DNA of 59,189 nucleotides, from assembly GCA_902802105.1 (NCBI GenBank), contig CADCKR010000009.1, positions 1-59,189 of the forward strand, in the 5' to 3' direction. Position numbers and translations under genes: made by a program. This DNA comes from an uncultured Ruminococcus sp. (GTDB lineage Bacteria; Bacillota; Clostridia; Oscillospirales; Acutalibacteraceae). The notes beneath the pieces were generated by a model. That model had not been told where the DNA came from. It was given only the letters and a program-made list of their open reading frames with translations, and did not search any database. This document shows, in pieces, positions 1-59,189 of the stretch (the stretch's first letter is position 1; each line of letters starts with the position of its first letter).

Positions 1-190
1 ATCTGTCGGAATGAAAAATGTTCCCATAACTAACACGGGAGCGCAGGCTCTGCGCCGGCGCATCTGCGGCACTATCTTTGTGCGGTATTGCCTTAAAGCA
101 GTTGGGCAGGAAAATCAATTTTCAGAATTTTGCAGCAGCCGGATGCTCGAACTCATTATCAAAATTCAGCGGTTTTAGAAAAAGGGGGCT

Positions 191-225
191 CCCCTGTATA
201 ACTTGCCGGCGCAAAATTGATTTCC
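191..225 (-). repeat. Dispersed short repeat, copy 1
   Basis: About 34 bp that recur, in reverse orientation, at 37423-37456 with only a few differences. The shared core reads GGAAATCAATTT, then GCGCCGGC, AGTTA and GGGG. It lies in the non-coding stretch 1-267, in which I see no gene. Function unknown; both copies are intergenic. Confidence 0.5.
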
Positions 226-267
226 TTGGCAGCGGGTGACTTTCAGTATCAGCGATGCATTGCAACG

Positions 268-1215
268 CTAAATGCACTTTTTGAGAGGAAGCGCAGAAAA
301 AATCGTTTCGATGCGCTTTTCGCAGCATGACGGAGAGTAACAGAATGAATCTATGTGCGAGCCGCTGTAGAAATATACAGGCTCCTTCGGTTCGTAGTCG
401 TAATCGAAGGTATCTATAATAATAAGCTTTATTTTCATACGGTCGGGAATGATATTTTTAATGTAAACGCTTGCCTGCTGTCCCGGACGGATGTTGTCCT
501 TCATTTCCGCAAGGCCGGCAAGATTGGGCGTAAGCTCAACAAAAGCACCGTAGTCCTCTACCGAGCGGATTATGCCCGCAACGGTCTCACCTATCTCAAA
601 GTGACTGACGTTTTCCTCCCATGTGCCGAGAAGCTCCTTCTGCGAAAGACTTATGCGCCCGTTATCGACAGAACGTATAACGGCCTTTATCTCCATGCCC
701 ACAGAAAGACGCTCCCTTGGGTGGTCAATGCGTGAAACGGAGATAGCGTCTATCGGCAAAAGCGAAACGATACCGCAGCCGATGTCTGCAAAAGCACCGA
801 ATGAGTCAAGGTGTGTAACACGGGCGTCTATTATATCGCCCGGCACAAGAACTGAAACATAGTCACGCAGGCACCTTTCCTGCGCAAGCCTTCGTGAAAG
901 TACGGCAACAGTCCTTCCGCTGTCATCCTTGGTAATGTCTGTTATCACAAAGCATACGGGACGGTTTACACGTGATATGACTGCAATATCTCTGACACTG
1001 CCCTCACGGATGCCCACAGCGCCTTCCTCGCGCGGGATGATACCCTTTATAATCCCAAGGTCAACGATAAGGTCGTGAGACGAATTGCATACCACCGCCC
1101 TTGCCTCCAGTATTCTGCCATCGTGACAGGCTTCGGCGAGTGTTGACAAAGACTGCATTGCGGCAAGATTTTCTGCCGAGTTTATGAGTCTGCCTTCAGG
1201 ATAATATCCTGTCAT
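268..1215 (-). CDS. S1 RNA-binding domain protein
   Basis: A 315-residue protein with at least two S1 (OB-fold) repeats, roughly residues 120-195 (containing VTHLDSFGAFADIG) and 205-270 (containing IRSVEDYGAFVEL). A more divergent S1-like unit lies near residues 35-105. The GAFV/GAFA signatures are typical of ribosomal protein S1-type RNA-binding modules. It is shorter than S1 itself (about 400 residues in Firmicutes), so it is best called an S1-like RNA-binding protein of the sort often annotated as 30S ribosomal protein S1 in Clostridia. The C-terminal tail is Cys-rich (YSPSCCEK). The ATG at 1215 is preceded by an AGGAAAGGA ribosome-binding site. It stands alone and divergent from the next gene. 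Confidence 0.8.
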   Translation of the reverse strand: MTGYYPEGRLINSAENLAAMQSLSTLAEACHDGRILEARAVVCNSSHDLIVDLGIIKGIIPREEGAVGIREGSVRDIAVISRVNRPVCFVITDITKDDSGRTVAVLSRRLAQERCLRDYVSVLVPGDIIDARVTHLDSFGAFADIGCGIVSLLPIDAISVSRIDHPRERLSVGMEIKAVIRSVDNGRISLSQKELLGTWEENVSHFEIGETVAGIIRSVEDYGAFVELTPNLAGLAEMKDNIRPGQQASVYIKNIIPDRMKIKLIIIDTFDYDYEPKEPVYFYSGSHIDSFCYSPSCCEKRIETIFSALPLKKCI

Positions 1216-1386
1216 TTTGCTTTCATTCCTTTCCTGACGAGGTCATGCCTCTTTAGTTTTTCTTCACATCTATATGAAATGCCGGACAATTCTATTACAT
1301 TGTTTTGCAAAATACTCTTGCAATCTCACGATATGTATTATAGAATAATATTGATCTGTTATATGAATATCGGGAGTGTGTGACGC

Positions 1387-1758
1387 ATGAGTGAAAATAA
1401 TGACAATATAAAATTTTTGTCCGCCATATCATATATTTCGGTTCTCTTTATCGTAGGACATTTTGCAGTCGAGAAGGATAATCCCGACCTTCGTTTCCAT
1501 AAATATCAGGGAGCAGTACTGTTCGGCGTTTTTCATCTGCTGTATCTTATCGAAGGGATATTCCTGCTTATACTTTCATTTGTACCGGGTATCAAGGGCA
1601 TAATCGGTTTTCTGCTGACAGGCGCCATTTCCCTTGCATATATAATGATGATCGTAATGGGTATCAGCTCGGCGCTGAAATTCGAGCAGAAGCAGCTTCC
1701 CTTCATAGGTTTTTTTGCCGTCAGACTGAGAGAGACAATGGATAACAAAAGAAAATGA
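1387..1758 (+). CDS. Small integral membrane protein, DUF4870/Tic20-like
   Basis: A 123-residue protein with three to four predicted membrane segments, roughly residues 10-28, 42-66 and 70-96. The motif RFHKYQGAVLF resembles the polar HxxQ element of the DUF4870 family of small membrane proteins. The biochemical function of this family is unknown. The ATG follows a GGGAG-type ribosome-binding site. The next gene is on the same strand 134 bases downstream. Confidence 0.7.
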   Translation: MSENNDNIKFLSAISYISVLFIVGHFAVEKDNPDLRFHKYQGAVLFGVFHLLYLIEGIFLLILSFVPGIKGIIGFLLTGAISLAYIMMIVMGISSALKFEQKQLPFIGFFAVRLRETMDNKRK

Positions 1759-1892
1759 TATCCTGCGGTAAAGCGTCAGCGTCTGGTATGATGCAAGGGC
1801 GCAGAACAATGCATCCGGCACCTTGTTTTCCATCGCTGAGCTTATTATACCATTTTTAAATATCGAAAATTGACGCTATAAGGGGAAAAAAT

Positions 1893-2240
1893 ATGAGTGA
1901 TGATATAATATTTGTTGATTCATACGATCTTGATGTGAGGATAGAGCGCGGCTTTTGTGCGGTGCTGTTCTATTCGCAGTGGTGCGTACACAGCAGAGGG
2001 CTTATGCCCATACTTGAAGAGATCGCCGATGAATACTATGATTACATGAGAATATATGCGCTTGACGTTGAGCAGTCGCCTGATGCGGCTTCGGTTTTTG
2101 CGATAGAAACAACACCGACCGTCATATTTTTCCGCAACGGAAAGATAATCGAACGTATAGTCGGCGCAAATCCTCCCTCTGCTTATGCTGACGTTATCGA
2201 GGACGTTATTGCTGTTCTTGATACAGCAGGCAATGAATAA
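1893..2240 (+). CDS. Thioredoxin-like protein with a CxxS active site
   Basis: A 115-residue thioredoxin fold. The active-site segment reads QWCVHSRG (Cys31, Ser34) instead of WCGPC, and the cis-proline motif ETTPTVIFF is intact. The second, resolving cysteine is therefore missing. Known CxxS thioredoxin-like proteins cannot act as ordinary dithiol reductases and instead form mixed disulfides or work as monothiol isomerases; whether that holds here is inference. There is no signal peptide, so it is cytoplasmic. A palindromic repeat that folds like a terminator follows at 2274-2335. Confidence 0.8.
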   Translation: MSDDIIFVDSYDLDVRIERGFCAVLFYSQWCVHSRGLMPILEEIADEYYDYMRIYALDVEQSPDAASVFAIETTPTVIFFRNGKIIERIVGANPPSAYADVIEDVIAVLDTAGNE

Positions 2241-2273
2241 AGTATAATATCGGAGCGTCTCTGCTGTATATTC

Positions 2274-2335
2274 ATACTAATTCCTGATAAAAAGCAGACC
2301 GCAAAAATTGTCTGCTTTTTGTTAGGTATTAGTAT
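2274..2335. repeat. Palindromic repeat family P, copy 1 (62 bp)
   Basis: An inverted repeat bounded by ATACTAAT and ATTAGTAT. The inner arms AAAAAGCAGAC and GTCTGCTTTTT form a perfect hairpin. Because the stem ends in T-runs on both strands it should work as a bidirectional intrinsic terminator, here for the thioredoxin-like gene. Other copies lie at 18954-19111, 33382-33438 and 37469-37552. Confidence 0.85.
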
Positions 2336-2418
2336 CAGTTCCGGAAAGATGAATCGGGACGGCAAATCCACAGCAAAATGCCCGTAAATGAGTTTTTTAA
2401 AGCTCCACAAATAATGAT

Positions 2419-2456
2419 CGCCGCCATAAAGTTCAGTTATGAGCTTTATGGCGGCG
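2419..2456 (+). terminator. Hairpin terminator
   Basis: The arms CGCCGCCATAAAG and CTTTATGGCGGCG are perfectly complementary and are followed by TTTATAATTTT on the plus strand. It lies between the convergent thioredoxin-like and lipoprotein genes and could stop transcription from either side. Confidence 0.7.
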
Positions 2457-2480
2457 TTTATAATTTTAAAAACGGGAATA

Positions 2481-2945
2481 TCAGCCTTGTCTCTGATAGT
2501 CGGCCTGATAATATGCGCCGTCCTCCTCCGTTATCTCCGTAAGAACAGAGCCTTGTACGCGGCAGGTAGAGATCACTCCGTCACTCCGCCTGATCGTTAT
2601 GGACATTCCGCCGTCAGCAGAGCTCCATGATGCGTTATAATTGCCAAGCTCTGCTTCTTCATTGTAATATACTGCACTTCCGTCAGGATTTATGACAAGT
2701 GTAGTGCGGTATGTCATGTCAAAGTATTCGTAGCTGTGTACCCATGTGCCTACAAAGCTGCTGCCGGGATTGTTTGCGGCAGGTGCAGTGTTGTATGACT
2801 GCTGTGTCGGATTATCCTGAAACGCCGGCTGACCGTTGGGGCCTATAAAACCGGGTGTGGGCGATATACCGCCGCCGGATGATCCGGAGCAGCCGGCAAG
2901 CAGCAATGTCATGCATAATACAATAAAAACAATAACCTTCCTCAT
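2481..2945 (-). CDS. Predicted small lipoprotein
   Basis: A 154-residue protein with an N-terminal lipoprotein signal: MRKV, a hydrophobic stretch, then the lipobox LLAGC with Cys19 as the lipidation site. A low-complexity Ser/Gly/Pro/Asn/Gln linker follows to about residue 62. The remaining 90 residues begin FVGTWVHS and continue with beta-strand-like segments (TTLVINPDGSAVYY), reminiscent of small lipocalin-like or META-like extracytoplasmic domains. I cannot assign a function. It should be anchored on the outer face of the cell membrane. It lies downstream of fbp on the same strand, 46 bases away. Confidence 0.7.
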   Translation of the reverse strand: MRKVIVFIVLCMTLLLAGCSGSSGGGISPTPGFIGPNGQPAFQDNPTQQSYNTAPAANNPGSSFVGTWVHSYEYFDMTYRTTLVINPDGSAVYYNEEAELGNYNASWSSADGGMSITIRRSDGVISTCRVQGSVLTEITEEDGAYYQADYQRQG

Positions 2946-2990
2946 AGTGTGCCTCCTGTGTTTTCGTTTGAAATATGCAGAACGGTATTA

Positions 2991-4898
2991 TTATAATGTT
3001 CTGCGTGATTCCGCATCGTGTGAGCCGATGTTGCTCCGCTTGTAATATTCAAGCAGCTCATAAAGATCGTCTATCTCCTCCATAATGCAGCGCCCGTTGT
3101 CGGTGTCCTTTACCATGACACGGTTCTTCTCGGTTTCGATGAGCTGAGAGCTTGAAATGATGTCCGTGTTTTCGCTGAGAGCTTTTTCGATAGACTCAAA
3201 CGGCTGATGAGCTTTTATGCGCAGTCCGTGCGAATTGTAAATGAGCGTATACCCTGCAATGCCGGTCTTGCGGTGATAGTCACGGCAGAAGCCGCCGTCT
3301 ATAACGAGCAGACGTCCGTTTGCTTTCAGAGGCTGTTCACCGCTTGATGCAAGCACCGGAGTATGCCCGTTGATAATGTGTGAATACGGCGAATAGAGGT
3401 CAAATTCACGCAGTATCATACTGCAGCACTTTTCCGTTTCGTAATACCTGTAATAAGGGTCGGATTCCTCATGCCAGGTGCTCTTGTCATCAATGTAATA
3501 ACGCTCAAAGGTCTTTATGTTCCTGCCGCAGAGAGGAGATTTCCTGCCGCACCAGAGGAACCAGAGAAGATCAAGATCCTCCGTGCTTTTTTCGCGGCTG
3601 TAAAAGACTCTCCTTACGGTGCTGTCGGCAACGTCAAGCAGTGCACGTCCCTTGTATATCCTGCCAAAAAGCTTTACCCCGCAGAAATTCCCGTCATCAT
3701 CAAGCGGGATACAGCCGTGATAGAGAAGGTTCCCGTTGTGGCAAAGATACATACTGCCCTTTTCAAGCAGGAAGCGGATATGCTTTCTCAGTCGTGAGCT
3801 GTTAAGAAAAGCGGCCTTCAGCTCATCCATGATAGCCTGCTCCTCCGGCGAATAGCTGAATGGTTCATTCGGGTCAAGCGTCGGGAGCGTGCTGTCGTTG
3901 AGCGGGTATGTACAGCCGTCAAGAGTTATTGTTCCGGCGCTCTTATCTATTTTATCAAGAAGCAGACGGTCGTTCATATTGTATTCGGGATGCCGCAGGA
4001 TAGTCTGCCCTTCCGCCTTGAACTGCATGACGGATATCGCCCTGAGTGCTCTTTTCATAACATCGGGATCATTGTAGGTATTGCCGGCAAATACAGTAAG
4101 TCTGCGCAGGCTTATGCCGTAGCCGCTTTCCAGTATTTCAAGCGTTTTGTATTTTATGCAGCCCCTTACGGCGTTGGCAATGCAGGCTTCGTTTCCGGCA
4201 GCTGCGCCTATCCATAGTATATCATGGTTACCCCACTGTATGTCAAGAGAATGATGCTTCATAAGCAGATCAAGTATCCTGTCGGCGTTGGCTCCGCGGT
4301 CGAAAATATCCCCGACAATGTGCAGGTGATCGACCGCAAGACGCTTGATAAGCCCTGCAAGAGCATCAATGAAGTCCTCGGCATCAATGCCTATGATGCT
4401 GTCAAGTATTTTTTCGTGATAGAGTATCTGGTTGTCGTCCTCGTCCTTCTGCGCATGAAGAAGCTCGTCAATGATATATGCATAGTCTGCGGGCATTGCC
4501 TTGCGCACCTTTGAACGGGTATATTTTGATGAGAGCACACCGGCAATTTCTATCATGCGGTGTATTATGAGCCGGTAGCGCTCAGAGCTTATGACACGCT
4601 CCCGCTTTATGTGGCGGAGCTTTTCCTTCGGGTAGTAGATTATTGTGCATATCTCCTCTATCTCGCTGTCAGAGAGACGGTCACGGTAGAGCATATCCGC
4701 CTTTTCGCGTATGACGCCTGCACAGTTGTTCAGGATATGACAGAAGGCTTCGTATTCTCCGTGAATATCGCTCATAAAGTGTTCAGTCCCCTTCGGCAGG
4801 TTGAGAATAGCCGAAAGATTGATTATCTCTCTTGAAAGAGAACGCATTGTGGGGTATTTTTCGGACAGCAGCCTTAAATATTTATTTCTCTGTTCCAT
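2991..4898 (-). CDS. fbp: Fructose-1,6-bisphosphatase, class III
   Basis: A 635-residue protein that removes the 1-phosphate of fructose 1,6-bisphosphate to give fructose 6-phosphate, a gluconeogenic step. Metallophosphatase motifs are visible: SDIHGEYEAF near residue 45, GDIFDRGANAD near 200, and WGNHDILWIGAA shortly after, together with the late INGHTPV and VIDGGF segments. Length matches the Firmicutes class III family (about 640-670). I chose the ATG at 4898 because AAAGGAG precedes it; the in-frame ATG at 4940 has no such site. It is divergent from the fructose operon, which fits a switch between fructose catabolism and gluconeogenesis. Confidence 0.95.
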   Translation of the reverse strand: MEQRNKYLRLLSEKYPTMRSLSREIINLSAILNLPKGTEHFMSDIHGEYEAFCHILNNCAGVIREKADMLYRDRLSDSEIEEICTIIYYPKEKLRHIKRERVISSERYRLIIHRMIEIAGVLSSKYTRSKVRKAMPADYAYIIDELLHAQKDEDDNQILYHEKILDSIIGIDAEDFIDALAGLIKRLAVDHLHIVGDIFDRGANADRILDLLMKHHSLDIQWGNHDILWIGAAAGNEACIANAVRGCIKYKTLEILESGYGISLRRLTVFAGNTYNDPDVMKRALRAISVMQFKAEGQTILRHPEYNMNDRLLLDKIDKSAGTITLDGCTYPLNDSTLPTLDPNEPFSYSPEEQAIMDELKAAFLNSSRLRKHIRFLLEKGSMYLCHNGNLLYHGCIPLDDDGNFCGVKLFGRIYKGRALLDVADSTVRRVFYSREKSTEDLDLLWFLWCGRKSPLCGRNIKTFERYYIDDKSTWHEESDPYYRYYETEKCCSMILREFDLYSPYSHIINGHTPVLASSGEQPLKANGRLLVIDGGFCRDYHRKTGIAGYTLIYNSHGLRIKAHQPFESIEKALSENTDIISSSQLIETEKNRVMVKDTDNGRCIMEEIDDLYELLEYYKRSNIGSHDAESRRTL

Positions 4899-5070
4899 TG
4901 TGCCGGCTCCTTTCAGGTGACAATAGTAAAATAGTTGCACTAAAATGCATCAATATGGCATATATGGCATCATTTGGCAAAACTCGAACATCTATGATTA
5001 AGTAATACCATAAAAACATGAATAAATAGTGAACTTTTGATTAACAATGAAGAAATTTGAAAGAATTTGC

Positions 5071-5098
5071 TTGACATTAGCAAAAATTCTGCTATAAT
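5071..5098 (+). promoter_or_regulatory. Promoter of the fructose PTS operon with internal palindrome
   Basis: TTGACA at 5071-5076 and an extended TGCTATAAT box (TATAAT at 5093-5098) lie 16 bases apart, 34 bases before the regulator gene. The spacer holds the inverted repeat TAGCA-N7-TGCTA (5078-5094), overlapping the -10 box. That is where a repressor would sit, so it is a likely operator for the DeoR-type protein encoded next. Confidence 0.8.
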
Positions 5099-5131
5099 TT
5101 GAACAAGAGGACTGAATCGGGGTGATGGATA

Positions 5132-5881
5132 ATGCTTACTCAGGAGCGATATAAGACTATTATTGATATCCTTTCCGAACGTGACGCCGCTACGGTGACA
5201 GAGCTTGCCGCTGCTCTCGGTATCTCGGAATCCACGATACGTCGTGATCTGATCGTGCTTGACAGAGAAGGCCGGCTTCGCAAGGTCTATGGAGGTGCGA
5301 CCGCTATAAACCGTACAGAAGGTATGGTCGAGGACGAGGTAAATGTCAGAGAACAGATAATGGCGCATGAGAAGGACATTATCGCAGAATATGCCGCTAC
5401 GCTCATCAATGACGACGATTTTGTCTACATTGATTCAGGCACGACCACTTCAAGGTTCGTGGAGCATATCGGCAGCTCGAGGGCAATATTCGTTACCAAC
5501 GGTATCATCCATGCTCAGAAGCTGCTGAACAAAGGTCTTAATGCTTACATGATCTGCGGCAGGATAAGACCGGTCACGGCTTCTGTCATCGGTTCGGAGG
5601 GAATAAACTACCTTCAAAGGTTCAATTTCACCAAGGCGTTCATCGGAACCAACGGCATAGACATCACTTCCGGCTATACAACGCCGGACAGCGATGAGGC
5701 TATGATGAAAGCCAAGGCGATAGAAAAGAGCTTTGCGGTGTTTGTCCTTGCGGATCACAGCAAATTCAGAAGGGTATATCCCGTGACATTTGCAGAGCTG
5801 AAAAAGTGCTGCATCATCACAGATAAGCTTCCCTACGGGAGCTTTTCGGATAAAACGATAATAAGGGAGGTGACATCATGA
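5132..5881 (+). CDS. DeoR-family transcriptional regulator of the fructose operon
   Basis: A 249-residue DeoR/GlpR-type protein. The N-terminal helix-turn-helix (residues 5-57) carries TVTELAAALGISESTIRRDL. The C-terminal DeoR sensor domain (residues about 75-230) contains DSGTTTSRFVEHI and FIGTNGID, the sugar-phosphate-binding segments of the family. In Firmicutes the homologue FruR represses the fructose operon and is relieved by fructose 1-phosphate. Its stop codon overlaps the start of the 1-phosphofructokinase gene (ATGA), so the two are translationally coupled. A palindrome in its own promoter suggests autoregulation. Confidence 0.92.
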   Translation: MLTQERYKTIIDILSERDAATVTELAAALGISESTIRRDLIVLDREGRLRKVYGGATAINRTEGMVEDEVNVREQIMAHEKDIIAEYAATLINDDDFVYIDSGTTTSRFVEHIGSSRAIFVTNGIIHAQKLLNKGLNAYMICGRIRPVTASVIGSEGINYLQRFNFTKAFIGTNGIDITSGYTTPDSDEAMMKAKAIEKSFAVFVLADHSKFRRVYPVTFAELKKCCIITDKLPYGSFSDKTIIREVTS

Positions 5882-6780
5882 TCTATACGCTTACGCTGAA
5901 TCCTTCCATCGACTATGTTGTTCATCTTGATTCATTTGTGAGCGGCATCACGAACCGCACTACAGGCGAGGACTACTTTATCGGCGGAAAGGGAATAAAT
6001 GTTTCCTGTATCCTTGCAGAGCTTGGGCTTAAAAGCACAGCTTTGGGCTTTACGGCAGGCTTTACAGGTGAAGCTATCGAAAAGGGACTGACAAAGCTTG
6101 GCATATGCTCAGACTTTATCAGGCTCAGGGATGGTATCTCGCGCATAAACATCAAGATGAAGGCCGAAAAGGAAAGCGAGATCAACTGTCAGGGACCGCA
6201 CATTTCCGAGGAAGAGTTTGAGCTGCTCCTTAAAAAGACCGATGAGATAACAGACGGCGACACCATCGTGCTTGCAGGAAGCATCCCGAAGACCGTAGCT
6301 GACGACGCTTACGAAAGGATACTGAAAAGACTTTCCGGAAAGGACGTCCGGATAGTTGTGGACGCAACCAGAAAGCTGCTGCTGAACTGCCTTGCATACA
6401 AGCCTTTCCTGATAAAGCCGAACCGTCAGGAGCTTTCGGAGATATTCGGGCGCGAGGTAAGCGACGAGCAGGAAACGGAAGCCTGCGCTAAGGAGCTTAT
6501 GAAGATGGGCGCAAGAAATGTTATCGTATCGCTCGGCGGAGACGGCGCAGTGCTCTTTGCAGAAGACGGAAATACTTATCATACAGGCGTTGTCAAGGAA
6601 AAGGTGCTGAACACTGTCGGTTCGGGAGATTCAATGGTCGCAGGCTTTATTGCAGGCTATGAGCAAAAGAGAGATTACGGTTATGCTCTGAAGCTCGGCA
6701 CAGCGTGCGGTAATGCAACGGCGTTTTCAATGGGTCTTGCATCAAGGGAAAAGATAATGGAAATATTTGACAGGCTTTAA
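5878..6780 (+). CDS. pfkB: 1-phosphofructokinase
   Basis: A 300-residue PfkB/ribokinase-family kinase that phosphorylates fructose 1-phosphate to fructose 1,6-bisphosphate. N-terminal TLNPSIDYVV and GGKGINVS and C-terminal GSGDSMVAGF (catalytic Asp near residue 250) are the family signatures. Length fits the FruK/LacC group. It starts inside the end of the regulator gene and is followed 33 bases later by the fructose transporter, so it acts on the transporter's product. The name fruK is equally used. A related tagatose-6-phosphate kinase role cannot be excluded but is unlikely here. Confidence 0.95.
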   Translation: MIYTLTLNPSIDYVVHLDSFVSGITNRTTGEDYFIGGKGINVSCILAELGLKSTALGFTAGFTGEAIEKGLTKLGICSDFIRLRDGISRINIKMKAEKESEINCQGPHISEEEFELLLKKTDEITDGDTIVLAGSIPKTVADDAYERILKRLSGKDVRIVVDATRKLLLNCLAYKPFLIKPNRQELSEIFGREVSDEQETEACAKELMKMGARNVIVSLGGDGAVLFAEDGNTYHTGVVKEKVLNTVGSGDSMVAGFIAGYEQKRDYGYALKLGTACGNATAFSMGLASREKIMEIFDRL

Positions 6781-6813
6781 TAACTTTAATTAAATCGTAA
6801 AGGAGGCAGTAAG

Positions 6814-8829
6814 ATGAGAATAACAGATCTATTAAAAAAACAGGGCATTGAGATCGGCGCCTCGGTGAAGGATAAGGAGGCAGCTATTGAAAAGCTGGTA
6901 GCACTTCACGAGAAATGCGGCAACCTCAAGGACAGGAAAGCCTACAAGGAGGGCATCCTCAAAAGGGAGGAAATGGGCACTACCGCTATCGGCATGGAGA
7001 TAGCTATTCCCCATGCAAAGAGCGAAGCAGTAAAGGCGCCTGCTCTCACAGCGATCACAGTTCCGGACGGCGTTGACTACGGTTCACCTGACGGAGATGC
7101 CTGCAAGCTGATATTTATGATCGCAGCAACTACAGACGGAGATGTACATCTTGAGGTTCTTGCGCGTATGATGCAGATGCTCATGGACATGGACTTCACC
7201 GCAAAGCTTAAAAAAGCAAAGACAGCCGATGAATTCCTGAAGCTCATTGACGAGAAGGAGACCGAAAAATTCCCGGAGGAGAGCAAGAAGGAAGAACCTA
7301 AGAAGGATGAAGCCAAAAAGGACGCAAAGCCGGCTGCAAACGACGGCAGAATAAGAGTTCTTGCAGTAACAGCCTGTCCTACAGGCATCGCACATACCTA
7401 TATGGCAGCAGAGGCACTCAGCAAGGCTGCCGAAAAGATGGGAATTACCATCAAGGTAGAAACCAACGGCTCCGGCGGTGCAAAGAATGTTCTTACCGCC
7501 AAGGAAATAGCAGAATGTGACGGTATCATCATAGCAGCCGACAAGAGCGTAGAAACCGCAAGATTTGACGGCAGACCCGTATTCTCTACCAAGGTCGCAG
7601 ACGGTATCCACAAGCCGGAGGAGCTTATCAACAAGATAATCAACAAGGAGGCTCCCGTATTCCACGCAGACAAGAAGGCTGCTGCGGCTGAATCGACAGG
7701 AAACGAAACCTTCGGAAGAAAGCTCTATAAGCACCTTATGAACGGTGTATCCCATATGCTGCCGTTCGTTGTTGCAGGCGGTATATTCATAGCTATAGCA
7801 TTCCTGATAGATGCAGCCTGCGGAGTTGAGGCTGCGGGCAACAGTGCTTTCGGTACTGTAAATCCTGTGGCTGCATGGTTCAAGAACATAGGCGGATTCG
7901 CTTTCAGCTTCATGCTGCCGCTGCTTGCCGGATTTATTGCAATGTCCATAGCCGACAGACCCGGCCTGCTCGTTGGTATCGTCGGCGGTCTGCTTGCATC
8001 AAACGGCGCTACCTTTGCGGATCCCGGCGCTGCTGAAACAGTTCCTTCAGGTTTCCTGGGCGCTCTCCTTGCAGGCTTCCTTGCAGGCTTCCTGATGAAG
8101 CTCTTTGAAAAACTCTGCGACAAGCTGCCTCATGCGCTTGAAGGCATCAAGCCGGTGCTTTTGTATCCGCTTGCGGGTCTTGGCATCGTAGGCGTGATGA
8201 TGTGTGCGGTAAACCCGATGATGGCCGTTATCAACACAGGCCTTAACAATGGTCTTACCTGGCTCAGCGACAACAACCTCGGCATTCTCCTCGGCTGCAT
8301 ACTCGGAGCAATGATGTCAATAGATATGGGCGGTCCGTTCAACAAGGCTGCTTATGTATTCGGTACAGGTATGCTCACAGCAGCTGCTGCTACCACTGAT
8401 GCAGCTGTACAGAACACCTGCTATCAGGTAATGGCTTCCGTTATGATCGGCGGTATGGTTCCGCCTATCGCTATCGCACTTTCAACAACTATTTTCAGAA
8501 AGTATTGGACACCTGATGAGCGCAAAAACGGTATCGTCAACTTCATTATGGGTCTGTCATTCATAACAGAGGGCGCTATCCCCTATGCTGCATCCTATCC
8601 GTTGAAGGTTATTCCTTCCTGTGCTCTCGGCGCAGCTACAGCAGGTGCGCTTTCGTGGACATTCGGCTGTACGCTTATGGCACCTCACGGCGGTATATTC
8701 GTAATCGCAACAATAGGCAGCCCGTTCATGTATATTCTTGCTCTGATCATAGGTTCTGTGGTCGGCGCACTTATGCTTACCTTACTCAAGAGTATTGGCA
8801 CAAAGAAAACCACGGCTGAAAAGAAGTAA
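6814..8829 (+). CDS. fruA: PTS fructose transporter subunit EIIABC
   Basis: A 671-residue fusion in the order IIA-IIB-IIC. The IIA domain (residues 1-145) has its phospho-histidine in AIPHAKS (His67). A charged Lys/Glu linker follows (150-175). The IIB domain (178-280) has the phospho-cysteine in AVTACPTGIAHTYMA (Cys188). The IIC domain (about 305-660) has eight or more membrane segments and the ITEGAIPYA segment. It imports fructose and releases fructose 1-phosphate, the substrate of the kinase encoded just upstream. The start has an AAAGGAGG ribosome-binding site. The IIA phosphate comes from HPr, encoded next. Confidence 0.96.
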   Translation: MRITDLLKKQGIEIGASVKDKEAAIEKLVALHEKCGNLKDRKAYKEGILKREEMGTTAIGMEIAIPHAKSEAVKAPALTAITVPDGVDYGSPDGDACKLIFMIAATTDGDVHLEVLARMMQMLMDMDFTAKLKKAKTADEFLKLIDEKETEKFPEESKKEEPKKDEAKKDAKPAANDGRIRVLAVTACPTGIAHTYMAAEALSKAAEKMGITIKVETNGSGGAKNVLTAKEIAECDGIIIAADKSVETARFDGRPVFSTKVADGIHKPEELINKIINKEAPVFHADKKAAAAESTGNETFGRKLYKHLMNGVSHMLPFVVAGGIFIAIAFLIDAACGVEAAGNSAFGTVNPVAAWFKNIGGFAFSFMLPLLAGFIAMSIADRPGLLVGIVGGLLASNGATFADPGAAETVPSGFLGALLAGFLAGFLMKLFEKLCDKLPHALEGIKPVLLYPLAGLGIVGVMMCAVNPMMAVINTGLNNGLTWLSDNNLGILLGCILGAMMSIDMGGPFNKAAYVFGTGMLTAAAATTDAAVQNTCYQVMASVMIGGMVPPIAIALSTTIFRKYWTPDERKNGIVNFIMGLSFITEGAIPYAASYPLKVIPSCALGAATAGALSWTFGCTLMAPHGGIFVIATIGSPFMYILALIIGSVVGALMLTLLKSIGTKKTTAEKK

Positions 8830-8867
8830 ACCTTCTGCTTGCCGCATTATCAGAAAAAAGTAAAAAC

Positions 8868-8894
8868 GCAGCCGTCGGATACTATGGCGGCTGC
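8868..8894 (+). other. Intercistronic hairpin between fruA and ptsH
   Basis: GCAGCCG and CGGCTGC form a 7-bp stem with a 13-base loop. No T-run follows directly, so it may be a processing or stability element rather than a full terminator. Confidence 0.45.
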
Positions 8895-8932
8895 ATGAAA
8901 CAATAAAATTTATTTGTAAAGGAGATAATATT

Positions 8933-9196
8933 ATGGTATCAAAGGTATTAACAGTTCCGAACGCACAGGGTTTCCACATGAGACCTGCATCAGTATTCTC
9001 AACAGCTATGGGCAAATATCCTTGCAGCGTAAATATCAAGTTCAACGGCAACAACTACAACGCAAAGAGCACTCTTAATCTTATCGCAGCCTGCATGAAG
9101 TGCGGCAGTGTTATCGAGCTTATCTGTGACGGAGATCAGGAGAACGAGGCTCTCGCTGAGGGCGCAAAGATGATAGAGGACGGTTTTGGCGAGTAA
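8933..9196 (+). CDS. ptsH: HPr, phosphocarrier protein of the PTS
   Basis: An 87-residue HPr-family protein. His15 in FHMRPAS is the site phosphorylated by EI. Ser46 in NAKSTLN sits at the position that HPr kinase phosphorylates in Firmicutes, so it could also take part in catabolite control. The segment after Ser46 (LNLIAACMKCGS) differs from the usual IMGVMSLG, so this may be a dedicated or divergent HPr. It lies between fruA and ptsI in one transcription direction with an AAAGGAG site 7 bases before the ATG. Confidence 0.93.
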   Translation: MVSKVLTVPNAQGFHMRPASVFSTAMGKYPCSVNIKFNGNNYNAKSTLNLIAACMKCGSVIELICDGDQENEALAEGAKMIEDGFGE

Positions 9197-9256
9197 TTAT
9201 TATCGGGATGACCTGAAAAAGGGAACAAAAGGAAGATCGGGAAGGAATAAGGCAAA

Positions 9257-9279
9257 GGGAGCGGCACTGTGCCGTTCCC
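9257..9279 (+). other. Intercistronic hairpin before ptsI
   Basis: A near-perfect stem with arms GGGAGCGGCAC and GTGCCGTTCCC and a single-base loop, 22 bases before the ptsI start. It lacks a T-run, so mRNA processing or a translation effect is more likely than termination. Confidence 0.45.
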
Positions 9280-9301
9280 GATTTACAGGAGGTGGAAAAA
9301 T

Positions 9302-11002
9302 ATGCTTAAAGGTATCGGAGTTTCAGGCGGGATAGGTATCGGCAGCGTTTTGCTGATCGAAGAGCATTCCCTTACTTATACACCGAAGCAGGTCACAGAT
9401 ACAGAAGCAGAAAAGAAGCGTTTCAATGATGCGGTCGAGGTATTCTGCGACAACACCGAAAAACAGGCAGAAGCTCTGAAAACGAGTGCAGGCGCAAAAG
9501 AAGCGGAGATCATGATGGGACATATCAGCATCGTAAAGGATCCGTTCCTTCTGGGCGAGGCAGAAAAGCTCATAACAGGCGGACAGTGTGCAGAAGCCGC
9601 TTTTGAGTCTATGTGCGATATGTTTATACAGATATTCTCTGCTGCGGATGATGACGTTACCAAGCAGAGAGCAGCAGACGTAAGGGATGTAAAGTCTGGT
9701 GTGCTCAGCGTTCTGCTTGGCATCAGTGAGGTAAAGCTTTCGGATGCACCGCCCGGAACTGTTCTGTGTGCAAAGGAGCTTACTCCTTCCATGATCGCCG
9801 AGATCAAAAAGGAAAACATAGTCGGCATCATAACCGAAACAGGCAGCACGACCTCTCACAGCGCTATCCTTGCAAGAGTTCTTGAAATACCCGCTGTAAT
9901 GAGTGCAGCTGATATTATGACAGCTGCTAAAAACGGCGACAAGGTCATTGTTGACGGCGGCAAGGGCACTGTTATACTTTCTCCGGATGAAGCTCAGCTT
10001 GCAGACTACACCGCAAGGCGTGAAAAGCTCATTCAGGAGCGCAAAGAGCTTGAAAAGTTCCGCGGCAAGCCTACAGCATCGGCAGACGGCACAGTTTATG
10101 AGCTTGTATGCAATATCGGCAAACCCGAGGACGCTGCAAAAGCTCTTGAATTTGACGGCGAAGGCGTAGGACTTTTCAGAACGGAATTTCTGTTTATGGA
10201 TAAGACCTCTGTTCCTACAGAGGAGGAGCAGTTCACCGAATACAAAAAGGCAGCTATTCTTCTCAAGGGCAAGCCGCTCATTATCAGAACTCTTGATATC
10301 GGCGGCGATAAGGATATACCTTATCTTGGTCTTGCGAAGGAAGAAAACCCGTTTATGGGCTTCCGTGCTATCAGGTACTGCCTGAAAAACCGCGATCTCT
10401 TCAAAACTCAGCTCCGTGCAATACTCAGGGCAAGCGCATTCGGCAATGTATGCATCATGTTCCCGCTTATCACCTGCGTTGATGAGGTAAGAGAGGGCAA
10501 GGCTCTTGTTGAGGAGCTGAAAGCTCAGCTCAGGTCTGAGGGAGTTGCTTTTGACGAGAATATAAAGGTAGGCATTATGACAGAAACTGCGGCATCGGGC
10601 ATTATTGCAGATCTGCTTGCGGCTGAATCGGACTTTTTCAGCATCGGCACAAACGATCTTACAGGCTACACGATGGCTGCCGACAGAGGCAACAGTGATG
10701 TTTCATATCTGTATTCAGCTTTGCAGCCTTCTGTTCTAAGGATGATAAAATCTATCATAGAGGCCGGCAGGAACAAGGGCATTCCTGTTGGAATGTGCGG
10801 TGAAGCAGCAGCCGACCCGATGATGATACCGCTGCTGATATCATTCGGACTGACAGAATTCAGCGTTTCGGCTCCGAGCGTTCTTCGTGTGAGAAAGTGT
10901 ATATCAACATGGACGAAGGAAAAGGCCGACGAGGTAGCCGCTAAGGTAATGACGCTTGCAACTCAGCAGGAGGTCAAGGACTATCTCAGCACTGTCGTAT
11001 GA
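9302..11002 (+). CDS. ptsI: PTS enzyme I, phosphoenolpyruvate-protein phosphotransferase
   Basis: A 566-residue EI that transfers phosphate from phosphoenolpyruvate to HPr. The N-terminal domain has the phospho-histidine in TGSTTSHSAIL (His186). The C-terminal PEP-binding barrel carries FRTEFLFMD, GFRAIRYCL, MFPLI and the cysteine motif GMCGEAA. The ATG at 9302 follows AGGAGGTGG; the longer in-frame reading from 9269 lacks a ribosome-binding site. The general PTS enzymes sit in the same operon as the fructose-specific permease, so the operon encodes a whole phosphorelay. Confidence 0.96.
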   Translation: MLKGIGVSGGIGIGSVLLIEEHSLTYTPKQVTDTEAEKKRFNDAVEVFCDNTEKQAEALKTSAGAKEAEIMMGHISIVKDPFLLGEAEKLITGGQCAEAAFESMCDMFIQIFSAADDDVTKQRAADVRDVKSGVLSVLLGISEVKLSDAPPGTVLCAKELTPSMIAEIKKENIVGIITETGSTTSHSAILARVLEIPAVMSAADIMTAAKNGDKVIVDGGKGTVILSPDEAQLADYTARREKLIQERKELEKFRGKPTASADGTVYELVCNIGKPEDAAKALEFDGEGVGLFRTEFLFMDKTSVPTEEEQFTEYKKAAILLKGKPLIIRTLDIGGDKDIPYLGLAKEENPFMGFRAIRYCLKNRDLFKTQLRAILRASAFGNVCIMFPLITCVDEVREGKALVEELKAQLRSEGVAFDENIKVGIMTETAASGIIADLLAAESDFFSIGTNDLTGYTMAADRGNSDVSYLYSALQPSVLRMIKSIIEAGRNKGIPVGMCGEAAADPMMIPLLISFGLTEFSVSAPSVLRVRKCISTWTKEKADEVAAKVMTLATQQEVKDYLSTVV

Positions 11003-11034
11003 TGTTTTATTAGCAGAACATAGTTATAATTAAT

Positions 11035-11065
11035 AAACGGCGGATCGTGATGATCTGCCGTTTTT
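11035..11065 (+). terminator. Terminator of the fructose PTS operon
   Basis: AAACGGCGGATC and GATCTGCCGTTT form a stem with one G-T pair and run into TTTTT. It closes the five-gene operon 33 bases after ptsI. Confidence 0.85.
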
Positions 11066-11409
11066 GCCTTCAACATATCACGGAAATCAATGCGGCAAGC
11101 TGCCTGTTCAACACATACTGTAGTTCGCACCGCCAGGGTGAGTAAATCAGCGTCTGCTAAAGGAGTTTCGGCAAAAGACTGCTAATGCACCTGCTTCTAC
11201 GGCAATGACTAAGGAATGAGCAGAACAAAGCGAGTGTAAACGAGCGGAGCGGTCATGGGAGCGCAGGCTCTGCGCCGCCGCAAATAAAAAAGTATTGATT
11301 AACTATATTATAATAGTATAATATATATAGCGAGCCAAGAAAATTATCAATGCGATACGGCGCACTTGTTTTCTTGGAGCTTCATACAATTCTGAAACGG
11401 GGTACAACA
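11066..11409. other. Gene-free stretch with short repeats
   Basis: No coding region is supported here. A segment near 11260 (GAGCGCAGGCTCTGCGCCG) also occurs at about 40-60 at the left edge of the window, so it is a short dispersed intergenic repeat. An AT-rich, promoter-like stretch (ATTATAATAGTATAATATAT) precedes the next gene. Confidence 0.5.
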
Positions 11410-12384
11410 ATGAAATACATTTTATTCTCAGAAGCAAAAATAGGCGGAGTGTTAAGAAGACCTGTGCTCATAACAGGCATAACAGAGGCTTTATCAAGAA
11501 ACGGAAAGCCGTTCCTTAAAATAACAATGAAAGACGGCGCAGGCGAACAGACGGCAACCATGTTTGACATGACAGAAGAAAAGCTTGCTTCAAATAAGGG
11601 CATAATAAAATACTGCATAGCTGATGCGGATATGAATGTTACCGAATTTCAGGGCGGTAAAAGCTTTATTGTAAACAATATTTCTGTCTGTCGTGACCCG
11701 AAAGTCTCTATGAGTGATTTCGTAAAGTCACCGCCGATAGATACGGAAGTAATGTATAACGAGATATGCGCTATCCTCAAAGGCCTTTCCGGTGACAGCA
11801 GCGGATACACTCCTCTTTCTGAGCTTGCCTTGCAGATCATCAATGATAAAAAGAAGCAGTACATCACTTCGTCTGCTGCAATAGCTATGCACCACAACAT
11901 ACTCGGCGGGCTGATATATCATTCCTACCGCATGACAAAAGCCGCCGAAGCTATGTGCGGCGTTTACAATATACTTGACCGTGAGCTTATGATCTGCGGT
12001 GCAGTACTGCACGATATCGGCAAAATATGGGAATATGACACTACAGAAGTCGGTGATTCATCTTTTACTGCGGATGGAGTCCTGTTCGGGCATTTGTTTA
12101 TCGGCGCCGAGCTTGTGCAGAAATATGCCGATAAAATGAACTGCTCTCCTGAAAAAGTCAGACTGCTGAAGCACATGATAGTTTCACATCACGGCAAACA
12201 GGAATGGGGCGCGGCAGTTACTCCGGCAACACCGGAAGCAATGGCTCTGCATCTTATCGACTGTCTTGATGCAAGAATGTACAACTACGAAGACGCCTAT
12301 CAGCAGGTACAGCAGGGTGAAATAAGCGAAAAGCGTCCGATAGGACTTGATAACCGTGTCTATCATGCCGACATGAGCAAATGA
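11410..12384 (+). CDS. YhaM-like 3'-5' exoribonuclease (OB fold plus HD domain)
   Basis: A 324-residue protein. The first 100 residues look like an OB-fold nucleic-acid-binding domain (ITGITEALSRNGKPFLKITM). The rest is an HD hydrolase domain with His pairs in MHHNILGGLIYHSYRM, the metal-binding AVLHDIGKIWEY and a later SHHGKQEWG. This architecture is that of YhaM, a Mn-dependent 3'-5' exoribonuclease of Firmicutes. The ATG at 11410 was preferred to an upstream in-frame ATG because it begins the conserved fold. It appears monocistronic, convergent with the next gene. Confidence 0.85.
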   Translation: MKYILFSEAKIGGVLRRPVLITGITEALSRNGKPFLKITMKDGAGEQTATMFDMTEEKLASNKGIIKYCIADADMNVTEFQGGKSFIVNNISVCRDPKVSMSDFVKSPPIDTEVMYNEICAILKGLSGDSSGYTPLSELALQIINDKKKQYITSSAAIAMHHNILGGLIYHSYRMTKAAEAMCGVYNILDRELMICGAVLHDIGKIWEYDTTEVGDSSFTADGVLFGHLFIGAELVQKYADKMNCSPEKVRLLKHMIVSHHGKQEWGAAVTPATPEAMALHLIDCLDARMYNYEDAYQQVQQGEISEKRPIGLDNRVYHADMSK

Positions 12385-12411
12385 TCGTTACAGCCTAAAA
12401 ACAATGCAAAA

Positions 12412-12454
12412 ACGGGGTATAACTCTTTTCCTGCGGAAAATGATTATACCCCGT
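12412..12454. terminator. Bidirectional terminator between convergent genes
   Basis: ACGGGGTATAA and TTATACCCCGT are perfectly complementary across a 21-base loop. Weak T-rich tracts follow on both strands. It separates the YhaM-like gene from the end of the HD-GYP gene. Confidence 0.7.
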
Positions 12455-12496
12455 GTAATTTTACGGATAAAATTGATAGCTGCGAAAAACCGGGCG

Positions 12497-15400
12497 TTAC
12501 TTGCGGATATTTTCGATATTCTCAACAGTGCCGCCGCCGTTGTCTTCGGGGTCACGGAACTCACCCTTATCAACAAGCCGCAGAAAAGCATCAACTACGT
12601 CAGCTGTAAGCTGTGTTCCGGAAACCTCTTTAATGATCGAAACAGCCTTTTCAAAGTTCATGCGCTTTCTGTAGGGACGATTTGAATACATTGCATCAAA
12701 GCAGTCGGCAACAGCGATTATCTGTGCGACCCTCGGTATCTCATCGCCCTTGAGATGATTCGGATAGCCTTTTCCGTCAGGCCGTTCATGGTGGCACTGT
12801 GCACCGAGTGAAAGCTCAGGCATGATGCTTATGCCGTCAAGAGCGCCGTATCCGAGTGATGCATGAGATTTGATGATATCAAACTCCTCGTCAGTCAGCT
12901 TGCCCGGCTTATTGAGTACCTCAGACGGTACGCCGACCTTGCCGATATCGTGCAGAAGGGCAATATAGTAGTATTTCTCGATGGTCTCCTCGTCACAGCC
13001 AAGCTCCTTTGCAAGCATAGCCGTATATTTTGCCACACGGGTAGAATGACCGTTTGTATAGGCATCCTTCATATCTATGACCTTTGCAAAGGCTTCCGTT
13101 ATCTCGTGAACAAGCTCCATGCTTTCACGCTGTTTCTTTTCAAGCTTGCGCATCTTGACTCTGATGTATATGCGTACAATGACTGCTGCGATAACGATCA
13201 CAAGCACTCCCGTAACGATATAGAACCATGCCTGCTCATAAAAAGCCTTCTCTTTTATTATGCGTACCTTGATCGACTCATTGATAACACTGTCCGGAGA
13301 TCTTATATTCATAACGAAGGTATAATCTCCGCCGTGAAGGTTGGTATAATCTATCGGTGCAAGCGCATTGCGGTCAACGGTAGTTTCGGTATCTTCAAAG
13401 CCGTCAAGATGATAAGAGACCCTGAGTGTAGTCATTGAATAATTGAAAACATGACTGTAAATAGTAAGCTTCTTTACGTTTGAACCAACCCTGAATTCAC
13501 CGTTTTCATCGGGATATATCCTTATACCGTTTGCGTCTATATACGGCACAGAGGCCTTCAGGTCGGTATCGTGCGGGAATGTCTCCTCAACATCCGCCTT
13601 TACAACACCCTTGTTGCCTGCAATATACAGCTTACCGCTTTCTGTCAGCTCGCTGTAGGAGTTTGCCGTTGAGATACACGGCAGTCCGTTTGATATACCG
13701 TAGTATATCGGGTTAGTCTCTGCATTTGCAAGCATCTTCTCTGTAGGCTCAACAAAAATTCCCGCACTGCTCAGCACCCACATTTCATCCTTGCTGTTCT
13801 GATAAATATCAAAGTTATTGCTGTAAGGGAACCTGCTGACCGTCCTGACTTTATAATCATCAGTCATATATGCGATCGAATTGCTCGTCACTATCCAGTA
13901 AACGTCACGGCTCCTGTCCTTTTTTATGCGCATTATCGTTTTTGAGTTCAGCCCGTCATCAAGACCTATGCTTTTCAGCTCGCCGCTCTTATTGATAACA
14001 TATATCCCATAGCCGTTTGACCCAAGGATAATATCTCCGTCTCTGCCCTCTGCAACGGTAAGCATATCACTGTTTACTATGCCTGCTTCTGCGCCGTAAG
14101 ACTTCTGCACCTTTCCGTCCTTTATTACGCAGACACCGCCTGTAAGTGAAACAAGTATAGAGCCGTCCTTCGTTTCGCAGATGCCTCTTAACCTGTCTGA
14201 TATAAGTCCGGATCTTTCATCATAGATCGTTAATTTACCCTTATCATAGCACAAAAGGCCGTATGTACACCATGTTGAAAGCCACAGCCTGTCCTTACTG
14301 TCACGGATCGCACAGCGGATACGGCAGCCATTCAGCAGTTCTATAAGATCACTTGTTTCTTTATCCCCGTTGCGCAGCTTTATTTTTTTATCAACAGGCA
14401 GAGAACCGACCATTCCGTTATTGTCGATCACCGTCAGACCGGTATCGGTAGCAACGAAAAGTCTGCCGCCGCAAAGACAGGTCGCATTTACCACAGCCTT
14501 AGGAATATCATAACGCTTGTAAAGATCGTTGAAGCGGTTCGGAACGATCTTCATCACGCCCTGGCGGTCAGAAGTGATCCAGAGATCACCCTGATAATCA
14601 CACATCACATGACCGACAGATGCACTCGTCACAATGCTCTTCGGAATGATGACGCTGTCATTTTCAAGCACACCCACTCCGTGCTCCGAGCACAGCCATA
14701 TCTTGCCTATCACATAGTCAAGCCCGTGAACATTTGAGATCGGCAAGGTATTTACCTTTGATTCCGGCTTGAAGCTCTTGTCAAGTGTACCGTAAATAAG
14801 CTCATCATCGATCGTATCAATATATATCTTGCCGCTGTTCTCAGGGTCTGGCAAAACGCAGGATATCGTTCCAAGCCCAAGTAGATCATGCTCCCAGAAT
14901 CCGGTTATCCTGCCGTCCTTCATTGAGAAAATGTCGCTCTCCGATGTCACTCCGTAAACACAGCCGTCTGCTCCCCTTTTGAGGTCCTCAGTATAGATTA
15001 TTTTTATCCTCTGGTCGTCAATAAGAGCGGCTTTCATTTCAGGATCATTTGCCTGAACAGTAAATATGCCGTCCTGTGAAGCTATATATATAATGCCGTT
15101 TTCATCCTCGGAAATGCTGTATACCGTCATGGAGCTGAGTTCATCAAAGAATCTGAAATTTCCCTTTTCCATGACCGCCGCACCGTTGTCTGTAGTGCCG
15201 AGCCACAGCCTGTCTTTTTTATCTGCATACAGACACCTCACACTTGAAACGCCGTCCATAGTGCCTATGCGCGTGAAGCTGCTGCCGTCATAGCGCACAA
15301 GACCGCCGTAGCTGCCTATCCATATAAAGCCCTCGTTTGTCTGTGCAATGTCATTAGCCTCAGAGGTCGGCAGCCCGTTTGTGTTGTCATACAGCACATT

Positions 15401-15577
15401 GGAATAGACCTCATCTTCTTCAACAGGGTCAAATGTTTCCTCCGAAGAAGTATCATTCTCAGCGTTTGCCGTCAGGATCGTACCTGAACAAACGATATTT
15501 TCAAACAGGAGCAGCATTATCATTATAGAAAGCGCGGTGCATAAGATCTTATATATCCGAATCGTATTGTTCTGCAT
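12497..15577 (-). CDS. Beta-propeller sensor with HD-GYP output domain
   Basis: A 1026-residue membrane receptor. After an N-terminal membrane segment (residues 13-33) comes a long extracytoplasmic region of two-component-regulator propeller repeats (recurring DRLWLGT, DGVFxV and WIGSYGGLVRYDG-type units), then a Y_Y_Y-like domain (about 690-770). A second membrane segment near residues 785-805 leads to an HD-GYP domain (about 830-1005) with LLHDIGKVGVP and HHERPDGKGYP. HD-GYP proteins hydrolyse cyclic di-GMP or related dinucleotides. No kinase, receiver or GGDEF domain is present, so an outside ligand seems coupled directly to nucleotide turnover. The propeller/Y_Y_Y layout in Bacteroides senses glycans, but the ligand here is unknown. 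Confidence 0.88.
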   Translation of the reverse strand: MQNNTIRIYKILCTALSIMIMLLLFENIVCSGTILTANAENDTSSEETFDPVEEDEVYSNVLYDNTNGLPTSEANDIAQTNEGFIWIGSYGGLVRYDGSSFTRIGTMDGVSSVRCLYADKKDRLWLGTTDNGAAVMEKGNFRFFDELSSMTVYSISEDENGIIYIASQDGIFTVQANDPEMKAALIDDQRIKIIYTEDLKRGADGCVYGVTSESDIFSMKDGRITGFWEHDLLGLGTISCVLPDPENSGKIYIDTIDDELIYGTLDKSFKPESKVNTLPISNVHGLDYVIGKIWLCSEHGVGVLENDSVIIPKSIVTSASVGHVMCDYQGDLWITSDRQGVMKIVPNRFNDLYKRYDIPKAVVNATCLCGGRLFVATDTGLTVIDNNGMVGSLPVDKKIKLRNGDKETSDLIELLNGCRIRCAIRDSKDRLWLSTWCTYGLLCYDKGKLTIYDERSGLISDRLRGICETKDGSILVSLTGGVCVIKDGKVQKSYGAEAGIVNSDMLTVAEGRDGDIILGSNGYGIYVINKSGELKSIGLDDGLNSKTIMRIKKDRSRDVYWIVTSNSIAYMTDDYKVRTVSRFPYSNNFDIYQNSKDEMWVLSSAGIFVEPTEKMLANAETNPIYYGISNGLPCISTANSYSELTESGKLYIAGNKGVVKADVEETFPHDTDLKASVPYIDANGIRIYPDENGEFRVGSNVKKLTIYSHVFNYSMTTLRVSYHLDGFEDTETTVDRNALAPIDYTNLHGGDYTFVMNIRSPDSVINESIKVRIIKEKAFYEQAWFYIVTGVLVIVIAAVIVRIYIRVKMRKLEKKQRESMELVHEITEAFAKVIDMKDAYTNGHSTRVAKYTAMLAKELGCDEETIEKYYYIALLHDIGKVGVPSEVLNKPGKLTDEEFDIIKSHASLGYGALDGISIMPELSLGAQCHHERPDGKGYPNHLKGDEIPRVAQIIAVADCFDAMYSNRPYRKRMNFEKAVSIIKEVSGTQLTADVVDAFLRLVDKGEFRDPEDNGGGTVENIENIRK

Positions 15578-15685
15578 TTTATACTCTCCCCGAACTGTAA
15601 TTCATAATCTGGCAAACAAAAATCATATCAGTCCAAGAAAACAAGCGTTCTGAACTGCTGTGACTATTTCCCCGGAACATTATAA

Positions 15686-15714
15686 ATTATAGCAAAATAA
15701 TCCATTTTATTCAA
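15686..15714 (-). promoter_or_regulatory. Promoter of the HD-GYP gene
   Basis: On the minus strand TTGAAT and an extended TGCTATAAT box are spaced 17 bases apart, about 110 bases before the start codon. No other feature is visible in the rest of 15578-15799. Confidence 0.7.
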
Positions 15715-15799
15715 CACAAATAATAAACTTTTCACCAAAAATTTACAGATTTTGTCAAAACGCAGATCGTCACAGAGTTCAATAACGCCCAATATAAAA

Positions 15800-15827
15800 G
15801 GGACTCTTTCGTCCGGAAAAGAGTCCC
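15800..15827 (-). terminator. Terminator of glgB
   Basis: GGGACTCTTT and AAAGAGTCCC form the stem and on the minus strand run into TTTTATATT. It lies 58 bases beyond the glgB stop codon. Confidence 0.85.
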
Positions 15828-15884
15828 ATAAAACAACACTATCTTTTTTAAGTTGCTGCATTGAAATTCATGTTTTTGATCTCA

Positions 15885-17660
15885 TCATTCAATGCTGAGA
15901 AGTGCAGCCGAATATGGCGGAAGGTTGCATATAAGATTTTCGCCTGCAAGTGTAAAAAGCTCATGCGGCTCTGCAATGCTGCCGCCGTATTTCAGATCCT
16001 CTGAGCACATCAGAAGCTGTGCATTTGTCACCTTATCAAGCTTCAATGAATATCCGGTCTGAACTGTATTTCCAAAGTTGAAAAGCGCAAGCAGCGTTTC
16101 TTTCCCGCTTCTGCGGATAACCGCATAGATCAGCCTGGACTCCTGGTGGCAGTCAGCCCATTCAAATCCGTTTTCGTCGTAGTCCTCCTCATACATCGCA
16201 GGATGCTCCAGATAAGCATTATTCAGGTCGATCATATATTCATTGAAGGTCTTGTGCTTGAAATCCTCAAGCAGGAAGAAATCAAGCTCTCTCTTTTCAT
16301 CCCACTCGCGGAGCTGTCCAAGCTCGTTGCCCATAAAATTGAGCTGCTTTCCGGGATGGGTAAGCATATACATATAAAGAGCCTTCGCCTGACTGAGCTT
16401 TTCATACTGTGAACCATACATCTTATTGACTATTGTGCCCTTGCAGTGTACTACTTCATCGTGTGAAAGCGGCAGAAGGTACTGCTCATCACGGAAATAC
16501 ATCATTGAGAATGTAAGCTTGTGGTAATTTTCAACACGCTTTTCGGGCGGCATCGCAAAATAACCCAGAGTATCGTTCATCCAGCCAAGATCCCACTTGT
16601 AGTCAAAGCCAAGACCGCCTTTATCCGTAGGTGTAGTTATACCGCGGAAGCTCGTGCTGTCCTCTGCAATGAGCATACAGCCCGGATTCATTGTTTTGAG
16701 CTTGCTGTTCATGTTCTTTACAAAATCGACTGCATTGCTGTTGACGCCGCGCCTCTCATCTCCCTGCCAGAAGATGATCCTGCTGATAGCGTCCATTCTC
16801 AGACCGTCAAAATGGAACTCTTTGAGCCAGAAGTTTGCAGATGACTGCAGGAAGCTCTTTACCTCTCCTCTTGAATGCATGAAATTGCAGCTTCCCCATT
16901 CGCTCCTGCCTACGTCATTGCTCGGATATTCATACAGTGCCGAACCGTCATATCTTGAAAGGCCGTAAGCGTCCATTGCAAAATGTACGGGAACAAAATC
17001 AAGTATTGCACCTATGTTGTTTTTGTGTAGCATATCAATAAGCTTCATAAGCTTGTCCGGAGAGCCGTATCTGCTTGTGGGAGCATAATAGCCGGTTGTC
17101 TGATATCCCCAGCTTTCATCACTCGGATGCTCGCACAGCGGAAGAAACTCAACATAGTTATATCCGCTTTTGAGAAGATACGGGATAAGCACTTCTCCAA
17201 GCTGCTCATAGTCGTACCAGCTGTCGGGAGCACTTCCGGGCTTTTTGAATGAGCCTGCATGAAGCTCATATATGTTAAGAGGTTTTTTCAGCATATCCGA
17301 ACGCTTTTTCATCCAGTCGCTGTCATTGAATTTATAGGAACCAAGGTCGAAGGTTATTGAACGATGATCCGGACGGCGCTCCATTGAAAAGCCATAAGGG
17401 TCACAGTGATCGACCTGTCCGTTATTGCCGCGGATACGGTACTCATACTTTGAACCTTCGGGAAGCTCCTTGACGCTTATCTCGTAGAACTGACCGTTAT
17501 AGACCTTTTCCATAGGTATCACTTTGCCTTCAAGAACAAGCTCAACTCCTGCTGCCTGAGGCGCAAAGGTACGGAAGGTAGTTTCTTCCGGAGTGTAGTG
17601 AGCACCAAGCCAGTTGTATGCATCAAAAACAGCACCTGTATAAAAGCCATAAAAATCCAT
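15885..17660 (-). CDS. glgB: 1,4-alpha-glucan (glycogen) branching enzyme
   Basis: A 591-residue GH13 enzyme that introduces alpha-1,6 branches into glycogen. An N-terminal CBM48-like domain (about residues 15-100) precedes the catalytic barrel. Catalytic segments are FDGLRMDAIS (nucleophile Asp), MLIAEDST (acid/base Glu) and PLSHDEVVH (transition-state Asp). The order WGYQTTGYYAPTSRYG and the SHDEVVHCKGTIVNKM segment fit branching enzymes better than amylases. Length is a little under the usual 630-730, consistent with a short N-terminus. It stands alone, divergent from a TetR-like gene with a shared control region. Confidence 0.92.
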   Translation of the reverse strand: MDFYGFYTGAVFDAYNWLGAHYTPEETTFRTFAPQAAGVELVLEGKVIPMEKVYNGQFYEISVKELPEGSKYEYRIRGNNGQVDHCDPYGFSMERRPDHRSITFDLGSYKFNDSDWMKKRSDMLKKPLNIYELHAGSFKKPGSAPDSWYDYEQLGEVLIPYLLKSGYNYVEFLPLCEHPSDESWGYQTTGYYAPTSRYGSPDKLMKLIDMLHKNNIGAILDFVPVHFAMDAYGLSRYDGSALYEYPSNDVGRSEWGSCNFMHSRGEVKSFLQSSANFWLKEFHFDGLRMDAISRIIFWQGDERRGVNSNAVDFVKNMNSKLKTMNPGCMLIAEDSTSFRGITTPTDKGGLGFDYKWDLGWMNDTLGYFAMPPEKRVENYHKLTFSMMYFRDEQYLLPLSHDEVVHCKGTIVNKMYGSQYEKLSQAKALYMYMLTHPGKQLNFMGNELGQLREWDEKRELDFFLLEDFKHKTFNEYMIDLNNAYLEHPAMYEEDYDENGFEWADCHQESRLIYAVIRRSGKETLLALFNFGNTVQTGYSLKLDKVTNAQLLMCSEDLKYGGSIAEPHELFTLAGENLICNLPPYSAALLSIE

Positions 17661-17676
17661 AATAGCCCCTCCTTAG

Positions 17677-17764
17677 TAATTGACTGTGGTTTAATAATGT
17701 ACTATAATAAATATACCACATTTTACAGCTTTTTCAATCTACACTTTTGTACAACAGTCAATTA
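17677..17764. promoter_or_regulatory. Divergent glgB / tetR-like control region with paired inverted repeats
   Basis: TAATTGACTGT (17677-17687) and its exact reverse complement ACAGTCAATTA (17754-17764) bracket the divergent promoters. Toward the regulator, TTGACT and TATAAT (17680-17708) are 17 bases apart, so one repeat overlaps the -35 box. Toward glgB, TTGAAA and TATATT lie 16 apart inside the bracket. The matched elements are plausible operators for the adjacent TetR-like regulator. Confidence 0.65.
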
Positions 17765-17802
17765 TTTGACACTATTCAAAAAATGACAAGGGAGTTTTTA
17801 TT

Positions 17803-18327
17803 ATGGACATGAGGGCTATGAAAACAAGGCGCAATATTCACAACGCATTTCTTTCGATAAGATCTAAAAAAAGCCTTGAAAAAATAACCGTAAAGGAGCT
17901 TTGCGATAAGGCCGAAATAAGCAAAGCAACATTTTATCTGCATTATAAGGATATTTACGACCTTTCGGAGCAGCTGCAAATGGAGGTCGTTGACAACATC
18001 ATAAGCTTCGGCAATGACCCGGAGGAGCTTATAAAAGACCCGTTAAAAGCATCTCACAGCATGATAAACGGATACATCTCAAACAAAGGACTGGTTACGG
18101 TGCTTTTTTCCGGAGCACAGTTTTCAAGGCTGCCCGAAAAAATAGAGGACGGCATAAAGCAGCGGCTTTTCAGCCAGAAGCCCGAGCTAAAGGACGATGT
18201 ATTTACAAATGTAAAGATAACCTATCAGCTCATGGGCAGTTTTTATGCAATATTTGAGTATGAAAAGAAATTCGGTACAGAAAACGTGATCGAAGCCGTT
18301 GACAAAATGACAAGCCTTTTCTATTAA
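17803..18327 (+). CDS. TetR/AcrR-family transcriptional regulator
   Basis: A 174-residue protein with an N-terminal TetR-type DNA-binding domain. KITVKELCDKAEISKATFYLHYKDIYDL (about residues 28-55, read in two parts) contains the recognition helix signature AEISKATFYLHY. The C-terminal ligand domain is short and resembles the TetR_C_8 group of Firmicutes. The ligand is unknown. It is divergent from glgB and shares a promoter region with symmetrical repeats, so regulation of itself and glgB is the simplest hypothesis. An AAGGGAG site precedes the ATG. Confidence 0.85.
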   Translation: MDMRAMKTRRNIHNAFLSIRSKKSLEKITVKELCDKAEISKATFYLHYKDIYDLSEQLQMEVVDNIISFGNDPEELIKDPLKASHSMINGYISNKGLVTVLFSGAQFSRLPEKIEDGIKQRLFSQKPELKDDVFTNVKITYQLMGSFYAIFEYEKKFGTENVIEAVDKMTSLFY

Positions 18328-18379
18328 GGCGCACCCTTTATAAAAACAAATGCTCATACATAACGGGCAGATAAATCTC

Positions 18380-18910
18380 TTATTTGTTCATAAGCGGAGA
18401 GAGCACAACTCTCCCCTCTGCCCTTGTTTTTTTCATGTCAATTATCCTCTGATTTTCAGAGCCCCTGAAAACAAGCGAAATGTTTTTCAGTTCCTCAACA
18501 AACCTTCCGTCTACAAGGATATCTATGCTGTCAAGTATCTCGTCTGTACATTCAATATAGCGGCAGCCGCCCGGCACAAGATCCTTGTCATAGGTAAAGC
18601 CTGTGAACATCCATATATTTCTGTCGGGAAGCTCTTTTTTTACACGGCGTATCAGGTCGAGCAGCCCTCTCTGATTTGACTGCTCAAACGGCTCTCCACC
18701 AAGTATAGTGAGGCCGTCATAATAGCTTTTGGAAAGCTCATTTATAATTATATCCTCTATTTCCTGAGTATATGGCCTGCCGTATTCAAAATCCCATGTC
18801 TGCGGCTGAAAACAGCCCTTACAGTGATTTGTACAGCCCGATACAAACAAGCTTACTCTTATTCCTGTTCCGTTGGCACTGTCTGCCGTAATTATCTCGC
18901 CTACAAACAT
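18380..18910 (-). CDS. nrdG: Anaerobic ribonucleotide reductase activating protein
   Basis: A 176-residue radical-SAM activase. CTNHCKGCFQPQTW holds the CxxxCxxC [4Fe-4S] motif and GLTILGGEPFEQ the glycine-rich SAM-binding motif. It generates the glycyl radical on NrdD. The ATG at 18910 is chosen because AGAGGTG precedes it; the in-frame ATG at 18940 has no such site. It lies downstream of nrdD on the same strand, separated by 352 bases that include a palindromic repeat and a hairpin, so it may be partly uncoupled from nrdD. Confidence 0.95.
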   Translation of the reverse strand: MFVGEIITADSANGTGIRVSLFVSGCTNHCKGCFQPQTWDFEYGRPYTQEIEDIIINELSKSYYDGLTILGGEPFEQSNQRGLLDLIRRVKKELPDRNIWMFTGFTYDKDLVPGGCRYIECTDEILDSIDILVDGRFVEELKNISLVFRGSENQRIIDMKKTRAEGRVVLSPLMNK

Positions 18911-18953
18911 TATCAACACCTCTGGTTCTGTAAAATACACAATGAGAAATCTT

Positions 18954-19111
18954 ATACTAATTCCTGATAAAAAGCAGAATTAGGTTTGCGAGGATGATTT
19001 TCGCAAGACACGGCGGAGGACGCAGGGATCCTGACGGATTCCGAGAACGACAATAAAGTATTGCGGAAATCAGACCGCAAAAATTGTCTGCTTTTTGTTA
19101 GGTATTAGTAT
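18954..19111. repeat. Palindromic repeat family P, copy 2 (158 bp, long form)
   Basis: It has the same ends as the 62-bp copy at 2274 (ATACTAATTCCTGATAAAAA and GTTAGGTATTAGTAT), but about 95 extra bases sit between the AGCAGA and the TCTGC arms. Part of the insert (TTAGGTTTGCGAGGATGATT) is shared with the copy at 37469. It lies between nrdG and nrdD. Confidence 0.85.
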
Positions 19112-19121
19112 TATTATAATT

Positions 19122-19151
19122 CGGGGGGACTTTCAACTGAAAGTCCCCCCG
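19122..19151. terminator. Hairpin downstream of nrdD
   Basis: CGGGGGGACTTTC and GAAAGTCCCCCCG form a 13-bp perfect stem with a 4-base loop. The T-run is poor on both strands, so it could terminate or protect nrdD mRNA. A similar GGGGGACTTT hairpin occurs at 50543-50569. Confidence 0.6.
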
Positions 19152-19262
19152 AAAGCTGAGCCGGAGCTTCTGGTAACCCATGCCCCTTATCACGATCCCT
19201 GAATTCGATATATTTATGATCGAAGCATCTCAAAGATCCATCATTATCCGCCCAAAAATATA

Positions 19263-21479
19263 TCATTCGTTTACTGCTGCCTTTTCGTTCTGGAACGCAT
19301 GAGTTGAAAGGTGGAGAACTCTCTCCTTTATCTCCTGCGTTCTGCCCTGATTCCAGAACTGTGATCCTATATAGCCGCAGGTCCTGCGGGCTACGTTCAT
19401 TTTGTTCTGATCGCGGTTATGACACTTGGGACATTCCCATACCAGCTTGCCGTCATCATCGGTAACGATCTGTATTTCGCCGTCATATCCGCATACCTGG
19501 CAATAATCGCTCTTTGTATTCAGCTCTGCATACATTATGTTGTCATAGATGAACTGCATAACCTTCAATACAGCCTGGAGGTTATTCTGCATATCGGGAA
19601 CCTCTACATAGCTTATAGCGCCGCCCGGTGAAAGTGCCTGGAACTCCGATTCAAGCTTTAGCTTGTCGAATGCATTGATCTCCTCAGTAACGTGTACATG
19701 ATAGCTGTTTGTTACATAATTCTTGTCGGTAACGCCCTTTATGATGCCGAAACGCTTTTGCAGACACTTTGCAAATTTGTAGGTAGTGCTTTCAAGCGGT
19801 GTGCCGTAGAGACTGTAGTCAATATGCTCATCAGCCTTCCACTTTGCACAATACTCGTTGAGCTTCTTCATTATTTTAAGTCCGAGCTCCTTGCCTTCTT
19901 CTTCTGTAAGCTTCTTTTCTATCAGGCTGTATACGCACTCCCAAAGGCCTGCATAACCGAGAGAAAGCGTTGAATAACCGCCGTAAAGCAGCTTGTCGAT
20001 AGGCTCTCCCTTTTTAAGTCTTGCAATGGCGCCGTACTGCCAAAGGATAGGAGCCGCATCCGAAAGCGTACCCTTAAGACGCTCATGACGTGCCCTGAGA
20101 GCCTTATGGCAAAGCTCCATTCTCTCGTCAAATATCTTCCAGAACTTATCCATATCCTTTTCGGCTGAAAGACCAATATCCACAAGATTTATCGTTACAA
20201 CGCCCTGATTGAATCTTCCGTAATACTTGGGATTTCCGTTTTCATCAATGTAAGGTGTGAGGAAGCTGCGGCAGCCCATGCAGGTGTAGCAGTGACCCTC
20301 GCCGTTTTTGTCTATCTTGTTTTTGAGCATTACCTTCTCTGATATATAATCAGGAACCATTCTCTTGGCCGTACATTTTGCAGCAAGCTCTGTAAGGTAC
20401 CAATACTTGCTGCCCTCTGTGATGTTGTCCTCTTCAAGAACATATATGAGCTTCGGGAATGCAGGTGTTACCCATACACCCTCTTCGTTCTTGACGCCGA
20501 TATAGCGCTGACGAAGAGTTTCCTCAATTATCATAGCAAGGTCCTTCTTCTCTTGTTCGTCCTTAGCCTCATTAAGATACATAAAGACTGTAACAAAAGG
20601 CGCCTGTCCGTTTGTGGTAAGAAGAGTCACTACCTGATACTGAATAGTCTGCACACCCTTGGTGATCTCCTTTTTGAGCCTTTCCTCAACGATGGAATTT
20701 ATTGTTTCTTCCGGAATGGTGCAGTTCATTTCTTTAAGCTCTTCAAGAAATTCACGCTTTATTTTCTCTCTTGATACCTGTACGAAGGGCGCAAGGTGTG
20801 TAAGGCTTATGCTCTGTCCGCCGTACTGGTTGCTCGCTACCTGGGCGATTATCTGAGTAGCGATATTGCAGGCCGTAGAAAAGCTGTGCGGCTTTTCGAT
20901 AAGCGTTTCGCTTATGACAGTTCCGTTCTGAAGCATATCCTCAAGATTTACAAGATCGCAGTTATGCATATGCTGAGCGAAATAGTCACTGTCATGGAAA
21001 TGGATAATACCGTTTTCATGTGCTTCAACGATATCATTTGAAAGCAGCAGTCTCTTTGTGAGATCCTTGCTGACTTCACCCGCCATATAGTCACGCTGCA
21101 CACTGTTTACAGTCGGGTTCTTGTTTGAGTTTTCCTGCTTTACTTCCTCGTTGTTGCATTCGATAAGGCTCAGTATCTTATTGTCGGTCGTGTTTGCACG
21201 TCTGATAAGTGAACGTGTGTAGCGATATTTTACATATCTCCTTGCAAGCTCAAATGCGCCCTTGGCCATGATCTGATCCTCGACCATGTCCTGTATCTCC
21301 TCAACAGATACGGCTCTGCCCATCTTTGAGCATTTGTATTCCACATACTCAGCGATATCCCTTATCTGCTCATTTGTGAGATAACGCTTGTCACCGGCGT
21401 TATTCGCTTTGGTCACTGCGTTGATGATCTTTTCGCCGTTGAATACCTCCTCCGAGGAATTTCTTTTGATTATCTTCAT
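19263..21479 (-). CDS. nrdD: Anaerobic (class III) ribonucleoside-triphosphate reductase
   Basis: A 738-residue enzyme that reduces ribonucleoside triphosphates to deoxy forms without oxygen. An N-terminal ATP-cone (about residues 1-95) gives allosteric control. The reductase core includes HDSDYFAQHMHNCDL and HCYTCMGCRSF. The C-terminus has a four-cysteine zinc site (CQVCGYDG and CPKC) and the glycyl-radical loop RRTCGYIG. The ATG at 21479 follows a GGAGATG site; an upstream in-frame ATG at 21500 is less well placed. Control by NrdR is suggested by a box upstream. Confidence 0.96.
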   Translation of the reverse strand: MKIIKRNSSEEVFNGEKIINAVTKANNAGDKRYLTNEQIRDIAEYVEYKCSKMGRAVSVEEIQDMVEDQIMAKGAFELARRYVKYRYTRSLIRRANTTDNKILSLIECNNEEVKQENSNKNPTVNSVQRDYMAGEVSKDLTKRLLLSNDIVEAHENGIIHFHDSDYFAQHMHNCDLVNLEDMLQNGTVISETLIEKPHSFSTACNIATQIIAQVASNQYGGQSISLTHLAPFVQVSREKIKREFLEELKEMNCTIPEETINSIVEERLKKEITKGVQTIQYQVVTLLTTNGQAPFVTVFMYLNEAKDEQEKKDLAMIIEETLRQRYIGVKNEEGVWVTPAFPKLIYVLEEDNITEGSKYWYLTELAAKCTAKRMVPDYISEKVMLKNKIDKNGEGHCYTCMGCRSFLTPYIDENGNPKYYGRFNQGVVTINLVDIGLSAEKDMDKFWKIFDERMELCHKALRARHERLKGTLSDAAPILWQYGAIARLKKGEPIDKLLYGGYSTLSLGYAGLWECVYSLIEKKLTEEEGKELGLKIMKKLNEYCAKWKADEHIDYSLYGTPLESTTYKFAKCLQKRFGIIKGVTDKNYVTNSYHVHVTEEINAFDKLKLESEFQALSPGGAISYVEVPDMQNNLQAVLKVMQFIYDNIMYAELNTKSDYCQVCGYDGEIQIVTDDDGKLVWECPKCHNRDQNKMNVARRTCGYIGSQFWNQGRTQEIKERVLHLSTHAFQNEKAAVNE

Positions 21480-21505
21480 AATTAAAACATCTCCGTTCAA
21501 AATAT

Positions 21506-21521
21506 ACGATCTATATTGTAT
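21506..21521 (-). promoter_or_regulatory. Weak second NrdR-like box
   Basis: On the minus strand ATACAATATAGATCGT matches the NrdR consensus at about 12 of 16 positions, 27 bases before the nrdD start. It is weaker than the box at 21645 and may be chance in AT-rich DNA. Confidence 0.3.
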
Positions 21522-21644
21522 CAGAAATTAGCCAAAATGCCTGTTGCATTTGCAGAAGCAATGATGTATAATACAACAAGCTGTGTTTTGCATATATCAG
21601 TGATACATCATACAGCGGTTTATGAAGTCTGTATTATATTATAG

Positions 21645-21660
21645 CCACAAGATATAGTGT
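21645..21660. promoter_or_regulatory. NrdR box upstream of nrdD
   Basis: CCACAAGATATAGTGT matches the NrdR consensus ACACWATATATWGTGT at 14 of 16 positions. NrdR represses ribonucleotide reductase genes when dATP/ATP is high. An AT-rich partner (ATACAATATATATGTT, 21680-21695) matches at about 12 positions and could be the usual second box. Confidence 0.7.
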
Positions 21661-21733
21661 TGTCAAGCTTTAGCATATACAATATATATGTTATAAATTA
21701 GTTGATTATGCACATCAGGTACAAAATAAAAGA

Positions 21734-21772
21734 CACCTGCATCTTTCTGTCAGTTCAGAAATGATGCAGGTG
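21734..21772 (-). terminator. Terminator of the surface cluster
   Basis: CACCTGCATC and GATGCAGGTG form a perfect 10-bp stem; the minus strand continues TCTTTTATTTTG. It follows the last gene of the 21.8-27.0 kb cluster and insulates nrdD. Confidence 0.85.
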
Positions 21773-21795
21773 ATTTTTTTGATGCTATAAAATAA

Positions 21796-23607
21796 TTACC
21801 ACGGACGTCCGCCCATGCCTCTGCCTGAAACATCGGAATAATACATACCCGAGGTGAAATCTGCCACTGCACTGCTGCTGCCCGCTGTAATAGTGCAGGT
21901 ACCGCCCTCTTTAAGTTCCGGAGAAGAATATACCACTGACGAGAAGCTCTTTGTCGCATTAAAACTAAGTCCTGAGCCGTCATCAACGCTTATCTGTGTA
22001 CCCTCTGTGCCGGAAAGCGAAACAAGAGCAGAGCATTGTGTACCCGTATCAAAATTAATAGCCATATCCGATGTACCTATTGCAATGACTGTTCCGCCGG
22101 TTATGCTTGCCACACAGCCGCTGCCGTCACCCTTGTCAAGAGCGCCGTTGCCGGAAGAGGAAGGACCTTCAACAATGACTGTACCGCCGGTAACATAAAT
22201 AGAACCGTTACTGTCAAGTCCGTCGCCTTCAGAGTTAACATAAATATTTCCGCCGTTTATCGTAAGCTTTGCGTTTGTGTTGCCGCTGCTCCATGGATCA
22301 TCATCTTTTGAAGAGGTATCCGAACCGCCGGAGCAGTTGATGCCGTCATCGCTTGCAGTTATGTTTACTGTTCCGCCGTTGATCGTCACGTTTTCAGCTT
22401 CAAGACCCTCATAGGATTTGCCGACAATAACATAGCCGCCGTTGATCGTCAGATTGCCTGCCGCTGTAATACCGTCATCGCCTGATCTGAGAGTAACATC
22501 GCCGGAATTGATGGTTATGTCTGCATTGCTGTGAATAGCGTCATCTGCCGCCGAGATACCGATCTTTGTTCCTGTAACAGTGATGCTGCCGTCTGTCTTT
22601 ATGCCCTTCTGTGAAACGCTGCTGTCCTTGGAGGCATCGGCGCCTGCTCCGGATGGTGAAGAAATATTGAGCGTCCCGCCGTTCAGTTCAACAAAGCCTG
22701 TAAAGTTCTTGCTGCTGTCACCCGCTTTTACCGAGATACCGTCATAGCCTGAGATAACGACCATTTCAGCATTTTCAAAATAGAAGCCTGCATCGTTATC
22801 ATCATTTTCGACCTGCACACCGTCATGTCCTGAGGTTATATTTACGGTACCTCCGCCCACACGCACAGTACCCTCCGACTTTATTCCGACACTGCCCGCA
22901 TTGATCACCGCAGAGGAGCCTGTTATCCTGATATCATTCTTGCAGACTATGCCGTGAAGATTTGAATTGATCTGAATGGTACCGCTGCCGTTTATTGTAA
23001 CGTCATCCTTTGCATATACAGCGCCGTCAGCCTTTGCAGAGCTGTCGCTGCTGTTGAACGAAAGCGTATTTGAGCCGACAGCCTGAATTATGACCTTATC
23101 GGCATTTTCTACTTTGATACACGGTGCAGATGTTGTATTCATTGTTACATTGTCAAGTATGATATAGACATTTCCGGATTTGGCGGAATCATCAACAACT
23201 ATCGAGATATCCTCAGACGAGCCGCTGACCTTATAGATACCCTTGGAGGTTATGGTTACTTTTTTGTCAGACACGGAACCTCTTGTAGTGTCGGATATCG
23301 TTGCCGAACCGTCTGAGAACACTATTTCCGCATGAGGTGTTTCAGAGCTTACGTCCTTATAGTCGGCATCGGAGAAATACGAGCTTTCCGAATGTGATGA
23401 AGCTTCGGATGAAGTCTCGGATGAAGTCTCAGATGAAACGGAAGAATTCTGTGATGCTTCATTTTCGCTGCTGTTCTGGGATGATACGGATACCGTCTGC
23501 GATGCTGTGCCGGAATTATTGCTGCTGTCTGACGCCTGACCTCCGCATCCGGATAAAGAAAGAACCGTTACAAGCAGCGACATAAATATTACAATAGCTT
23601 TTTTCAT
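21796..23607 (-). CDS. Cthe_2159-like beta-helix carbohydrate-binding lipoprotein
   Basis: A 603-residue secreted protein. A lipobox (LSLSGCGG, Cys21) marks it as a lipoprotein, then a Ser-rich linker runs to about residue 75. The rest is a long series of parallel beta-helix turns with recurring GGTVNIT, TINGGTV, SDDGIN and DGDGLDSNG units. This matches the Cthe_2159 family (DUF4353), of which the C. thermocellum member binds pectin-like polysaccharides. It should display a calcium-dependent glycan-binding helix on the cell surface. The tail ends GRGMGGRPW. It is the last gene of the cluster with DUF4956, VTC and a degenerate two-component pair, separated by 75 bases from DUF4956. Confidence 0.88.
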   Translation of the reverse strand: MKKAIVIFMSLLVTVLSLSGCGGQASDSSNNSGTASQTVSVSSQNSSENEASQNSSVSSETSSETSSEASSHSESSYFSDADYKDVSSETPHAEIVFSDGSATISDTTRGSVSDKKVTITSKGIYKVSGSSEDISIVVDDSAKSGNVYIILDNVTMNTTSAPCIKVENADKVIIQAVGSNTLSFNSSDSSAKADGAVYAKDDVTINGSGTIQINSNLHGIVCKNDIRITGSSAVINAGSVGIKSEGTVRVGGGTVNITSGHDGVQVENDDNDAGFYFENAEMVVISGYDGISVKAGDSSKNFTGFVELNGGTLNISSPSGAGADASKDSSVSQKGIKTDGSITVTGTKIGISAADDAIHSNADITINSGDVTLRSGDDGITAAGNLTINGGYVIVGKSYEGLEAENVTINGGTVNITASDDGINCSGGSDTSSKDDDPWSSGNTNAKLTINGGNIYVNSEGDGLDSNGSIYVTGGTVIVEGPSSSGNGALDKGDGSGCVASITGGTVIAIGTSDMAINFDTGTQCSALVSLSGTEGTQISVDDGSGLSFNATKSFSSVVYSSPELKEGGTCTITAGSSSAVADFTSGMYYSDVSGRGMGGRPW

Positions 23608-23682
23608 ACGAGTACACTCCTTTGGATCAATAAAAAATTATGCTAATAGGGACGCGAATGTTTACAGAAGTACCTGCTCAGC

Positions 23683-24360
23683 TCAAAGCTGGTTCTGCGG
23701 CTCGGTATAAGGAAGGACTGCTATTTCGAGATTGCCGTTCTTTGTTCTGAGCTCATCAATAAATTCCTTTTCTTCAGCAGGATCCTTCATTACTATCTTG
23801 AAGGAAAGGCGGAACATTGAACCCATGCCTGTAGTCTTGACACCTGCGTTTTCGCAGCTTTTGAGATAGTGTGCGAAGGTATCGTCAAATGCGCCTGAGT
23901 ATTCGAGTGATTCAGGTATCGTTATCCTCAGAAGTCTTTCTTCACTCATTGATTTGTGCTCAAATATCGGAAGGAGCGAGAATATAAGATATATTACCGC
24001 CATGCCCAAAAGGATTATCACACCGTAGGCAACATAGCCCATACCAAAGGCGATGCCTGAGCCCATTGCGATGAGAAGTGAGCTTATTTCGTCTGCGCTG
24101 CCGGGAGCACTTCTGAACCTTATCAGACTGAATGCGCCGCCGACTGCTACGCCTGCGCCGATATTGCCGCTGACAAATGTAATAACTGCCGACACGATGA
24201 ACGGTACTACGGCCGTCACTATAAAGAATCTCTTCTTGGCTCTGATCTTGAATGACATCAGCCATGCATAAACAAAGCCCGAAACGATCGAAGCCGCTGC
24301 CATAATAAAGAATTGTGATGCTGAAACGCCGCCGTTAGCTGTATAAATAGAATCAAACAT
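23683..24360 (-). CDS. DUF4956 membrane protein
   Basis: A 225-residue protein with about four membrane segments (roughly residues 15-35, 43-63, 68-85 and 92-132 in two passes) and a cytoplasmic C-terminal domain. The loop GGAFSLIRFRSAPGSADEIS is the conserved core of DUF4956, a family of unknown function usually found beside VTC-domain proteins. Its start is 2 bases from the end of the VTC gene, so the two are translationally coupled. A partner role in membrane transfer of a VTC product is inference only. Confidence 0.88.
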   Translation of the reverse strand: MFDSIYTANGGVSASQFFIMAAASIVSGFVYAWLMSFKIRAKKRFFIVTAVVPFIVSAVITFVSGNIGAGVAVGGAFSLIRFRSAPGSADEISSLLIAMGSGIAFGMGYVAYGVIILLGMAVIYLIFSLLPIFEHKSMSEERLLRITIPESLEYSGAFDDTFAHYLKSCENAGVKTTGMGSMFRLSFKIVMKDPAEEKEFIDELRTKNGNLEIAVLPYTEPQNQL

Positions 24361-24362
24361 GA

Positions 24363-25085
24363 TCAGATGTTCCTTTCATTTTTAACTTTAAGTAATTGCT
24401 GTCTGTAGGCTTCTCCGTATTTTGAGAAGCTGCCCTTGTATATTCTGCCCTTTGTAAGTATCTCCGAAAGCCACAGCGGAACTGCCTGCTGTACCTTTAC
24501 TTCAAGTATCGTATAGCCGTCTTTAAGGAGCGAATTTCCGTCCATTGAGGTTTTAAGATCAAGATCCTCATAACGGTACCGGGGATCATGATCTATTGTA
24601 AGACGAAGATCACCGTCAGGCTGAAAGTAAGCCACTCTGTCGTAGATTATCAGACAGGCCGGTACCAGAGTCTGATAATAATCGCGGAAGGTAGTTATCT
24701 CACGGTTTATCTGTCCGCCTGCGCATATATCGCCCTCACCGTAAAAGAACTTGTTCACAAGAGGTATTGTAGACTGCACCCTGCGTTTGTAAACTATTCC
24801 GTAGGCCTTTCTTTTCAGTTCAAGAAATACCGGTGAGGTATCTGTTGCCAGCCCGTAGGAGCGAAGCCTGATCTTTTCCTTGAAGGGCGGCTTTTCAACA
24901 GATGTCCGTATCAGTCTGTAATTCGGTGTGTCATAGTATAGTGAAGCGATAGAGGTAAGTCCGAACTTGTCTATCTTCATGTGCCCTTCAACACTCTTTT
25001 TGAAGTATTCGGTCTGTTCCGGACTCATAATATACTTCATTTCGTAGCGCTTCATAACTACGACAGGTTTTGTTACTTCAGCCAT
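24363..25085 (-). CDS. VTC-domain protein, putative polyphosphate polymerase
   Basis: A 240-residue VTC/CYTH-like tunnel domain. Basic and acidic residues that line the tunnel are visible in order: KRYEMKY, KIRLRSYG, FLELKRK, YKRR, LTIDHD, ILEVKV and FSKYG. In yeast the Vtc4 domain makes polyphosphate from ATP. Bacterial stand-alone VTC proteins are widespread next to DUF4956 but are poorly characterised. It has no membrane segment and should be cytoplasmic. It lies 15 bases after the sensor-like gene and directly before DUF4956. The product in this organism is not proven to be polyphosphate. Confidence 0.88.
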   Translation of the reverse strand: MAEVTKPVVVMKRYEMKYIMSPEQTEYFKKSVEGHMKIDKFGLTSIASLYYDTPNYRLIRTSVEKPPFKEKIRLRSYGLATDTSPVFLELKRKAYGIVYKRRVQSTIPLVNKFFYGEGDICAGGQINREITTFRDYYQTLVPACLIIYDRVAYFQPDGDLRLTIDHDPRYRYEDLDLKTSMDGNSLLKDGYTILEVKVQQAVPLWLSEILTKGRIYKGSFSKYGEAYRQQLLKVKNERNI

Positions 25086-25100
25086 TATCTCACCTCCGTA

Positions 25101-26420
25101 TCAAAGATCAATGCTTATGGTCATGGTGCCGTTTCTGACAGCCGCCGAAAGTCTTCCGTTGCTTGCGCGGACGGTATCTTTTACATAAGCAAGTCCGAGG
25201 CCTGTACCCGATGTACCTTCGGCATTTTCAAGCATTGTAAACCTGTCAAATATCTGATCGTAGTTTCCGTCGGGAAGCTTTGCATCATTTTTCTGTATGA
25301 GCTTGATCCTGTCCTTGTGCCTTGCAAGCGTAAAGCTCGCCTTAGAAACCGAGAATTTGAGAGAGTTTGAGATCAGCTCCCGCATGACTTCTTTATATGC
25401 GTTATCGCTGATATAAAGTGATATTCCCGGCTCTATGTCAATGCTGAGACTGATATTCTTTTCCTCGAACTTAGCCTTGTTGTTTTCGAGTATTGCCATC
25501 GTCAGATCGGATATATCAATTCGTGTCCTGCTTTCGCTCTCATCAAAGATGCTCAGTGCTCCAAGCTCCTTGACAAGCCTTGTCATACGCCTTACCTGCT
25601 TGTCGATAGATTTTGTCTGATCGTTCGTTCCGCCCTGGCGTTCGAGTGTTTCTGTGTCGGCGTTGATGATCGTGAGCGGCATCTTGAATTCATTTTCAAG
25701 CTTTGAGATAAACTGCTTCTGCTTTCTGTCTGCTTCTTCAAGCGGTCTGAAAAGCTTCCTGCCAAGAATCTGAAATGCTGAAAAGCTTATGATTATCAGC
25801 ACTGCTCCGCCGATTATTGAAATTATAAGTATTCTGTAGCACGGCCACAGCTCACGGCTCTGATCTATTACGGTTACATAGAGCTTTTTGTTTGCCTCAT
25901 AAACACGGTAGCGATATGAAGTGTTAGTCCATCCGGTGCTTCCGTTTTGCAGGCTTTGCGCCCAGCTTGCTGCCTGTTCTTCACTGACAGCCGACATCCT
26001 GAAATCGACCTTTTCAACATTGCCGTCTTTATCAATGGAATAGGTGAAATATCTCAGCGAAGAATTCATCTCCGGAGAATTAGGCCCCATATTGTCGAAG
26101 CGTCCTCCGTTCAAACGAAACTGCTTGATGCTGCGGTTATTTTTCGGTTCCGTATTTTCGCTGCGGCTCTGTGCCGCTGCCGGAGATGAATCGCTGCCTT
26201 CTGTAACGGACGGCGCTTCGTCAGGCGGAGGTACCATATTATCTATCTTTCTGTCAGAATCAAGCGAACCGTTCATGCGGGCTATCCGCTCTGTCATCAT
26301 ATCGGCCTCATCAGCAGCCATCGTGAAGTTTATCACGTTTATGGTAGTCAAAAGGAGCGCTAACAGCAGTATCACCGAGAGCTCCGAAAAGATAACGAAT
26401 TTTTTTCTTGCTTTATTCAT
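25101..26420 (-). CDS. Sensor histidine kinase-like protein with degenerate catalytic motifs
   Basis: A 439-residue membrane sensor: membrane segments at residues 8-32 and 196-218, with an extracytoplasmic region between. The cytoplasmic part aligns to HisKA and HATPase_c domains. Where kinases have SHELRTPL this protein has ENEFKMPL, so Asn243 replaces the phospho-acceptor histidine. The N box (RELISNSLKFS, Asn352) and G2 box (GTSGTGLGL, 402-410) are present, but the DxGxG G1 box reads KNDAK (377-381). It therefore looks unable to autophosphorylate in the usual way. Its start overlaps the end of the receiver gene by 8 bases. Sensing by protein contact is one possibility. Confidence 0.85.
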   Translation of the reverse strand: MNKARKKFVIFSELSVILLLALLLTTINVINFTMAADEADMMTERIARMNGSLDSDRKIDNMVPPPDEAPSVTEGSDSSPAAAQSRSENTEPKNNRSIKQFRLNGGRFDNMGPNSPEMNSSLRYFTYSIDKDGNVEKVDFRMSAVSEEQAASWAQSLQNGSTGWTNTSYRYRVYEANKKLYVTVIDQSRELWPCYRILIISIIGGAVLIIISFSAFQILGRKLFRPLEEADRKQKQFISKLENEFKMPLTIINADTETLERQGGTNDQTKSIDKQVRRMTRLVKELGALSIFDESESRTRIDISDLTMAILENNKAKFEEKNISLSIDIEPGISLYISDNAYKEVMRELISNSLKFSVSKASFTLARHKDRIKLIQKNDAKLPDGNYDQIFDRFTMLENAEGTSGTGLGLAYVKDTVRASNGRLSAAVRNGTMTISIDL

Positions 26421-27018
26421 TTTGTATTTTCACCATCCTGTAACCCTCATCTATCAGGTATTTTATGCGGGTATTTTTGTTCAGTCTTTCAAGCTTTGCG
26501 TTCAGCGCTGAAATATAAGGTCCCATGTGCTTGCCGCTGACCTGTTCATGCCTTATCAGCGCGCCAAAAAGCTCTATCTCTCCGTTTGTTACGGGAATGC
26601 TGCCGCACAGCTTGAAATCGGGAACACTGATATTAATATCCTCAAATTCAAGCTTTTCTTTGCTTTTCTTTTTATCGGATACACTTTTTATCAGGCCGGC
26701 AAGTTCAGCCGGAAGAAACGGCAGTGAAATATATTCGTTTGCAAGCGGAGATGCTGTCAGTTTAGAAGCCGTAAGCTTTTCAGATGTTAATACTATAACA
26801 GGTATGTTTCTGGCCGAAAGCGGTTCAAGCAGCTTTTTGGCATTTATTCTCGGAAGTGATTCGTCCACAACCGCTATATCAAAGTCCTGACCGTTTTCAA
26901 GCCTTGAAATGACCTGCGTACCGTCATAAACAACAGTTACCGTGTCAGAATCCATACCGAACAGGATCGAAAACGCCGAAGAAAAATCTCTGTCCTGCTC
27001 GGCTATCAGTATCTTCAT
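26413..27018 (-). CDS. OmpR-like response regulator, partly degenerate
   Basis: A 201-residue protein. The receiver domain (residues 1-112) keeps an acidic start (EQD, 7-9), the phospho-acceptor Asp52 in VVDESLP and Thr78 in VLTSE. The conserved Lys-Pro is replaced by Leu99-Pro100 (ISLPF). The C-terminal part (about 128-200) resembles a shortened OmpR/PhoB winged helix: VTNGEIELFGALIRH, then a recognition-helix region and IKYLIDEGYRMVK in place of the usual VRGxGYR. It is the first gene of the cluster, with a GGAGGGGG ribosome-binding site. Phosphorylation by its partner is doubtful because that kinase lacks its histidine. Confidence 0.82.
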   Translation of the reverse strand: MKILIAEQDRDFSSAFSILFGMDSDTVTVVYDGTQVISRLENGQDFDIAVVDESLPRINAKKLLEPLSARNIPVIVLTSEKLTASKLTASPLANEYISLPFLPAELAGLIKSVSDKKKSKEKLEFEDINISVPDFKLCGSIPVTNGEIELFGALIRHEQVSGKHMGPYISALNAKLERLNKNTRIKYLIDEGYRMVKIQNE

Positions 27019-27155
27019 TCATCATACCCCCTCCGTATATTCTTTCATCTATATTTTTTTCATTTGGATTTTCTTTCCTCTGATATTTAAAATTTTAAAA
27101 TATTAGTTTAAAGCGCCTATTAAAACAAAATGAAATTAAAATGAATATTTACTTA

Positions 27156-27378
27156 AAATAATTCAAGATGTTTTTAAGAAAAAAAAATCCCGATTTGCAG
27201 GTGGGTCATAGATTATTAAAAAATGGCATATTTACATAGTTTTCCTTACTTAAAACGAGCATTTTGGAATATCGTAAATGTCATTTTGATGTTTTTCATC
27301 GGTTTACTGTGCATAATTGCGGCTGTTTTATGACCCGTGTGCAAGTCGGGATTTAAGAAAAAATATCTTGAATTATTT
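27156..27378. repeat. AT-rich palindrome split by a mobile repeat
   Basis: AAATAATTCAAGAT at 27156-27169 and ATCTTGAATTATTT at 27365-27378 are exact reverse complements, with T-run and A-run inside. The 170-bp element at 27185-27354 sits in what would be the loop. Without it the locus would be a compact hairpin upstream of the receiver gene. Confidence 0.75.
27185..27354. mobile_element. MITE-like element M, copy 1 (170 bp)
   Basis: A non-coding element almost identical to 56949-57119. Its ends are imperfect inverted repeats of about 26 bp: AAATCCCGATTTGCA, then GGGTCATA, against TATGACCC and TGCAAGTCGGGATTT. It is flanked by the direct repeat AAGAAAAAA (9 bp), the expected trace of transposition. 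Target duplications of 8-9 bp and TIRs of this length occur in the IS256 family, so a transposase of that type could mobilise it; none is in the window. Confidence 0.85.
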
Positions 27379-27467
27379 ACCACAAGAAAATTGTAATAAT
27401 GATAAAAATGTTGAGAATAATAATAACACAGTCATAAAAAAGTGATGCAGACAGGCGCAGGATACTG

Positions 27468-27518
27468 TATGACCCTGATGCTCAATGTATCATTATATTG
27501 TGTCTGTTCAGGGTCATA
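27468..27518. other. Inverted repeat in a gene-free stretch
   Basis: TATGACCCTGA and TCAGGGTCATA are perfect 11-bp arms around a 29-base loop. No T-run follows. The remaining 27519-27789 holds only generic hairpins such as CGCCGC-N6-GCGGCG and GCAAGCCTTT with AAAGGCTTG, and no gene. Confidence 0.5.
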
Positions 27519-27789
27519 TAATGCTTTTGCGGTGCTGACTCATCAGTAAAGCTTGCATAAGACAACGGACGGACATGAAAATTTTCCGGATATTCCGCTA
27601 AGTATTTCACTAAGTATTTCGCCGCTTGCGAGCGGCGACCATGGGCTCTGCCCCTGGACCCTGCAAGCCTTTGAAAAGGCTTGAGCGAAATTTTTGATTT
27701 TTGGCTTCTTGAAGATCAAAACAGCTTTATAAATGCGAAAATAACCGGAATGCTTATGACTGTTAATCTATAAAAAAGGAGAAGATCTT

Positions 27790-27987
27790 ATGTCAAGCAA
27801 CAACAATAACTCTATTAATGTACCCGAAGCAAGAGACGCCATGAATAAGTTCAAGATGGAATGCGCAAGCGAGGTCGGCGTTGACCTGAAGCAGGGCTAC
27901 AACGGAGACCTTACTTCACGTCAGGCCGGTTCAGTAGGCGGTCAGATGGTGAAAAAGATGATCGAGGCTTACGAAAAGAGTATGTGA
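27790..27987 (+). CDS. Alpha/beta-type small acid-soluble spore protein
   Basis: A 65-residue SASP, a DNA-binding protein that coats spore DNA and protects it from UV and heat. The germination-protease site region KMECASEVGVDL is recognisable though it has Cys where Ile or Phe is common. The C-terminal SASP motif TSRQAGSVGGQMVKKMI is well conserved. Length is typical (60-75). AAAGGAG precedes the ATG. It is transcribed alone; expression late in the forespore is expected for the family, but I could not identify a convincing sigma-G promoter. It shows the organism has sporulation genes. Confidence 0.93.
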   Translation: MSSNNNNSINVPEARDAMNKFKMECASEVGVDLKQGYNGDLTSRQAGSVGGQMVKKMIEAYEKSM

Positions 27988-28118
27988 TAAGCATCACATC
28001 AGGTCATAATTATCACCGTCAATGGTTAAAGAAAGCTCCGCCCGTCAGATCAGGCAGATCATACGGAAGCTAAAAATAAGGTTCGATGATAATTCCTGAA
28101 TGCGGCAAAGCATAAACG

Positions 28119-28163
28119 CAGCAGCACCCCCACAGACCACTATAGTCCGTGAGGGTGCTGCTG
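28119..28163. terminator. Terminator between SASP gene and glutamine synthetase
   Basis: CAGCAGCACCC and GGGTGCTGCTG form a perfect 11-bp stem; the plus strand continues ATTTCTTT. It lies between convergent ends of the SASP and glutamine synthetase genes and may serve both. Confidence 0.7.
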
Positions 28164-28224
28164 ATTTCTTTAAAGCAAAATCCGGTGCCGTATCGTACAA
28201 GCATACCCTGCGTCAGAATTACAA

Positions 28225-30312
28225 TCAAACACTGAAAAGCATTGCTCCGTAGGACGGATAAGGCCAATACTTAGAGGACATATTTGACTCCATCTCATCG
28301 GCAACTGCACGAAGCGCCTGCATAGCACTGAGTACACTATCCTTGTAGTACATCGCATTCTCTGCAATGCCTTCAACATCCCTTGCGCCAACAACAGCCT
28401 TATCAAGATCATCTATCCTGTTGATGAAGCATGAAAGCAGTCTTGAAAGCTTTTTGAGAAGCTCGACCTCCGGCGCAGGAACAAGGTCGCCGTCTATTGA
28501 GCTGAGAAGGTTCACTGTTTCTGCGATCTCCTTGATATATGAGGTAACGGCAGGAACGATATCCTTCTTTGCCATATCAAGGGCTGTAAGAGCTTCTATG
28601 TTAATGATCTTGGAATAGTTTTCGAGAATGATCTCTGTTCTTGAACGAAGCTCAACCTCTGTGTAAATGCCATACTTGCCGAAGAGCTTTACATTCTTCT
28701 CGTCCGTGTAGTGAGGGAGAGCTTCCGGAAGTGAACGGAAGTTGAGAAGTCCTCTCTTCTTTGCCTCAGCCACCCACTCCTCAGAGTAGTTATCACCGTT
28801 GAAAATGATTCTCTTGTGCTTGAGCAGTGTCTGTCTTACAAGCTCCTCAGCAGCCGACCTGACGTCATCTGCTTTTTCAAGCTCGTCTGCAAAGTCGCAG
28901 AGTGCATCGGCAACTATCGTATTGATTATAGTATTTGTGCAGGCGATATTCTCGGCAGAGCCTACCATCCTGAACTCAAATTTGTTGCCTGTGAATGCAA
29001 ACGGTGATGTACGGTTACGGTCTGAGGTGTCCTTGACAAAATTCGGGAGAACGCCTGCGTTTGTTTCCATTATCTGGTCATCTTTGTTTGTGTATGCTTC
29101 GTTATACATTATTGAGCGAAGAACCTCTGAAAGGTCATCGCCAAGGTACATGGAAATAATTGCAGGAGGTGCTTCATTGCCGCCAAGACGGTGATCGTTT
29201 CCTGCGCTTGCAACAGATATTCTCAGAAGATCCTGATGGTCGTCAGCCGCACGTATCACCGCAGCAAGGAACACAAGGAACGTTATATTCTCACGCGGGT
29301 TCCTGGACGGGTCAAAAAGGTTCTTGCCTGTATTGGTAGACATAGACCAGTTATTGTGCTTGCCTGAACCGTTAACGCCTGCAAAGGGCTTTTCGTGGAG
29401 GAGACACACAAGGCCGTGCCTATCGGCGATGTCCTTCATTGTTGCCATAGTAAGCTGGTTATGGTCAGTAGCTATATTTGAGGAATCAAATATAGGAGCA
29501 AGCTCGTGCTGTGCGGGTGCTACCTCGTTGTGCTTTGTTTTTGCGTATATGCCGTATTTCCAGAGAGCTTCGTCAAGCTCCTTCATGTATGCGGATACTC
29601 TCGGCTTGATGGTACCGAAATAATGGTCGTCAAGCTCCTGTCCCTTTGGCGGTCTTGCACCAAAGAGAGTTCTTCCGCAGTAGATAAGATCCTTGCGCTT
29701 CTTGAATACTTCCTTGTCAACAAGAAAATACTCCTGTTCAGGCCCGACTGTAGTGATAACTCTTTCTGTTTCTTTATCGCCCAATACGCGGAGCACTCTG
29801 AGTGCCTGAACATTCATGACTTCCATAGAACGCAGAAGAGGCGTCTTTTTATCGAGTATCTCTCCCGTATAGGAGCAGAATGCCGTAGGTATGCAGAGTG
29901 AACCGTCTTTTATAAATGCATAGGAGCTCGGATCCCATGCAGTATAGCCGCGAGCCTCAAAGGTAGCACGAATGCCGCCTGAGGGAAAGCTTGATGCATC
30001 GGGTTCGCCCTTTATAAGCTCCTTGCCTGAAAATTCCATTATCACGCCGCCGCCCTCGGTAGGTGTGATAAAGCTGTCGTGCTTTTCTGCCGTTATTCCT
30101 GTCATTGGCTGGAACCAGTGTGTGTAGTGCGTTGCTCCATGCTCAAGCGCCCACTCCTTCATGGAATGCGCAACGACATTTGCCACGCTGATATCAAGCG
30201 ATTTTCCTTCCTCAACCGTCTTTTTCAGAGCTTTATAGGTGCCCTTGGGAAGACGCTCCTTCATTGCTGCATCGTTGAATACAAGACTGCCGAAGATCTC
30301 AGGTACTTTCAT
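28225..30312 (-). CDS. glnN: Glutamine synthetase type III
   Basis: A 695-residue GSIII that makes glutamine from glutamate, ammonia and ATP. The length and segments such as [30 protein letters not shown] (in two parts), [26 protein letters not shown] and FVLEFRM-like [14 protein letters not shown] identify the long GSIII class of Bacteroides, Ruminococcus and Clostridia, distinct from the 450-residue type I. The ATG at 30312 follows AGGGAG; a longer in-frame reading from 30369 would run through a terminator hairpin. It is monocistronic. Its leader contains an intrinsic terminator and an alternative hairpin, so attenuation control is likely. Confidence 0.95.
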
Positions 30313-30349
30313 AAAGTCATACTCCCTGTTCAATATATGGTAATTTTTG

Positions 30350-30405
30350 TAAAATAAAAAAGGCCGCAATAGGCTGATAAGTCCAACCTACAGCGCCCTT
30401 GCTGT
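30350..30405 (-). promoter_or_regulatory. Leader terminator with alternative hairpin upstream of glutamine synthetase
   Basis: On the minus strand a 15-position stem with two mismatches (30362-30398, 3' arm ending TTGCGGCC) runs into TTTTTTTATTTT, between the promoter and the ribosome-binding site. A competing 5-bp hairpin, ACAGC-AAGGGC-GCTGT (30390-30405), uses part of the same strand. Its six-base loop has A at position 1 and G at position 4, as in ANTAR antiterminator targets. Only one such hairpin is visible, so ANTAR control is a hypothesis. Confidence 0.65.
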
Positions 30406-30415
30406 CTTTGGTTGA

Positions 30416-30444
30416 ATTATAAAACAAAATTCCGCGATTGTCAA
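30416..30444 (-). promoter_or_regulatory. Promoter of glutamine synthetase III
   Basis: On the minus strand TTGACA and TATAAT are both perfect and spaced by 17 bases. Transcription would start near 30409, just before the leader hairpins. Confidence 0.85.
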
Positions 30445-30542
30445 CCGTGAATAAAGAATAAAACATTTTTCGGCAAAAAACACATTTTTTTATATGATTA
30501 CATTTTTGTTCTGTCAAGTATTTCTTGTAACCTCTTTGTAAA

Positions 30543-30571
30543 TTGACAATTCAAGGCAGTTGTACTATAAT
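30543..30571 (+). promoter_or_regulatory. Consensus promoter of the TagF-like gene
   Basis: TTGACA (30543-30548) and TATAAT (30566-30571) with a 17-base spacer match the housekeeping consensus exactly, 37 bases before the start codon. Confidence 0.85.
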
Positions 30572-30607
30572 GGAGAAAATCCGGCGTATCAATAAAGGGA
30601 GGCAGCT

Positions 30608-33370
30608 ATGCCAAAAAGCTTTTTTTACAGTATTGATCTATTGATAAAAAGTGATTCAAATCTTAATAAGGCTATCTCATCTGTTATTGCTGACGAAGCA
30701 TTTTTTCTTGAAAATATACAGCTCATACTTATTGATTCAATATGCAGCGAACAGAGCGTTGAGATCTGTACCGAATACAACAGAAAATATCCCCAAAACA
30801 TATACTTCGTTGATGCAGCAGGAAAATCAGAGGCTGCCGCCTATAACGATGCAAAGCCGCTGAATTTCGGGAAATATATTACATTCACAGACAATTACGG
30901 CGAATATTCACCAAAAACGCTGAGCACCCTGCAAAGCAAGACGCTGAAATCGCTGAAAATACCGCTGCTCTGCATAGAGCCTGTTTTATCATCACCCGGA
31001 GGAGAAACACGTCCGTACACCTGCGGGATACCCAAGGGCATAGTCAAGCTGAAGGAAACTCCGGATAAGTTCATACTTATGCTCGGCTGCTTTTTCTTCC
31101 GCAAAAGAGTTGCAGACCAGCTGCTCTTTGACGAAAGCATACCTTTTCAGGCTGATGCAAAATACATAACGGAAGCACTTCTCCAGACCTACTCATACAT
31201 ATTCACGGATGATTTCAAATATACGACCACTCTTCCCTCTGACCATGACCTTTTCCGATATGTGCCGCAGTACAGCAGATACTTTTACACTCATTCGATA
31301 AGCTCTCTTGTCATTCCTATGCTTATAAATTATCCCGGCTCAGTGCTTGCGCAGTCAGTAATGATGTACCTTATATACAGCCGCTTTGCACTTAACGCTG
31401 ATGAAAAATACAAGCACGTGATAATCGGAGGCTTTGTTGATGAATTTCTTGGCAAGGTATCGGAAGCTCTGAGGTATATTGATAACTCTATAATACTTAA
31501 CAAAAATCTCTGCCGGATGTGCGGTCTTGACGATGAAATGGCTTTCAGGCTTCTCAGGCTCAAATACAGGCAGCCTGACCTCAAGCCAACTATCGACCTT
31601 GTTCTTCCCAGGGAGCAGATCGAAAAAAGCTACTACAATTCATGCATGAGGCTTGAAAAGACGGTTCTCAGCGGAGAGTTCGCTGCTCACCACGAGCTTG
31701 CTCTTATAGGAAGATCGAGAGATATCACCGCAAATATCACAACTGTCAATTTTGATGCTGACGGGCTGTATATTGATGCTGTACTTAACGGCTGTTCATA
31801 TCTTGACGACAGCAGCTTCAATGTTTTTGTAAACATAAACGGTGAACGCTATCCGGTAATAAGCTCAGGCATATATACGCTGAGAAAATGCTTTGACGTC
31901 ACCTTCCTGAAAAGATATTCTTTCCGCTTTTTTGTACCTGTAAGCAGCGGCAAAAAAATCGATACAGTGTTTATAGTGATGAAATACCGAAATATCTCAT
32001 TCAGGATAGGCATGACATTTGACGGTATTTTTTCAAGATTGTCAACAGAGCTTAAAAACAGCTATTGGAGCTTTCTGGACAGGGTAATGACCTATGACAG
32101 GAAATCGCAGTCCATCGTTATAAGGAGAGCTACCAAAAATCTTCTGCGTATCTGTGAGGGCAAGTTCATGGCGGAAGCAGGTTCAAGAGTACCGCTTTCC
32201 GAATCGCTCTTTTACAGACAGCTCAGAAAGAATATACGAAACACTCTTGAAGAAAAGACCGACAGCAAATACCTGCTGTTTTACGACGAGCTTGGAGTCA
32301 ATTCAAACGGAAATATCCTGTACAGGTATTTTACAAATCACCTCAGCAGCGAAAAGGTGGAGATATACTACGCCGCAAAGCGTGATTCCGACGAATACGA
32401 TTATCTGCTTTCGGAAGAATACGAAGGTGTGCTGGAGCTTGGCTCCAAAAAGTCAAAACTTATTTCCGTATGTGCTGATATTATTTTCGCATCAGACTGT
32501 GATGTATATGAATCGCTTATGTTTACCGAAAATGACATAATGTTCCTGAAGGATCTTTTTAACGCAAAGATCGTTTCGGTCAAGGATTTCTTCATTACCT
32601 ATGCAACGGCGCAGTTTGACAACAGGCTAAGAGACAATACTCAGCTTTTTTTCTGTGCGTCCGAAAAAGAAAAGGAGCACATCACACGCAGCATATACGA
32701 TTATGACGAATCAATGACAAAAGTAACAGGATATCCGATACTTGATACTCTGAGCAGCGAGCCTGAAAAGCTCATACTCATAGCGCCCGGCGAAAGAAGG
32801 CAGTTCTGCATATACGAAAATTCCGATTTTTACCGGTTTGCTGAAAGCCGTTTTTTCCGGCTGTATAACGATCTGCTGACAGACCCGAAGCTGCACGAGG
32901 CTCTCAAAGAAAACGGATACCGCATTGCCGTAATAATGCCGTACTCGATAGAAAAATACAGCGGTTTATTTCACAGTGATGAGCTTGTTACAATATTTCA
33001 GGGTGACGAAAGCAGCGAGATCGAGCTTGTAAAGAAGGCTGCCGTTCTTGTAACAGACTATTCCGATCTTCAGTTCAGGTTTTCATATCTTGACAAACCG
33101 ATAGTTTATTACTACCCTCACGGCCTGCCGGTACAGCAGGAATACAAAAACGAAGGTCTTGCAAACAGCAGCTTCGGAAGAATGTTTTTTGAGCACGATC
33201 CGCTGATCGCACACCTCGTAAGCGAAATGAAAAGCAGCTTCCCGCAGCCGGAGCAGTACTCAAAAATGAACCATGAGTTTTTCAGATATCACGACAATAA
33301 CAACTGCCGCAGGATAATGCGCGCGATAAAGAACACATTCCTGTCTGATATTTTTGAAAGCGAAAAATAG
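30608..33370 (+). CDS. Glycosyltransferase with C-terminal CDP-glycerol glycerophosphotransferase (TagF-like) domain
   Basis: A 920-residue cell-envelope enzyme. The N-terminal 220 residues look like a GT2 fold (nucleotide-binding start FYSIDLLIKSDSN, acidic FTDNYGEYS where DxD is expected). A middle region (about 330-520) has few recognisable motifs. The C-terminal 350 residues match the CDP-glycerol:poly(glycerophosphate) glycerophosphotransferase family: LVTDYSDLQFRFSYLDKP, YYYPHGLPVQ and the late FFRYHDNNNCRRI-like end. Such proteins build teichoic-acid-like polymers. No other tag genes are near, so the polymer is unknown. A GGAGG site precedes the ATG and the promoter is consensus, so expression should be strong. 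Confidence 0.85.
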   Translation: MPKSFFYSIDLLIKSDSNLNKAISSVIADEAFFLENIQLILIDSICSEQSVEICTEYNRKYPQNIYFVDAAGKSEAAAYNDAKPLNFGKYITFTDNYGEYSPKTLSTLQSKTLKSLKIPLLCIEPVLSSPGGETRPYTCGIPKGIVKLKETPDKFILMLGCFFFRKRVADQLLFDESIPFQADAKYITEALLQTYSYIFTDDFKYTTTLPSDHDLFRYVPQYSRYFYTHSISSLVIPMLINYPGSVLAQSVMMYLIYSRFALNADEKYKHVIIGGFVDEFLGKVSEALRYIDNSIILNKNLCRMCGLDDEMAFRLLRLKYRQPDLKPTIDLVLPREQIEKSYYNSCMRLEKTVLSGEFAAHHELALIGRSRDITANITTVNFDADGLYIDAVLNGCSYLDDSSFNVFVNINGERYPVISSGIYTLRKCFDVTFLKRYSFRFFVPVSSGKKIDTVFIVMKYRNISFRIGMTFDGIFSRLSTELKNSYWSFLDRVMTYDRKSQSIVIRRATKNLLRICEGKFMAEAGSRVPLSESLFYRQLRKNIRNTLEEKTDSKYLLFYDELGVNSNGNILYRYFTNHLSSEKVEIYYAAKRDSDEYDYLLSEEYEGVLELGSKKSKLISVCADIIFASDCDVYESLMFTENDIMFLKDLFNAKIVSVKDFFITYATAQFDNRLRDNTQLFFCASEKEKEHITRSIYDYDESMTKVTGYPILDTLSSEPEKLILIAPGERRQFCIYENSDFYRFAESRFFRLYNDLLTDPKLHEALKENGYRIAVIMPYSIEKYSGLFHSDELVTIFQGDESSEIELVKKAAVLVTDYSDLQFRFSYLDKPIVYYYPHGLPVQQEYKNEGLANSSFGRMFFEHDPLIAHLVSEMKSSFPQPEQYSKMNHEFFRYHDNNNCRRIMRAIKNTFLSDIFESEK

Positions 33371-33381
33371 CTATTCATAAT

Positions 33382-33438
33382 TACTAATTCCTGATAAAAA
33401 GCAGACCGCAAAAATTGTCTGCTTTTTGTTAGGTATTA
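33382..33438. repeat. Palindromic repeat family P, copy 3
   Basis: Same inner hairpin as the copy at 2274 (AAAAAGCAGAC and GTCTGCTTTTT) but the right end stops at AGGTATTA, so the outer ATTAGTAT is damaged. It lies just after the TagF-like gene and can terminate it. Confidence 0.85.
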
Positions 33439-33453
33439 TTATAAAATTCAAAA

Positions 33454-33484
33454 GGGAATGTCTGCTATAAGGCAAGACATTCCC
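33454..33484 (-). terminator. Terminator of the 33.5-34.4 kb hypothetical gene
   Basis: GGGAATGTCT and AGACATTCCC form the stem; the minus strand continues CTTTTGAATTTT. Confidence 0.75.
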
Positions 33485-33488
33485 CCAG

Positions 33489-33536
33489 AGGCAATACCGC
33501 ACAAAGACCGCCTGACGGCTTTGCATGGTATTGCCT
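33489..33536 (+). terminator. Terminator facing rightward
   Basis: AGGCAATACC and GGTATTGCCT form a 10-bp stem followed by TCATTTTTTTT on the plus strand. It is a second barrier after the TagF-like gene. The arm AGGCAATACCGCACAAAGA also occurs in reverse near 78-96, so it is part of a dispersed repeat. Confidence 0.7.
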
Positions 33537-33546
33537 TCATTTTTTT

Positions 33547-34392
33547 TCAGCCGAACAAAGTCATAAGACGTATAAAAAACGCATCGCTGTCCGGATAGTT
33601 GAAATAGCTGAATACAAAATATATAAGTGCTGCTGTAAGAAATACTGAAGAAAGAATGATATATCCCCGCGCATAAGAACGTATGCTCTTATCCGCAAGA
33701 GGCACAAACGAAAGAACTATCGCGGATAATATATTGACGACCGGAAGCAAAAACAAAAGCTGCAGCACAACGGCTTTTGCTGTTGAAAGCGTCTTTTGGG
33801 GCGGCTCAGGCTTTTTTTCATCCTTATTGAACTCCGATCTTATTTCCGAAAAAAGCCTTCTCGTCCGTTCGTCTGCTTTCCGGTCAAGCTGAACAGCAGT
33901 TTCACTGTCAAACACCTTGCGGAACGGCGGGTGACAAAGACTCTCTATATCCATACGGGTGCGTTCACGTATGTAAAGCTCCTCGGCCACATCATATACA
34001 ATGCCCTGCGAGTGAAAAGATCGTCTTTTGTCCGAGTGAGAAAACAGGTCGTTGTCTGCCGGAGCAGGCTCCTCTTCCGGCTTTAACTGTTCGTCATAAC
34101 CCACCGACACAGCCTGCCCGCTCTCAAAGCTGCTCTGAGGCGGCATCATCTTTTCCGGAAGCTCATTTTTGCCTTTATTTCCGGCAGACTCAAAAAGCAA
34201 GGTAAGATTTCCTTTTTCATTTTGTATTGCTCCGGTCACCGTGTCATATACGGGGGCGGTATTTTTGTTCTTTTGTTTTTTGTTTTCCACCGCAGTATAC
34301 TCGACATATTCAACGAGAGGCAGTCCCGTTTCGTCGATCTCTACCGAAAATTCAGCTTCATCTGACAGCTTGTCAATAGTTTTGCAAGGCAT
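33547..34392 (-). CDS. Hypothetical protein with two C-terminal membrane segments
   Basis: A 281-residue protein I do not recognise. Residues 1-200 are polar and low in complexity, with Lys/Glu/Pro-rich stretches and no known motif; a short region LYIRERTRMDIESLCHPPF (about 137-155) looks structured. Two membrane helices lie near residues 208-232 and 243-265. It is probably a small membrane protein with a cytoplasmic disordered N-terminus. A GGAGGG site precedes the ATG. It is 50 bases downstream of the DUF1015 gene on the same strand and could share its transcript. Confidence 0.65.
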   Translation of the reverse strand: MPCKTIDKLSDEAEFSVEIDETGLPLVEYVEYTAVENKKQKNKNTAPVYDTVTGAIQNEKGNLTLLFESAGNKGKNELPEKMMPPQSSFESGQAVSVGYDEQLKPEEEPAPADNDLFSHSDKRRSFHSQGIVYDVAEELYIRERTRMDIESLCHPPFRKVFDSETAVQLDRKADERTRRLFSEIRSEFNKDEKKPEPPQKTLSTAKAVVLQLLFLLPVVNILSAIVLSFVPLADKSIRSYARGYIILSSVFLTAALIYFVFSYFNYPDSDAFFIRLMTLFG

Positions 34393-34442
34393 AATGACCC
34401 TCCGAAATGATATTCGGCAGGCAAACTCTTATTTCATAAATT

Positions 34443-35714
34443 TCAGAAGCGGTTCATTACAAGGCCGGTAATAAGCTTGGGATAGAAATAGGTGGATTTC
34501 TGCGGCATCTTCTCGCCTGCTGCTGCCACGTCACGTATCTCAGTAACCTTAGTAGGATTGAGTATAAATGCGCACTGCGCCTTGCCTGTCCTTACGCTGC
34601 CGATCGCATCATCAAACTGCTTTACATAGGTAAGATTTATCTGTTTTGCCATATTTTCGGCATCTATACCAAGTATCTTTTCAAGCACAAGAGTATGCAG
34701 CACTGTAACGTCAAGTCCCTGTGAGGCCGCGCTTTTGTCCGGAAGAAGCTTTGCAAGCACGTCAACGTCCCTGAGAACAAGAAGTGTATAGCCTTCTCCG
34801 CCGCAGTAAAAAGCAAAAGCCTTTTTTCCGCTGTCATAAAGTGCTTTAAGGTCTGCTTCAGCAGTGCTGATATCGTTCTTTTCGGTAACGTCAAAATATT
34901 CCTTGCAGCCCTCAATAAGCTTCTGACTGTCGAAGCCTTCAAGACCTCTTACAAGTCTGTGTGTGGGAAGAACAACAAGACCGGGATGCTCCATGTCAAC
35001 AAGCATCATCATCACATAGTCCTCTTCGCCGCTGCCCTTATGGTTCTCACGGCAATAGTTGCGGTAGTTGAGAGCCGTTTCATAGCGGTGATGTCCGTCT
35101 GCGATGTAAAGCTTCTTATCTGCAAAGGCCGCACATACAGCGGCTGTTTCCTGCTTATCGGTAACTATCCAGAGCCTGTGTGTAACGCCGTCATTGTCGG
35201 TAAGCTCATACACCGGCTCAGACACAGAAAGCTCGTCAAGCTTTTTGGTTATAAAGTGCTGCGGATCCATATAGAGCGAATAGATCTGACTGAAATTACA
35301 GTCAGTCGCCTTCATAAGATTGAACCTGTCCTCTTTGGCCTTTGAAAGAGTTTCCTCGTGCGGAAGAACTATTCCCTTTGAGAACTCTTCAAGCTTTACT
35401 CTGACTATGCAGCCCTTAAAGCTTGTGTGCAGTCCGTTTACGGTAAACTCCTCCTCATAGATGTAGATACCTTCCTCCTCGTCCTTTCTGAGGATGCCCT
35501 CATCAAGCCATTTTTTCAAGGTCGCAGAGGCCTCATTGTAAGGATCCTCACCCTTGGGAAGTTCAAGCCTGATGATGTTGTTTGCATTCCTGTCAAGATA
35601 ACCCACTCTCTGCTCTTCGCTGATGATATCATAGGGCGGACAAACAAGCTCGCTGATATCACCTGCTTTTTCCGTGTTGAACCTGAGTGCCCTGAAAGGT
35701 CTGATCTCTGCCAT
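34443..35714 (-). CDS. DUF1015 family protein
   Basis: A 423-residue member of DUF1015, a family of unknown biochemical role found widely in Clostridia, often near serine or metabolism genes. N-terminal IRPFRALRF and VCPPYDIISEEQ, the central LPHEETLSKAKEDRFNLMKA (in two parts) and IADGHHRYETALNYR are the family's hallmarks. No membrane segments are present. The ATG at 35714 is chosen: GGGGAG sits 8 bases before it, while the in-frame TTG two codons earlier is too close to the site. Confidence 0.9.
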   Translation of the reverse strand: MAEIRPFRALRFNTEKAGDISELVCPPYDIISEEQRVGYLDRNANNIIRLELPKGEDPYNEASATLKKWLDEGILRKDEEEGIYIYEEEFTVNGLHTSFKGCIVRVKLEEFSKGIVLPHEETLSKAKEDRFNLMKATDCNFSQIYSLYMDPQHFITKKLDELSVSEPVYELTDNDGVTHRLWIVTDKQETAAVCAAFADKKLYIADGHHRYETALNYRNYCRENHKGSGEEDYVMMMLVDMEHPGLVVLPTHRLVRGLEGFDSQKLIEGCKEYFDVTEKNDISTAEADLKALYDSGKKAFAFYCGGEGYTLLVLRDVDVLAKLLPDKSAASQGLDVTVLHTLVLEKILGIDAENMAKQINLTYVKQFDDAIGSVRTGKAQCAFILNPTKVTEIRDVAAAGEKMPQKSTYFYPKLITGLVMNRF

Positions 35715-35879
35715 TGTCAATTCTCCCCTTTTTAGTTTTTTGAAATAACTGAGTATTATTTTACAATCAACAAAGGGTCATGTCAATAGCTTTTTTAATA
35801 AGCGTTTCACTCTGCCGTGTTTTCATATTACCACAGCATTATTGAAAAACTGCTTGAAAAATGTAGCCTGACAAAAAAA

Positions 35880-35907
35880 CACCGTACAGGATTACCCCTG
35901 CACAGTG
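35880..35907 (-). terminator. Terminator of the TSCPD gene
   Basis: On the minus strand CACTGTGCAGG and CCTGTACGGTG pair imperfectly and run into TTTTTTTG. Confidence 0.7.
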
Positions 35908-35919
35908 CTTTGAGTGATA

Positions 35920-36177
35920 TTATTTTTGTTCGCTCCGGAGCGCATTTTCAAGTGCAACAGCAAGCTGATCCGGACAGGATGTGCCCCTGAATCCGCACTG
36001 GATATTTTTGCACTTTTTGATAACATCCTCGGCTCTCATGCCCTCTGCAAGGGCTGCAACACCCTGAGTATTGCCCATACAGCCGCCGTTAAAGCGGATA
36101 TTCCTGACGATGCCGTCCTCAAGATCAAATTCAATGGAACGTGAACAGGTGTTTTTGGTTTTGTAGGTATGCTTCAT
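35920..36177 (-). CDS. TSCPD domain protein (TIGR03905-like)
   Basis: An 85-residue protein matching the small TSCPD family, a domain also seen at the C-terminus of some ribonucleotide reductases and proposed to bind metal or nucleotide. Motifs: CSRSIEFDLEDGIV, FNGGCMGNTQGVAAL and CGFRGTSCPDQLA, with four conserved cysteines. Function unproven. The ATG at 36177 is preferred over an in-frame GTG at 36186, because that GTG lies inside the GAGGTG ribosome-binding site. It follows rpsR on the same strand behind a terminator. Confidence 0.85.
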   Translation of the reverse strand: MKHTYKTKNTCSRSIEFDLEDGIVRNIRFNGGCMGNTQGVAALAEGMRAEDVIKKCKNIQCGFRGTSCPDQLAVALENALRSEQK

Positions 36178-36214
36178 TTTATTCACCTCACAAAGCTTAT
36201 TGCTTAAAAAGAAA

Positions 36215-36237
36215 ACCGATGCCGCAAAGACATCGGT
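36215..36237 (-). terminator. Terminator of the rpsF-ssb-rpsR operon
   Basis: ACCGATG and CATCGGT form a 7-bp stem; the minus strand continues TTTCTTTTTAAG. It lies 10 bases beyond the rpsR stop codon. Confidence 0.85.
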
Positions 36238-36246
36238 GAAAACTGA

Positions 36247-36498
36247 TCAATCGCTTGTATAAGGCATCAAAGCAAGATATCTTGCACGCTTGATAGCAAC
36301 AGTAAGCTCTCTCTGATGACGAGCGCAGGTGCCTGTTACTCTGCGGGGAAGGATCTTAGCTCTCTCCGAAACAAAACGACGGAGCCTTGAAATATCCTTA
36401 TAATCAATAACGTCAACCTTATCTACGCAAAAAGCGCAGACCTTCTTGCGACCCTTGCGGCCGCCTCTGCGGTTGTCTCTTTCAGGTCTTTCAGCCAT
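36247..36498 (-). CDS. rpsR: 30S ribosomal protein S18
   Basis: An 83-residue S18, which binds S6 and 16S rRNA on the platform of the small subunit. A basic N-terminus is followed by [28 protein letters not shown] (two parts) and the [23 protein letters not shown] core. The CxxC with a later Cys-x-x-His suggests the zinc-binding form. It is the last gene of the rpsF-ssb-rpsR operon, 24 bases after ssb. Confidence 0.97.
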
Positions 36499-36522
36499 TT
36501 GTAGTTCCTCCTTTTTAGTGTG

Positions 36523-36987
36523 TTAGAAAGGCAGATCATCATCGTTCGGCAAAACCATAAAGTCTCCCTCATCACCGCTGGCGTATGAAGGTTCGGGCTT
36601 AGGTGCTTCCTGACGATAGGTGTTCTGCTGATAGCTGCGCTGTGTACCGCCGTTCGCGCTGCCGGAATCACTCTTTGACTCACAGAATTCTACGTTGTTG
36701 GCCCATACTTCAAAGGTGTAGCGCTTATTGCCGTCTCTGTCGGTGTAGGAGCCTGTCCTTATCTCACCTGTAACAGCTATGCGCTTGCCCTTGGTGAAGT
36801 ATTTGCAGACGAACTCAGCAGTCTGATTCCATGCCGTTATGGAAATAAAATCAGCCTGACGCTCTTCGCCCTGCTTTACAAATCTTCTGTCAACTGCGAT
36901 AGTGAACCTTGTGTTGGCAACGCCTGACTGAGTATGTTTCAGTTCAGGATCTGCGGTCAATCTGCCGATCAAAGATACATTATTCAT
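36523..36987 (-). CDS. ssb: Single-stranded DNA-binding protein
   Basis: A 154-residue SSB with an N-terminal OB fold (MNNVSLIGRLTADPELKHT, FTIAVDRRF, FISITAWNQTAEF) and a Gln/Ser/Gly-rich linker. It ends in the acidic DDDLPF tip that recruits partner proteins in replication and repair. It is the middle gene of the conserved rpsF-ssb-rpsR operon, 14 bases after rpsF. Confidence 0.97.
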   Translation of the reverse strand: MNNVSLIGRLTADPELKHTQSGVANTRFTIAVDRRFVKQGEERQADFISITAWNQTAEFVCKYFTKGKRIAVTGEIRTGSYTDRDGNKRYTFEVWANNVEFCESKSDSGSANGGTQRSYQQNTYRQEAPKPEPSYASGDEGDFMVLPNDDDLPF

Positions 36988-37001
36988 AAATATCCTCCCG
37001 A

Positions 37002-37295
37002 TCAGGCATCCTTCTTGATGATCATTGAACGGATAACGCCGTCAGTGATCTTTGTGATTCTGTCAAGTTCTGCAGGGAAAGCTGCTTCTGACTTGAATGT
37101 GAAAAGAACGTAGTAAGCGTCTGTTTCCTTGTCGATGGGATATGCAAGTCTTCTCTTGCCCCATTCGTCAACGCTTTCCAGTGTAGCGTGCTTTTCAATA
37201 AGGTCATTGAACTTCTTAACAGTATCAGCTACAGCCTCTTCTCCACGCTTAAGTGAAACTACGATAACTGCTTCATAAGAATTGATAACTGCCAT
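37002..37295 (-). CDS. rpsF: 30S ribosomal protein S6
   Basis: A 97-residue S6, partner of S18 in the 30S platform. SYEAVIVVSLKRGEE, WGKRRLAYPIDKETDAYYVLF (in two parts) and the C-terminal IRSMIIKK are typical. The ATG at 37295 is chosen because AAGGAGG lies 7 bases before it; the longer in-frame reading from 37364 has no support. The first gene of its operon, with a consensus promoter about 80 bases upstream and a short leader hairpin. Confidence 0.96.
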   Translation of the reverse strand: MAVINSYEAVIVVSLKRGEEAVADTVKKFNDLIEKHATLESVDEWGKRRLAYPIDKETDAYYVLFTFKSEAAFPAELDRITKITDGVIRSMIIKKDA

Positions 37296-37321
37296 TTGAT
37301 TAACCTCCTTCCGGACTAATG

Positions 37322-37342
37322 ACTCCCGATCTTGTCGGGAGT
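37322..37342 (-). promoter_or_regulatory. Leader hairpin of rpsF
   Basis: ACTCCCGA and TCGGGAGT form a perfect 8-bp stem with a 5-base loop in the mRNA leader, 27 bases before the start codon. S6:S18 complexes bind hairpins with a CCG bulge in the leaders of this operon in many bacteria. A nearby CCG occurs in the segment before the ribosome-binding site, but I cannot confirm the exact motif. Confidence 0.45.
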
Positions 37343-37373
37343 AAGGATAGTTATGCTTTTGCACAACAAAAAA

Positions 37374-37402
37374 ATTATATCATCAAAACTATTCAATGTC
37401 AA
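37374..37402 (-). promoter_or_regulatory. Promoter of the rpsF operon
   Basis: On the minus strand TTGACA and TATAAT are perfect and 17 bases apart, about 80 bases before the rpsF start codon. Confidence 0.85.
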
Positions 37403-37422
37403 GCATTATTTTTTGCTCCCAC

Positions 37423-37456
37423 GGAAATCAATTTCGCGCCGGCGAGTTACACGGGG
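37423..37456 (+). repeat. Dispersed short repeat, copy 2
   Basis: Partner of the copy at 191-225 (opposite orientation): GGAAATCAATTT, GCGCCGGC, AGTTA and GGGG with four or five substitutions. It sits immediately upstream of the rpsF promoter and next to a palindromic repeat. Confidence 0.5.
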
Positions 37457-37468
37457 AAACCCTTCCTA

Positions 37469-37552
37469 ATACTAACACCTAACAAAAAGCAGACAATTTT
37501 TGCGGAAATCATCCTCGCAAACCTAAGTCTGCTTTTTATCAGAAATTAGTAT
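37469..37552. repeat. Palindromic repeat family P, copy 4 (84 bp)
   Basis: Reverse orientation. Ends ATACTAACACCTAACAAAAA and ATCAGAAATTAGTAT; the internal GCAAACCTAAG and GGAAATCATCCTCG match part of the long copy at 18954. It lies between rpe and the rpsF promoter and can terminate readthrough on either strand. Confidence 0.85.
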
Positions 37553-37641
37553 AAAACCGCTGAATCTGATATGTTTGAGACCAAAACACTACACAAAATC
37601 ATCCTTTACTGAGATTTTGTCAAAAGTCCGGCGTGCGGAGT

Positions 37642-38346
37642 TTACTGAAAGTGTTTCGCTGCTTTGCCAAGAATTGCATTAAAAAGACCGCTGTCCTTAT
37701 CATCTGATCCTTTAAGTGACCTGATAGCCCCGGCTGTATCCTTTGCCTTGAATACTCCTGTTCCCGAAACGCTGATATCGGCTCCTGCATCGGCAACAGC
37801 AGAGATCGTCTTTTCAGAAACACCGCCGTCTACCTCAAGCAGCAGTTCAAGACCTCTGCGCTCACATTCAGCCCTTATCTCAATGAGCTTGGACATCATG
37901 TCAGCCATAAATGACTGTCCGCCGAATCCCGGCTCGACAGTCATGACCAGAACCATGCCGATCTTGTCAAGATAAGGAAAAACAGCGCTTGCCGGAGTAC
38001 GGGGCTTTATCACAAGCCCGGGAACAATACCTCTTGATCTTATCTTTTCGATAGTCTCGTCAATGCCGGAGCTTGCCTCAACGTGGAAGGTTATAATATC
38101 AGCCCCTGCATCGGCAAAAGCGTCGATATAGTCAAGCGGATGCTCTATCATAAGATGCACATCAAACGGAAGCCTTGTATGTGGCCTGAGCGCTTTGATT
38201 ATGCTTGGCCCTATGGTTATGTTCGGCACAAAATGACCGTCCATTACATCAAGATGCACAAGATCGGCGCCTGCTTTTTCTATGCGTACTATCTCATCGC
38301 CCATTTTTGCAAAATCACACGACAGCAGTGAAGGTGCAATCAACAT
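37642..38346 (-). CDS. rpe: Ribulose-phosphate 3-epimerase
   Basis: A 234-residue TIM-barrel enzyme that interconverts ribulose 5-phosphate and xylulose 5-phosphate in the pentose phosphate pathway. IAPSLLSCDFAKM, the metal and catalytic HLDVMDGHFVPNIT, HLMIEHP, VEPGFGGQSFM and EVDGGVSEKT segments are all present. I prefer the ATG at 38346, with AAAGGGA about 9 bases before it, over the ATG at 38355, which directly abuts that site; the latter would add three residues. Length fits the family (about 220). Confidence 0.95.
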   Translation of the reverse strand: MLIAPSLLSCDFAKMGDEIVRIEKAGADLVHLDVMDGHFVPNITIGPSIIKALRPHTRLPFDVHLMIEHPLDYIDAFADAGADIITFHVEASSGIDETIEKIRSRGIVPGLVIKPRTPASAVFPYLDKIGMVLVMTVEPGFGGQSFMADMMSKLIEIRAECERRGLELLLEVDGGVSEKTISAVADAGADISVSGTGVFKAKDTAGAIRSLKGSDDKDSGLFNAILGKAAKHFQ

Positions 38347-38383
38347 TTTATTCATTCCCTTTTTCGTTATAATCAGTTATCTC

Positions 38384-38429
38384 AGAGCCTGTTTAAGGCA
38401 ATACCGCCGGGCACGATCAAACAGGCTCT
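38384..38429. terminator. Hairpin after the P-type-ATPase-like gene
   Basis: AGAGCCTGTTT and AAACAGGCTCT form a perfect 11-bp stem with a GC-rich inner loop containing GGCAATACC. No clear T-run follows, so termination may be partial and rpe may be read from upstream. Confidence 0.55.
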
Positions 38430-38444
38430 TAAAACAATATTCTT

Positions 38445-41400
38445 CTATTTCCTTATTGAGGATGCTATTATAGTTGTTACCGCCCAGAAGCCTATATAGA
38501 TAAGCATTTCCATACAGCCAAGCTTCTCGAATCCGGAAACAAATGATATCAGCGTTATTGTTCCTACACCAAGCACAATAGCTATGCACTGAAGTATCCT
38601 GGAGATCGTTACGTTAGATTTCATCTTTATGCAGCCCGACACTGCCCTTGCAAATGAGGATATTTTTCCTCTTGTTACAAGATATGCCCTTGAACGCTCC
38701 TCTGTTTTTGAGGTCACGCTGCTGCATATTCTGCCAAGATTTGTCGGCAGCACAGTGATACAGCGGTGGAACAGTCCGAATCTATCAGCGATACTCTCGC
38801 GGGTAATATTCGAGTCAACAGTGCGCACTATAAAGCTTACTCCGTTCTGTTCCAGCTCGTGCAGCTCGTTTGCTACGTTCTTTGTAGTTTTGTATGTGAG
38901 TATGAACATTGCTATAAGGTCGCCGCCAACAGAAATATACATGACGTCATTTCCCATTTTGCGGTATCTTTCCTCGGCTTCTTCATCCGGCAGCTCGATC
39001 TTATGATTAGCAAGTATCTTACGGTTGCCTATAAGCACACGGCTGCCTTTCACCCACGCCGAAAGCCCCATTCCGTCCTCGTAGTAAACGCTTTCTACCT
39101 TGGGGAGCTGATCTCTGCTGCACTGAACTATATTTTCAAAAACATGGGTCATGGTACCGTTTACCTTATACATTATCGCAGCACCGGCAAGAAGAGCGTC
39201 GTTGAGCATACTCTGCTTGAATGACTTCATGCCGCTGAGCGCAACGGAGCCTACAGGATAGAGCTGTGATGAATCTATCATTATCGCATTGGTATCGGCA
39301 AACTGAGTTACCGTTTCATAGCCGGTTATCATAGCGCCCTTTTTCAGGGTATTGCTGCACAGCCGCCTCATAGGTATATTCACCGCAAGCAGGCATACCA
39401 TAGGAACACTCATGCAGGCGGTAAGCGCAAACGATGAAAGAGCGCCTGTAAAGCTTCGGCTTATCATTCCGTAGGCTATGCCGCACAGAACAGAAAATAC
39501 GGTCGTCCACGGAGCAAACCACGAAGCAAGCTTTTCACTCGGGTCGGGCGCGTATGAAAGCTGAAGGAAATTGCTCATAAACTTTGAGCGGCACATATAA
39601 CCTATTATTGCACTCTGCATCGAAAGCTCGGATGTCATAAGCTGAGCGTTTTCCCTGTCAGTATATATCTTGCCTGCATATTTCGGGAAAGGCTTTATAA
39701 GGAAGTTGAAATTATAAAGCGTTCTTGTTATTATGAGAAGCTTGCCTATCGAGTTAAGGAACAAGCCGAGTATAACAAGCGGAGTGTATATAAATAAGGT
39801 TCCGTTAATGAAAATATCCGGAGTAAATATCGCGGCAATATTCTGCATTGCGGCAGCTACAGCAGCAACCGCCAGAGCTGTATCGGAATTGCCCTTGAAG
39901 CGCCTGAGCGGCATAAGGCCGCTGACGATAGGATTTCTTGCCAATATAACGGATATGCCGAAAATTATAAAGCTGATTATCGCAAACCAGAGCCAGCCGT
40001 TTCTGATCGTTTCGCTGAATAAAGCTGTACATTGTGCTATTATCGAAAGCATGACAGCTGCGACTGTAGCCGCAGCAAGTGCGATAGTCCTTGCAAAGAT
40101 GCCCTGTAAATTTGTAGCTATCTCTGTTTTTATAGCTTCTGCGTCCGATTCCTCTGTATAGTCGTCAAGCTGAGGCTTCGGCTTTTGCTCCGGCTTGCGC
40201 TCCATCATGTCATCGGGGTCAAATTCTTCCTCATTTGTAAAAAGCTCGCTGAAACGTATTTTTTGCTTTTCCTTCTTTGCTTTTGCGGCTTTATGCTTTG
40301 AGGCACGCTTTTCAGCCTTTTTTTCCTCTGCATCTCTTTCGGAATCCCTTATCTCCCTTATGTCAGTGACCTTCGGTTCAACATCTTTCAGCACGTCCGC
40401 AAGAGTGCTCTTGGTCTTATCCTGATCTGAGCTGTCTTTATCCGAATGAGCCGTCCTGCCTTTGTCGCTGCGGGTAAACATTGATTTAAGCTTGACTGCC
40501 GCAGAGGGCTTTTCGTCTTTGATATCCTGTCCGATCTCGCTGCTGCCGGAGTGAGGTTTAGCTCTGTCAGTAAGCGGAGCCGGTTCCGGCGCAGTGTTTT
40601 TAGGCGGTTTAGGGAATTTCTTCGGAGTGTTCTTTTTTATCTGTTCCGCTTTGGCAGCAGCGGCAGCTTCTTCAAGCTTTTTTTGCTCAAGAAGCTTCTG
40701 CGCGGCTTCACGTCTTATTTCCCTCAGAGCTTCATACTCTCCTCTGAGCGTGCGTGTAAACTTTCCTGCAAGAACAACAAATGTTTCATTTCCAAGATAG
40801 TGATATGTGACTGTAGTTGCGTGACCTTCTGTAAGGTCTTTTTCTTTATGCGGTGTATCATTCTTTTCGGAAGCATAAACCACATTGTCGCTGACATCTA
40901 TCGGTGTTTTCTGCTTCGGACGTCTGTGCCATCTGTCCTCCTCGGCTTTGCTCTCCGGAACAGAGTCTGAAAGTGAAATAACATTTCCTTCCGGCTGAGC
41001 AGCATAAGCGGAATCATCGTTTATTTCCGGCTGTGCTGCCTGCTTCGGACGTCTGTGCCATCTGTCCTCCTCAGCTTTGCTCTCCGGAACAGAGTCTGAA
41101 AGTGAAACAACATTTTCTTCCGGCTGAGCAGTTTGCAGGGCGTCAGATATATCGGATGCGGAAATAACAACTGCTTTTTCTGCATCGTCTGCTTTATTTT
41201 CCGTTTCGGAACGATCGGCTGTTTCTGCATCGGAAGTCTGAGCATCGTTTACAACAGAATTCTTTATGCCGGACGATACATCAGCGGCGTTTTTATCTGT
41301 AACGGCATTTTCCTTTACATCAGCTTTTTCACCTTTCTGAACCGCTTCTGCCTTTGATACTTCCGGCAGATCTTCTGTCAAGCTATCGGTCTTTACTGTT

Positions 41401-43172
41401 TCATCCTGCATTGAAGAAGCCGTTTTTTCCTGAGAAACCGGAGCGTTCGCCTTTTCAGCTGCGGCTTTTGCCGCATTTGCCTGCTGTTCCTTTGCAAACT
41501 CGGCAAAGATATCGAAAACCGGAAGCTCCTTCTTCTTATGTGTATCCGTTGGCTTTTCACGGATCTCAGCATTTTTTTCGGGCGGCTTGTGGGCAGCCGG
41601 AACATTTACAGGAAGATGTCTGCCGTGTTCAGGCGCCGCTTCTTCAACAGGCGGCTGAATTTTCTGCTTTTTCTCCTGCCTGATATTTCTGTTCTGACTT
41701 CGTTCAGTATCACTTTTTAACGCAGAGATCAATTTATCGGCCGGGATCTCTATAATACTGTTTTCCTTTACTGATGTTTCAGGCAGCATTTCAGGTTCAG
41801 CTGACGGAGCAGCACTCTCTTTTTCCTTTTCAAAGGGCTGTTCTGATACGGCAGAGTATATCTGCACGGCTTCATGCTGCTTCTCAACGGCTGACAAAGT
41901 ATCAGCTTCCGTATCAGACACATTATCAGAAGGCTCCTTCTGTTCGTTCTCACCGTGAGCATACATTTCGTCCGAAACGTCCGCCGGTTCTTCAATAACA
42001 GAAGCTTCAGAATTTTCCTGCATTGCCGGTGCGATATCCTGTTCAGCAAATGACGCCGAAGCTTCAGGCAGCTGTACATCCTGTGCCGCTGCAGTTTTCC
42101 GCTCTGCATTCACTGCTTCTGACTGCGCAGGCTTAACGCTTTTTTCGGCCTGAGCATCCTGCGCATCGGAATTATCAGCTTTTTCAGCCGGCTTTACATT
42201 CTTTCTCAACAGACGTGAGATTATATCGTCATCGTAGTCTGTTATGTCTCCGCTGTCTTCGTTATAGTCGTCATATTCTTCTATTTTCAGACGGCTGAGT
42301 ATCTTCGGAAGCTTTGGTGAAGGCTTGCTTTCCTTCACAGGAACAGCTGTCTGAGTTTTATATCTTTCCTTGAAAGAATCATTATTTGCATTATCATCCT
42401 GATCTGAAACAGACTCATCATATTCAGGCTCAATATCAGGCTCAGGGCTGTCCTCGGCTTCCGGCTTCTGCTTCATCGCATTCAGAAGACTGCCGAAGCC
42501 TGATCTCAGCTTGCTGAAAAATCTCCCTGATTTTTTCTTTCCGACAGACGAAGCGGCAAATACTACATCATCCGTACTTTTATCTGTCTGCTTTTCCTCC
42601 GCTGCGGAAGATGGCAGCGCCTGATTCGGGTATCTGTCCGAGTAAGCATACTGAACATCCTGCTTTTCAGCATCACCATTGTTTTGAACTGCCTGCTGCT
42701 GCGGGCTTTGTGCATAACCATACTCAGCATCACCATTGTTTTGAACTGCCTGCTGCTGTGAGCTTTCTGCATAACCATACTCAGCATCACCATTGTTTGG
42801 AACTGCCTGCTGCTGCGAGCTTTCTGCATAACCATACTCAGCATCACCATTGTTTTGAACTGTCTGCTGCTGCGGGCTTTCTGCATAACTATACTCAGCA
42901 TCCTGCTTTTCAGCATCACCATAGTTTTGTGCTGACTGCTGCTGTGCTTTATCTTCTTCGGCTTTATTTTTCGCCTTGTTTGCAGCAGCATCTTCCTTTT
43001 TTTGTGACTCAATTATGCACTTTTTGATATATGCCTCTAAGTCTGAATCGCTGTTATCTCTGACAAAAGACCGTCCCTGCTTAGCCGGCTGCTGCCCGCT
43101 TACATTGAAAAGATTTTTGAGCGTAGAAGCTGACGAACCCTCGGATTGGCTGTTTTTGTTTTCCTTTGACAT
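38445..43172 (-). CDS. Very large protein with disordered N-terminus and catalytically degenerate P-type-ATPase-like membrane region
   Basis: A 1575-residue protein. Residues 1 to about 1010 are acidic and Gln/Glu/Lys/Ala-rich, with tandem repeats and no known domain. From about 1015 there are roughly eight membrane helices in a P1-type ATPase-like order. LKKGAMITGYETVTQFADTN aligns to the segment before the phosphorylation loop, but DKTGT reads DSSQL (near residue 1299). The N domain is recognisable (DGMGLSAWVKGSRVLIGN), the TGDN motif reads TVDS, and GDGxNDxP is absent. It cannot be a normal ion pump. The ATG at 43172 follows GGAGG and the gene starts 6 bases after rlmB, so they form one operon. 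Function unknown. Confidence 0.8.
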   Translation of the reverse strand: MSKENKNSQSEGSSASTLKNLFNVSGQQPAKQGRSFVRDNSDSDLEAYIKKCIIESQKKEDAAANKAKNKAEEDKAQQQSAQNYGDAEKQDAEYSYAESPQQQTVQNNGDAEYGYAESSQQQAVPNNGDAEYGYAESSQQQAVQNNGDAEYGYAQSPQQQAVQNNGDAEKQDVQYAYSDRYPNQALPSSAAEEKQTDKSTDDVVFAASSVGKKKSGRFFSKLRSGFGSLLNAMKQKPEAEDSPEPDIEPEYDESVSDQDDNANNDSFKERYKTQTAVPVKESKPSPKLPKILSRLKIEEYDDYNEDSGDITDYDDDIISRLLRKNVKPAEKADNSDAQDAQAEKSVKPAQSEAVNAERKTAAAQDVQLPEASASFAEQDIAPAMQENSEASVIEEPADVSDEMYAHGENEQKEPSDNVSDTEADTLSAVEKQHEAVQIYSAVSEQPFEKEKESAAPSAEPEMLPETSVKENSIIEIPADKLISALKSDTERSQNRNIRQEKKQKIQPPVEEAAPEHGRHLPVNVPAAHKPPEKNAEIREKPTDTHKKKELPVFDIFAEFAKEQQANAAKAAAEKANAPVSQEKTASSMQDETVKTDSLTEDLPEVSKAEAVQKGEKADVKENAVTDKNAADVSSGIKNSVVNDAQTSDAETADRSETENKADDAEKAVVISASDISDALQTAQPEENVVSLSDSVPESKAEEDRWHRRPKQAAQPEINDDSAYAAQPEGNVISLSDSVPESKAEEDRWHRRPKQKTPIDVSDNVVYASEKNDTPHKEKDLTEGHATTVTYHYLGNETFVVLAGKFTRTLRGEYEALREIRREAAQKLLEQKKLEEAAAAAKAEQIKKNTPKKFPKPPKNTAPEPAPLTDRAKPHSGSSEIGQDIKDEKPSAAVKLKSMFTRSDKGRTAHSDKDSSDQDKTKSTLADVLKDVEPKVTDIREIRDSERDAEEKKAEKRASKHKAAKAKKEKQKIRFSELFTNEEEFDPDDMMERKPEQKPKPQLDDYTEESDAEAIKTEIATNLQGIFARTIALAAATVAAVMLSIIAQCTALFSETIRNGWLWFAIISFIIFGISVILARNPIVSGLMPLRRFKGNSDTALAVAAVAAAMQNIAAIFTPDIFINGTLFIYTPLVILGLFLNSIGKLLIITRTLYNFNFLIKPFPKYAGKIYTDRENAQLMTSELSMQSAIIGYMCRSKFMSNFLQLSYAPDPSEKLASWFAPWTTVFSVLCGIAYGMISRSFTGALSSFALTACMSVPMVCLLAVNIPMRRLCSNTLKKGAMITGYETVTQFADTNAIMIDSSQLYPVGSVALSGMKSFKQSMLNDALLAGAAIMYKVNGTMTHVFENIVQCSRDQLPKVESVYYEDGMGLSAWVKGSRVLIGNRKILANHKIELPDEEAEERYRKMGNDVMYISVGGDLIAMFILTYKTTKNVANELHELEQNGVSFIVRTVDSNITRESIADRFGLFHRCITVLPTNLGRICSSVTSKTEERSRAYLVTRGKISSFARAVSGCIKMKSNVTISRILQCIAIVLGVGTITLISFVSGFEKLGCMEMLIYIGFWAVTTIIASSIRK
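40912..41132 (-). repeat. Duplicated 43-codon segment
   Basis: About 92 bp (40912-41004) recur at 41041-41132 with few changes, encoding the twice-repeated SLSDSVPESKAEED and RWHRRPKQ. It is an internal duplication in the disordered N-terminal part of the large protein. Confidence 0.85.
42666..42926 (-). repeat. 57-bp tandem repeat array
   Basis: Four to five copies of a 57-bp unit encode the 19-residue repeat AEYGYAESSQQQAVQNNGD near the N-terminus of the large protein. Units differ slightly (SP or SS, TV or AV), so copy number could vary among strains. Confidence 0.85.
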
Positions 43173-43177
43173 AGGAA

Positions 43178-43951
43178 TCAACCTCCGTTTACTGCTTTTA
43201 TGCCAAGACGCTGACGTGTAAATTCATACATTAGTATTCCTGCCGCAACAGAAGCGTTCAGAGAATTTATTTTCCCGCGCATAGGCAGAGAAAGTATCAC
43301 GTCACACTTTTCTCTTACGAGCTTGCCTATGCCGCTGCCCTCAGAGCCGATAACAAGTGCAGCGGCACCCCTGAGATCGTTTGCTGCATAGTCAGAGCCC
43401 TTCATGTCTGCGCCGTATATCCAGCAGCCTCTTTCCTTCAGCTCGTCAAGTGTTGAAGGAATATTAGTCACACGGGCAACGGGCATATATTCATAAGCGC
43501 CTGCGGATGTCTTGCCGACTGCATAGCTAAGCCCCGCAGCACGTCTTTTAGGTATGATTATTCCGTGTGCGCCTGCACACTCGGCGGTACGGATGATCGC
43601 CCCAAGGTTGTGAGCGTCCTCTATCTCATCAAGCACGATAATAAAAGGCGGCTCGTTCCTGCTCTCTGCAAGCCGGAATATATCATCGACCGTAGAATAT
43701 TCCTTTATGGCTGCAAGAGCAGCCACGCCCTGATGAGATGCACCCGAGCACATCATATCGAGCTTTTTGCGGTCAACCTCTTTGACAGGTATCTGCATAG
43801 CCTTAGCCTTTGCTGCAATGACCTTTATTGAGCCGTTGAGTTCTCCCTTGGCAATAAGTATGCTGTCGATTGCCCTGCCTGAGCGAAGCGCTTCTGTAAC
43901 AGGATTTCTTCCTGCGATAATGTCGCTTCCTTTTTCAAACTTATCGTTCAA
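43178..43951 (-). CDS. rlmB: 23S rRNA (guanosine-2'-O)-methyltransferase RlmB
   Basis: A 257-residue SPOUT (TrmH-family) methyltransferase. The N-terminal substrate-binding domain begins IIAGRNPVTEALRSG. The C-terminal knotted domain has the three SPOUT motifs: LDEIEDAHNLGAIIRTAE (motif 1), LVIGSEGSGIGKLV (motif 2) and LSLPMRGKINSLNASVAAGI (motif 3, as two parts). It methylates 23S rRNA at the G2251-equivalent position in the peptidyl-transferase centre. The start appears to be a TTG at 43951, with AGGGTG 8 bases before it. It is followed 6 bases later by the P-type-ATPase-like gene. Confidence 0.93.
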   Translation of the reverse strand: MNDKFEKGSDIIAGRNPVTEALRSGRAIDSILIAKGELNGSIKVIAAKAKAMQIPVKEVDRKKLDMMCSGASHQGVAALAAIKEYSTVDDIFRLAESRNEPPFIIVLDEIEDAHNLGAIIRTAECAGAHGIIIPKRRAAGLSYAVGKTSAGAYEYMPVARVTNIPSTLDELKERGCWIYGADMKGSDYAANDLRGAAALVIGSEGSGIGKLVREKCDVILSLPMRGKINSLNASVAAGILMYEFTRQRLGIKAVNGG

Positions 43952-44078
43952 TTTATCTTCACCCTATCCGGTAATAACAAAATATGTCAAGACAAAACAG
44001 TACCCCATTCTGTCATATAACTTTTTAATTATAACATAAAACATTTTCAAAAAGAAGTCATTTATTATATTTTTTCAA

Positions 44079-44115
44079 AAAAAATTCTCCGCACCATCTT
44101 GATGCAGAGAATTTT
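44079..44115 (-). terminator. Terminator of groESL
   Basis: On the minus strand AAAATTCTC and GAGAATTTT flank a further GCATC / GATG stem and run into TTTTTTTTG. A second AT-rich hairpin (GAAAACTTTTTTT with its complement) lies at 44147-44178. Confidence 0.8.
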
Positions 44116-44227
44116 GAATAAGCTTTTTTTGAAAGGGGGTCCGGGGGAAAACTTTTTTTCACTCGAAAAAAAGTTTTCAGCCCGCGTATCTTGCCCGCGT
44201 ATCTTACCCGCGGGTTCAGAGCCTATA

Positions 44228-45859
<1,632 letters not shown>

Positions 45860-45878
45860 TTACCTCCGTTGTGATAAA

Positions 45879-46163
45879 TTATTCTACGATTGCGAGAATA
45901 TCAGACTGACGTACAATGGAATACTCCTCGCCGTCAAGCTTAACGTCTGTGCCGGAATATCTGCTTGTGATGACCCTCTGACCTACCTGTACGAACATGG
46001 TAACTTCATTGCCATCAACCATTCCGCCGGGACCTACTGCAACGATCGTTGCGAACTGCGGCTTCTCCTGTGATGCTGCAGTAAGAACGATGCCGCTCTT
46101 AGTGGTCTCCTCTGCTGCTTCTGCTTTTACAACTACTCTGTCCAGTAACGGCTTGATAGTCAT
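45879..46163 (-). CDS. groS: Co-chaperonin GroES (Hsp10)
   Basis: A 94-residue lid of the GroEL chamber. IKPLLDRVVVKAEAAEETTKSGIVL (two parts) includes the mobile loop that docks on GroEL, and the roof-loop region follows in SQEKPQFATIVAVGPG. GGAGG precedes the ATG. First gene of the operon, directly behind a CIRCE operator. Confidence 0.98.
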   Translation of the reverse strand: MTIKPLLDRVVVKAEAAEETTKSGIVLTAASQEKPQFATIVAVGPGGMVDGNEVTMFVQVGQRVITSRYSGTDVKLDGEEYSIVRQSDILAIVE

Positions 46164-46230
46164 AATATATGCCTCCTTGATCCTTTTATAATATCTGAGA
46201 GTCTCCGGTATCCGGAGTGTGCTCCTTGTT

Positions 46231-46257
46231 TTAGCACTCTCACTCTCTGAGTGCTAA
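46231..46257. promoter_or_regulatory. CIRCE operator (HrcA box)
   Basis: TTAGCACTC-N9-GAGTGCTAA, a perfect match to the CIRCE consensus, lies 68 bases before groS. HrcA binds it and represses chaperonin genes at normal temperature. Confidence 0.97.
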
Positions 46258-46261
46258 ATAT

Positions 46262-46290
46262 ATTGTAAACTCTTTTAGCAAAAAAATCAA
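46262..46290 (-). promoter_or_regulatory. Promoter of groESL
   Basis: On the minus strand TTGATT and TACAAT with a 17-base spacer lie directly upstream of the CIRCE element, so the operator covers the transcription start. Confidence 0.8.
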
Positions 46291-46438
46291 GTATTATTTA
46301 AAAGTTTTTTCATATTTAAGCGTATATTATTATTTATATTGCTCCTATGTAAAAAATATTACTGCAAAAAGAAGGTCATGCCCATCATTTTTGATAAGCA
46401 TGACCGTAAACAGACTGTTGTTTCATCTGCCGTGATGA

Positions 46439-47140
46439 TCAATAGAAAATATCCTCGCAATTTTCAAGCTCTGACATCGGACAATAATCCAAATCAGCTA
46501 CGATAAGATGATCCATCAGGCGCACATCAATAGATGCAAGTGAGCTTTTCAGCTTTTTTGTCACTCTTATATCCTGCTCGGACGGGAGAGCAAGCCCGCT
46601 CGGATGATTATGAGCAAGCACTGCACCGTAGGCCTTGTATTTTACACAAAGCTGCATTATCTTCCTGAAATTCAGCTCAGCAGCAGAAAACGCGCCGCTG
46701 CTGATTATATCGCAGAACAGCCTGTTGCCCTTTGGGTCAAGCAGTATAAGCAGTACCTGTTCTTCATCCTTACCGATAAAATACGGAAGCACACACTCCC
46801 CTATGTTATCAGAATTTATCTGCGTTGTTTTGTTTTTTGATTTGTACTTGTCAACATAATATCTCGAACAGACAGCAGGAATAAGCTTGATAAAAGAGGC
46901 GCAGGTCTTGCTCAGACCACACTCAACAAGACTGTCGTAGGTCGCATCAAAAACACCCGAAAAGCTGCCGAAACGGTCGATCAGCTTATGGGCAACCTCG
47001 TTAGTATCCTTCCTTGGTATGCCGTAAAAAAGCAGAAGCTCCATCACCTGATGATCCCGGAAGCCTTCCAGTCCTTCACTGAGGAAACGATCTCGCACAC
47101 GATCACGGTGACCATCGTGGATCCCTTTATTTTCGCCCAT
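46439..47140 (-). CDS. radC: RadC family protein (JAB/MPN domain)
   Basis: A 233-residue protein with an N-terminal helix-hairpin-helix-like region (LIDRFGSFSGVFDAT) and a C-terminal JAB/MPN+ metal-binding domain carrying LAHNHPSGLALPSEQD and the final DHLIVAD. It was first named for DNA repair; its true biochemical role is uncertain. It lies downstream of purD, 110 bases away, with no clear shared function. Confidence 0.94.
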   Translation of the reverse strand: MGENKGIHDGHRDRVRDRFLSEGLEGFRDHQVMELLLFYGIPRKDTNEVAHKLIDRFGSFSGVFDATYDSLVECGLSKTCASFIKLIPAVCSRYYVDKYKSKNKTTQINSDNIGECVLPYFIGKDEEQVLLILLDPKGNRLFCDIISSGAFSAAELNFRKIMQLCVKYKAYGAVLAHNHPSGLALPSEQDIRVTKKLKSSLASIDVRLMDHLIVADLDYCPMSELENCEDIFY

Positions 47141-47250
47141 AATACTTCTCCTTTATGAGATAATCCTCACTTCGATCAGTCCGGATGCGTGAAGAGATTC
47201 AGTTTTTAAATCACACATCCGGAAATGAAAGATAATTTTTGAACGGTTAC

Positions 47251-48516
47251 TTATTTTGTTCTGCCGATATCCTTTCTGTAGTGGGCACCCTCAAATGATA
47301 TCCTGCCCACAGCAGCATAAGCCTTGTCAAGAGCTTCGTCAAGCGTTCTGCCGCTTGCTGTAACCCCAAGCACACGTCCGCCGTTGGTGTAGAACTTTCC
47401 GTTTTCAAGCTTTGTTCCTGCATGGAAGATCTCAACGCCTTCAAGCTGACCGTTCTCATCAAGGCCGGTGATCTCCAGACCCTTTTTATATGCAAGAGGA
47501 TAACCGCCCGAAGCCATAACGACACAGGCTGTAGCTTCCTCGCTCCATTCTATTGTAAGCTGTGAAAGTCTTTCGTCGATAACTGCCTCGATAATATCTA
47601 CAAGGTCGGTCTTGAGCCTTGGAAGAACAACCTGAGCTTCCGGATCTCCGAAACGGGCATTATATTCGATGACCTTCGGGCCGTCAGGAGTTATCATAAG
47701 TCCGAAGTAAAGGCAGCCCTTGAAGGTACGGTTCTCGCTGTTCATTGCAGCTACTGTAGGCTCAAAGATAGTCTTGCGGCATATCTCGGCGATCTCAGGA
47801 GTATAATACGGGTTGGGGCTGATAGTACCCATACCGCCTGTGTTCAGTCCTTCGTCGTTGTCGTATGCGCGTTTGTGATCCTTGCTCGAAACCATCGGCA
47901 CAAGGGAAATGCCGTCTGTAAAAGCAAGCACAGACACCTCTGGGCCTGTAAGAAATTCCTCAACAACTATGTTATTGCCTGAATCTCCGAATTTCTTGTC
48001 CTCCATTATCTCTCTTACAGCATCCCTGGCTTCACTCTGCGTCTGAGCGATTATTACGCCCTTGCCCAGAGCAAGACCGTCAGCCTTGATAACAACAGGA
48101 TATTTGTTCTTTTCCTCTATGTAAGCGATAGCCTTTGCAGGGTCGTCAAACACCTCGTAATCAGCTGTCGGGATATGATACTTTTTCATCATATTCTTGG
48201 AAAAGACCTTGCTGCTTTCTATAACGGCAGCCTCTGCACGCGGACCGAAGGCTCTTATGCCGTTGGCAAGCAGAGTATCGACCATACCCGCAGCAAGCGG
48301 GTCATCGGGAGCCACAAAAACCAGATCAACTGCGTTTTTCTTTGAAAATTCAACTATTCCGGCCTTGTCCATCGCGCCGATATTGATGCACTCGGCATCC
48401 TTGGAAATGCCGCCGTTGCCTGGAGCTGCGTATATCTTATCTACCTTCGGGCTTTGTCTTAGCTTGCGGATGATCGTATGCTCACGACCGCCGCTTCCGA
48501 TAACAAGTATTCTCAT
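47251..48516 (-). CDS. purD: Phosphoribosylamine-glycine ligase
   Basis: A 421-residue ATP-grasp enzyme that joins glycine to phosphoribosylamine, step 2 of purine synthesis. MRILVIGSGGREHTII, KADGLALGKGVII, EEFLTGPEVSVLAFTDG and YNARFGDPEAQVVLPRL are diagnostic. It is the last gene of the purine operon, 37 bases after purH. Confidence 0.97.
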   Translation of the reverse strand: MRILVIGSGGREHTIIRKLRQSPKVDKIYAAPGNGGISKDAECINIGAMDKAGIVEFSKKNAVDLVFVAPDDPLAAGMVDTLLANGIRAFGPRAEAAVIESSKVFSKNMMKKYHIPTADYEVFDDPAKAIAYIEEKNKYPVVIKADGLALGKGVIIAQTQSEARDAVREIMEDKKFGDSGNNIVVEEFLTGPEVSVLAFTDGISLVPMVSSKDHKRAYDNDEGLNTGGMGTISPNPYYTPEIAEICRKTIFEPTVAAMNSENRTFKGCLYFGLMITPDGPKVIEYNARFGDPEAQVVLPRLKTDLVDIIEAVIDERLSQLTIEWSEEATACVVMASGGYPLAYKKGLEITGLDENGQLEGVEIFHAGTKLENGKFYTNGGRVLGVTASGRTLDEALDKAYAAVGRISFEGAHYRKDIGRTK

Positions 48517-48553
48517 TGGAATATTCCTCCTTGGGTTTACTGATCGTACAGGA

Positions 48554-49729
48554 TCAATGATGGAAAAGACGGATGCCTGTGAACGCCATTGTCATATTGT
48601 ACTTATTGCAGGTGTCGATAACATTGTCATCACGGATAGAACCGCCGGGCTGTGCGATATACTGCACACCGCTGCGCTTTGCACGCTCAATGTTGTCTCC
48701 GAACGGGAAGAATGCATCCGAACCGAGTGAAACGCCGCTGAATGTAGCAAGCCATGCCTTCTTTTCTTCTTTGGTAAGGGGTTCGGGCTTTACAGTAAAG
48801 AACTGCTCCCATGTACCGTCTGCAAGCACATCCTCGTAATCGTCAGAAATATATACGTCGATAGTATTGTCACGGTCGGGTCTGCGTATGTCCTCACGGA
48901 ACGGAAGCGCAAGCACCTTCGGGCACTGACGGAGATACCATATATCTGCCTTGTTGCCTGCAAGGCGTGTACAGTGTATTCTTGACTGCTGACCTGCGCC
49001 TACACCTATAGCCTGACCGTCCTTTGCATAGCATACAGAGTTGGACTGTGTATATTTGAGTGTGATAAGAGCGATTATAAGGTCTCTCTTAGCATCATCC
49101 GGAAAATCCTTGTTTTCGGTAACTATATTTTTAAGCATTTCCTCATCTATTTTAAGGTCGTTTCTGCCCTGCTCAAAGGTAATGCCGTAGACCTGCTTAT
49201 GCTCGATGGCAGCAGGAACATAGTCCTTGTCGATCTTTACGATATTATAGGTGCCCTTACGCTTTGTTTTAAGGATAGCAAGAGCCTCATCGGTGTAATC
49301 GGGAGCGATTATGCCGTCGGAAACCTCTCTCTGAAGGAGAAGAGCCGTCTGCTTGTCGCAGGTATCGGAAAGCGCCACCCAGTCACCGTAGGATGACATT
49401 CTGTCGGCGCCTCTTGCCTTTGCATAAGCGCTTGCTATCGGAGAAAGCTCAAGATCGTCCACAAAATAGATCTTTTTGAGGGTATCGGAAAGCTCTGTCG
49501 CTACAGCGGCGCCTGCCGGACTTACATGCTTGAATGAAGCGGCAGCCGGAAGGCCTGTTGCCGCTTTAAGCTCTGTGACAAGCTGCCAGCTGTTGAAGGC
49601 ATCAAGGAAGTTGATGTAGCCCGGTCTGCCGTTGAGTACGGTAACAGGCAGATCAGAACCGTCCTGCATATAGATTTTTGAAGGCTTCTGGTTAGGGTTG
49701 CAGCCATATTTAAGTTCAAGCTCGTTCAT
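48554..49729 (-). CDS. purH: AICAR formyltransferase, single-domain PurH-like
   Basis: A 391-residue enzyme that formylates AICAR to FAICAR, the ninth step of purine synthesis. It matches only the transformylase part of bifunctional PurH (about 510 residues). The catalytic Lys-His is in FKHVSPAGAAV and the end TGIRLFHH is typical. The N-terminal cyclohydrolase domain of PurH is absent. The cyclohydrolase step is supplied by the PurO-type protein encoded just upstream, 40 bases away. This split arrangement is like that of archaea and some Clostridia. Confidence 0.92.
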   Translation of the reverse strand: MNELELKYGCNPNQKPSKIYMQDGSDLPVTVLNGRPGYINFLDAFNSWQLVTELKAATGLPAAASFKHVSPAGAAVATELSDTLKKIYFVDDLELSPIASAYAKARGADRMSSYGDWVALSDTCDKQTALLLQREVSDGIIAPDYTDEALAILKTKRKGTYNIVKIDKDYVPAAIEHKQVYGITFEQGRNDLKIDEEMLKNIVTENKDFPDDAKRDLIIALITLKYTQSNSVCYAKDGQAIGVGAGQQSRIHCTRLAGNKADIWYLRQCPKVLALPFREDIRRPDRDNTIDVYISDDYEDVLADGTWEQFFTVKPEPLTKEEKKAWLATFSGVSLGSDAFFPFGDNIERAKRSGVQYIAQPGGSIRDDNVIDTCNKYNMTMAFTGIRLFHH

Positions 49730-49769
49730 TGTGAAGAACTCCTTTCAGTTGTGTTTCTGTTGTGAGATA

Positions 49770-50477
49770 TCATTTGTTTTTGTTTACTATCCTGTCTTCA
49801 AACTCACCTGTTGCCAGGTCGATGAAGCGGGTATAGAGTGATACTTTATTGTCGGCATTGAGTGAATCCCATACATCAGATGTAAAGGTGTCGATATCGC
49901 CCTTGATATTTACAAGGGTGGGTTCGCCCTCAAACGAAGGGATCGGGCTGCCGTCGCACTTGTAGGTATGAATGAAGTGTCCCTCACCTGCGACCGGCTG
50001 TGCATACTCGTAGAAAAAGCGCAGCGCAGACTCTTCCCTGCCGCAGTTGCTTTTGAGGATAGAAAGCTTATAGGAGAAGCTTCCGTCCGCAAAATCCAGG
50101 ATGCCGGAAATTCTCGGTGTGAAGTTTGGCGGGTCCGGCTCAAATGTGCGTGTGCGCAAAGCCTCCTCGAAGGTCTTGCCCTCAAGAATGAAATCCCTGA
50201 CAGTATCGGTCTGGTCGCCGTTTGTAACAACTGTTGAGCTTTCAAGTGTGCGCACCGGCGCATAGATAATAAGCGAAGGGTCAACAAGCTTTGAAGGGTC
50301 AAACGCCTGTGTCTTGAGATCCTTGCCCTCAGCTATAAATACACGGTTGCGGCTGTTTTCGCTTCTGCCCATGATAAAGTAGCCGATAACTGCCTTTTTG
50401 CCGTCCTCACTCATGCCTATGATTATTCCTCTGCCCGGATATGTGGTAGATGATATTTCTGCTTTCAGATCTGTCAT
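49770..50477 (-). CDS. purO: IMP cyclohydrolase, PurO-type
   Basis: A 235-residue protein of the archaeal-type IMP cyclohydrolase family (Ntn-hydrolase-like fold), which closes FAICAR to IMP. Segments GRGIIIGMSEDGKKAVIGYF and MGRSENSRNRVF (in two parts), DPSLIIYAPVR, and NFTPRISGILD match the family as I know it. It is unrelated in sequence to the bacterial PurH cyclohydrolase domain. It sits next to a transformylase-only PurH, so together they do what one bifunctional enzyme does elsewhere. A 308-base gap with tandem repeats separates it from purN. Confidence 0.88.
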   Translation of the reverse strand: MTDLKAEISSTTYPGRGIIIGMSEDGKKAVIGYFIMGRSENSRNRVFIAEGKDLKTQAFDPSKLVDPSLIIYAPVRTLESSTVVTNGDQTDTVRDFILEGKTFEEALRTRTFEPDPPNFTPRISGILDFADGSFSYKLSILKSNCGREESALRFFYEYAQPVAGEGHFIHTYKCDGSPIPSFEGEPTLVNIKGDIDTFTSDVWDSLNADNKVSLYTRFIDLATGEFEDRIVNKNK

Positions 50478-50510
50478 AATAATGATCCTTTCTTTTTAAT
50501 TTGTGATTAC

Positions 50511-50703
50511 GTCAGGGAAACTTTGTCAGGGGGACTTTGTCAGGGGGACTTTTGCGAAAAAGTCCCCCCGACACCCCCGAAAACGATGTTTTACGTGAAA
50601 GTCCTCCGACACCCCCGAAAACGATGTTTTACGTGAAAGTCCTCCGACACCCCCGAAAACGATGTTTTACGGGAAAGTTCTTCCGACCCCCGAAAACGAT
50701 GTT
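50511..50703. repeat. Tandem repeats between purN and purO
   Basis: A 14-bp unit (GTCAGGGGGACTTT) occurs three times at 50511-50553, leading into a hairpin GGGGGACTTTT / AAAAGTCCCCC at 50543-50569. Then a 38-bp unit occurs three to four times (starts near 50579, 50617, 50655 and 50692). Each holds AAAACGATGTTTT, a short palindrome, and CCTCCGACACCCCCG. No gene lies in the remainder of 50478-50785. Confidence 0.85.
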
Positions 50704-50785
50704 GTGGAAACATCAGCATTATTTATTCTTTAATAGTACAGCTTTACGGGAAAGCTCTTACGCCGTGCGGAAAGCGCAAATGCGG

Positions 50786-51412
50786 TCAATCCTTTATATA
50801 TACCCTTGAGTCCCTGACTTCAAGCTTATCCTCACAGAAGAGTGATACAGCCTGCGGCAGTATTTTCCACTCGGCCTGCTCCATAACTCTCCTTTGAAGC
50901 GTTTCAGGGGTATCATCATCCCTGACCTCAACACCCTTTTGCAGAATGATAGGGCCGCCGTCACAGACTTCAGTTACAAAATGCACTGTAGCGCCGGTAA
51001 GCTTTACACCCTTTTTCAGCGCTTCCTCGTGAACCTTAAGTCCATAATAGCCCTTTCCGCAGAATGACGGGATAAGCGCAGGATGAACATTCATCATCTT
51101 GTTAGGCATAGCCTTCACAACAAGCTCATCAAGTATCGTCATAAATCCGGCATACACAACAAGATCGGCTTTTTCTTCAAGTATAGCGTCAAGCACAGCC
51201 TGACTGTATGAGATGATATCCGGATATTCCCTGCGGGCTATCACTCTGGAGCTTATGCCATGCTTTGCCGCTCTTTCAAGAGCATATACTCCGGGCTTTG
51301 AAGATATCACGCAGGTGATCCTGCCGTTTTTTATTGCGCCGCTTTCCTGAGCATCTATCAGAGCCTGAAGATTTGTACCGCCGCCTGAAACGAGCACTAC
51401 GATATTTTTCAT
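50786..51412 (-). CDS. purN: Phosphoribosylglycinamide formyltransferase
   Basis: A 208-residue folate-dependent GAR transformylase, step 3 of purine synthesis. VSGGGTNLQALIDA, NVHPALIPSFCGKGYYG and TGATVHFVTEVCDGGPII contain the binding loop and catalytic Asn-His-Asp set. It lies 18 bases after purM. Downstream, a repeat-filled gap may weaken expression of purO-purH-purD. Confidence 0.96.
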   Translation of the reverse strand: MKNIVVLVSGGGTNLQALIDAQESGAIKNGRITCVISSKPGVYALERAAKHGISSRVIARREYPDIISYSQAVLDAILEEKADLVVYAGFMTILDELVVKAMPNKMMNVHPALIPSFCGKGYYGLKVHEEALKKGVKLTGATVHFVTEVCDGGPIILQKGVEVRDDDTPETLQRRVMEQAEWKILPQAVSLFCEDKLEVRDSRVYIKD

Positions 51413-51430
51413 TAGTATGTCACCTTTTTA

Positions 51431-52468
51431 TCAGTATTCGATGATAACGCCCTCGTCACTCGAAACAAGCTCACCGAGAACATAAGCATCCTCGCCTGAG
51501 GCTTTAAGTGAAGCGATAGCGCTGTCGGCATCTGCCGCATCAACAACAACGGTCATTCCCACGCCCATATTATATGTATTGAACATATCGCGCTCAGGTA
51601 CATTGCCTGCCTTGGCAATAAGATCAAATATCGGGAGCACCTGAACATCCTTCCTCTTTATCCTTGCAGAAATGCCGTCAGGAAGTGATCTCGGTATATT
51701 CTCATAGAAACCGCCGCCCGTTATGTGAGAGATCGACTTTACCTTTACGCTCTCAAGCAAAGACATTATTGCCTTTACATATATCCTTGTAGGCGTCAGC
51801 AATGATTCTCCCAGTGTCATGCCAAGCTCGTCATAATGCACTGCGATAGTCTTTTCACTGATATCAAATACCTTTCGTACAAGTGAGAAACCGTTCGAGT
51901 GAACTCCGCTCGACCTTATGCCGATCATAACATCACCGGGCTTCTGAGTATCCGGCTTGAGTATCTTGTCCTTGTCAACAACGCCTACTGCAAAACCCGC
52001 AAGGTCATATTCATCCTCAGGCATAAGTCCGGGATGTTCTGCCGTTTCGCCGCCGATAAGAGCGCATTCGCTCTGGACACAGCCCTCTGCAACGCCCGAT
52101 ACGATCTTTGCAACTTTTTCGGGATAGTTCTTGCCTATTGCAATATAATCAAGGAAGAACTGCGGTTTTGCTCCGCAGCAGATTATATCGTTAACGCACA
52201 TGGCAACGCAGTCGATACCGACTGTATCATGCTTATCCATAAGAAATGCAAGCTTTATCTTTGTTCCTACGCCGTCTGTGCCCGAAACAAGCACGGGCTT
52301 GTTTATGCCTGTGGTGTCGATCTCAAAAAGACCGCCGAAGCCGCCTATGCCCGAAAGCACGCCGCTTGTCATTGTTCTTGCAACATGAGCCTTCATCAGC
52401 TCAACCGCCTTGTAGCCCGCAGTTACGTCAACGCCTGCTGCCTTGTAGCTGTCACTGTAGCTTTTCAT
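51431..52468 (-). CDS. purM: Phosphoribosylformylglycinamidine cyclo-ligase
   Basis: A 345-residue AIR synthetase, step 5 of purine synthesis. [52 protein letters not shown] (ATP and substrate site), [11 protein letters not shown] and [13 protein letters not shown] are typical. It lies 19 bases after purF. Confidence 0.97.
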
Positions 52469-52487
52469 ATTTTTCCTCCATGGTAAA

Positions 52488-53909
52488 TCAAGATTCTTCT
52501 ATAGCCTTTGAATATTTGTCATCTCTCGATGTATCAGAAACATCAAGAGGATAATTGCCCGTAAAGCAGGCATCACACAGATCAAGCTTATTTTCTTTTG
52601 CAAGCTCCCTGAGACTTTCCACCGAAAGGAACCCAAGGGAATCTGCGCCTATATATTTACATATATCCTCGGTACTGTTTGATGCTGCAATAAGCTCCTC
52701 CTTTATCGTTGAGTCGCTTGTAAGATAGCAGGGACATCTGAACGGCGGAGATGCTATGCGCATATGCACCTCTTTAGCTCCTGCCTGACGAAGCAGATTG
52801 ACTATATGACGGCTTGTCTTGCCTTTGACGATAGAATCATCAATGACAATCACCCTCTTGCCGTTTACGTTGTTTTTAAGTGCATTCAGCTTTATGCGCA
52901 TAAGATACTCGGAATTACGCTTTCTGTCGTTGAAGGCACGGCCGATGTATTTGTTCTTGATAAGGCCGGTCGCATAAGGTATGCCGGATTCCATCGCATA
53001 GCCTATAGCGGATTCTATTCCGCAGTCGGGAACACCGCAGACGATATCGGCCTCTGCCGGATGCTGCTGTGCAAGCATCCTTCCTGCTCTCTGACGCGAA
53101 AGATTGACAGAAACTCCGTCCACAACGCTGTCCGGACGTGAAAAGAATATATATTCAAATATGCAGAAAGCGGTCTTTCCGCCGCAGTTATCCTTATAGC
53201 TGTGAACCCCTTCGCTGTCGATAACAAGCATCTCGCCCGGCTCGATATCACGTATGAATTTGCCGCCCATGCTGTCAAAAACGCAGGATTCCGATGCTAT
53301 GACATAGCTTGAACCTATCATTCCGTAGCAAAGCGGACGAATGCCCATCGGGTCACGAACTCCGATAAGCTTATGCGGAGCCATAAAGGTAAGCGCATAA
53401 GCACCCTTGAGCTGACTGACAGCCTTTTGTACTGCCTCTTCAATCGTAGAAGTTTTTATTCTTGCCCTTGCAACAAGATATGCGATTATCTCCGTGTCAC
53501 CGTTGGACTGAAATATAGCCGCACCCTGATTGAGGTCTTCCCTGAGCTCGTGATAATTTGTCAGAGCACCGTTCATTCCAAGCGCAAGCTGACCCTTGAT
53601 ATATCTCATTACAAGCGGAGCGAGATTTTCGTGATCTACCGGTCTGTTTCCGGATGAATACTTGACGTGCCCCAGAGCTATCTGACCGCCGCCAAGCCTT
53701 GCAAGCTCTTTTTCCGGAAGAGCCTCCGGTATCATGCCAAGATCCTTGTGATAGGTTATTGTACCGTCGTTGCTTACGGCAATACCTGCGCCGACCTGTC
53801 CGCGATGCTGCAAAGCATAAAGCGAAAGGTAGGTCTCCTCAACTATATCGACTGCGGGATCGGTAGTATATATGCCGATAACGCCGCACTCATCATGTAA
53901 TTCAGACAT
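52488..53909 (-). CDS. purF: Amidophosphoribosyltransferase
   Basis: A 473-residue enzyme for the committed step of purine synthesis. The start [14 protein letters not shown] shows a short propeptide; cleavage before Cys8 would free the catalytic cysteine of the glutaminase domain. The phosphoribosyltransferase domain carries [18 protein letters not shown]. Cysteines at AFCIFEY, RCPCYL and LCDACFTG correspond to the [4Fe-4S] ligands of the oxygen-sensitive Bacillus-type enzyme. It lies 11 bases after purE. Confidence 0.97.
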
Positions 53910-53920
53910 AATCCGACTCC

Positions 53921-54436
53921 TTACTTTGCAAGCAGCTCAGCTACCTTCTGCTGCATTGCTGCGTCTTTTTTCTCAACGCCTTTTTTCATGCTGATCTTTT
54001 CTTCCTCTAACTTCTGTGCAAGAGCATCATCAGAAAGTGCGAGCATCTGTACTGCAAGGATAGCTGCGTTATCTGCGCCGTCAATAGCCACTGTTGCCAC
54101 CGGTATGCCCTTGGGCATCTGCACTGTAGCAAGAAGCGCATCAAGACCGTCAAGCGTAGAAGATTTTATCGGTATTCCGATAACTGGTATAGTAGTATGT
54201 GCAGCAAGCACACCTGCCAGATGGGCAGCCTTTCCTGCTGCGGCAATGATTACACCGAAGCCGTTCTTTCTTGCGTTTGCCGAAAACTCCGCCGCAGCCT
54301 CAGGGGTTCTGTGGGCTGACATAACGTGCACCTCAAACGGCACCGAATAAGAATCCAATGTCTTTATTGCGCCTGCAACCGTAGGAAAGTCGCTGTCGCT
54401 TCCCATGATAACCGCCACTTTTTTCTGTTCGGACAT
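53921..54436 (-). CDS. purE: N5-carboxyaminoimidazole ribonucleotide mutase
   Basis: A 171-residue class I PurE that moves the carboxyl group of N5-CAIR to give CAIR. MGSDSDFPTV, MSAHRTPEAA and AAGKAAHLAGVLAAHT are the active-site segments. The ATG at 54436 follows AAAGGAGAG; the in-frame extension to 54538 overlaps the mRNA leader and its hairpin and has no ribosome-binding site. It is the first gene of the purine operon. The usual partner purK is not in the window. Confidence 0.95.
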   Translation of the reverse strand: MSEQKKVAVIMGSDSDFPTVAGAIKTLDSYSVPFEVHVMSAHRTPEAAAEFSANARKNGFGVIIAAAGKAAHLAGVLAAHTTIPVIGIPIKSSTLDGLDALLATVQMPKGIPVATVAIDGADNAAILAVQMLALSDDALAQKLEEEKISMKKGVEKKDAAMQQKVAELLAK

Positions 54437-54536
54437 GATAATACTCTCCTTTGTTTTCTTTTTAAAAGCCTGTAATGCGGTGCAGCCTGCTGAACGCTTG
54501 CCGCACTGCACCGGAACAAAAAATATTCCTTCTATC

Positions 54537-54565
54537 ATTTTAGCCTATATCACACAAAAATGCAA
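54537..54565 (-). promoter_or_regulatory. Promoter of the purine operon
   Basis: On the minus strand TTGCAT and TAAAAT with 17 bases between. The leader then contains a GC-rich hairpin (GGTGCAG with CTGCACC, about 54478-54513). I see no purine riboswitch and no clear PurR box. Confidence 0.65.
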
Positions 54566-54608
54566 GACTGATATTACAAAAAAGGTATGCAGAATTAAAC
54601 AGCAATTA

Positions 54609-54638
54609 TTGACTTTATATTATTACTTCTGATATAAT
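54609..54638 (+). promoter_or_regulatory. Promoter of guaA
   Basis: TTGACT and an extended TGATATAAT box with an 18-base spacer; transcription would begin near 54645, just before the structured leader. Confidence 0.75.
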
Positions 54639-54651
54639 ATATGCATCCTTA

Positions 54652-54723
54652 CTGACTGTACAATAATGCCCGATGCAGCTTCAGGCATGACCGGGCGGTA
54701 TGCGGACTTTATCGTACTGTCAG
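54652..54723 (+). ncRNA. Structured leader of guaA, candidate regulatory RNA
   Basis: An outer stem pairs CTGACTGTAC (54652-54661) with GTACTGTCAG (54714-54723) with one T-T mismatch. An inner stem pairs GCCCG (54668-54672) with CGGGC (54692-54696) and continues as ATGC / GCAT with an 8-base loop. Between them on the 3' side is a 17-base unpaired segment beginning GGTATGCGGACT. The arrangement resembles a small aptamer. I cannot match it to a known riboswitch, and no terminator follows, so any control might act at translation. Confidence 0.5.
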
Positions 54724-54758
54724 AAAACAAAAAAATTTGTATTATTTCGGAGGTTGCT

Positions 54759-55739
54759 ATGCAGGGAAATGTCAGACCGGAAACAATGGAAAGAATAACC
54801 ACCAAGGAGCTTGCAGAAGCTTTTATTGATGAACAGGTAAAGGAATTGAGAGAACAGATCGGTGAAAAGAAGGTGCTCCTTGCACTGTCGGGCGGAGTTG
54901 ACAGCTCTGTTGTTGCAGCACTTCTCATCAAGGCTGTCGGCAAGCAGCTTGTTTGTGTACACGTTAACCACGGACTTCTCCGCAAGGGCGAGCCGGAGCA
55001 GGTCATCGAGGTCTTCAGGAACCGTATGGATGCTAACCTTGTTTATGTTGATGCGGCGGATCGTTTTCTTGACAAGCTTGCAGGCGTTGCTGAGCCTGAG
55101 AAAAAGAGAAAGATCATAGGCGCTGAGTTTATACGTGTATTTGAGGAAGAAGCAAGAAAGCTTGACGGCATAGAGTTTCTTGCTCAGGGTACGATCTATC
55201 CTGATATTCTCGAAAGCGACGGAGTAAAGGCACACCACAATGTCGGCGGACTGCCTGAGGATCTGCAGTTTGAGCTTGTTGAGCCGCTGAAGCTTCTTTT
55301 CAAGGATGAAGTAAGGGTCGTCGGCAAAACTCTCGGCCTGCCTGACAATATGGTTTACCGTCAGCCGTTCCCGGGACCGGGTCTTGGTGTTCGCTGTCTC
55401 GGCGCTATCACAAGAGACAGGCTCGAGGCTGTACGTGAATCAGACGCTATCCTTCGTGAGGAGTTTGCAAAGAACGGTCTTGCAGGCAAGGTATGGCAGT
55501 ATTTTACCGCTGTTCCGGATTTCAGATCGGTAGGCGTTAAAGACGGCAAGCGCACCTTTGCTTATCCCGTCATCATCCGTGCCGTGAATACCACTGATGC
55601 TATGACTGCTTCTGTAGAAAACGTACCGTTTGAGCTTTTACAGCATATAACCGCAAGGATAACCGCAGAGGTTGAAAACGTCAACCGCGTACTCTTTGAT
55701 CTTACTCCCAAGCCTTCCGCAACGATCGAATGGGAATAA
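54759..55739 (+). CDS. guaA: GMP synthase ATP-pyrophosphatase subunit (no glutaminase domain)
   Basis: A 326-residue protein matching only the C-terminal two thirds of bacterial GuaA. The PP-loop LALSGGVDSSVVAALL, the XMP/dimerisation segments FPGPGLGVRCLGAITRDRL (in parts) and the end RVLFDLTPKPSATIEWE are all there. The usual N-terminal class I glutaminase domain is missing, so it either uses ammonia or pairs with a separate GuaAa subunit as in archaea. The ATG at 54759 follows CGGAGG; the upstream in-frame ATG at 54666 lies inside the structured leader. It is divergent from the purine operon. Confidence 0.93.
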   Translation: MQGNVRPETMERITTKELAEAFIDEQVKELREQIGEKKVLLALSGGVDSSVVAALLIKAVGKQLVCVHVNHGLLRKGEPEQVIEVFRNRMDANLVYVDAADRFLDKLAGVAEPEKKRKIIGAEFIRVFEEEARKLDGIEFLAQGTIYPDILESDGVKAHHNVGGLPEDLQFELVEPLKLLFKDEVRVVGKTLGLPDNMVYRQPFPGPGLGVRCLGAITRDRLEAVRESDAILREEFAKNGLAGKVWQYFTAVPDFRSVGVKDGKRTFAYPVIIRAVNTTDAMTASVENVPFELLQHITARITAEVENVNRVLFDLTPKPSATIEWE

Positions 55740-55743
55740 TGGC

Positions 55744-55790
55744 AAAGCCCCTGAAACGCCGCTGTTTATGCGGGTTTCAGGGGCTTTATT
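55744..55790 (+). terminator. Terminator of guaA
   Basis: AAAGCCCCTGAAAC and GTTTCAGGGGCTTT form a 14-bp perfect stem followed by ATT. It is the strongest hairpin in the area. Confidence 0.88.
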
Positions 55791-55905
55791 CAAGCAAGCA
55801 CAAAAGCCTCCAAGCAGATCGTGATGCAAATGACCGGAGCCGGAAAAAGTCTGATAAGAATAAAAACATTCCGTAAACATTTTAAAAGAAATTTTCAATA
55901 AAGTG

Positions 55906-55934
55906 TTGACATTTCGTTCCGGATATGGTATTAT
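55906..55934 (+). promoter_or_regulatory. Promoter of the tRNA-Ser genes
   Basis: TTGACA and TATTAT with a 17-base spacer, 33 bases before the first tRNA. Confidence 0.8.
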
Positions 55935-55966
55935 AACAAAGTCGCAGGAAGCAAACTGTGAGACAC

Positions 55967-56052
55967 GGAGAGGTATCGAAGCGGTCATAACGAGGCGGTC
56001 TTGAAAACCGTTTGACGGAAACGTCACATGGGTTCGAATCCCATCCTCTCCG
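55967..56052 (+). tRNA. tRNA-Ser (anticodon UGA)
   Basis: An 86-base type II tRNA. The acceptor arms are GGAGAGG and CCTCTCC, with G as discriminator. The anticodon loop is CTTGAAA, within the stem CGGT / ACCG. The long variable arm (GACGGAAACGTC) and the T loop GGTTCGAATCC are clear. The anticodon TGA reads UCA serine codons. The CCA end is not encoded. Confidence 0.95.
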
Positions 56053-56112
56053 GCACCCTTCGGGGTTGCAGAATGCGGCAACAATTGAACAGTATGGTTT
56101 ACTTTGGCATTT

Positions 56113-56199
56113 GGAGGATTACCCAAGTGGTGAAGGGGCTCCCCTGCTAAGGGAGTAGGTCGGGAAACCGGCGCGAGGGTTCAAATCCCTTGTCCTCCG
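56113..56199 (+). tRNA. tRNA-Ser (anticodon GCU)
   Basis: An 87-base type II tRNA with acceptor arms GGAGGAT and GTCCTCC (last pair a wobble). The anticodon arm is CTCCC-CTGCTAA-GGGAG with GCT, reading AGC and AGU. A long variable arm (GGTCGGGAAACCGGC) and T loop GGTTCAAATCC are visible. It is 60 bases downstream of the first tRNA-Ser and probably co-transcribed. No CCA is encoded. Confidence 0.95.
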
Positions 56200-56205
56200 C
56201 TTTAT

Positions 56206-56259
56206 AGATTATCCTCCGATATACACACAAGGGGTTGTGTAGCTATCGGAAGATAATCT
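56206..56259 (+). terminator. Long hairpin after the tRNA genes
   Basis: AGATTATC with GATAATCT, CCGATA with TATCGG and CACACA with TGTGT stack into a long interrupted stem. It has no clean T-run but is well placed to end or process the tRNA transcript. Confidence 0.6.
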
Positions 56260-56746
56260 TCTGGCAAAGACTATCTTCTAAGCATCACAAGACTATTTTA
56301 TCCTACAAAAAGGTTCAGCGATAACCAGCCCACGCAATGCAGCGATTTACGGGTCTTGCACAATGAGTGTCTCCCGACTTTCATTGTTTAGCTTCTCGCT
56401 TACTTTGATTTGTGTATTAAACAGGAACAAGTCCTTACCCGGTACTGAAAGGTAGCAATCATTTTCTGATTGGCTTGCTCGTTCCGAAACGCATCGGAAG
56501 TTATGGCACGGCAGGAGCCGACACTCGTGTGAGTGCAACTGTTATTCAGAAACCTTCGTATCTTTGTCTTGTTGCTTGTATTAAGTTTTTGTTTAAGAGC
56601 AAATAGGTTGGTATTTGGTATTTGCTCTTATGTCAGATCACAGGCTTCTATGGTCTGACATAAACGCAAATACGGAATAGAACATAAGAAAAAAGTCAAG
56701 TCAAAGATACCCTCATTTCGTTTCACACTCGAAAAGGTATTCTGAC
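56260..56746. other. Gene-free stretch rich in hairpins after the tRNA-Ser locus
   Basis: No gene is supported. Several inverted repeats follow each other: ACAATGA with TCATTGT (near 56360), TAAGAGCAAATA with TATTTGCTCTTA (56596-56632), TATGTCAGA with TCTGACATA (56631-56664) and GTCAAGTCA with TGACTTGAC (56694-56750). Their density is unlike other intergenic regions here and suggests a scar of mobile DNA beside a tRNA. Confidence 0.5.
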
Positions 56747-56775
56747 TTGACAATATCCCCAAAATAGGCTATAAT
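56747..56775 (+). promoter_or_regulatory. Consensus promoter for a small RNA
   Basis: TTGACA (56747-56752) and TATAAT (56770-56775) with a 17-base spacer. The start would be near 56782; no substantial protein gene follows. Confidence 0.75.
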
Positions 56776-56781
56776 TAGCCT

Positions 56782-56885
56782 ATAGAACGGCATTCATAAG
56801 TCGTGAGGTATTTGCAACATACCTTCCGGCGGATGCCCATCAGTTGGTGGTGCTTCTGGTGGGCTGTGGATGTCTTTTTATTTAC
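56782..56885 (+). ncRNA. Putative small RNA with an opposed antisense promoter
   Basis: The region between the promoter and a T-rich end folds into AGGTA-N9-TACCT and GCCCATCA-N14-TGGTGGGC, followed by TGTGGATGTCTTTTTATTT, an intrinsic-terminator layout. On the opposite strand a second consensus promoter (56910-56938) points into it, so an antisense RNA would cover the whole molecule. Two tiny hydrophobic readings exist in this stretch, but neither has a clear ribosome-binding site. A type I toxin-antitoxin-like pair is possible, not shown. Confidence 0.45.
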
Positions 56886-56909
56886 TTTTTTTATTTTTAT
56901 TACAGTATT

Positions 56910-56938
56910 ATCATACACCATAATGTTTAATTTGTCAA
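56910..56938 (-). promoter_or_regulatory. Promoter opposing the small RNA
   Basis: On the minus strand TTGACA and TATGAT are spaced by 17 bases. Transcription would start near 56903 and run through the small-RNA region. Confidence 0.65.
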
Positions 56939-56948
56939 TAAGTATTAA

Positions 56949-57119
56949 AAATCCCGATTTGCAGGTGGGTCATAGATTATTAAAAAATGGCATATTTACA
57001 TAGTTTTCCTTACTTAAAACGAGCATTTTGGAATATTGTAAAATGTCATTTTGATGTTTTTCATCGGTTTACTGTGCATAATTGCGGCTGTTTTATGACC
57101 CGTGTGCAAGTCGGGATTT
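56949..57119. mobile_element. MITE-like element M, copy 2 (171 bp)
   Basis: Nearly identical to 27185-27354 (two visible differences, one of them an inserted A). The termini are AAATCCCGATTTGCA and TGCAAGTCGGGATTT. It is flanked by TAAGTATTA on both sides, a 9-bp target duplication. No transposase is encoded, so it depends on a gene elsewhere. The high identity suggests recent movement. Confidence 0.88.
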
Positions 57120-57268
57120 TAAGTATTATAATTATTATATTTGCCGGAAACATAAAATATAACTCCCTATATGTTTTTTTAATCTGTTGATTGTGCCGAT
57201 TGATTATCATAAGCTGATATTTTATAATGATAGTATCAAACCATAACCGAGGGAGTGAGCGAAGCACT

Positions 57269-57481
57269 ATGTACGATGAAAAAGCAAAAGCACGAATGGT
57301 AAAATATATGCAGTCCAAAAGAGAATCACTGCGGCTGAATCTGCCGTTAGGGACAAAAGACTTATGGAAGGACTATGCTGCCGATTACGGTATGAGCGTA
57401 ACCGAGCTGATAACGAAGCTGATCGAAAAGGATATGAAAGAACACAACTGGTCAGGCGGTGTCGGCTTCAAACTGAAATAA
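57269..57481 (+). CDS. Ribbon-helix-helix-like DNA-binding protein
   Basis: A 70-residue protein. SLRLNLPLGTKDLWKDYAADYGMSVTELITKLIE (residues 16-49, read in parts) matches the ribbon-helix-helix fold: a beta strand with alternating residues, then two helices with the turn GMSVTEL. Such small proteins are repressors of plasmid or toxin-antitoxin genes. No toxin partner follows directly. The ATG at 57269 is chosen over the longer reading from 57227; GAGGGAG lies somewhat far upstream. It is followed by its own terminator. Confidence 0.7.
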   Translation: MYDEKAKARMVKYMQSKRESLRLNLPLGTKDLWKDYAADYGMSVTELITKLIEKDMKEHNWSGGVGFKLK

Positions 57482-57507
57482 TGAGGCTTCAAGTCCTAAA
57501 AATCATC

Positions 57508-57545
57508 CGCACCGGAAAGCGTTATTGCTCCCCGTGCGTATTTTT
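57508..57545 (+). terminator. Terminator of the ribbon-helix-helix gene
   Basis: CGCACCGG and CCCCGTGCG form the stem followed by TATTTTTT, 27 bases after the stop codon. Confidence 0.8.
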
Positions 57546-57671
57546 TACGCATCGACTTGCTCAATTATTCATCAGTTTTGGGTCTTCAAGCCCCAAAAAA
57601 ACAAAAGGGTAGTTGCAATCCGTACCGAATAAGTGTATAATATAACAAAAGAATAATTATAGGTGATACCA

Positions 57672-58274
57672 ATGGACGATAATGCAAAACCTACACGCAA
57701 TTACAAAGACACGCTCTTTGGCAGCTTGTTCTATTCCTGCGAGGATGCTGTCGAAAACGCCAAGTCGCTGTATAAGGCAAAGGACAAACTGAAAACAGAT
57801 ACCTTGACATTGAGCGGTATGTTCAAATCAAAGACCGACCAACCGCAGGCGGAACTGATCGTAAAGGTCATCAACATTAACTATGACAATCTGGACGCTG
57901 CCGGTCTGAAGAACTGTAAAGTGCTTTCAGACTATGCCTATATCATAGACGCTGTGCGAAAGTATAACGGCGATGTAGAAAAAGCAATCAAGGAATGTAT
58001 TGAACAGGGCATACTGCCCGATTATCTGAAATATCACGGAAGCGAGGTGGTCAATATGTTGTTTGAAGAATACGATGCAGAGAAGGCATTGGAAATCAGA
58101 GGACAGGAAGAATTTGAAAAAGGCAAAGCGGAAGGCAAAGCAAAAGGCGAAACAAAGGGTATACTGAAAACACTTGTCAGCCTTTTCAAAAAAGGTATGC
58201 TGACGCTTTCACAGGCTGCCGAAGAAGCCCAAATGTCACCGGAGGAATTTCAGCGTATGGCGGCACAGCAGTAA
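57672..58274 (+). CDS. Rpn/PD-(D/E)XK transposase-like protein with internal deletion
   Basis: A 200-residue member of the clostridial Rpn-like group (recombination-promoting nuclease / putative transposase). The N-terminus TRNYKDTLFGSLF and the C-terminal half (ELIVKVININYD, SDYAYIIDAVRKYNGD, AIKECIEQGILPDYL, EEYDAEKALE and a Gly-Lys-Glu-rich coil) match relatives. The middle, where relatives carry the nuclease core with HQST and FYNG segments, is missing: TLTLSGMF joins straight to the KSKTDQPQAELI region. About 80-100 residues seem lost in frame, so catalysis is unlikely. AGGTG precedes the ATG. Confidence 0.75.
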   Translation: MDDNAKPTRNYKDTLFGSLFYSCEDAVENAKSLYKAKDKLKTDTLTLSGMFKSKTDQPQAELIVKVININYDNLDAAGLKNCKVLSDYAYIIDAVRKYNGDVEKAIKECIEQGILPDYLKYHGSEVVNMLFEEYDAEKALEIRGQEEFEKGKAEGKAKGETKGILKTLVSLFKKGMLTLSQAAEEAQMSPEEFQRMAAQQ

Positions 58275-58315
58275 AAGTATGATCTACCATTAAAATGTGG
58301 CTTGAAGCCCCAAAA

Positions 58316-58342
58316 ATCCCCTTACCACATCGGCAAGGGGAT
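58316..58342. terminator. Bidirectional terminator
   Basis: ATCCCCTT and AAGGGGAT form a perfect stem with T-rich sequence on both sides, between the Rpn-like gene and the end of hsdS. Confidence 0.8.
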
Positions 58343-58348
58343 ATTTTG

Positions 58349-59096
58349 TTACACAAACATCTGCTGAAGCAGCCCCTTTTTCAGCTCTTTCCATTTATCA
58401 AGCTCCTGCTTTGCGTAGCTGATAGCCTCGTCATAAGCTGAGAGAAAGTCTGCAATTTTTTGTTGTTCTTCAAGGCAAGGTACATAAACCGTTGTCATTG
58501 ATACAAGGTCTTTATTGAGATTGTTTACTGTACTACCGCCTGCCAATGATTTGTATTGTTTAAGCATATAGTCCGTTCCAAGCAAATAGCAAAGAAATGT
58601 CAAATTGTAGTTATTTTGATTATTTCTTATCAATAGCCAACCATCGTGAATGCACCCATCAATAGCCATAATATAGGGCTTACCAAAACTCATTGAATTA
58701 GAAAGAATCAAATCACCTTTGAACACTTGACGAGTTTTGTTAAGACCTGATTTCTTTATTTTTTCTGATGTATGTGTGATGTAATTCCCGTATTCAGGTG
58801 CATCTCCAATTTTAACCCAATTATAACCCTCACCGTCTGTAATATACTGTTTTATTGGACGGGGCGAACCTCCTCTTTCAATCAAGACAGTTGTTCCAAA
58901 TCCTCTTTCCTCCCACTCAGGATACTCCGTCCCGTCCTCACGCTTAAAGCGAACCTCCTGCGAAAAGATTTTCTGCATAGCCGCTTTTTTCTGCTGTTCA
59001 AGGTTCTGCACTTCCGCTTCGGACTGTGCGACAACCTCGTCAATGGTAGAAAGAAAGTCTGCGATTTTCTGCTGTTCTTCAAGACAAGGAACATTA
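58349..59096 (-). pseudogene. hsdS: Type I restriction specificity subunit (hsdS), 5' part cut off by an insertion sequence
   Basis: The visible reading frame is the C-terminal 248 codons of a type I S subunit: a conserved helix ending EEQQKIADFLS, a target-recognition domain (EWEERGFGTTVLIERGG to AGGSTVNNLNKD), and a second EEQQKIADFLS helix ending LLQQMFV. Two such helices are normal for an S subunit, so the first recognition domain is missing. In frame upstream the coding meets the end of a transposon and the stop of its transposase at 59105. An internal ATG at 59011 could start a half-S peptide. No hsdM or hsdR is in the window. Confidence 0.85.
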
Positions 59097-59104
59097 GAGC
59101 GTGT

Positions 59105-59189
59105 TCACATAAAAAGAGCATCAAAAATCATAGCCAACATGATGACAGATAGAAAAATGGAATCAAGTTTATCATAGCGAGTAAAAACT
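59105..59189 (-). mobile_element. C-terminal end of an IS transposase (IS5-like), cut by the window edge
   Basis: The minus strand reads FTRYDKLDSIFLSVIMLAMI and then FDALFM to a TGA stop at 59105-59107. The TRYDKLDxxF signature followed by a hydrophobic end is typical of IS5-group DDE transposases. The element's outer end seems to be near 59097 (GAGCGTGTTCA), where the hsdS coding stops. The rest of the element lies outside the window. Confidence 0.75.

Follow-up and report, generated by a model that had tools for sequence, protein, structure and literature searches.

A conserved, probably non-pumping relative of P1B-type ATPases encoded behind rlmB in the order Oscillospirales

Introduction

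The stretch of DNA analysed here (the window; 59,189 nt from an uncultured Ruminococcus sp.) carries a gene whose product resembles an ion pump with altered catalytic motifs, which raises the question of whether it is a pump in decay or a protein maintained for another function. Few enzymes are understood as well as the P-type ATPases. In the pumps, the DKTGT motif, the GDGxND segment and the TGE motif carry the phosphorylation-dephosphorylation cycle, and CPC forms the metal site. To our knowledge, inactive relatives of P-type ATPases have hardly been described, and a literature search for pseudo-P-type ATPase under such terms returned no paper. The window belongs to the order Oscillospirales (GTDB lineage) of the class Clostridia, and genus, order and class below refer to this placement. 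The order includes many gut and rumen bacteria.

The gene and its start

The reading frame is open on the minus strand from a TTG at 43181 to position 38445 and encodes 1,578 aa. The initial annotation ended the gene at 43172, which is the better start because GGAGG stands 9 nt before that ATG. GGAGG lies inside the last codons of rlmB, so the two genes of the window are probably translated from one message. In the product, a low-complexity stretch of about 990 residues precedes a domain of 585 residues (Table 1). An open reading frame artefact was ruled out by the length of the frame and by homologues across the order, and chance is excluded because 110 distinct full-length homologues were found.

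Two further features were seen elsewhere in the window. A sigma-70-like promoter with a 12/12 match (TTGACA-17-TATAAT with TG) lies at 37374-37402 (-), just upstream of genes named by eye as rpsF-ssb. A 281-aa open reading frame at 33547-34392 (-) has hydrophobic C-terminal segments, as judged by eye, and no Pfam match over the cut-off.

Table 1. Features of the pseudopump locus, in window coordinates
Feature	Position	Strand	Remarks
rlmB, 23S rRNA G2251 2'-O-methyltransferase, upstream neighbour	43178..43951	-	TIGR00186 E 1.2e-71
GGAGG ribosome-binding site within rlmB 3' end	43182..43186	-	9 nt before ATG at 43172
Pseudo-P1B-ATPase gene	38445..43172	-	likely ATG start; TTG at 43181 also possible
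Tandem array in tail, 57-bp (19-aa) x 4.1, Gln-rich	42667..42902	-	
Conserved island in tail, residues ~781-835, KDLTEG...GKFTRTLRGEYEA	40677..40841	-	33/34 genus members
Juxtamembrane motif LDDYTxxxDAxxI	40131..40169	-	recurs across order; Y or F in 87/110 members
First four membrane helices, MA/MB/M1/M2 equivalents	39717..40103	-	approximate ends; aligned to LpCopA 71-217 and pump profile
Shrunken actuator region without TGE	39531..39716	-	~50-60 aa vs ~117 in LpCopA
M3-M4 equivalents, CPC reads SVP	39360..39530	-	alignment to LpCopA and pumps
DSSQL at DKTGT position	39261..39275	-	alignment
N domain	38889..39251	-	two glycines invariant, SEHP His lost
TVDS at TGDN position	38811..38822	-	alignment
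Site of missing GDGxND-bearing P-domain segment, approximate	38673..38708	-	columns gapped in 110/110; LpCopA 614-657 unaligned
M5-M6 equivalents	38451..38618	-	pump profile; weak third stretch vs LpCopA

P1B ancestry

In profile-profile comparison with hhalign, the C-terminal 585-residue domain matched a P1B ATPase profile with probability 100 and E 5.7e-42 over 568 columns, and the alignment covers all eight P1B helices. LpCopA (PDB 3rfu) was matched at E 1e-36, and the top-ranked PDB matches are P1B. The N-domain fold is kept and retains two glycines. These matches bear out the proposal that the C-terminal ~560 residues keep P1-ATPase order and an N-domain-like segment. Profile homology over the membrane, P and N domains places the protein in the P1B homology family; the curated cut-off of TIGR01525 was not reached by the window protein. 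An AlphaFold model of the whole domain, with six sequences only as input, had a pLDDT of 42. The C-terminal domain is read from these alignments as a descendant of a P1B-type heavy-metal ATPase with the eight-helix layout and the N-domain fold kept.

Loss of the catalytic motifs

Alignments to LpCopA and to pumps agree with the initial annotation that DKTGT reads DSSQL and TGDS/TGDN reads TVDS in the window, and that GDGxND is absent. The last motif has no counterpart: LpCopA residues 614-657 fall between two aligned stretches, and the columns are gapped. Three losses come in addition, namely CPC (SVP), the actuator TGE and the N-domain His.

Motif letters were read in a set of 110 distinct full-length members, drawn from 22 taxonomic families and aligned together with 19 pumps; the gene itself was found in 241 genomes. 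Six open reading frame pieces of two split genes (L031, and a second one recorded as both L039 and L066) and duplicates sharing identical ends were dropped to reach 110. Of 30 divergent genomes placed, 25 were taken into the sampling. The pumps comprise 16 matches from outside the order and three second matches taken as pumps.

All 19 pumps show DKTGT, TGD, GDGxND, CPC, TGE and HP in this alignment. The DKTGT phosphorylation motif was found in 0/110 members, a zero that is partly by construction since the first sorting into members and pumps used the motifs themselves. In a motif-independent check, neither DKTGT/DRTGT nor GDGxND occurred in any of 128 profile matches from the loci sampled as the family's site in the order. 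At GDGxND the alignment has gaps in every one of the 110 members, and a single member has a GDGxxD word away from that site. No TGE was aligned in the 110 members, with its G and E columns gapped in 108. Aligned CPC was absent from all 110. The Pro itself was retained in 90 and is flanked by a Cys in two. The N-domain His, part of the HP motif for ATP, was found in 0/110 members.

The members also share conserved features of their own. The TGDN site reads T-x-D, with the Asp in 104/110 members. Just after the old DKTGT site, [FY] stands in 107/110 and P in 89/110. Most of a set of 35 diverse members have D-x-N-[ILV]-T (N in 30/35). A 49-sequence alignment shows both N-domain glycines without variation and, close to the C-terminus, a Trp conserved at 90% or more. 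The members are thus a maintained class rather than a set of independent decays. The initial annotation had asked whether the DSSQL and TVDS positions are conserved as a class: the loss of the pump motifs is class-wide, and the exact letters are not fixed, with DSSQL in 18/34 and TVDS in 3/34 genus members.

The DKTGT aspartate is present in the window and in 58/110 members (34/34 in the genus and 24/76 outside it, where the region is possibly misaligned by one residue). Outside the genus, a D-x-D beside the old nucleophile would correspond to HAD-phosphatase motif I, and the protein could then be a re-wired enzyme. Acidic residues are often found where DKTGT has its K and G (D in 51, and D in 43 plus E in 21, of 110), and the T-x-D of the TGDN site is retained. 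This reading is very unlikely: the segment with GDGxND is missing throughout, the P-domain Lys is kept in only 3/110 members, and most of the genus has no D-x-D there. With the TGD Asp nearly always present and the two N-domain glycines invariant, some ligand binding may persist in the pseudopump.

Two further alternatives concern the membrane part. It could be a channel or carrier that still moves a substrate independently of ATP, and the retention of all eight helices and a conserved N-x-D-T segment (consensus) ahead of an early helix are in keeping with this; the CPC position, of which just the proline is common, makes it improbable. Alternatively, the dead protein could act as a regulatory subunit that pairs with, and tunes, a true P1B pump present in the cell. 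The helix layout is kept, and the two order genomes examined for other matches (L064, L065) have intact P1B pumps elsewhere. This pairing also has a low probability, given that the metal-binding CPC is not kept and that the fixed neighbour is rlmB and no pump gene. The pseudopump is, as judged by its motifs, very probably without ion pumping.

Distribution and selection

In a profile search (E <= 1e-40), the gene was found in 241 of 247 genomes of the order, sampled with a completeness of 90 or more, and in 132/134 genera. Genomes have one match each, except two with two matches; one of these is a gene split over contigs. Of the six genomes without a match at the threshold, five likewise gave no convincing match for rlmB (best E 8e-17 to 7e-6), and in the sixth the contig stops 422 nt past rlmB. 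No real loss is therefore claimed. In one of the six (G381), the EF-G-like neighbour was likewise not matched at 1e-60, which would fit an assembly gap.

A class sample contained 15 genomes of the order, of which 14 gave a match of E <= 1e-97 spanning almost the entire profile. None of its 278 genomes from other orders gave a full-length match. Among the matches listed, the best from other orders reach 4e-38 and cover about positions 220-515 of the profile; the 16 that were opened are intact pumps. In a phylum sample, 2/199 genomes matched at 1e-37, both of the window's order. The weakest member scores 199.3 versus 194.1 for the best pump, a small gap, and the profile spans (540-632 for members versus 323-574 for pumps) give a less clean separation. 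In the gene tree, all 110 members group in a single clade to the exclusion of the pumps (support 0.925, stem 1.29). Clean clades were recovered for 11 of the 15 taxonomic families with at least two members, the others being f1, f14, f21 and f26.

The C-terminal domain is under purifying selection. Its dN/dS is 0.053 and 0.037 between the window and its two nearest relatives and 0.025-0.164 in the 7/15 pairs with defined dS, dS being saturated in the other eight.

A decaying pump or pseudogene without function would account for the lost motifs and for a few broken members: the frame is split in L031 and L039 (genomes G082 and G071) and broken in the tail of L008 (G018). These breaks are compatible with both sequencing error and recent decay. 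Decay was rejected, and its probability is negligible, on account of open frames conserved order-wide, replacement motifs that are themselves conserved, motif loss across the class and low dN/dS in the C-terminal domain. The initial annotation had allowed for a decayed pump with homologues carrying an intact DKTGT, and none of the 128 profile matches at the family's site carries one. Catalytic residues are lost across a conserved clade under selection, and the protein is almost certainly a conserved pseudoenzyme derived from P1B ATPases. The earlier interpretation is supported and gains in scope, from one odd gene to a near-universal family of an order.

The N-terminal tail

The tail had been described as a long acidic, Gln-rich repeat region of 1,000 residues. 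It is acidic in the window, with a net charge of -60 over 991 residues and 6.7% Q, and repeats make up only part of it. Besides the tandem array, a stretch of ~30 aa is present in two copies, as seen by eye in the translation. A tail of ~990 residues is present in the window and is not general in the family; frames of 553 to 1,418 aa were found, and the repeat tail was rejected as a defining feature.

A conserved island of ~55 residues stands ~700-810 residues before the C-terminus and was matched at E 8e-20 to 3e-28 in all genus members except L026, a short frame at a contig start. In a search outside the genus, only weak traces of the island were found. The remaining tail diverges fast (pN 0.41, pS 0.78 for the window versus L101). 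The tail shows no conservation across the order, and a scaffold function shared by all members could therefore not reside in it, unless the juxtamembrane motif is what provides this function.

Gene neighbourhood

Directly upstream and on the same strand, rlmB was found in 76 of the 78 members for which 500 nt or more of upstream sequence was available; the other 32 of 110 have too little and were left out of the count. In one exception, L008, the upstream gene was not reached past the broken frame. In the other, L059 (G061, 2469-6784), the gene lies behind obg, with an L21-like frame at 2469-2828 recognised by eye, so that this relocated copy, too, has ribosome-related neighbours. As a rough control, the genes before rlmB fell into 39 clusters among 46 loci outside the genus, the largest with three, when the longest same-strand open reading frame of at least 100 aa was taken; some picks are spurious, and 15 of the 61 loci with room had none.

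Downstream gene types were named from representatives. In 72 loci outside the genus with room, the gene directly downstream is EF-G-like in 18 (for example L042 4458-6545 and L157 8824-10998; two representatives match NF009381), a TIGR03960-like radical SAM gene in 11 and yebC in two. The other 41 have none of these three types, with something else or nothing close downstream. The rpe gene is downstream in 32/104 loci, nearly all of the window's genus. Among the neighbours, rlmB alone is constant, and those that vary tend towards translation. RlmB is a probable operon partner of the pseudopump.

In B. subtilis, rlmB is followed by the gene of the YacP/Rae1 nuclease. The corresponding family PF05991 was found in 19/59 order genomes, always within a frame that is open over at least 861 aa (for example G000:C23:10581-10982, with 18 other order genomes), and in 41/59 genomes of a class sample (two of the window's order), some in short frames. 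These counts bear on a reading of the pseudopump gene as a YacP/Rae1 replacement behind rlmB.

Proposed function

An order-specific, non-catalytic pseudopump, present once per genome behind rlmB, is the likely explanation of the observations as a whole. With DKTGT, the GDGxND segment, TGE, CPC and the N-domain His lost, the protein would not pump and would serve as a membrane anchor. The helix bundle and N domain would form a platform that is either fixed or moved by a ligand, and the cytosolic tail, with short conserved islands in low-complexity sequence, would hold a partner at the membrane. A scaffold or sensor role of this kind is probable.

The partner would most likely be part of the translation or ribosome-assembly machinery. 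This type is favoured because the neighbour is almost always rlmB and the others are often EF-G-like or related. A translation-linked partner is proposed tentatively, at somewhat less than an even chance; the link is drawn from gene neighbourhood, and such neighbours could be incidental. In the most far-reaching form of the proposal, which is possible and rather doubtful, a metal pump was converted into a membrane platform where the translation machinery docks or is sensed, and the protein constitutes the first bacterial pseudo-P-type ATPase family and defines the order. If it is true, RlmB-dependent ribosome assembly or membrane-bound translation would perhaps be under the control of membrane or ligand signals. 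Its presence in nearly all genomes of the order makes the gene a strong candidate for an important function, and the tight linkage to rlmB provides a direct experimental entry.

Comparison with known systems

The pseudopump is recognisably P1B-like over the whole domain. It has in common with P1B ATPases (LpCopA, TIGR01525) the eight helices, the M3-M4-P-N-P order, the N-domain glycines and T-x-D. It differs from them in having no DKTGT, GDGxND, TGE, CPC or N-domain His and in its shrunken actuator region, and no heavy-metal-binding domain was found among its Pfam or NCBIfam matches. RlmB (TIGR00186) is a different protein connected to it by linkage only.

Human TMEM94/ERMA is a published likeness. 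A structural paper (PMC12134183) describes it as lacking TGES and as having A, P and N domains of P-type-like form. The same paper argues against a transport cycle and gives TMEM94 ten helices and a structure nearest to the Ca2+ pump SPCA. An opposing view holds that TMEM94 is an ER Mg2+ ATPase (PMC13322241). By these descriptions, TMEM94 and the pseudopump are both P-type-like proteins without TGE(S), whereas TMEM94 is eukaryotic, ten-helix and SPCA-like and the pseudopump is bacterial, eight-helix and P1B-derived. TMEM94, whose role is disputed, shows that a P-type-like architecture without TGES or a visible transport cycle can exist.
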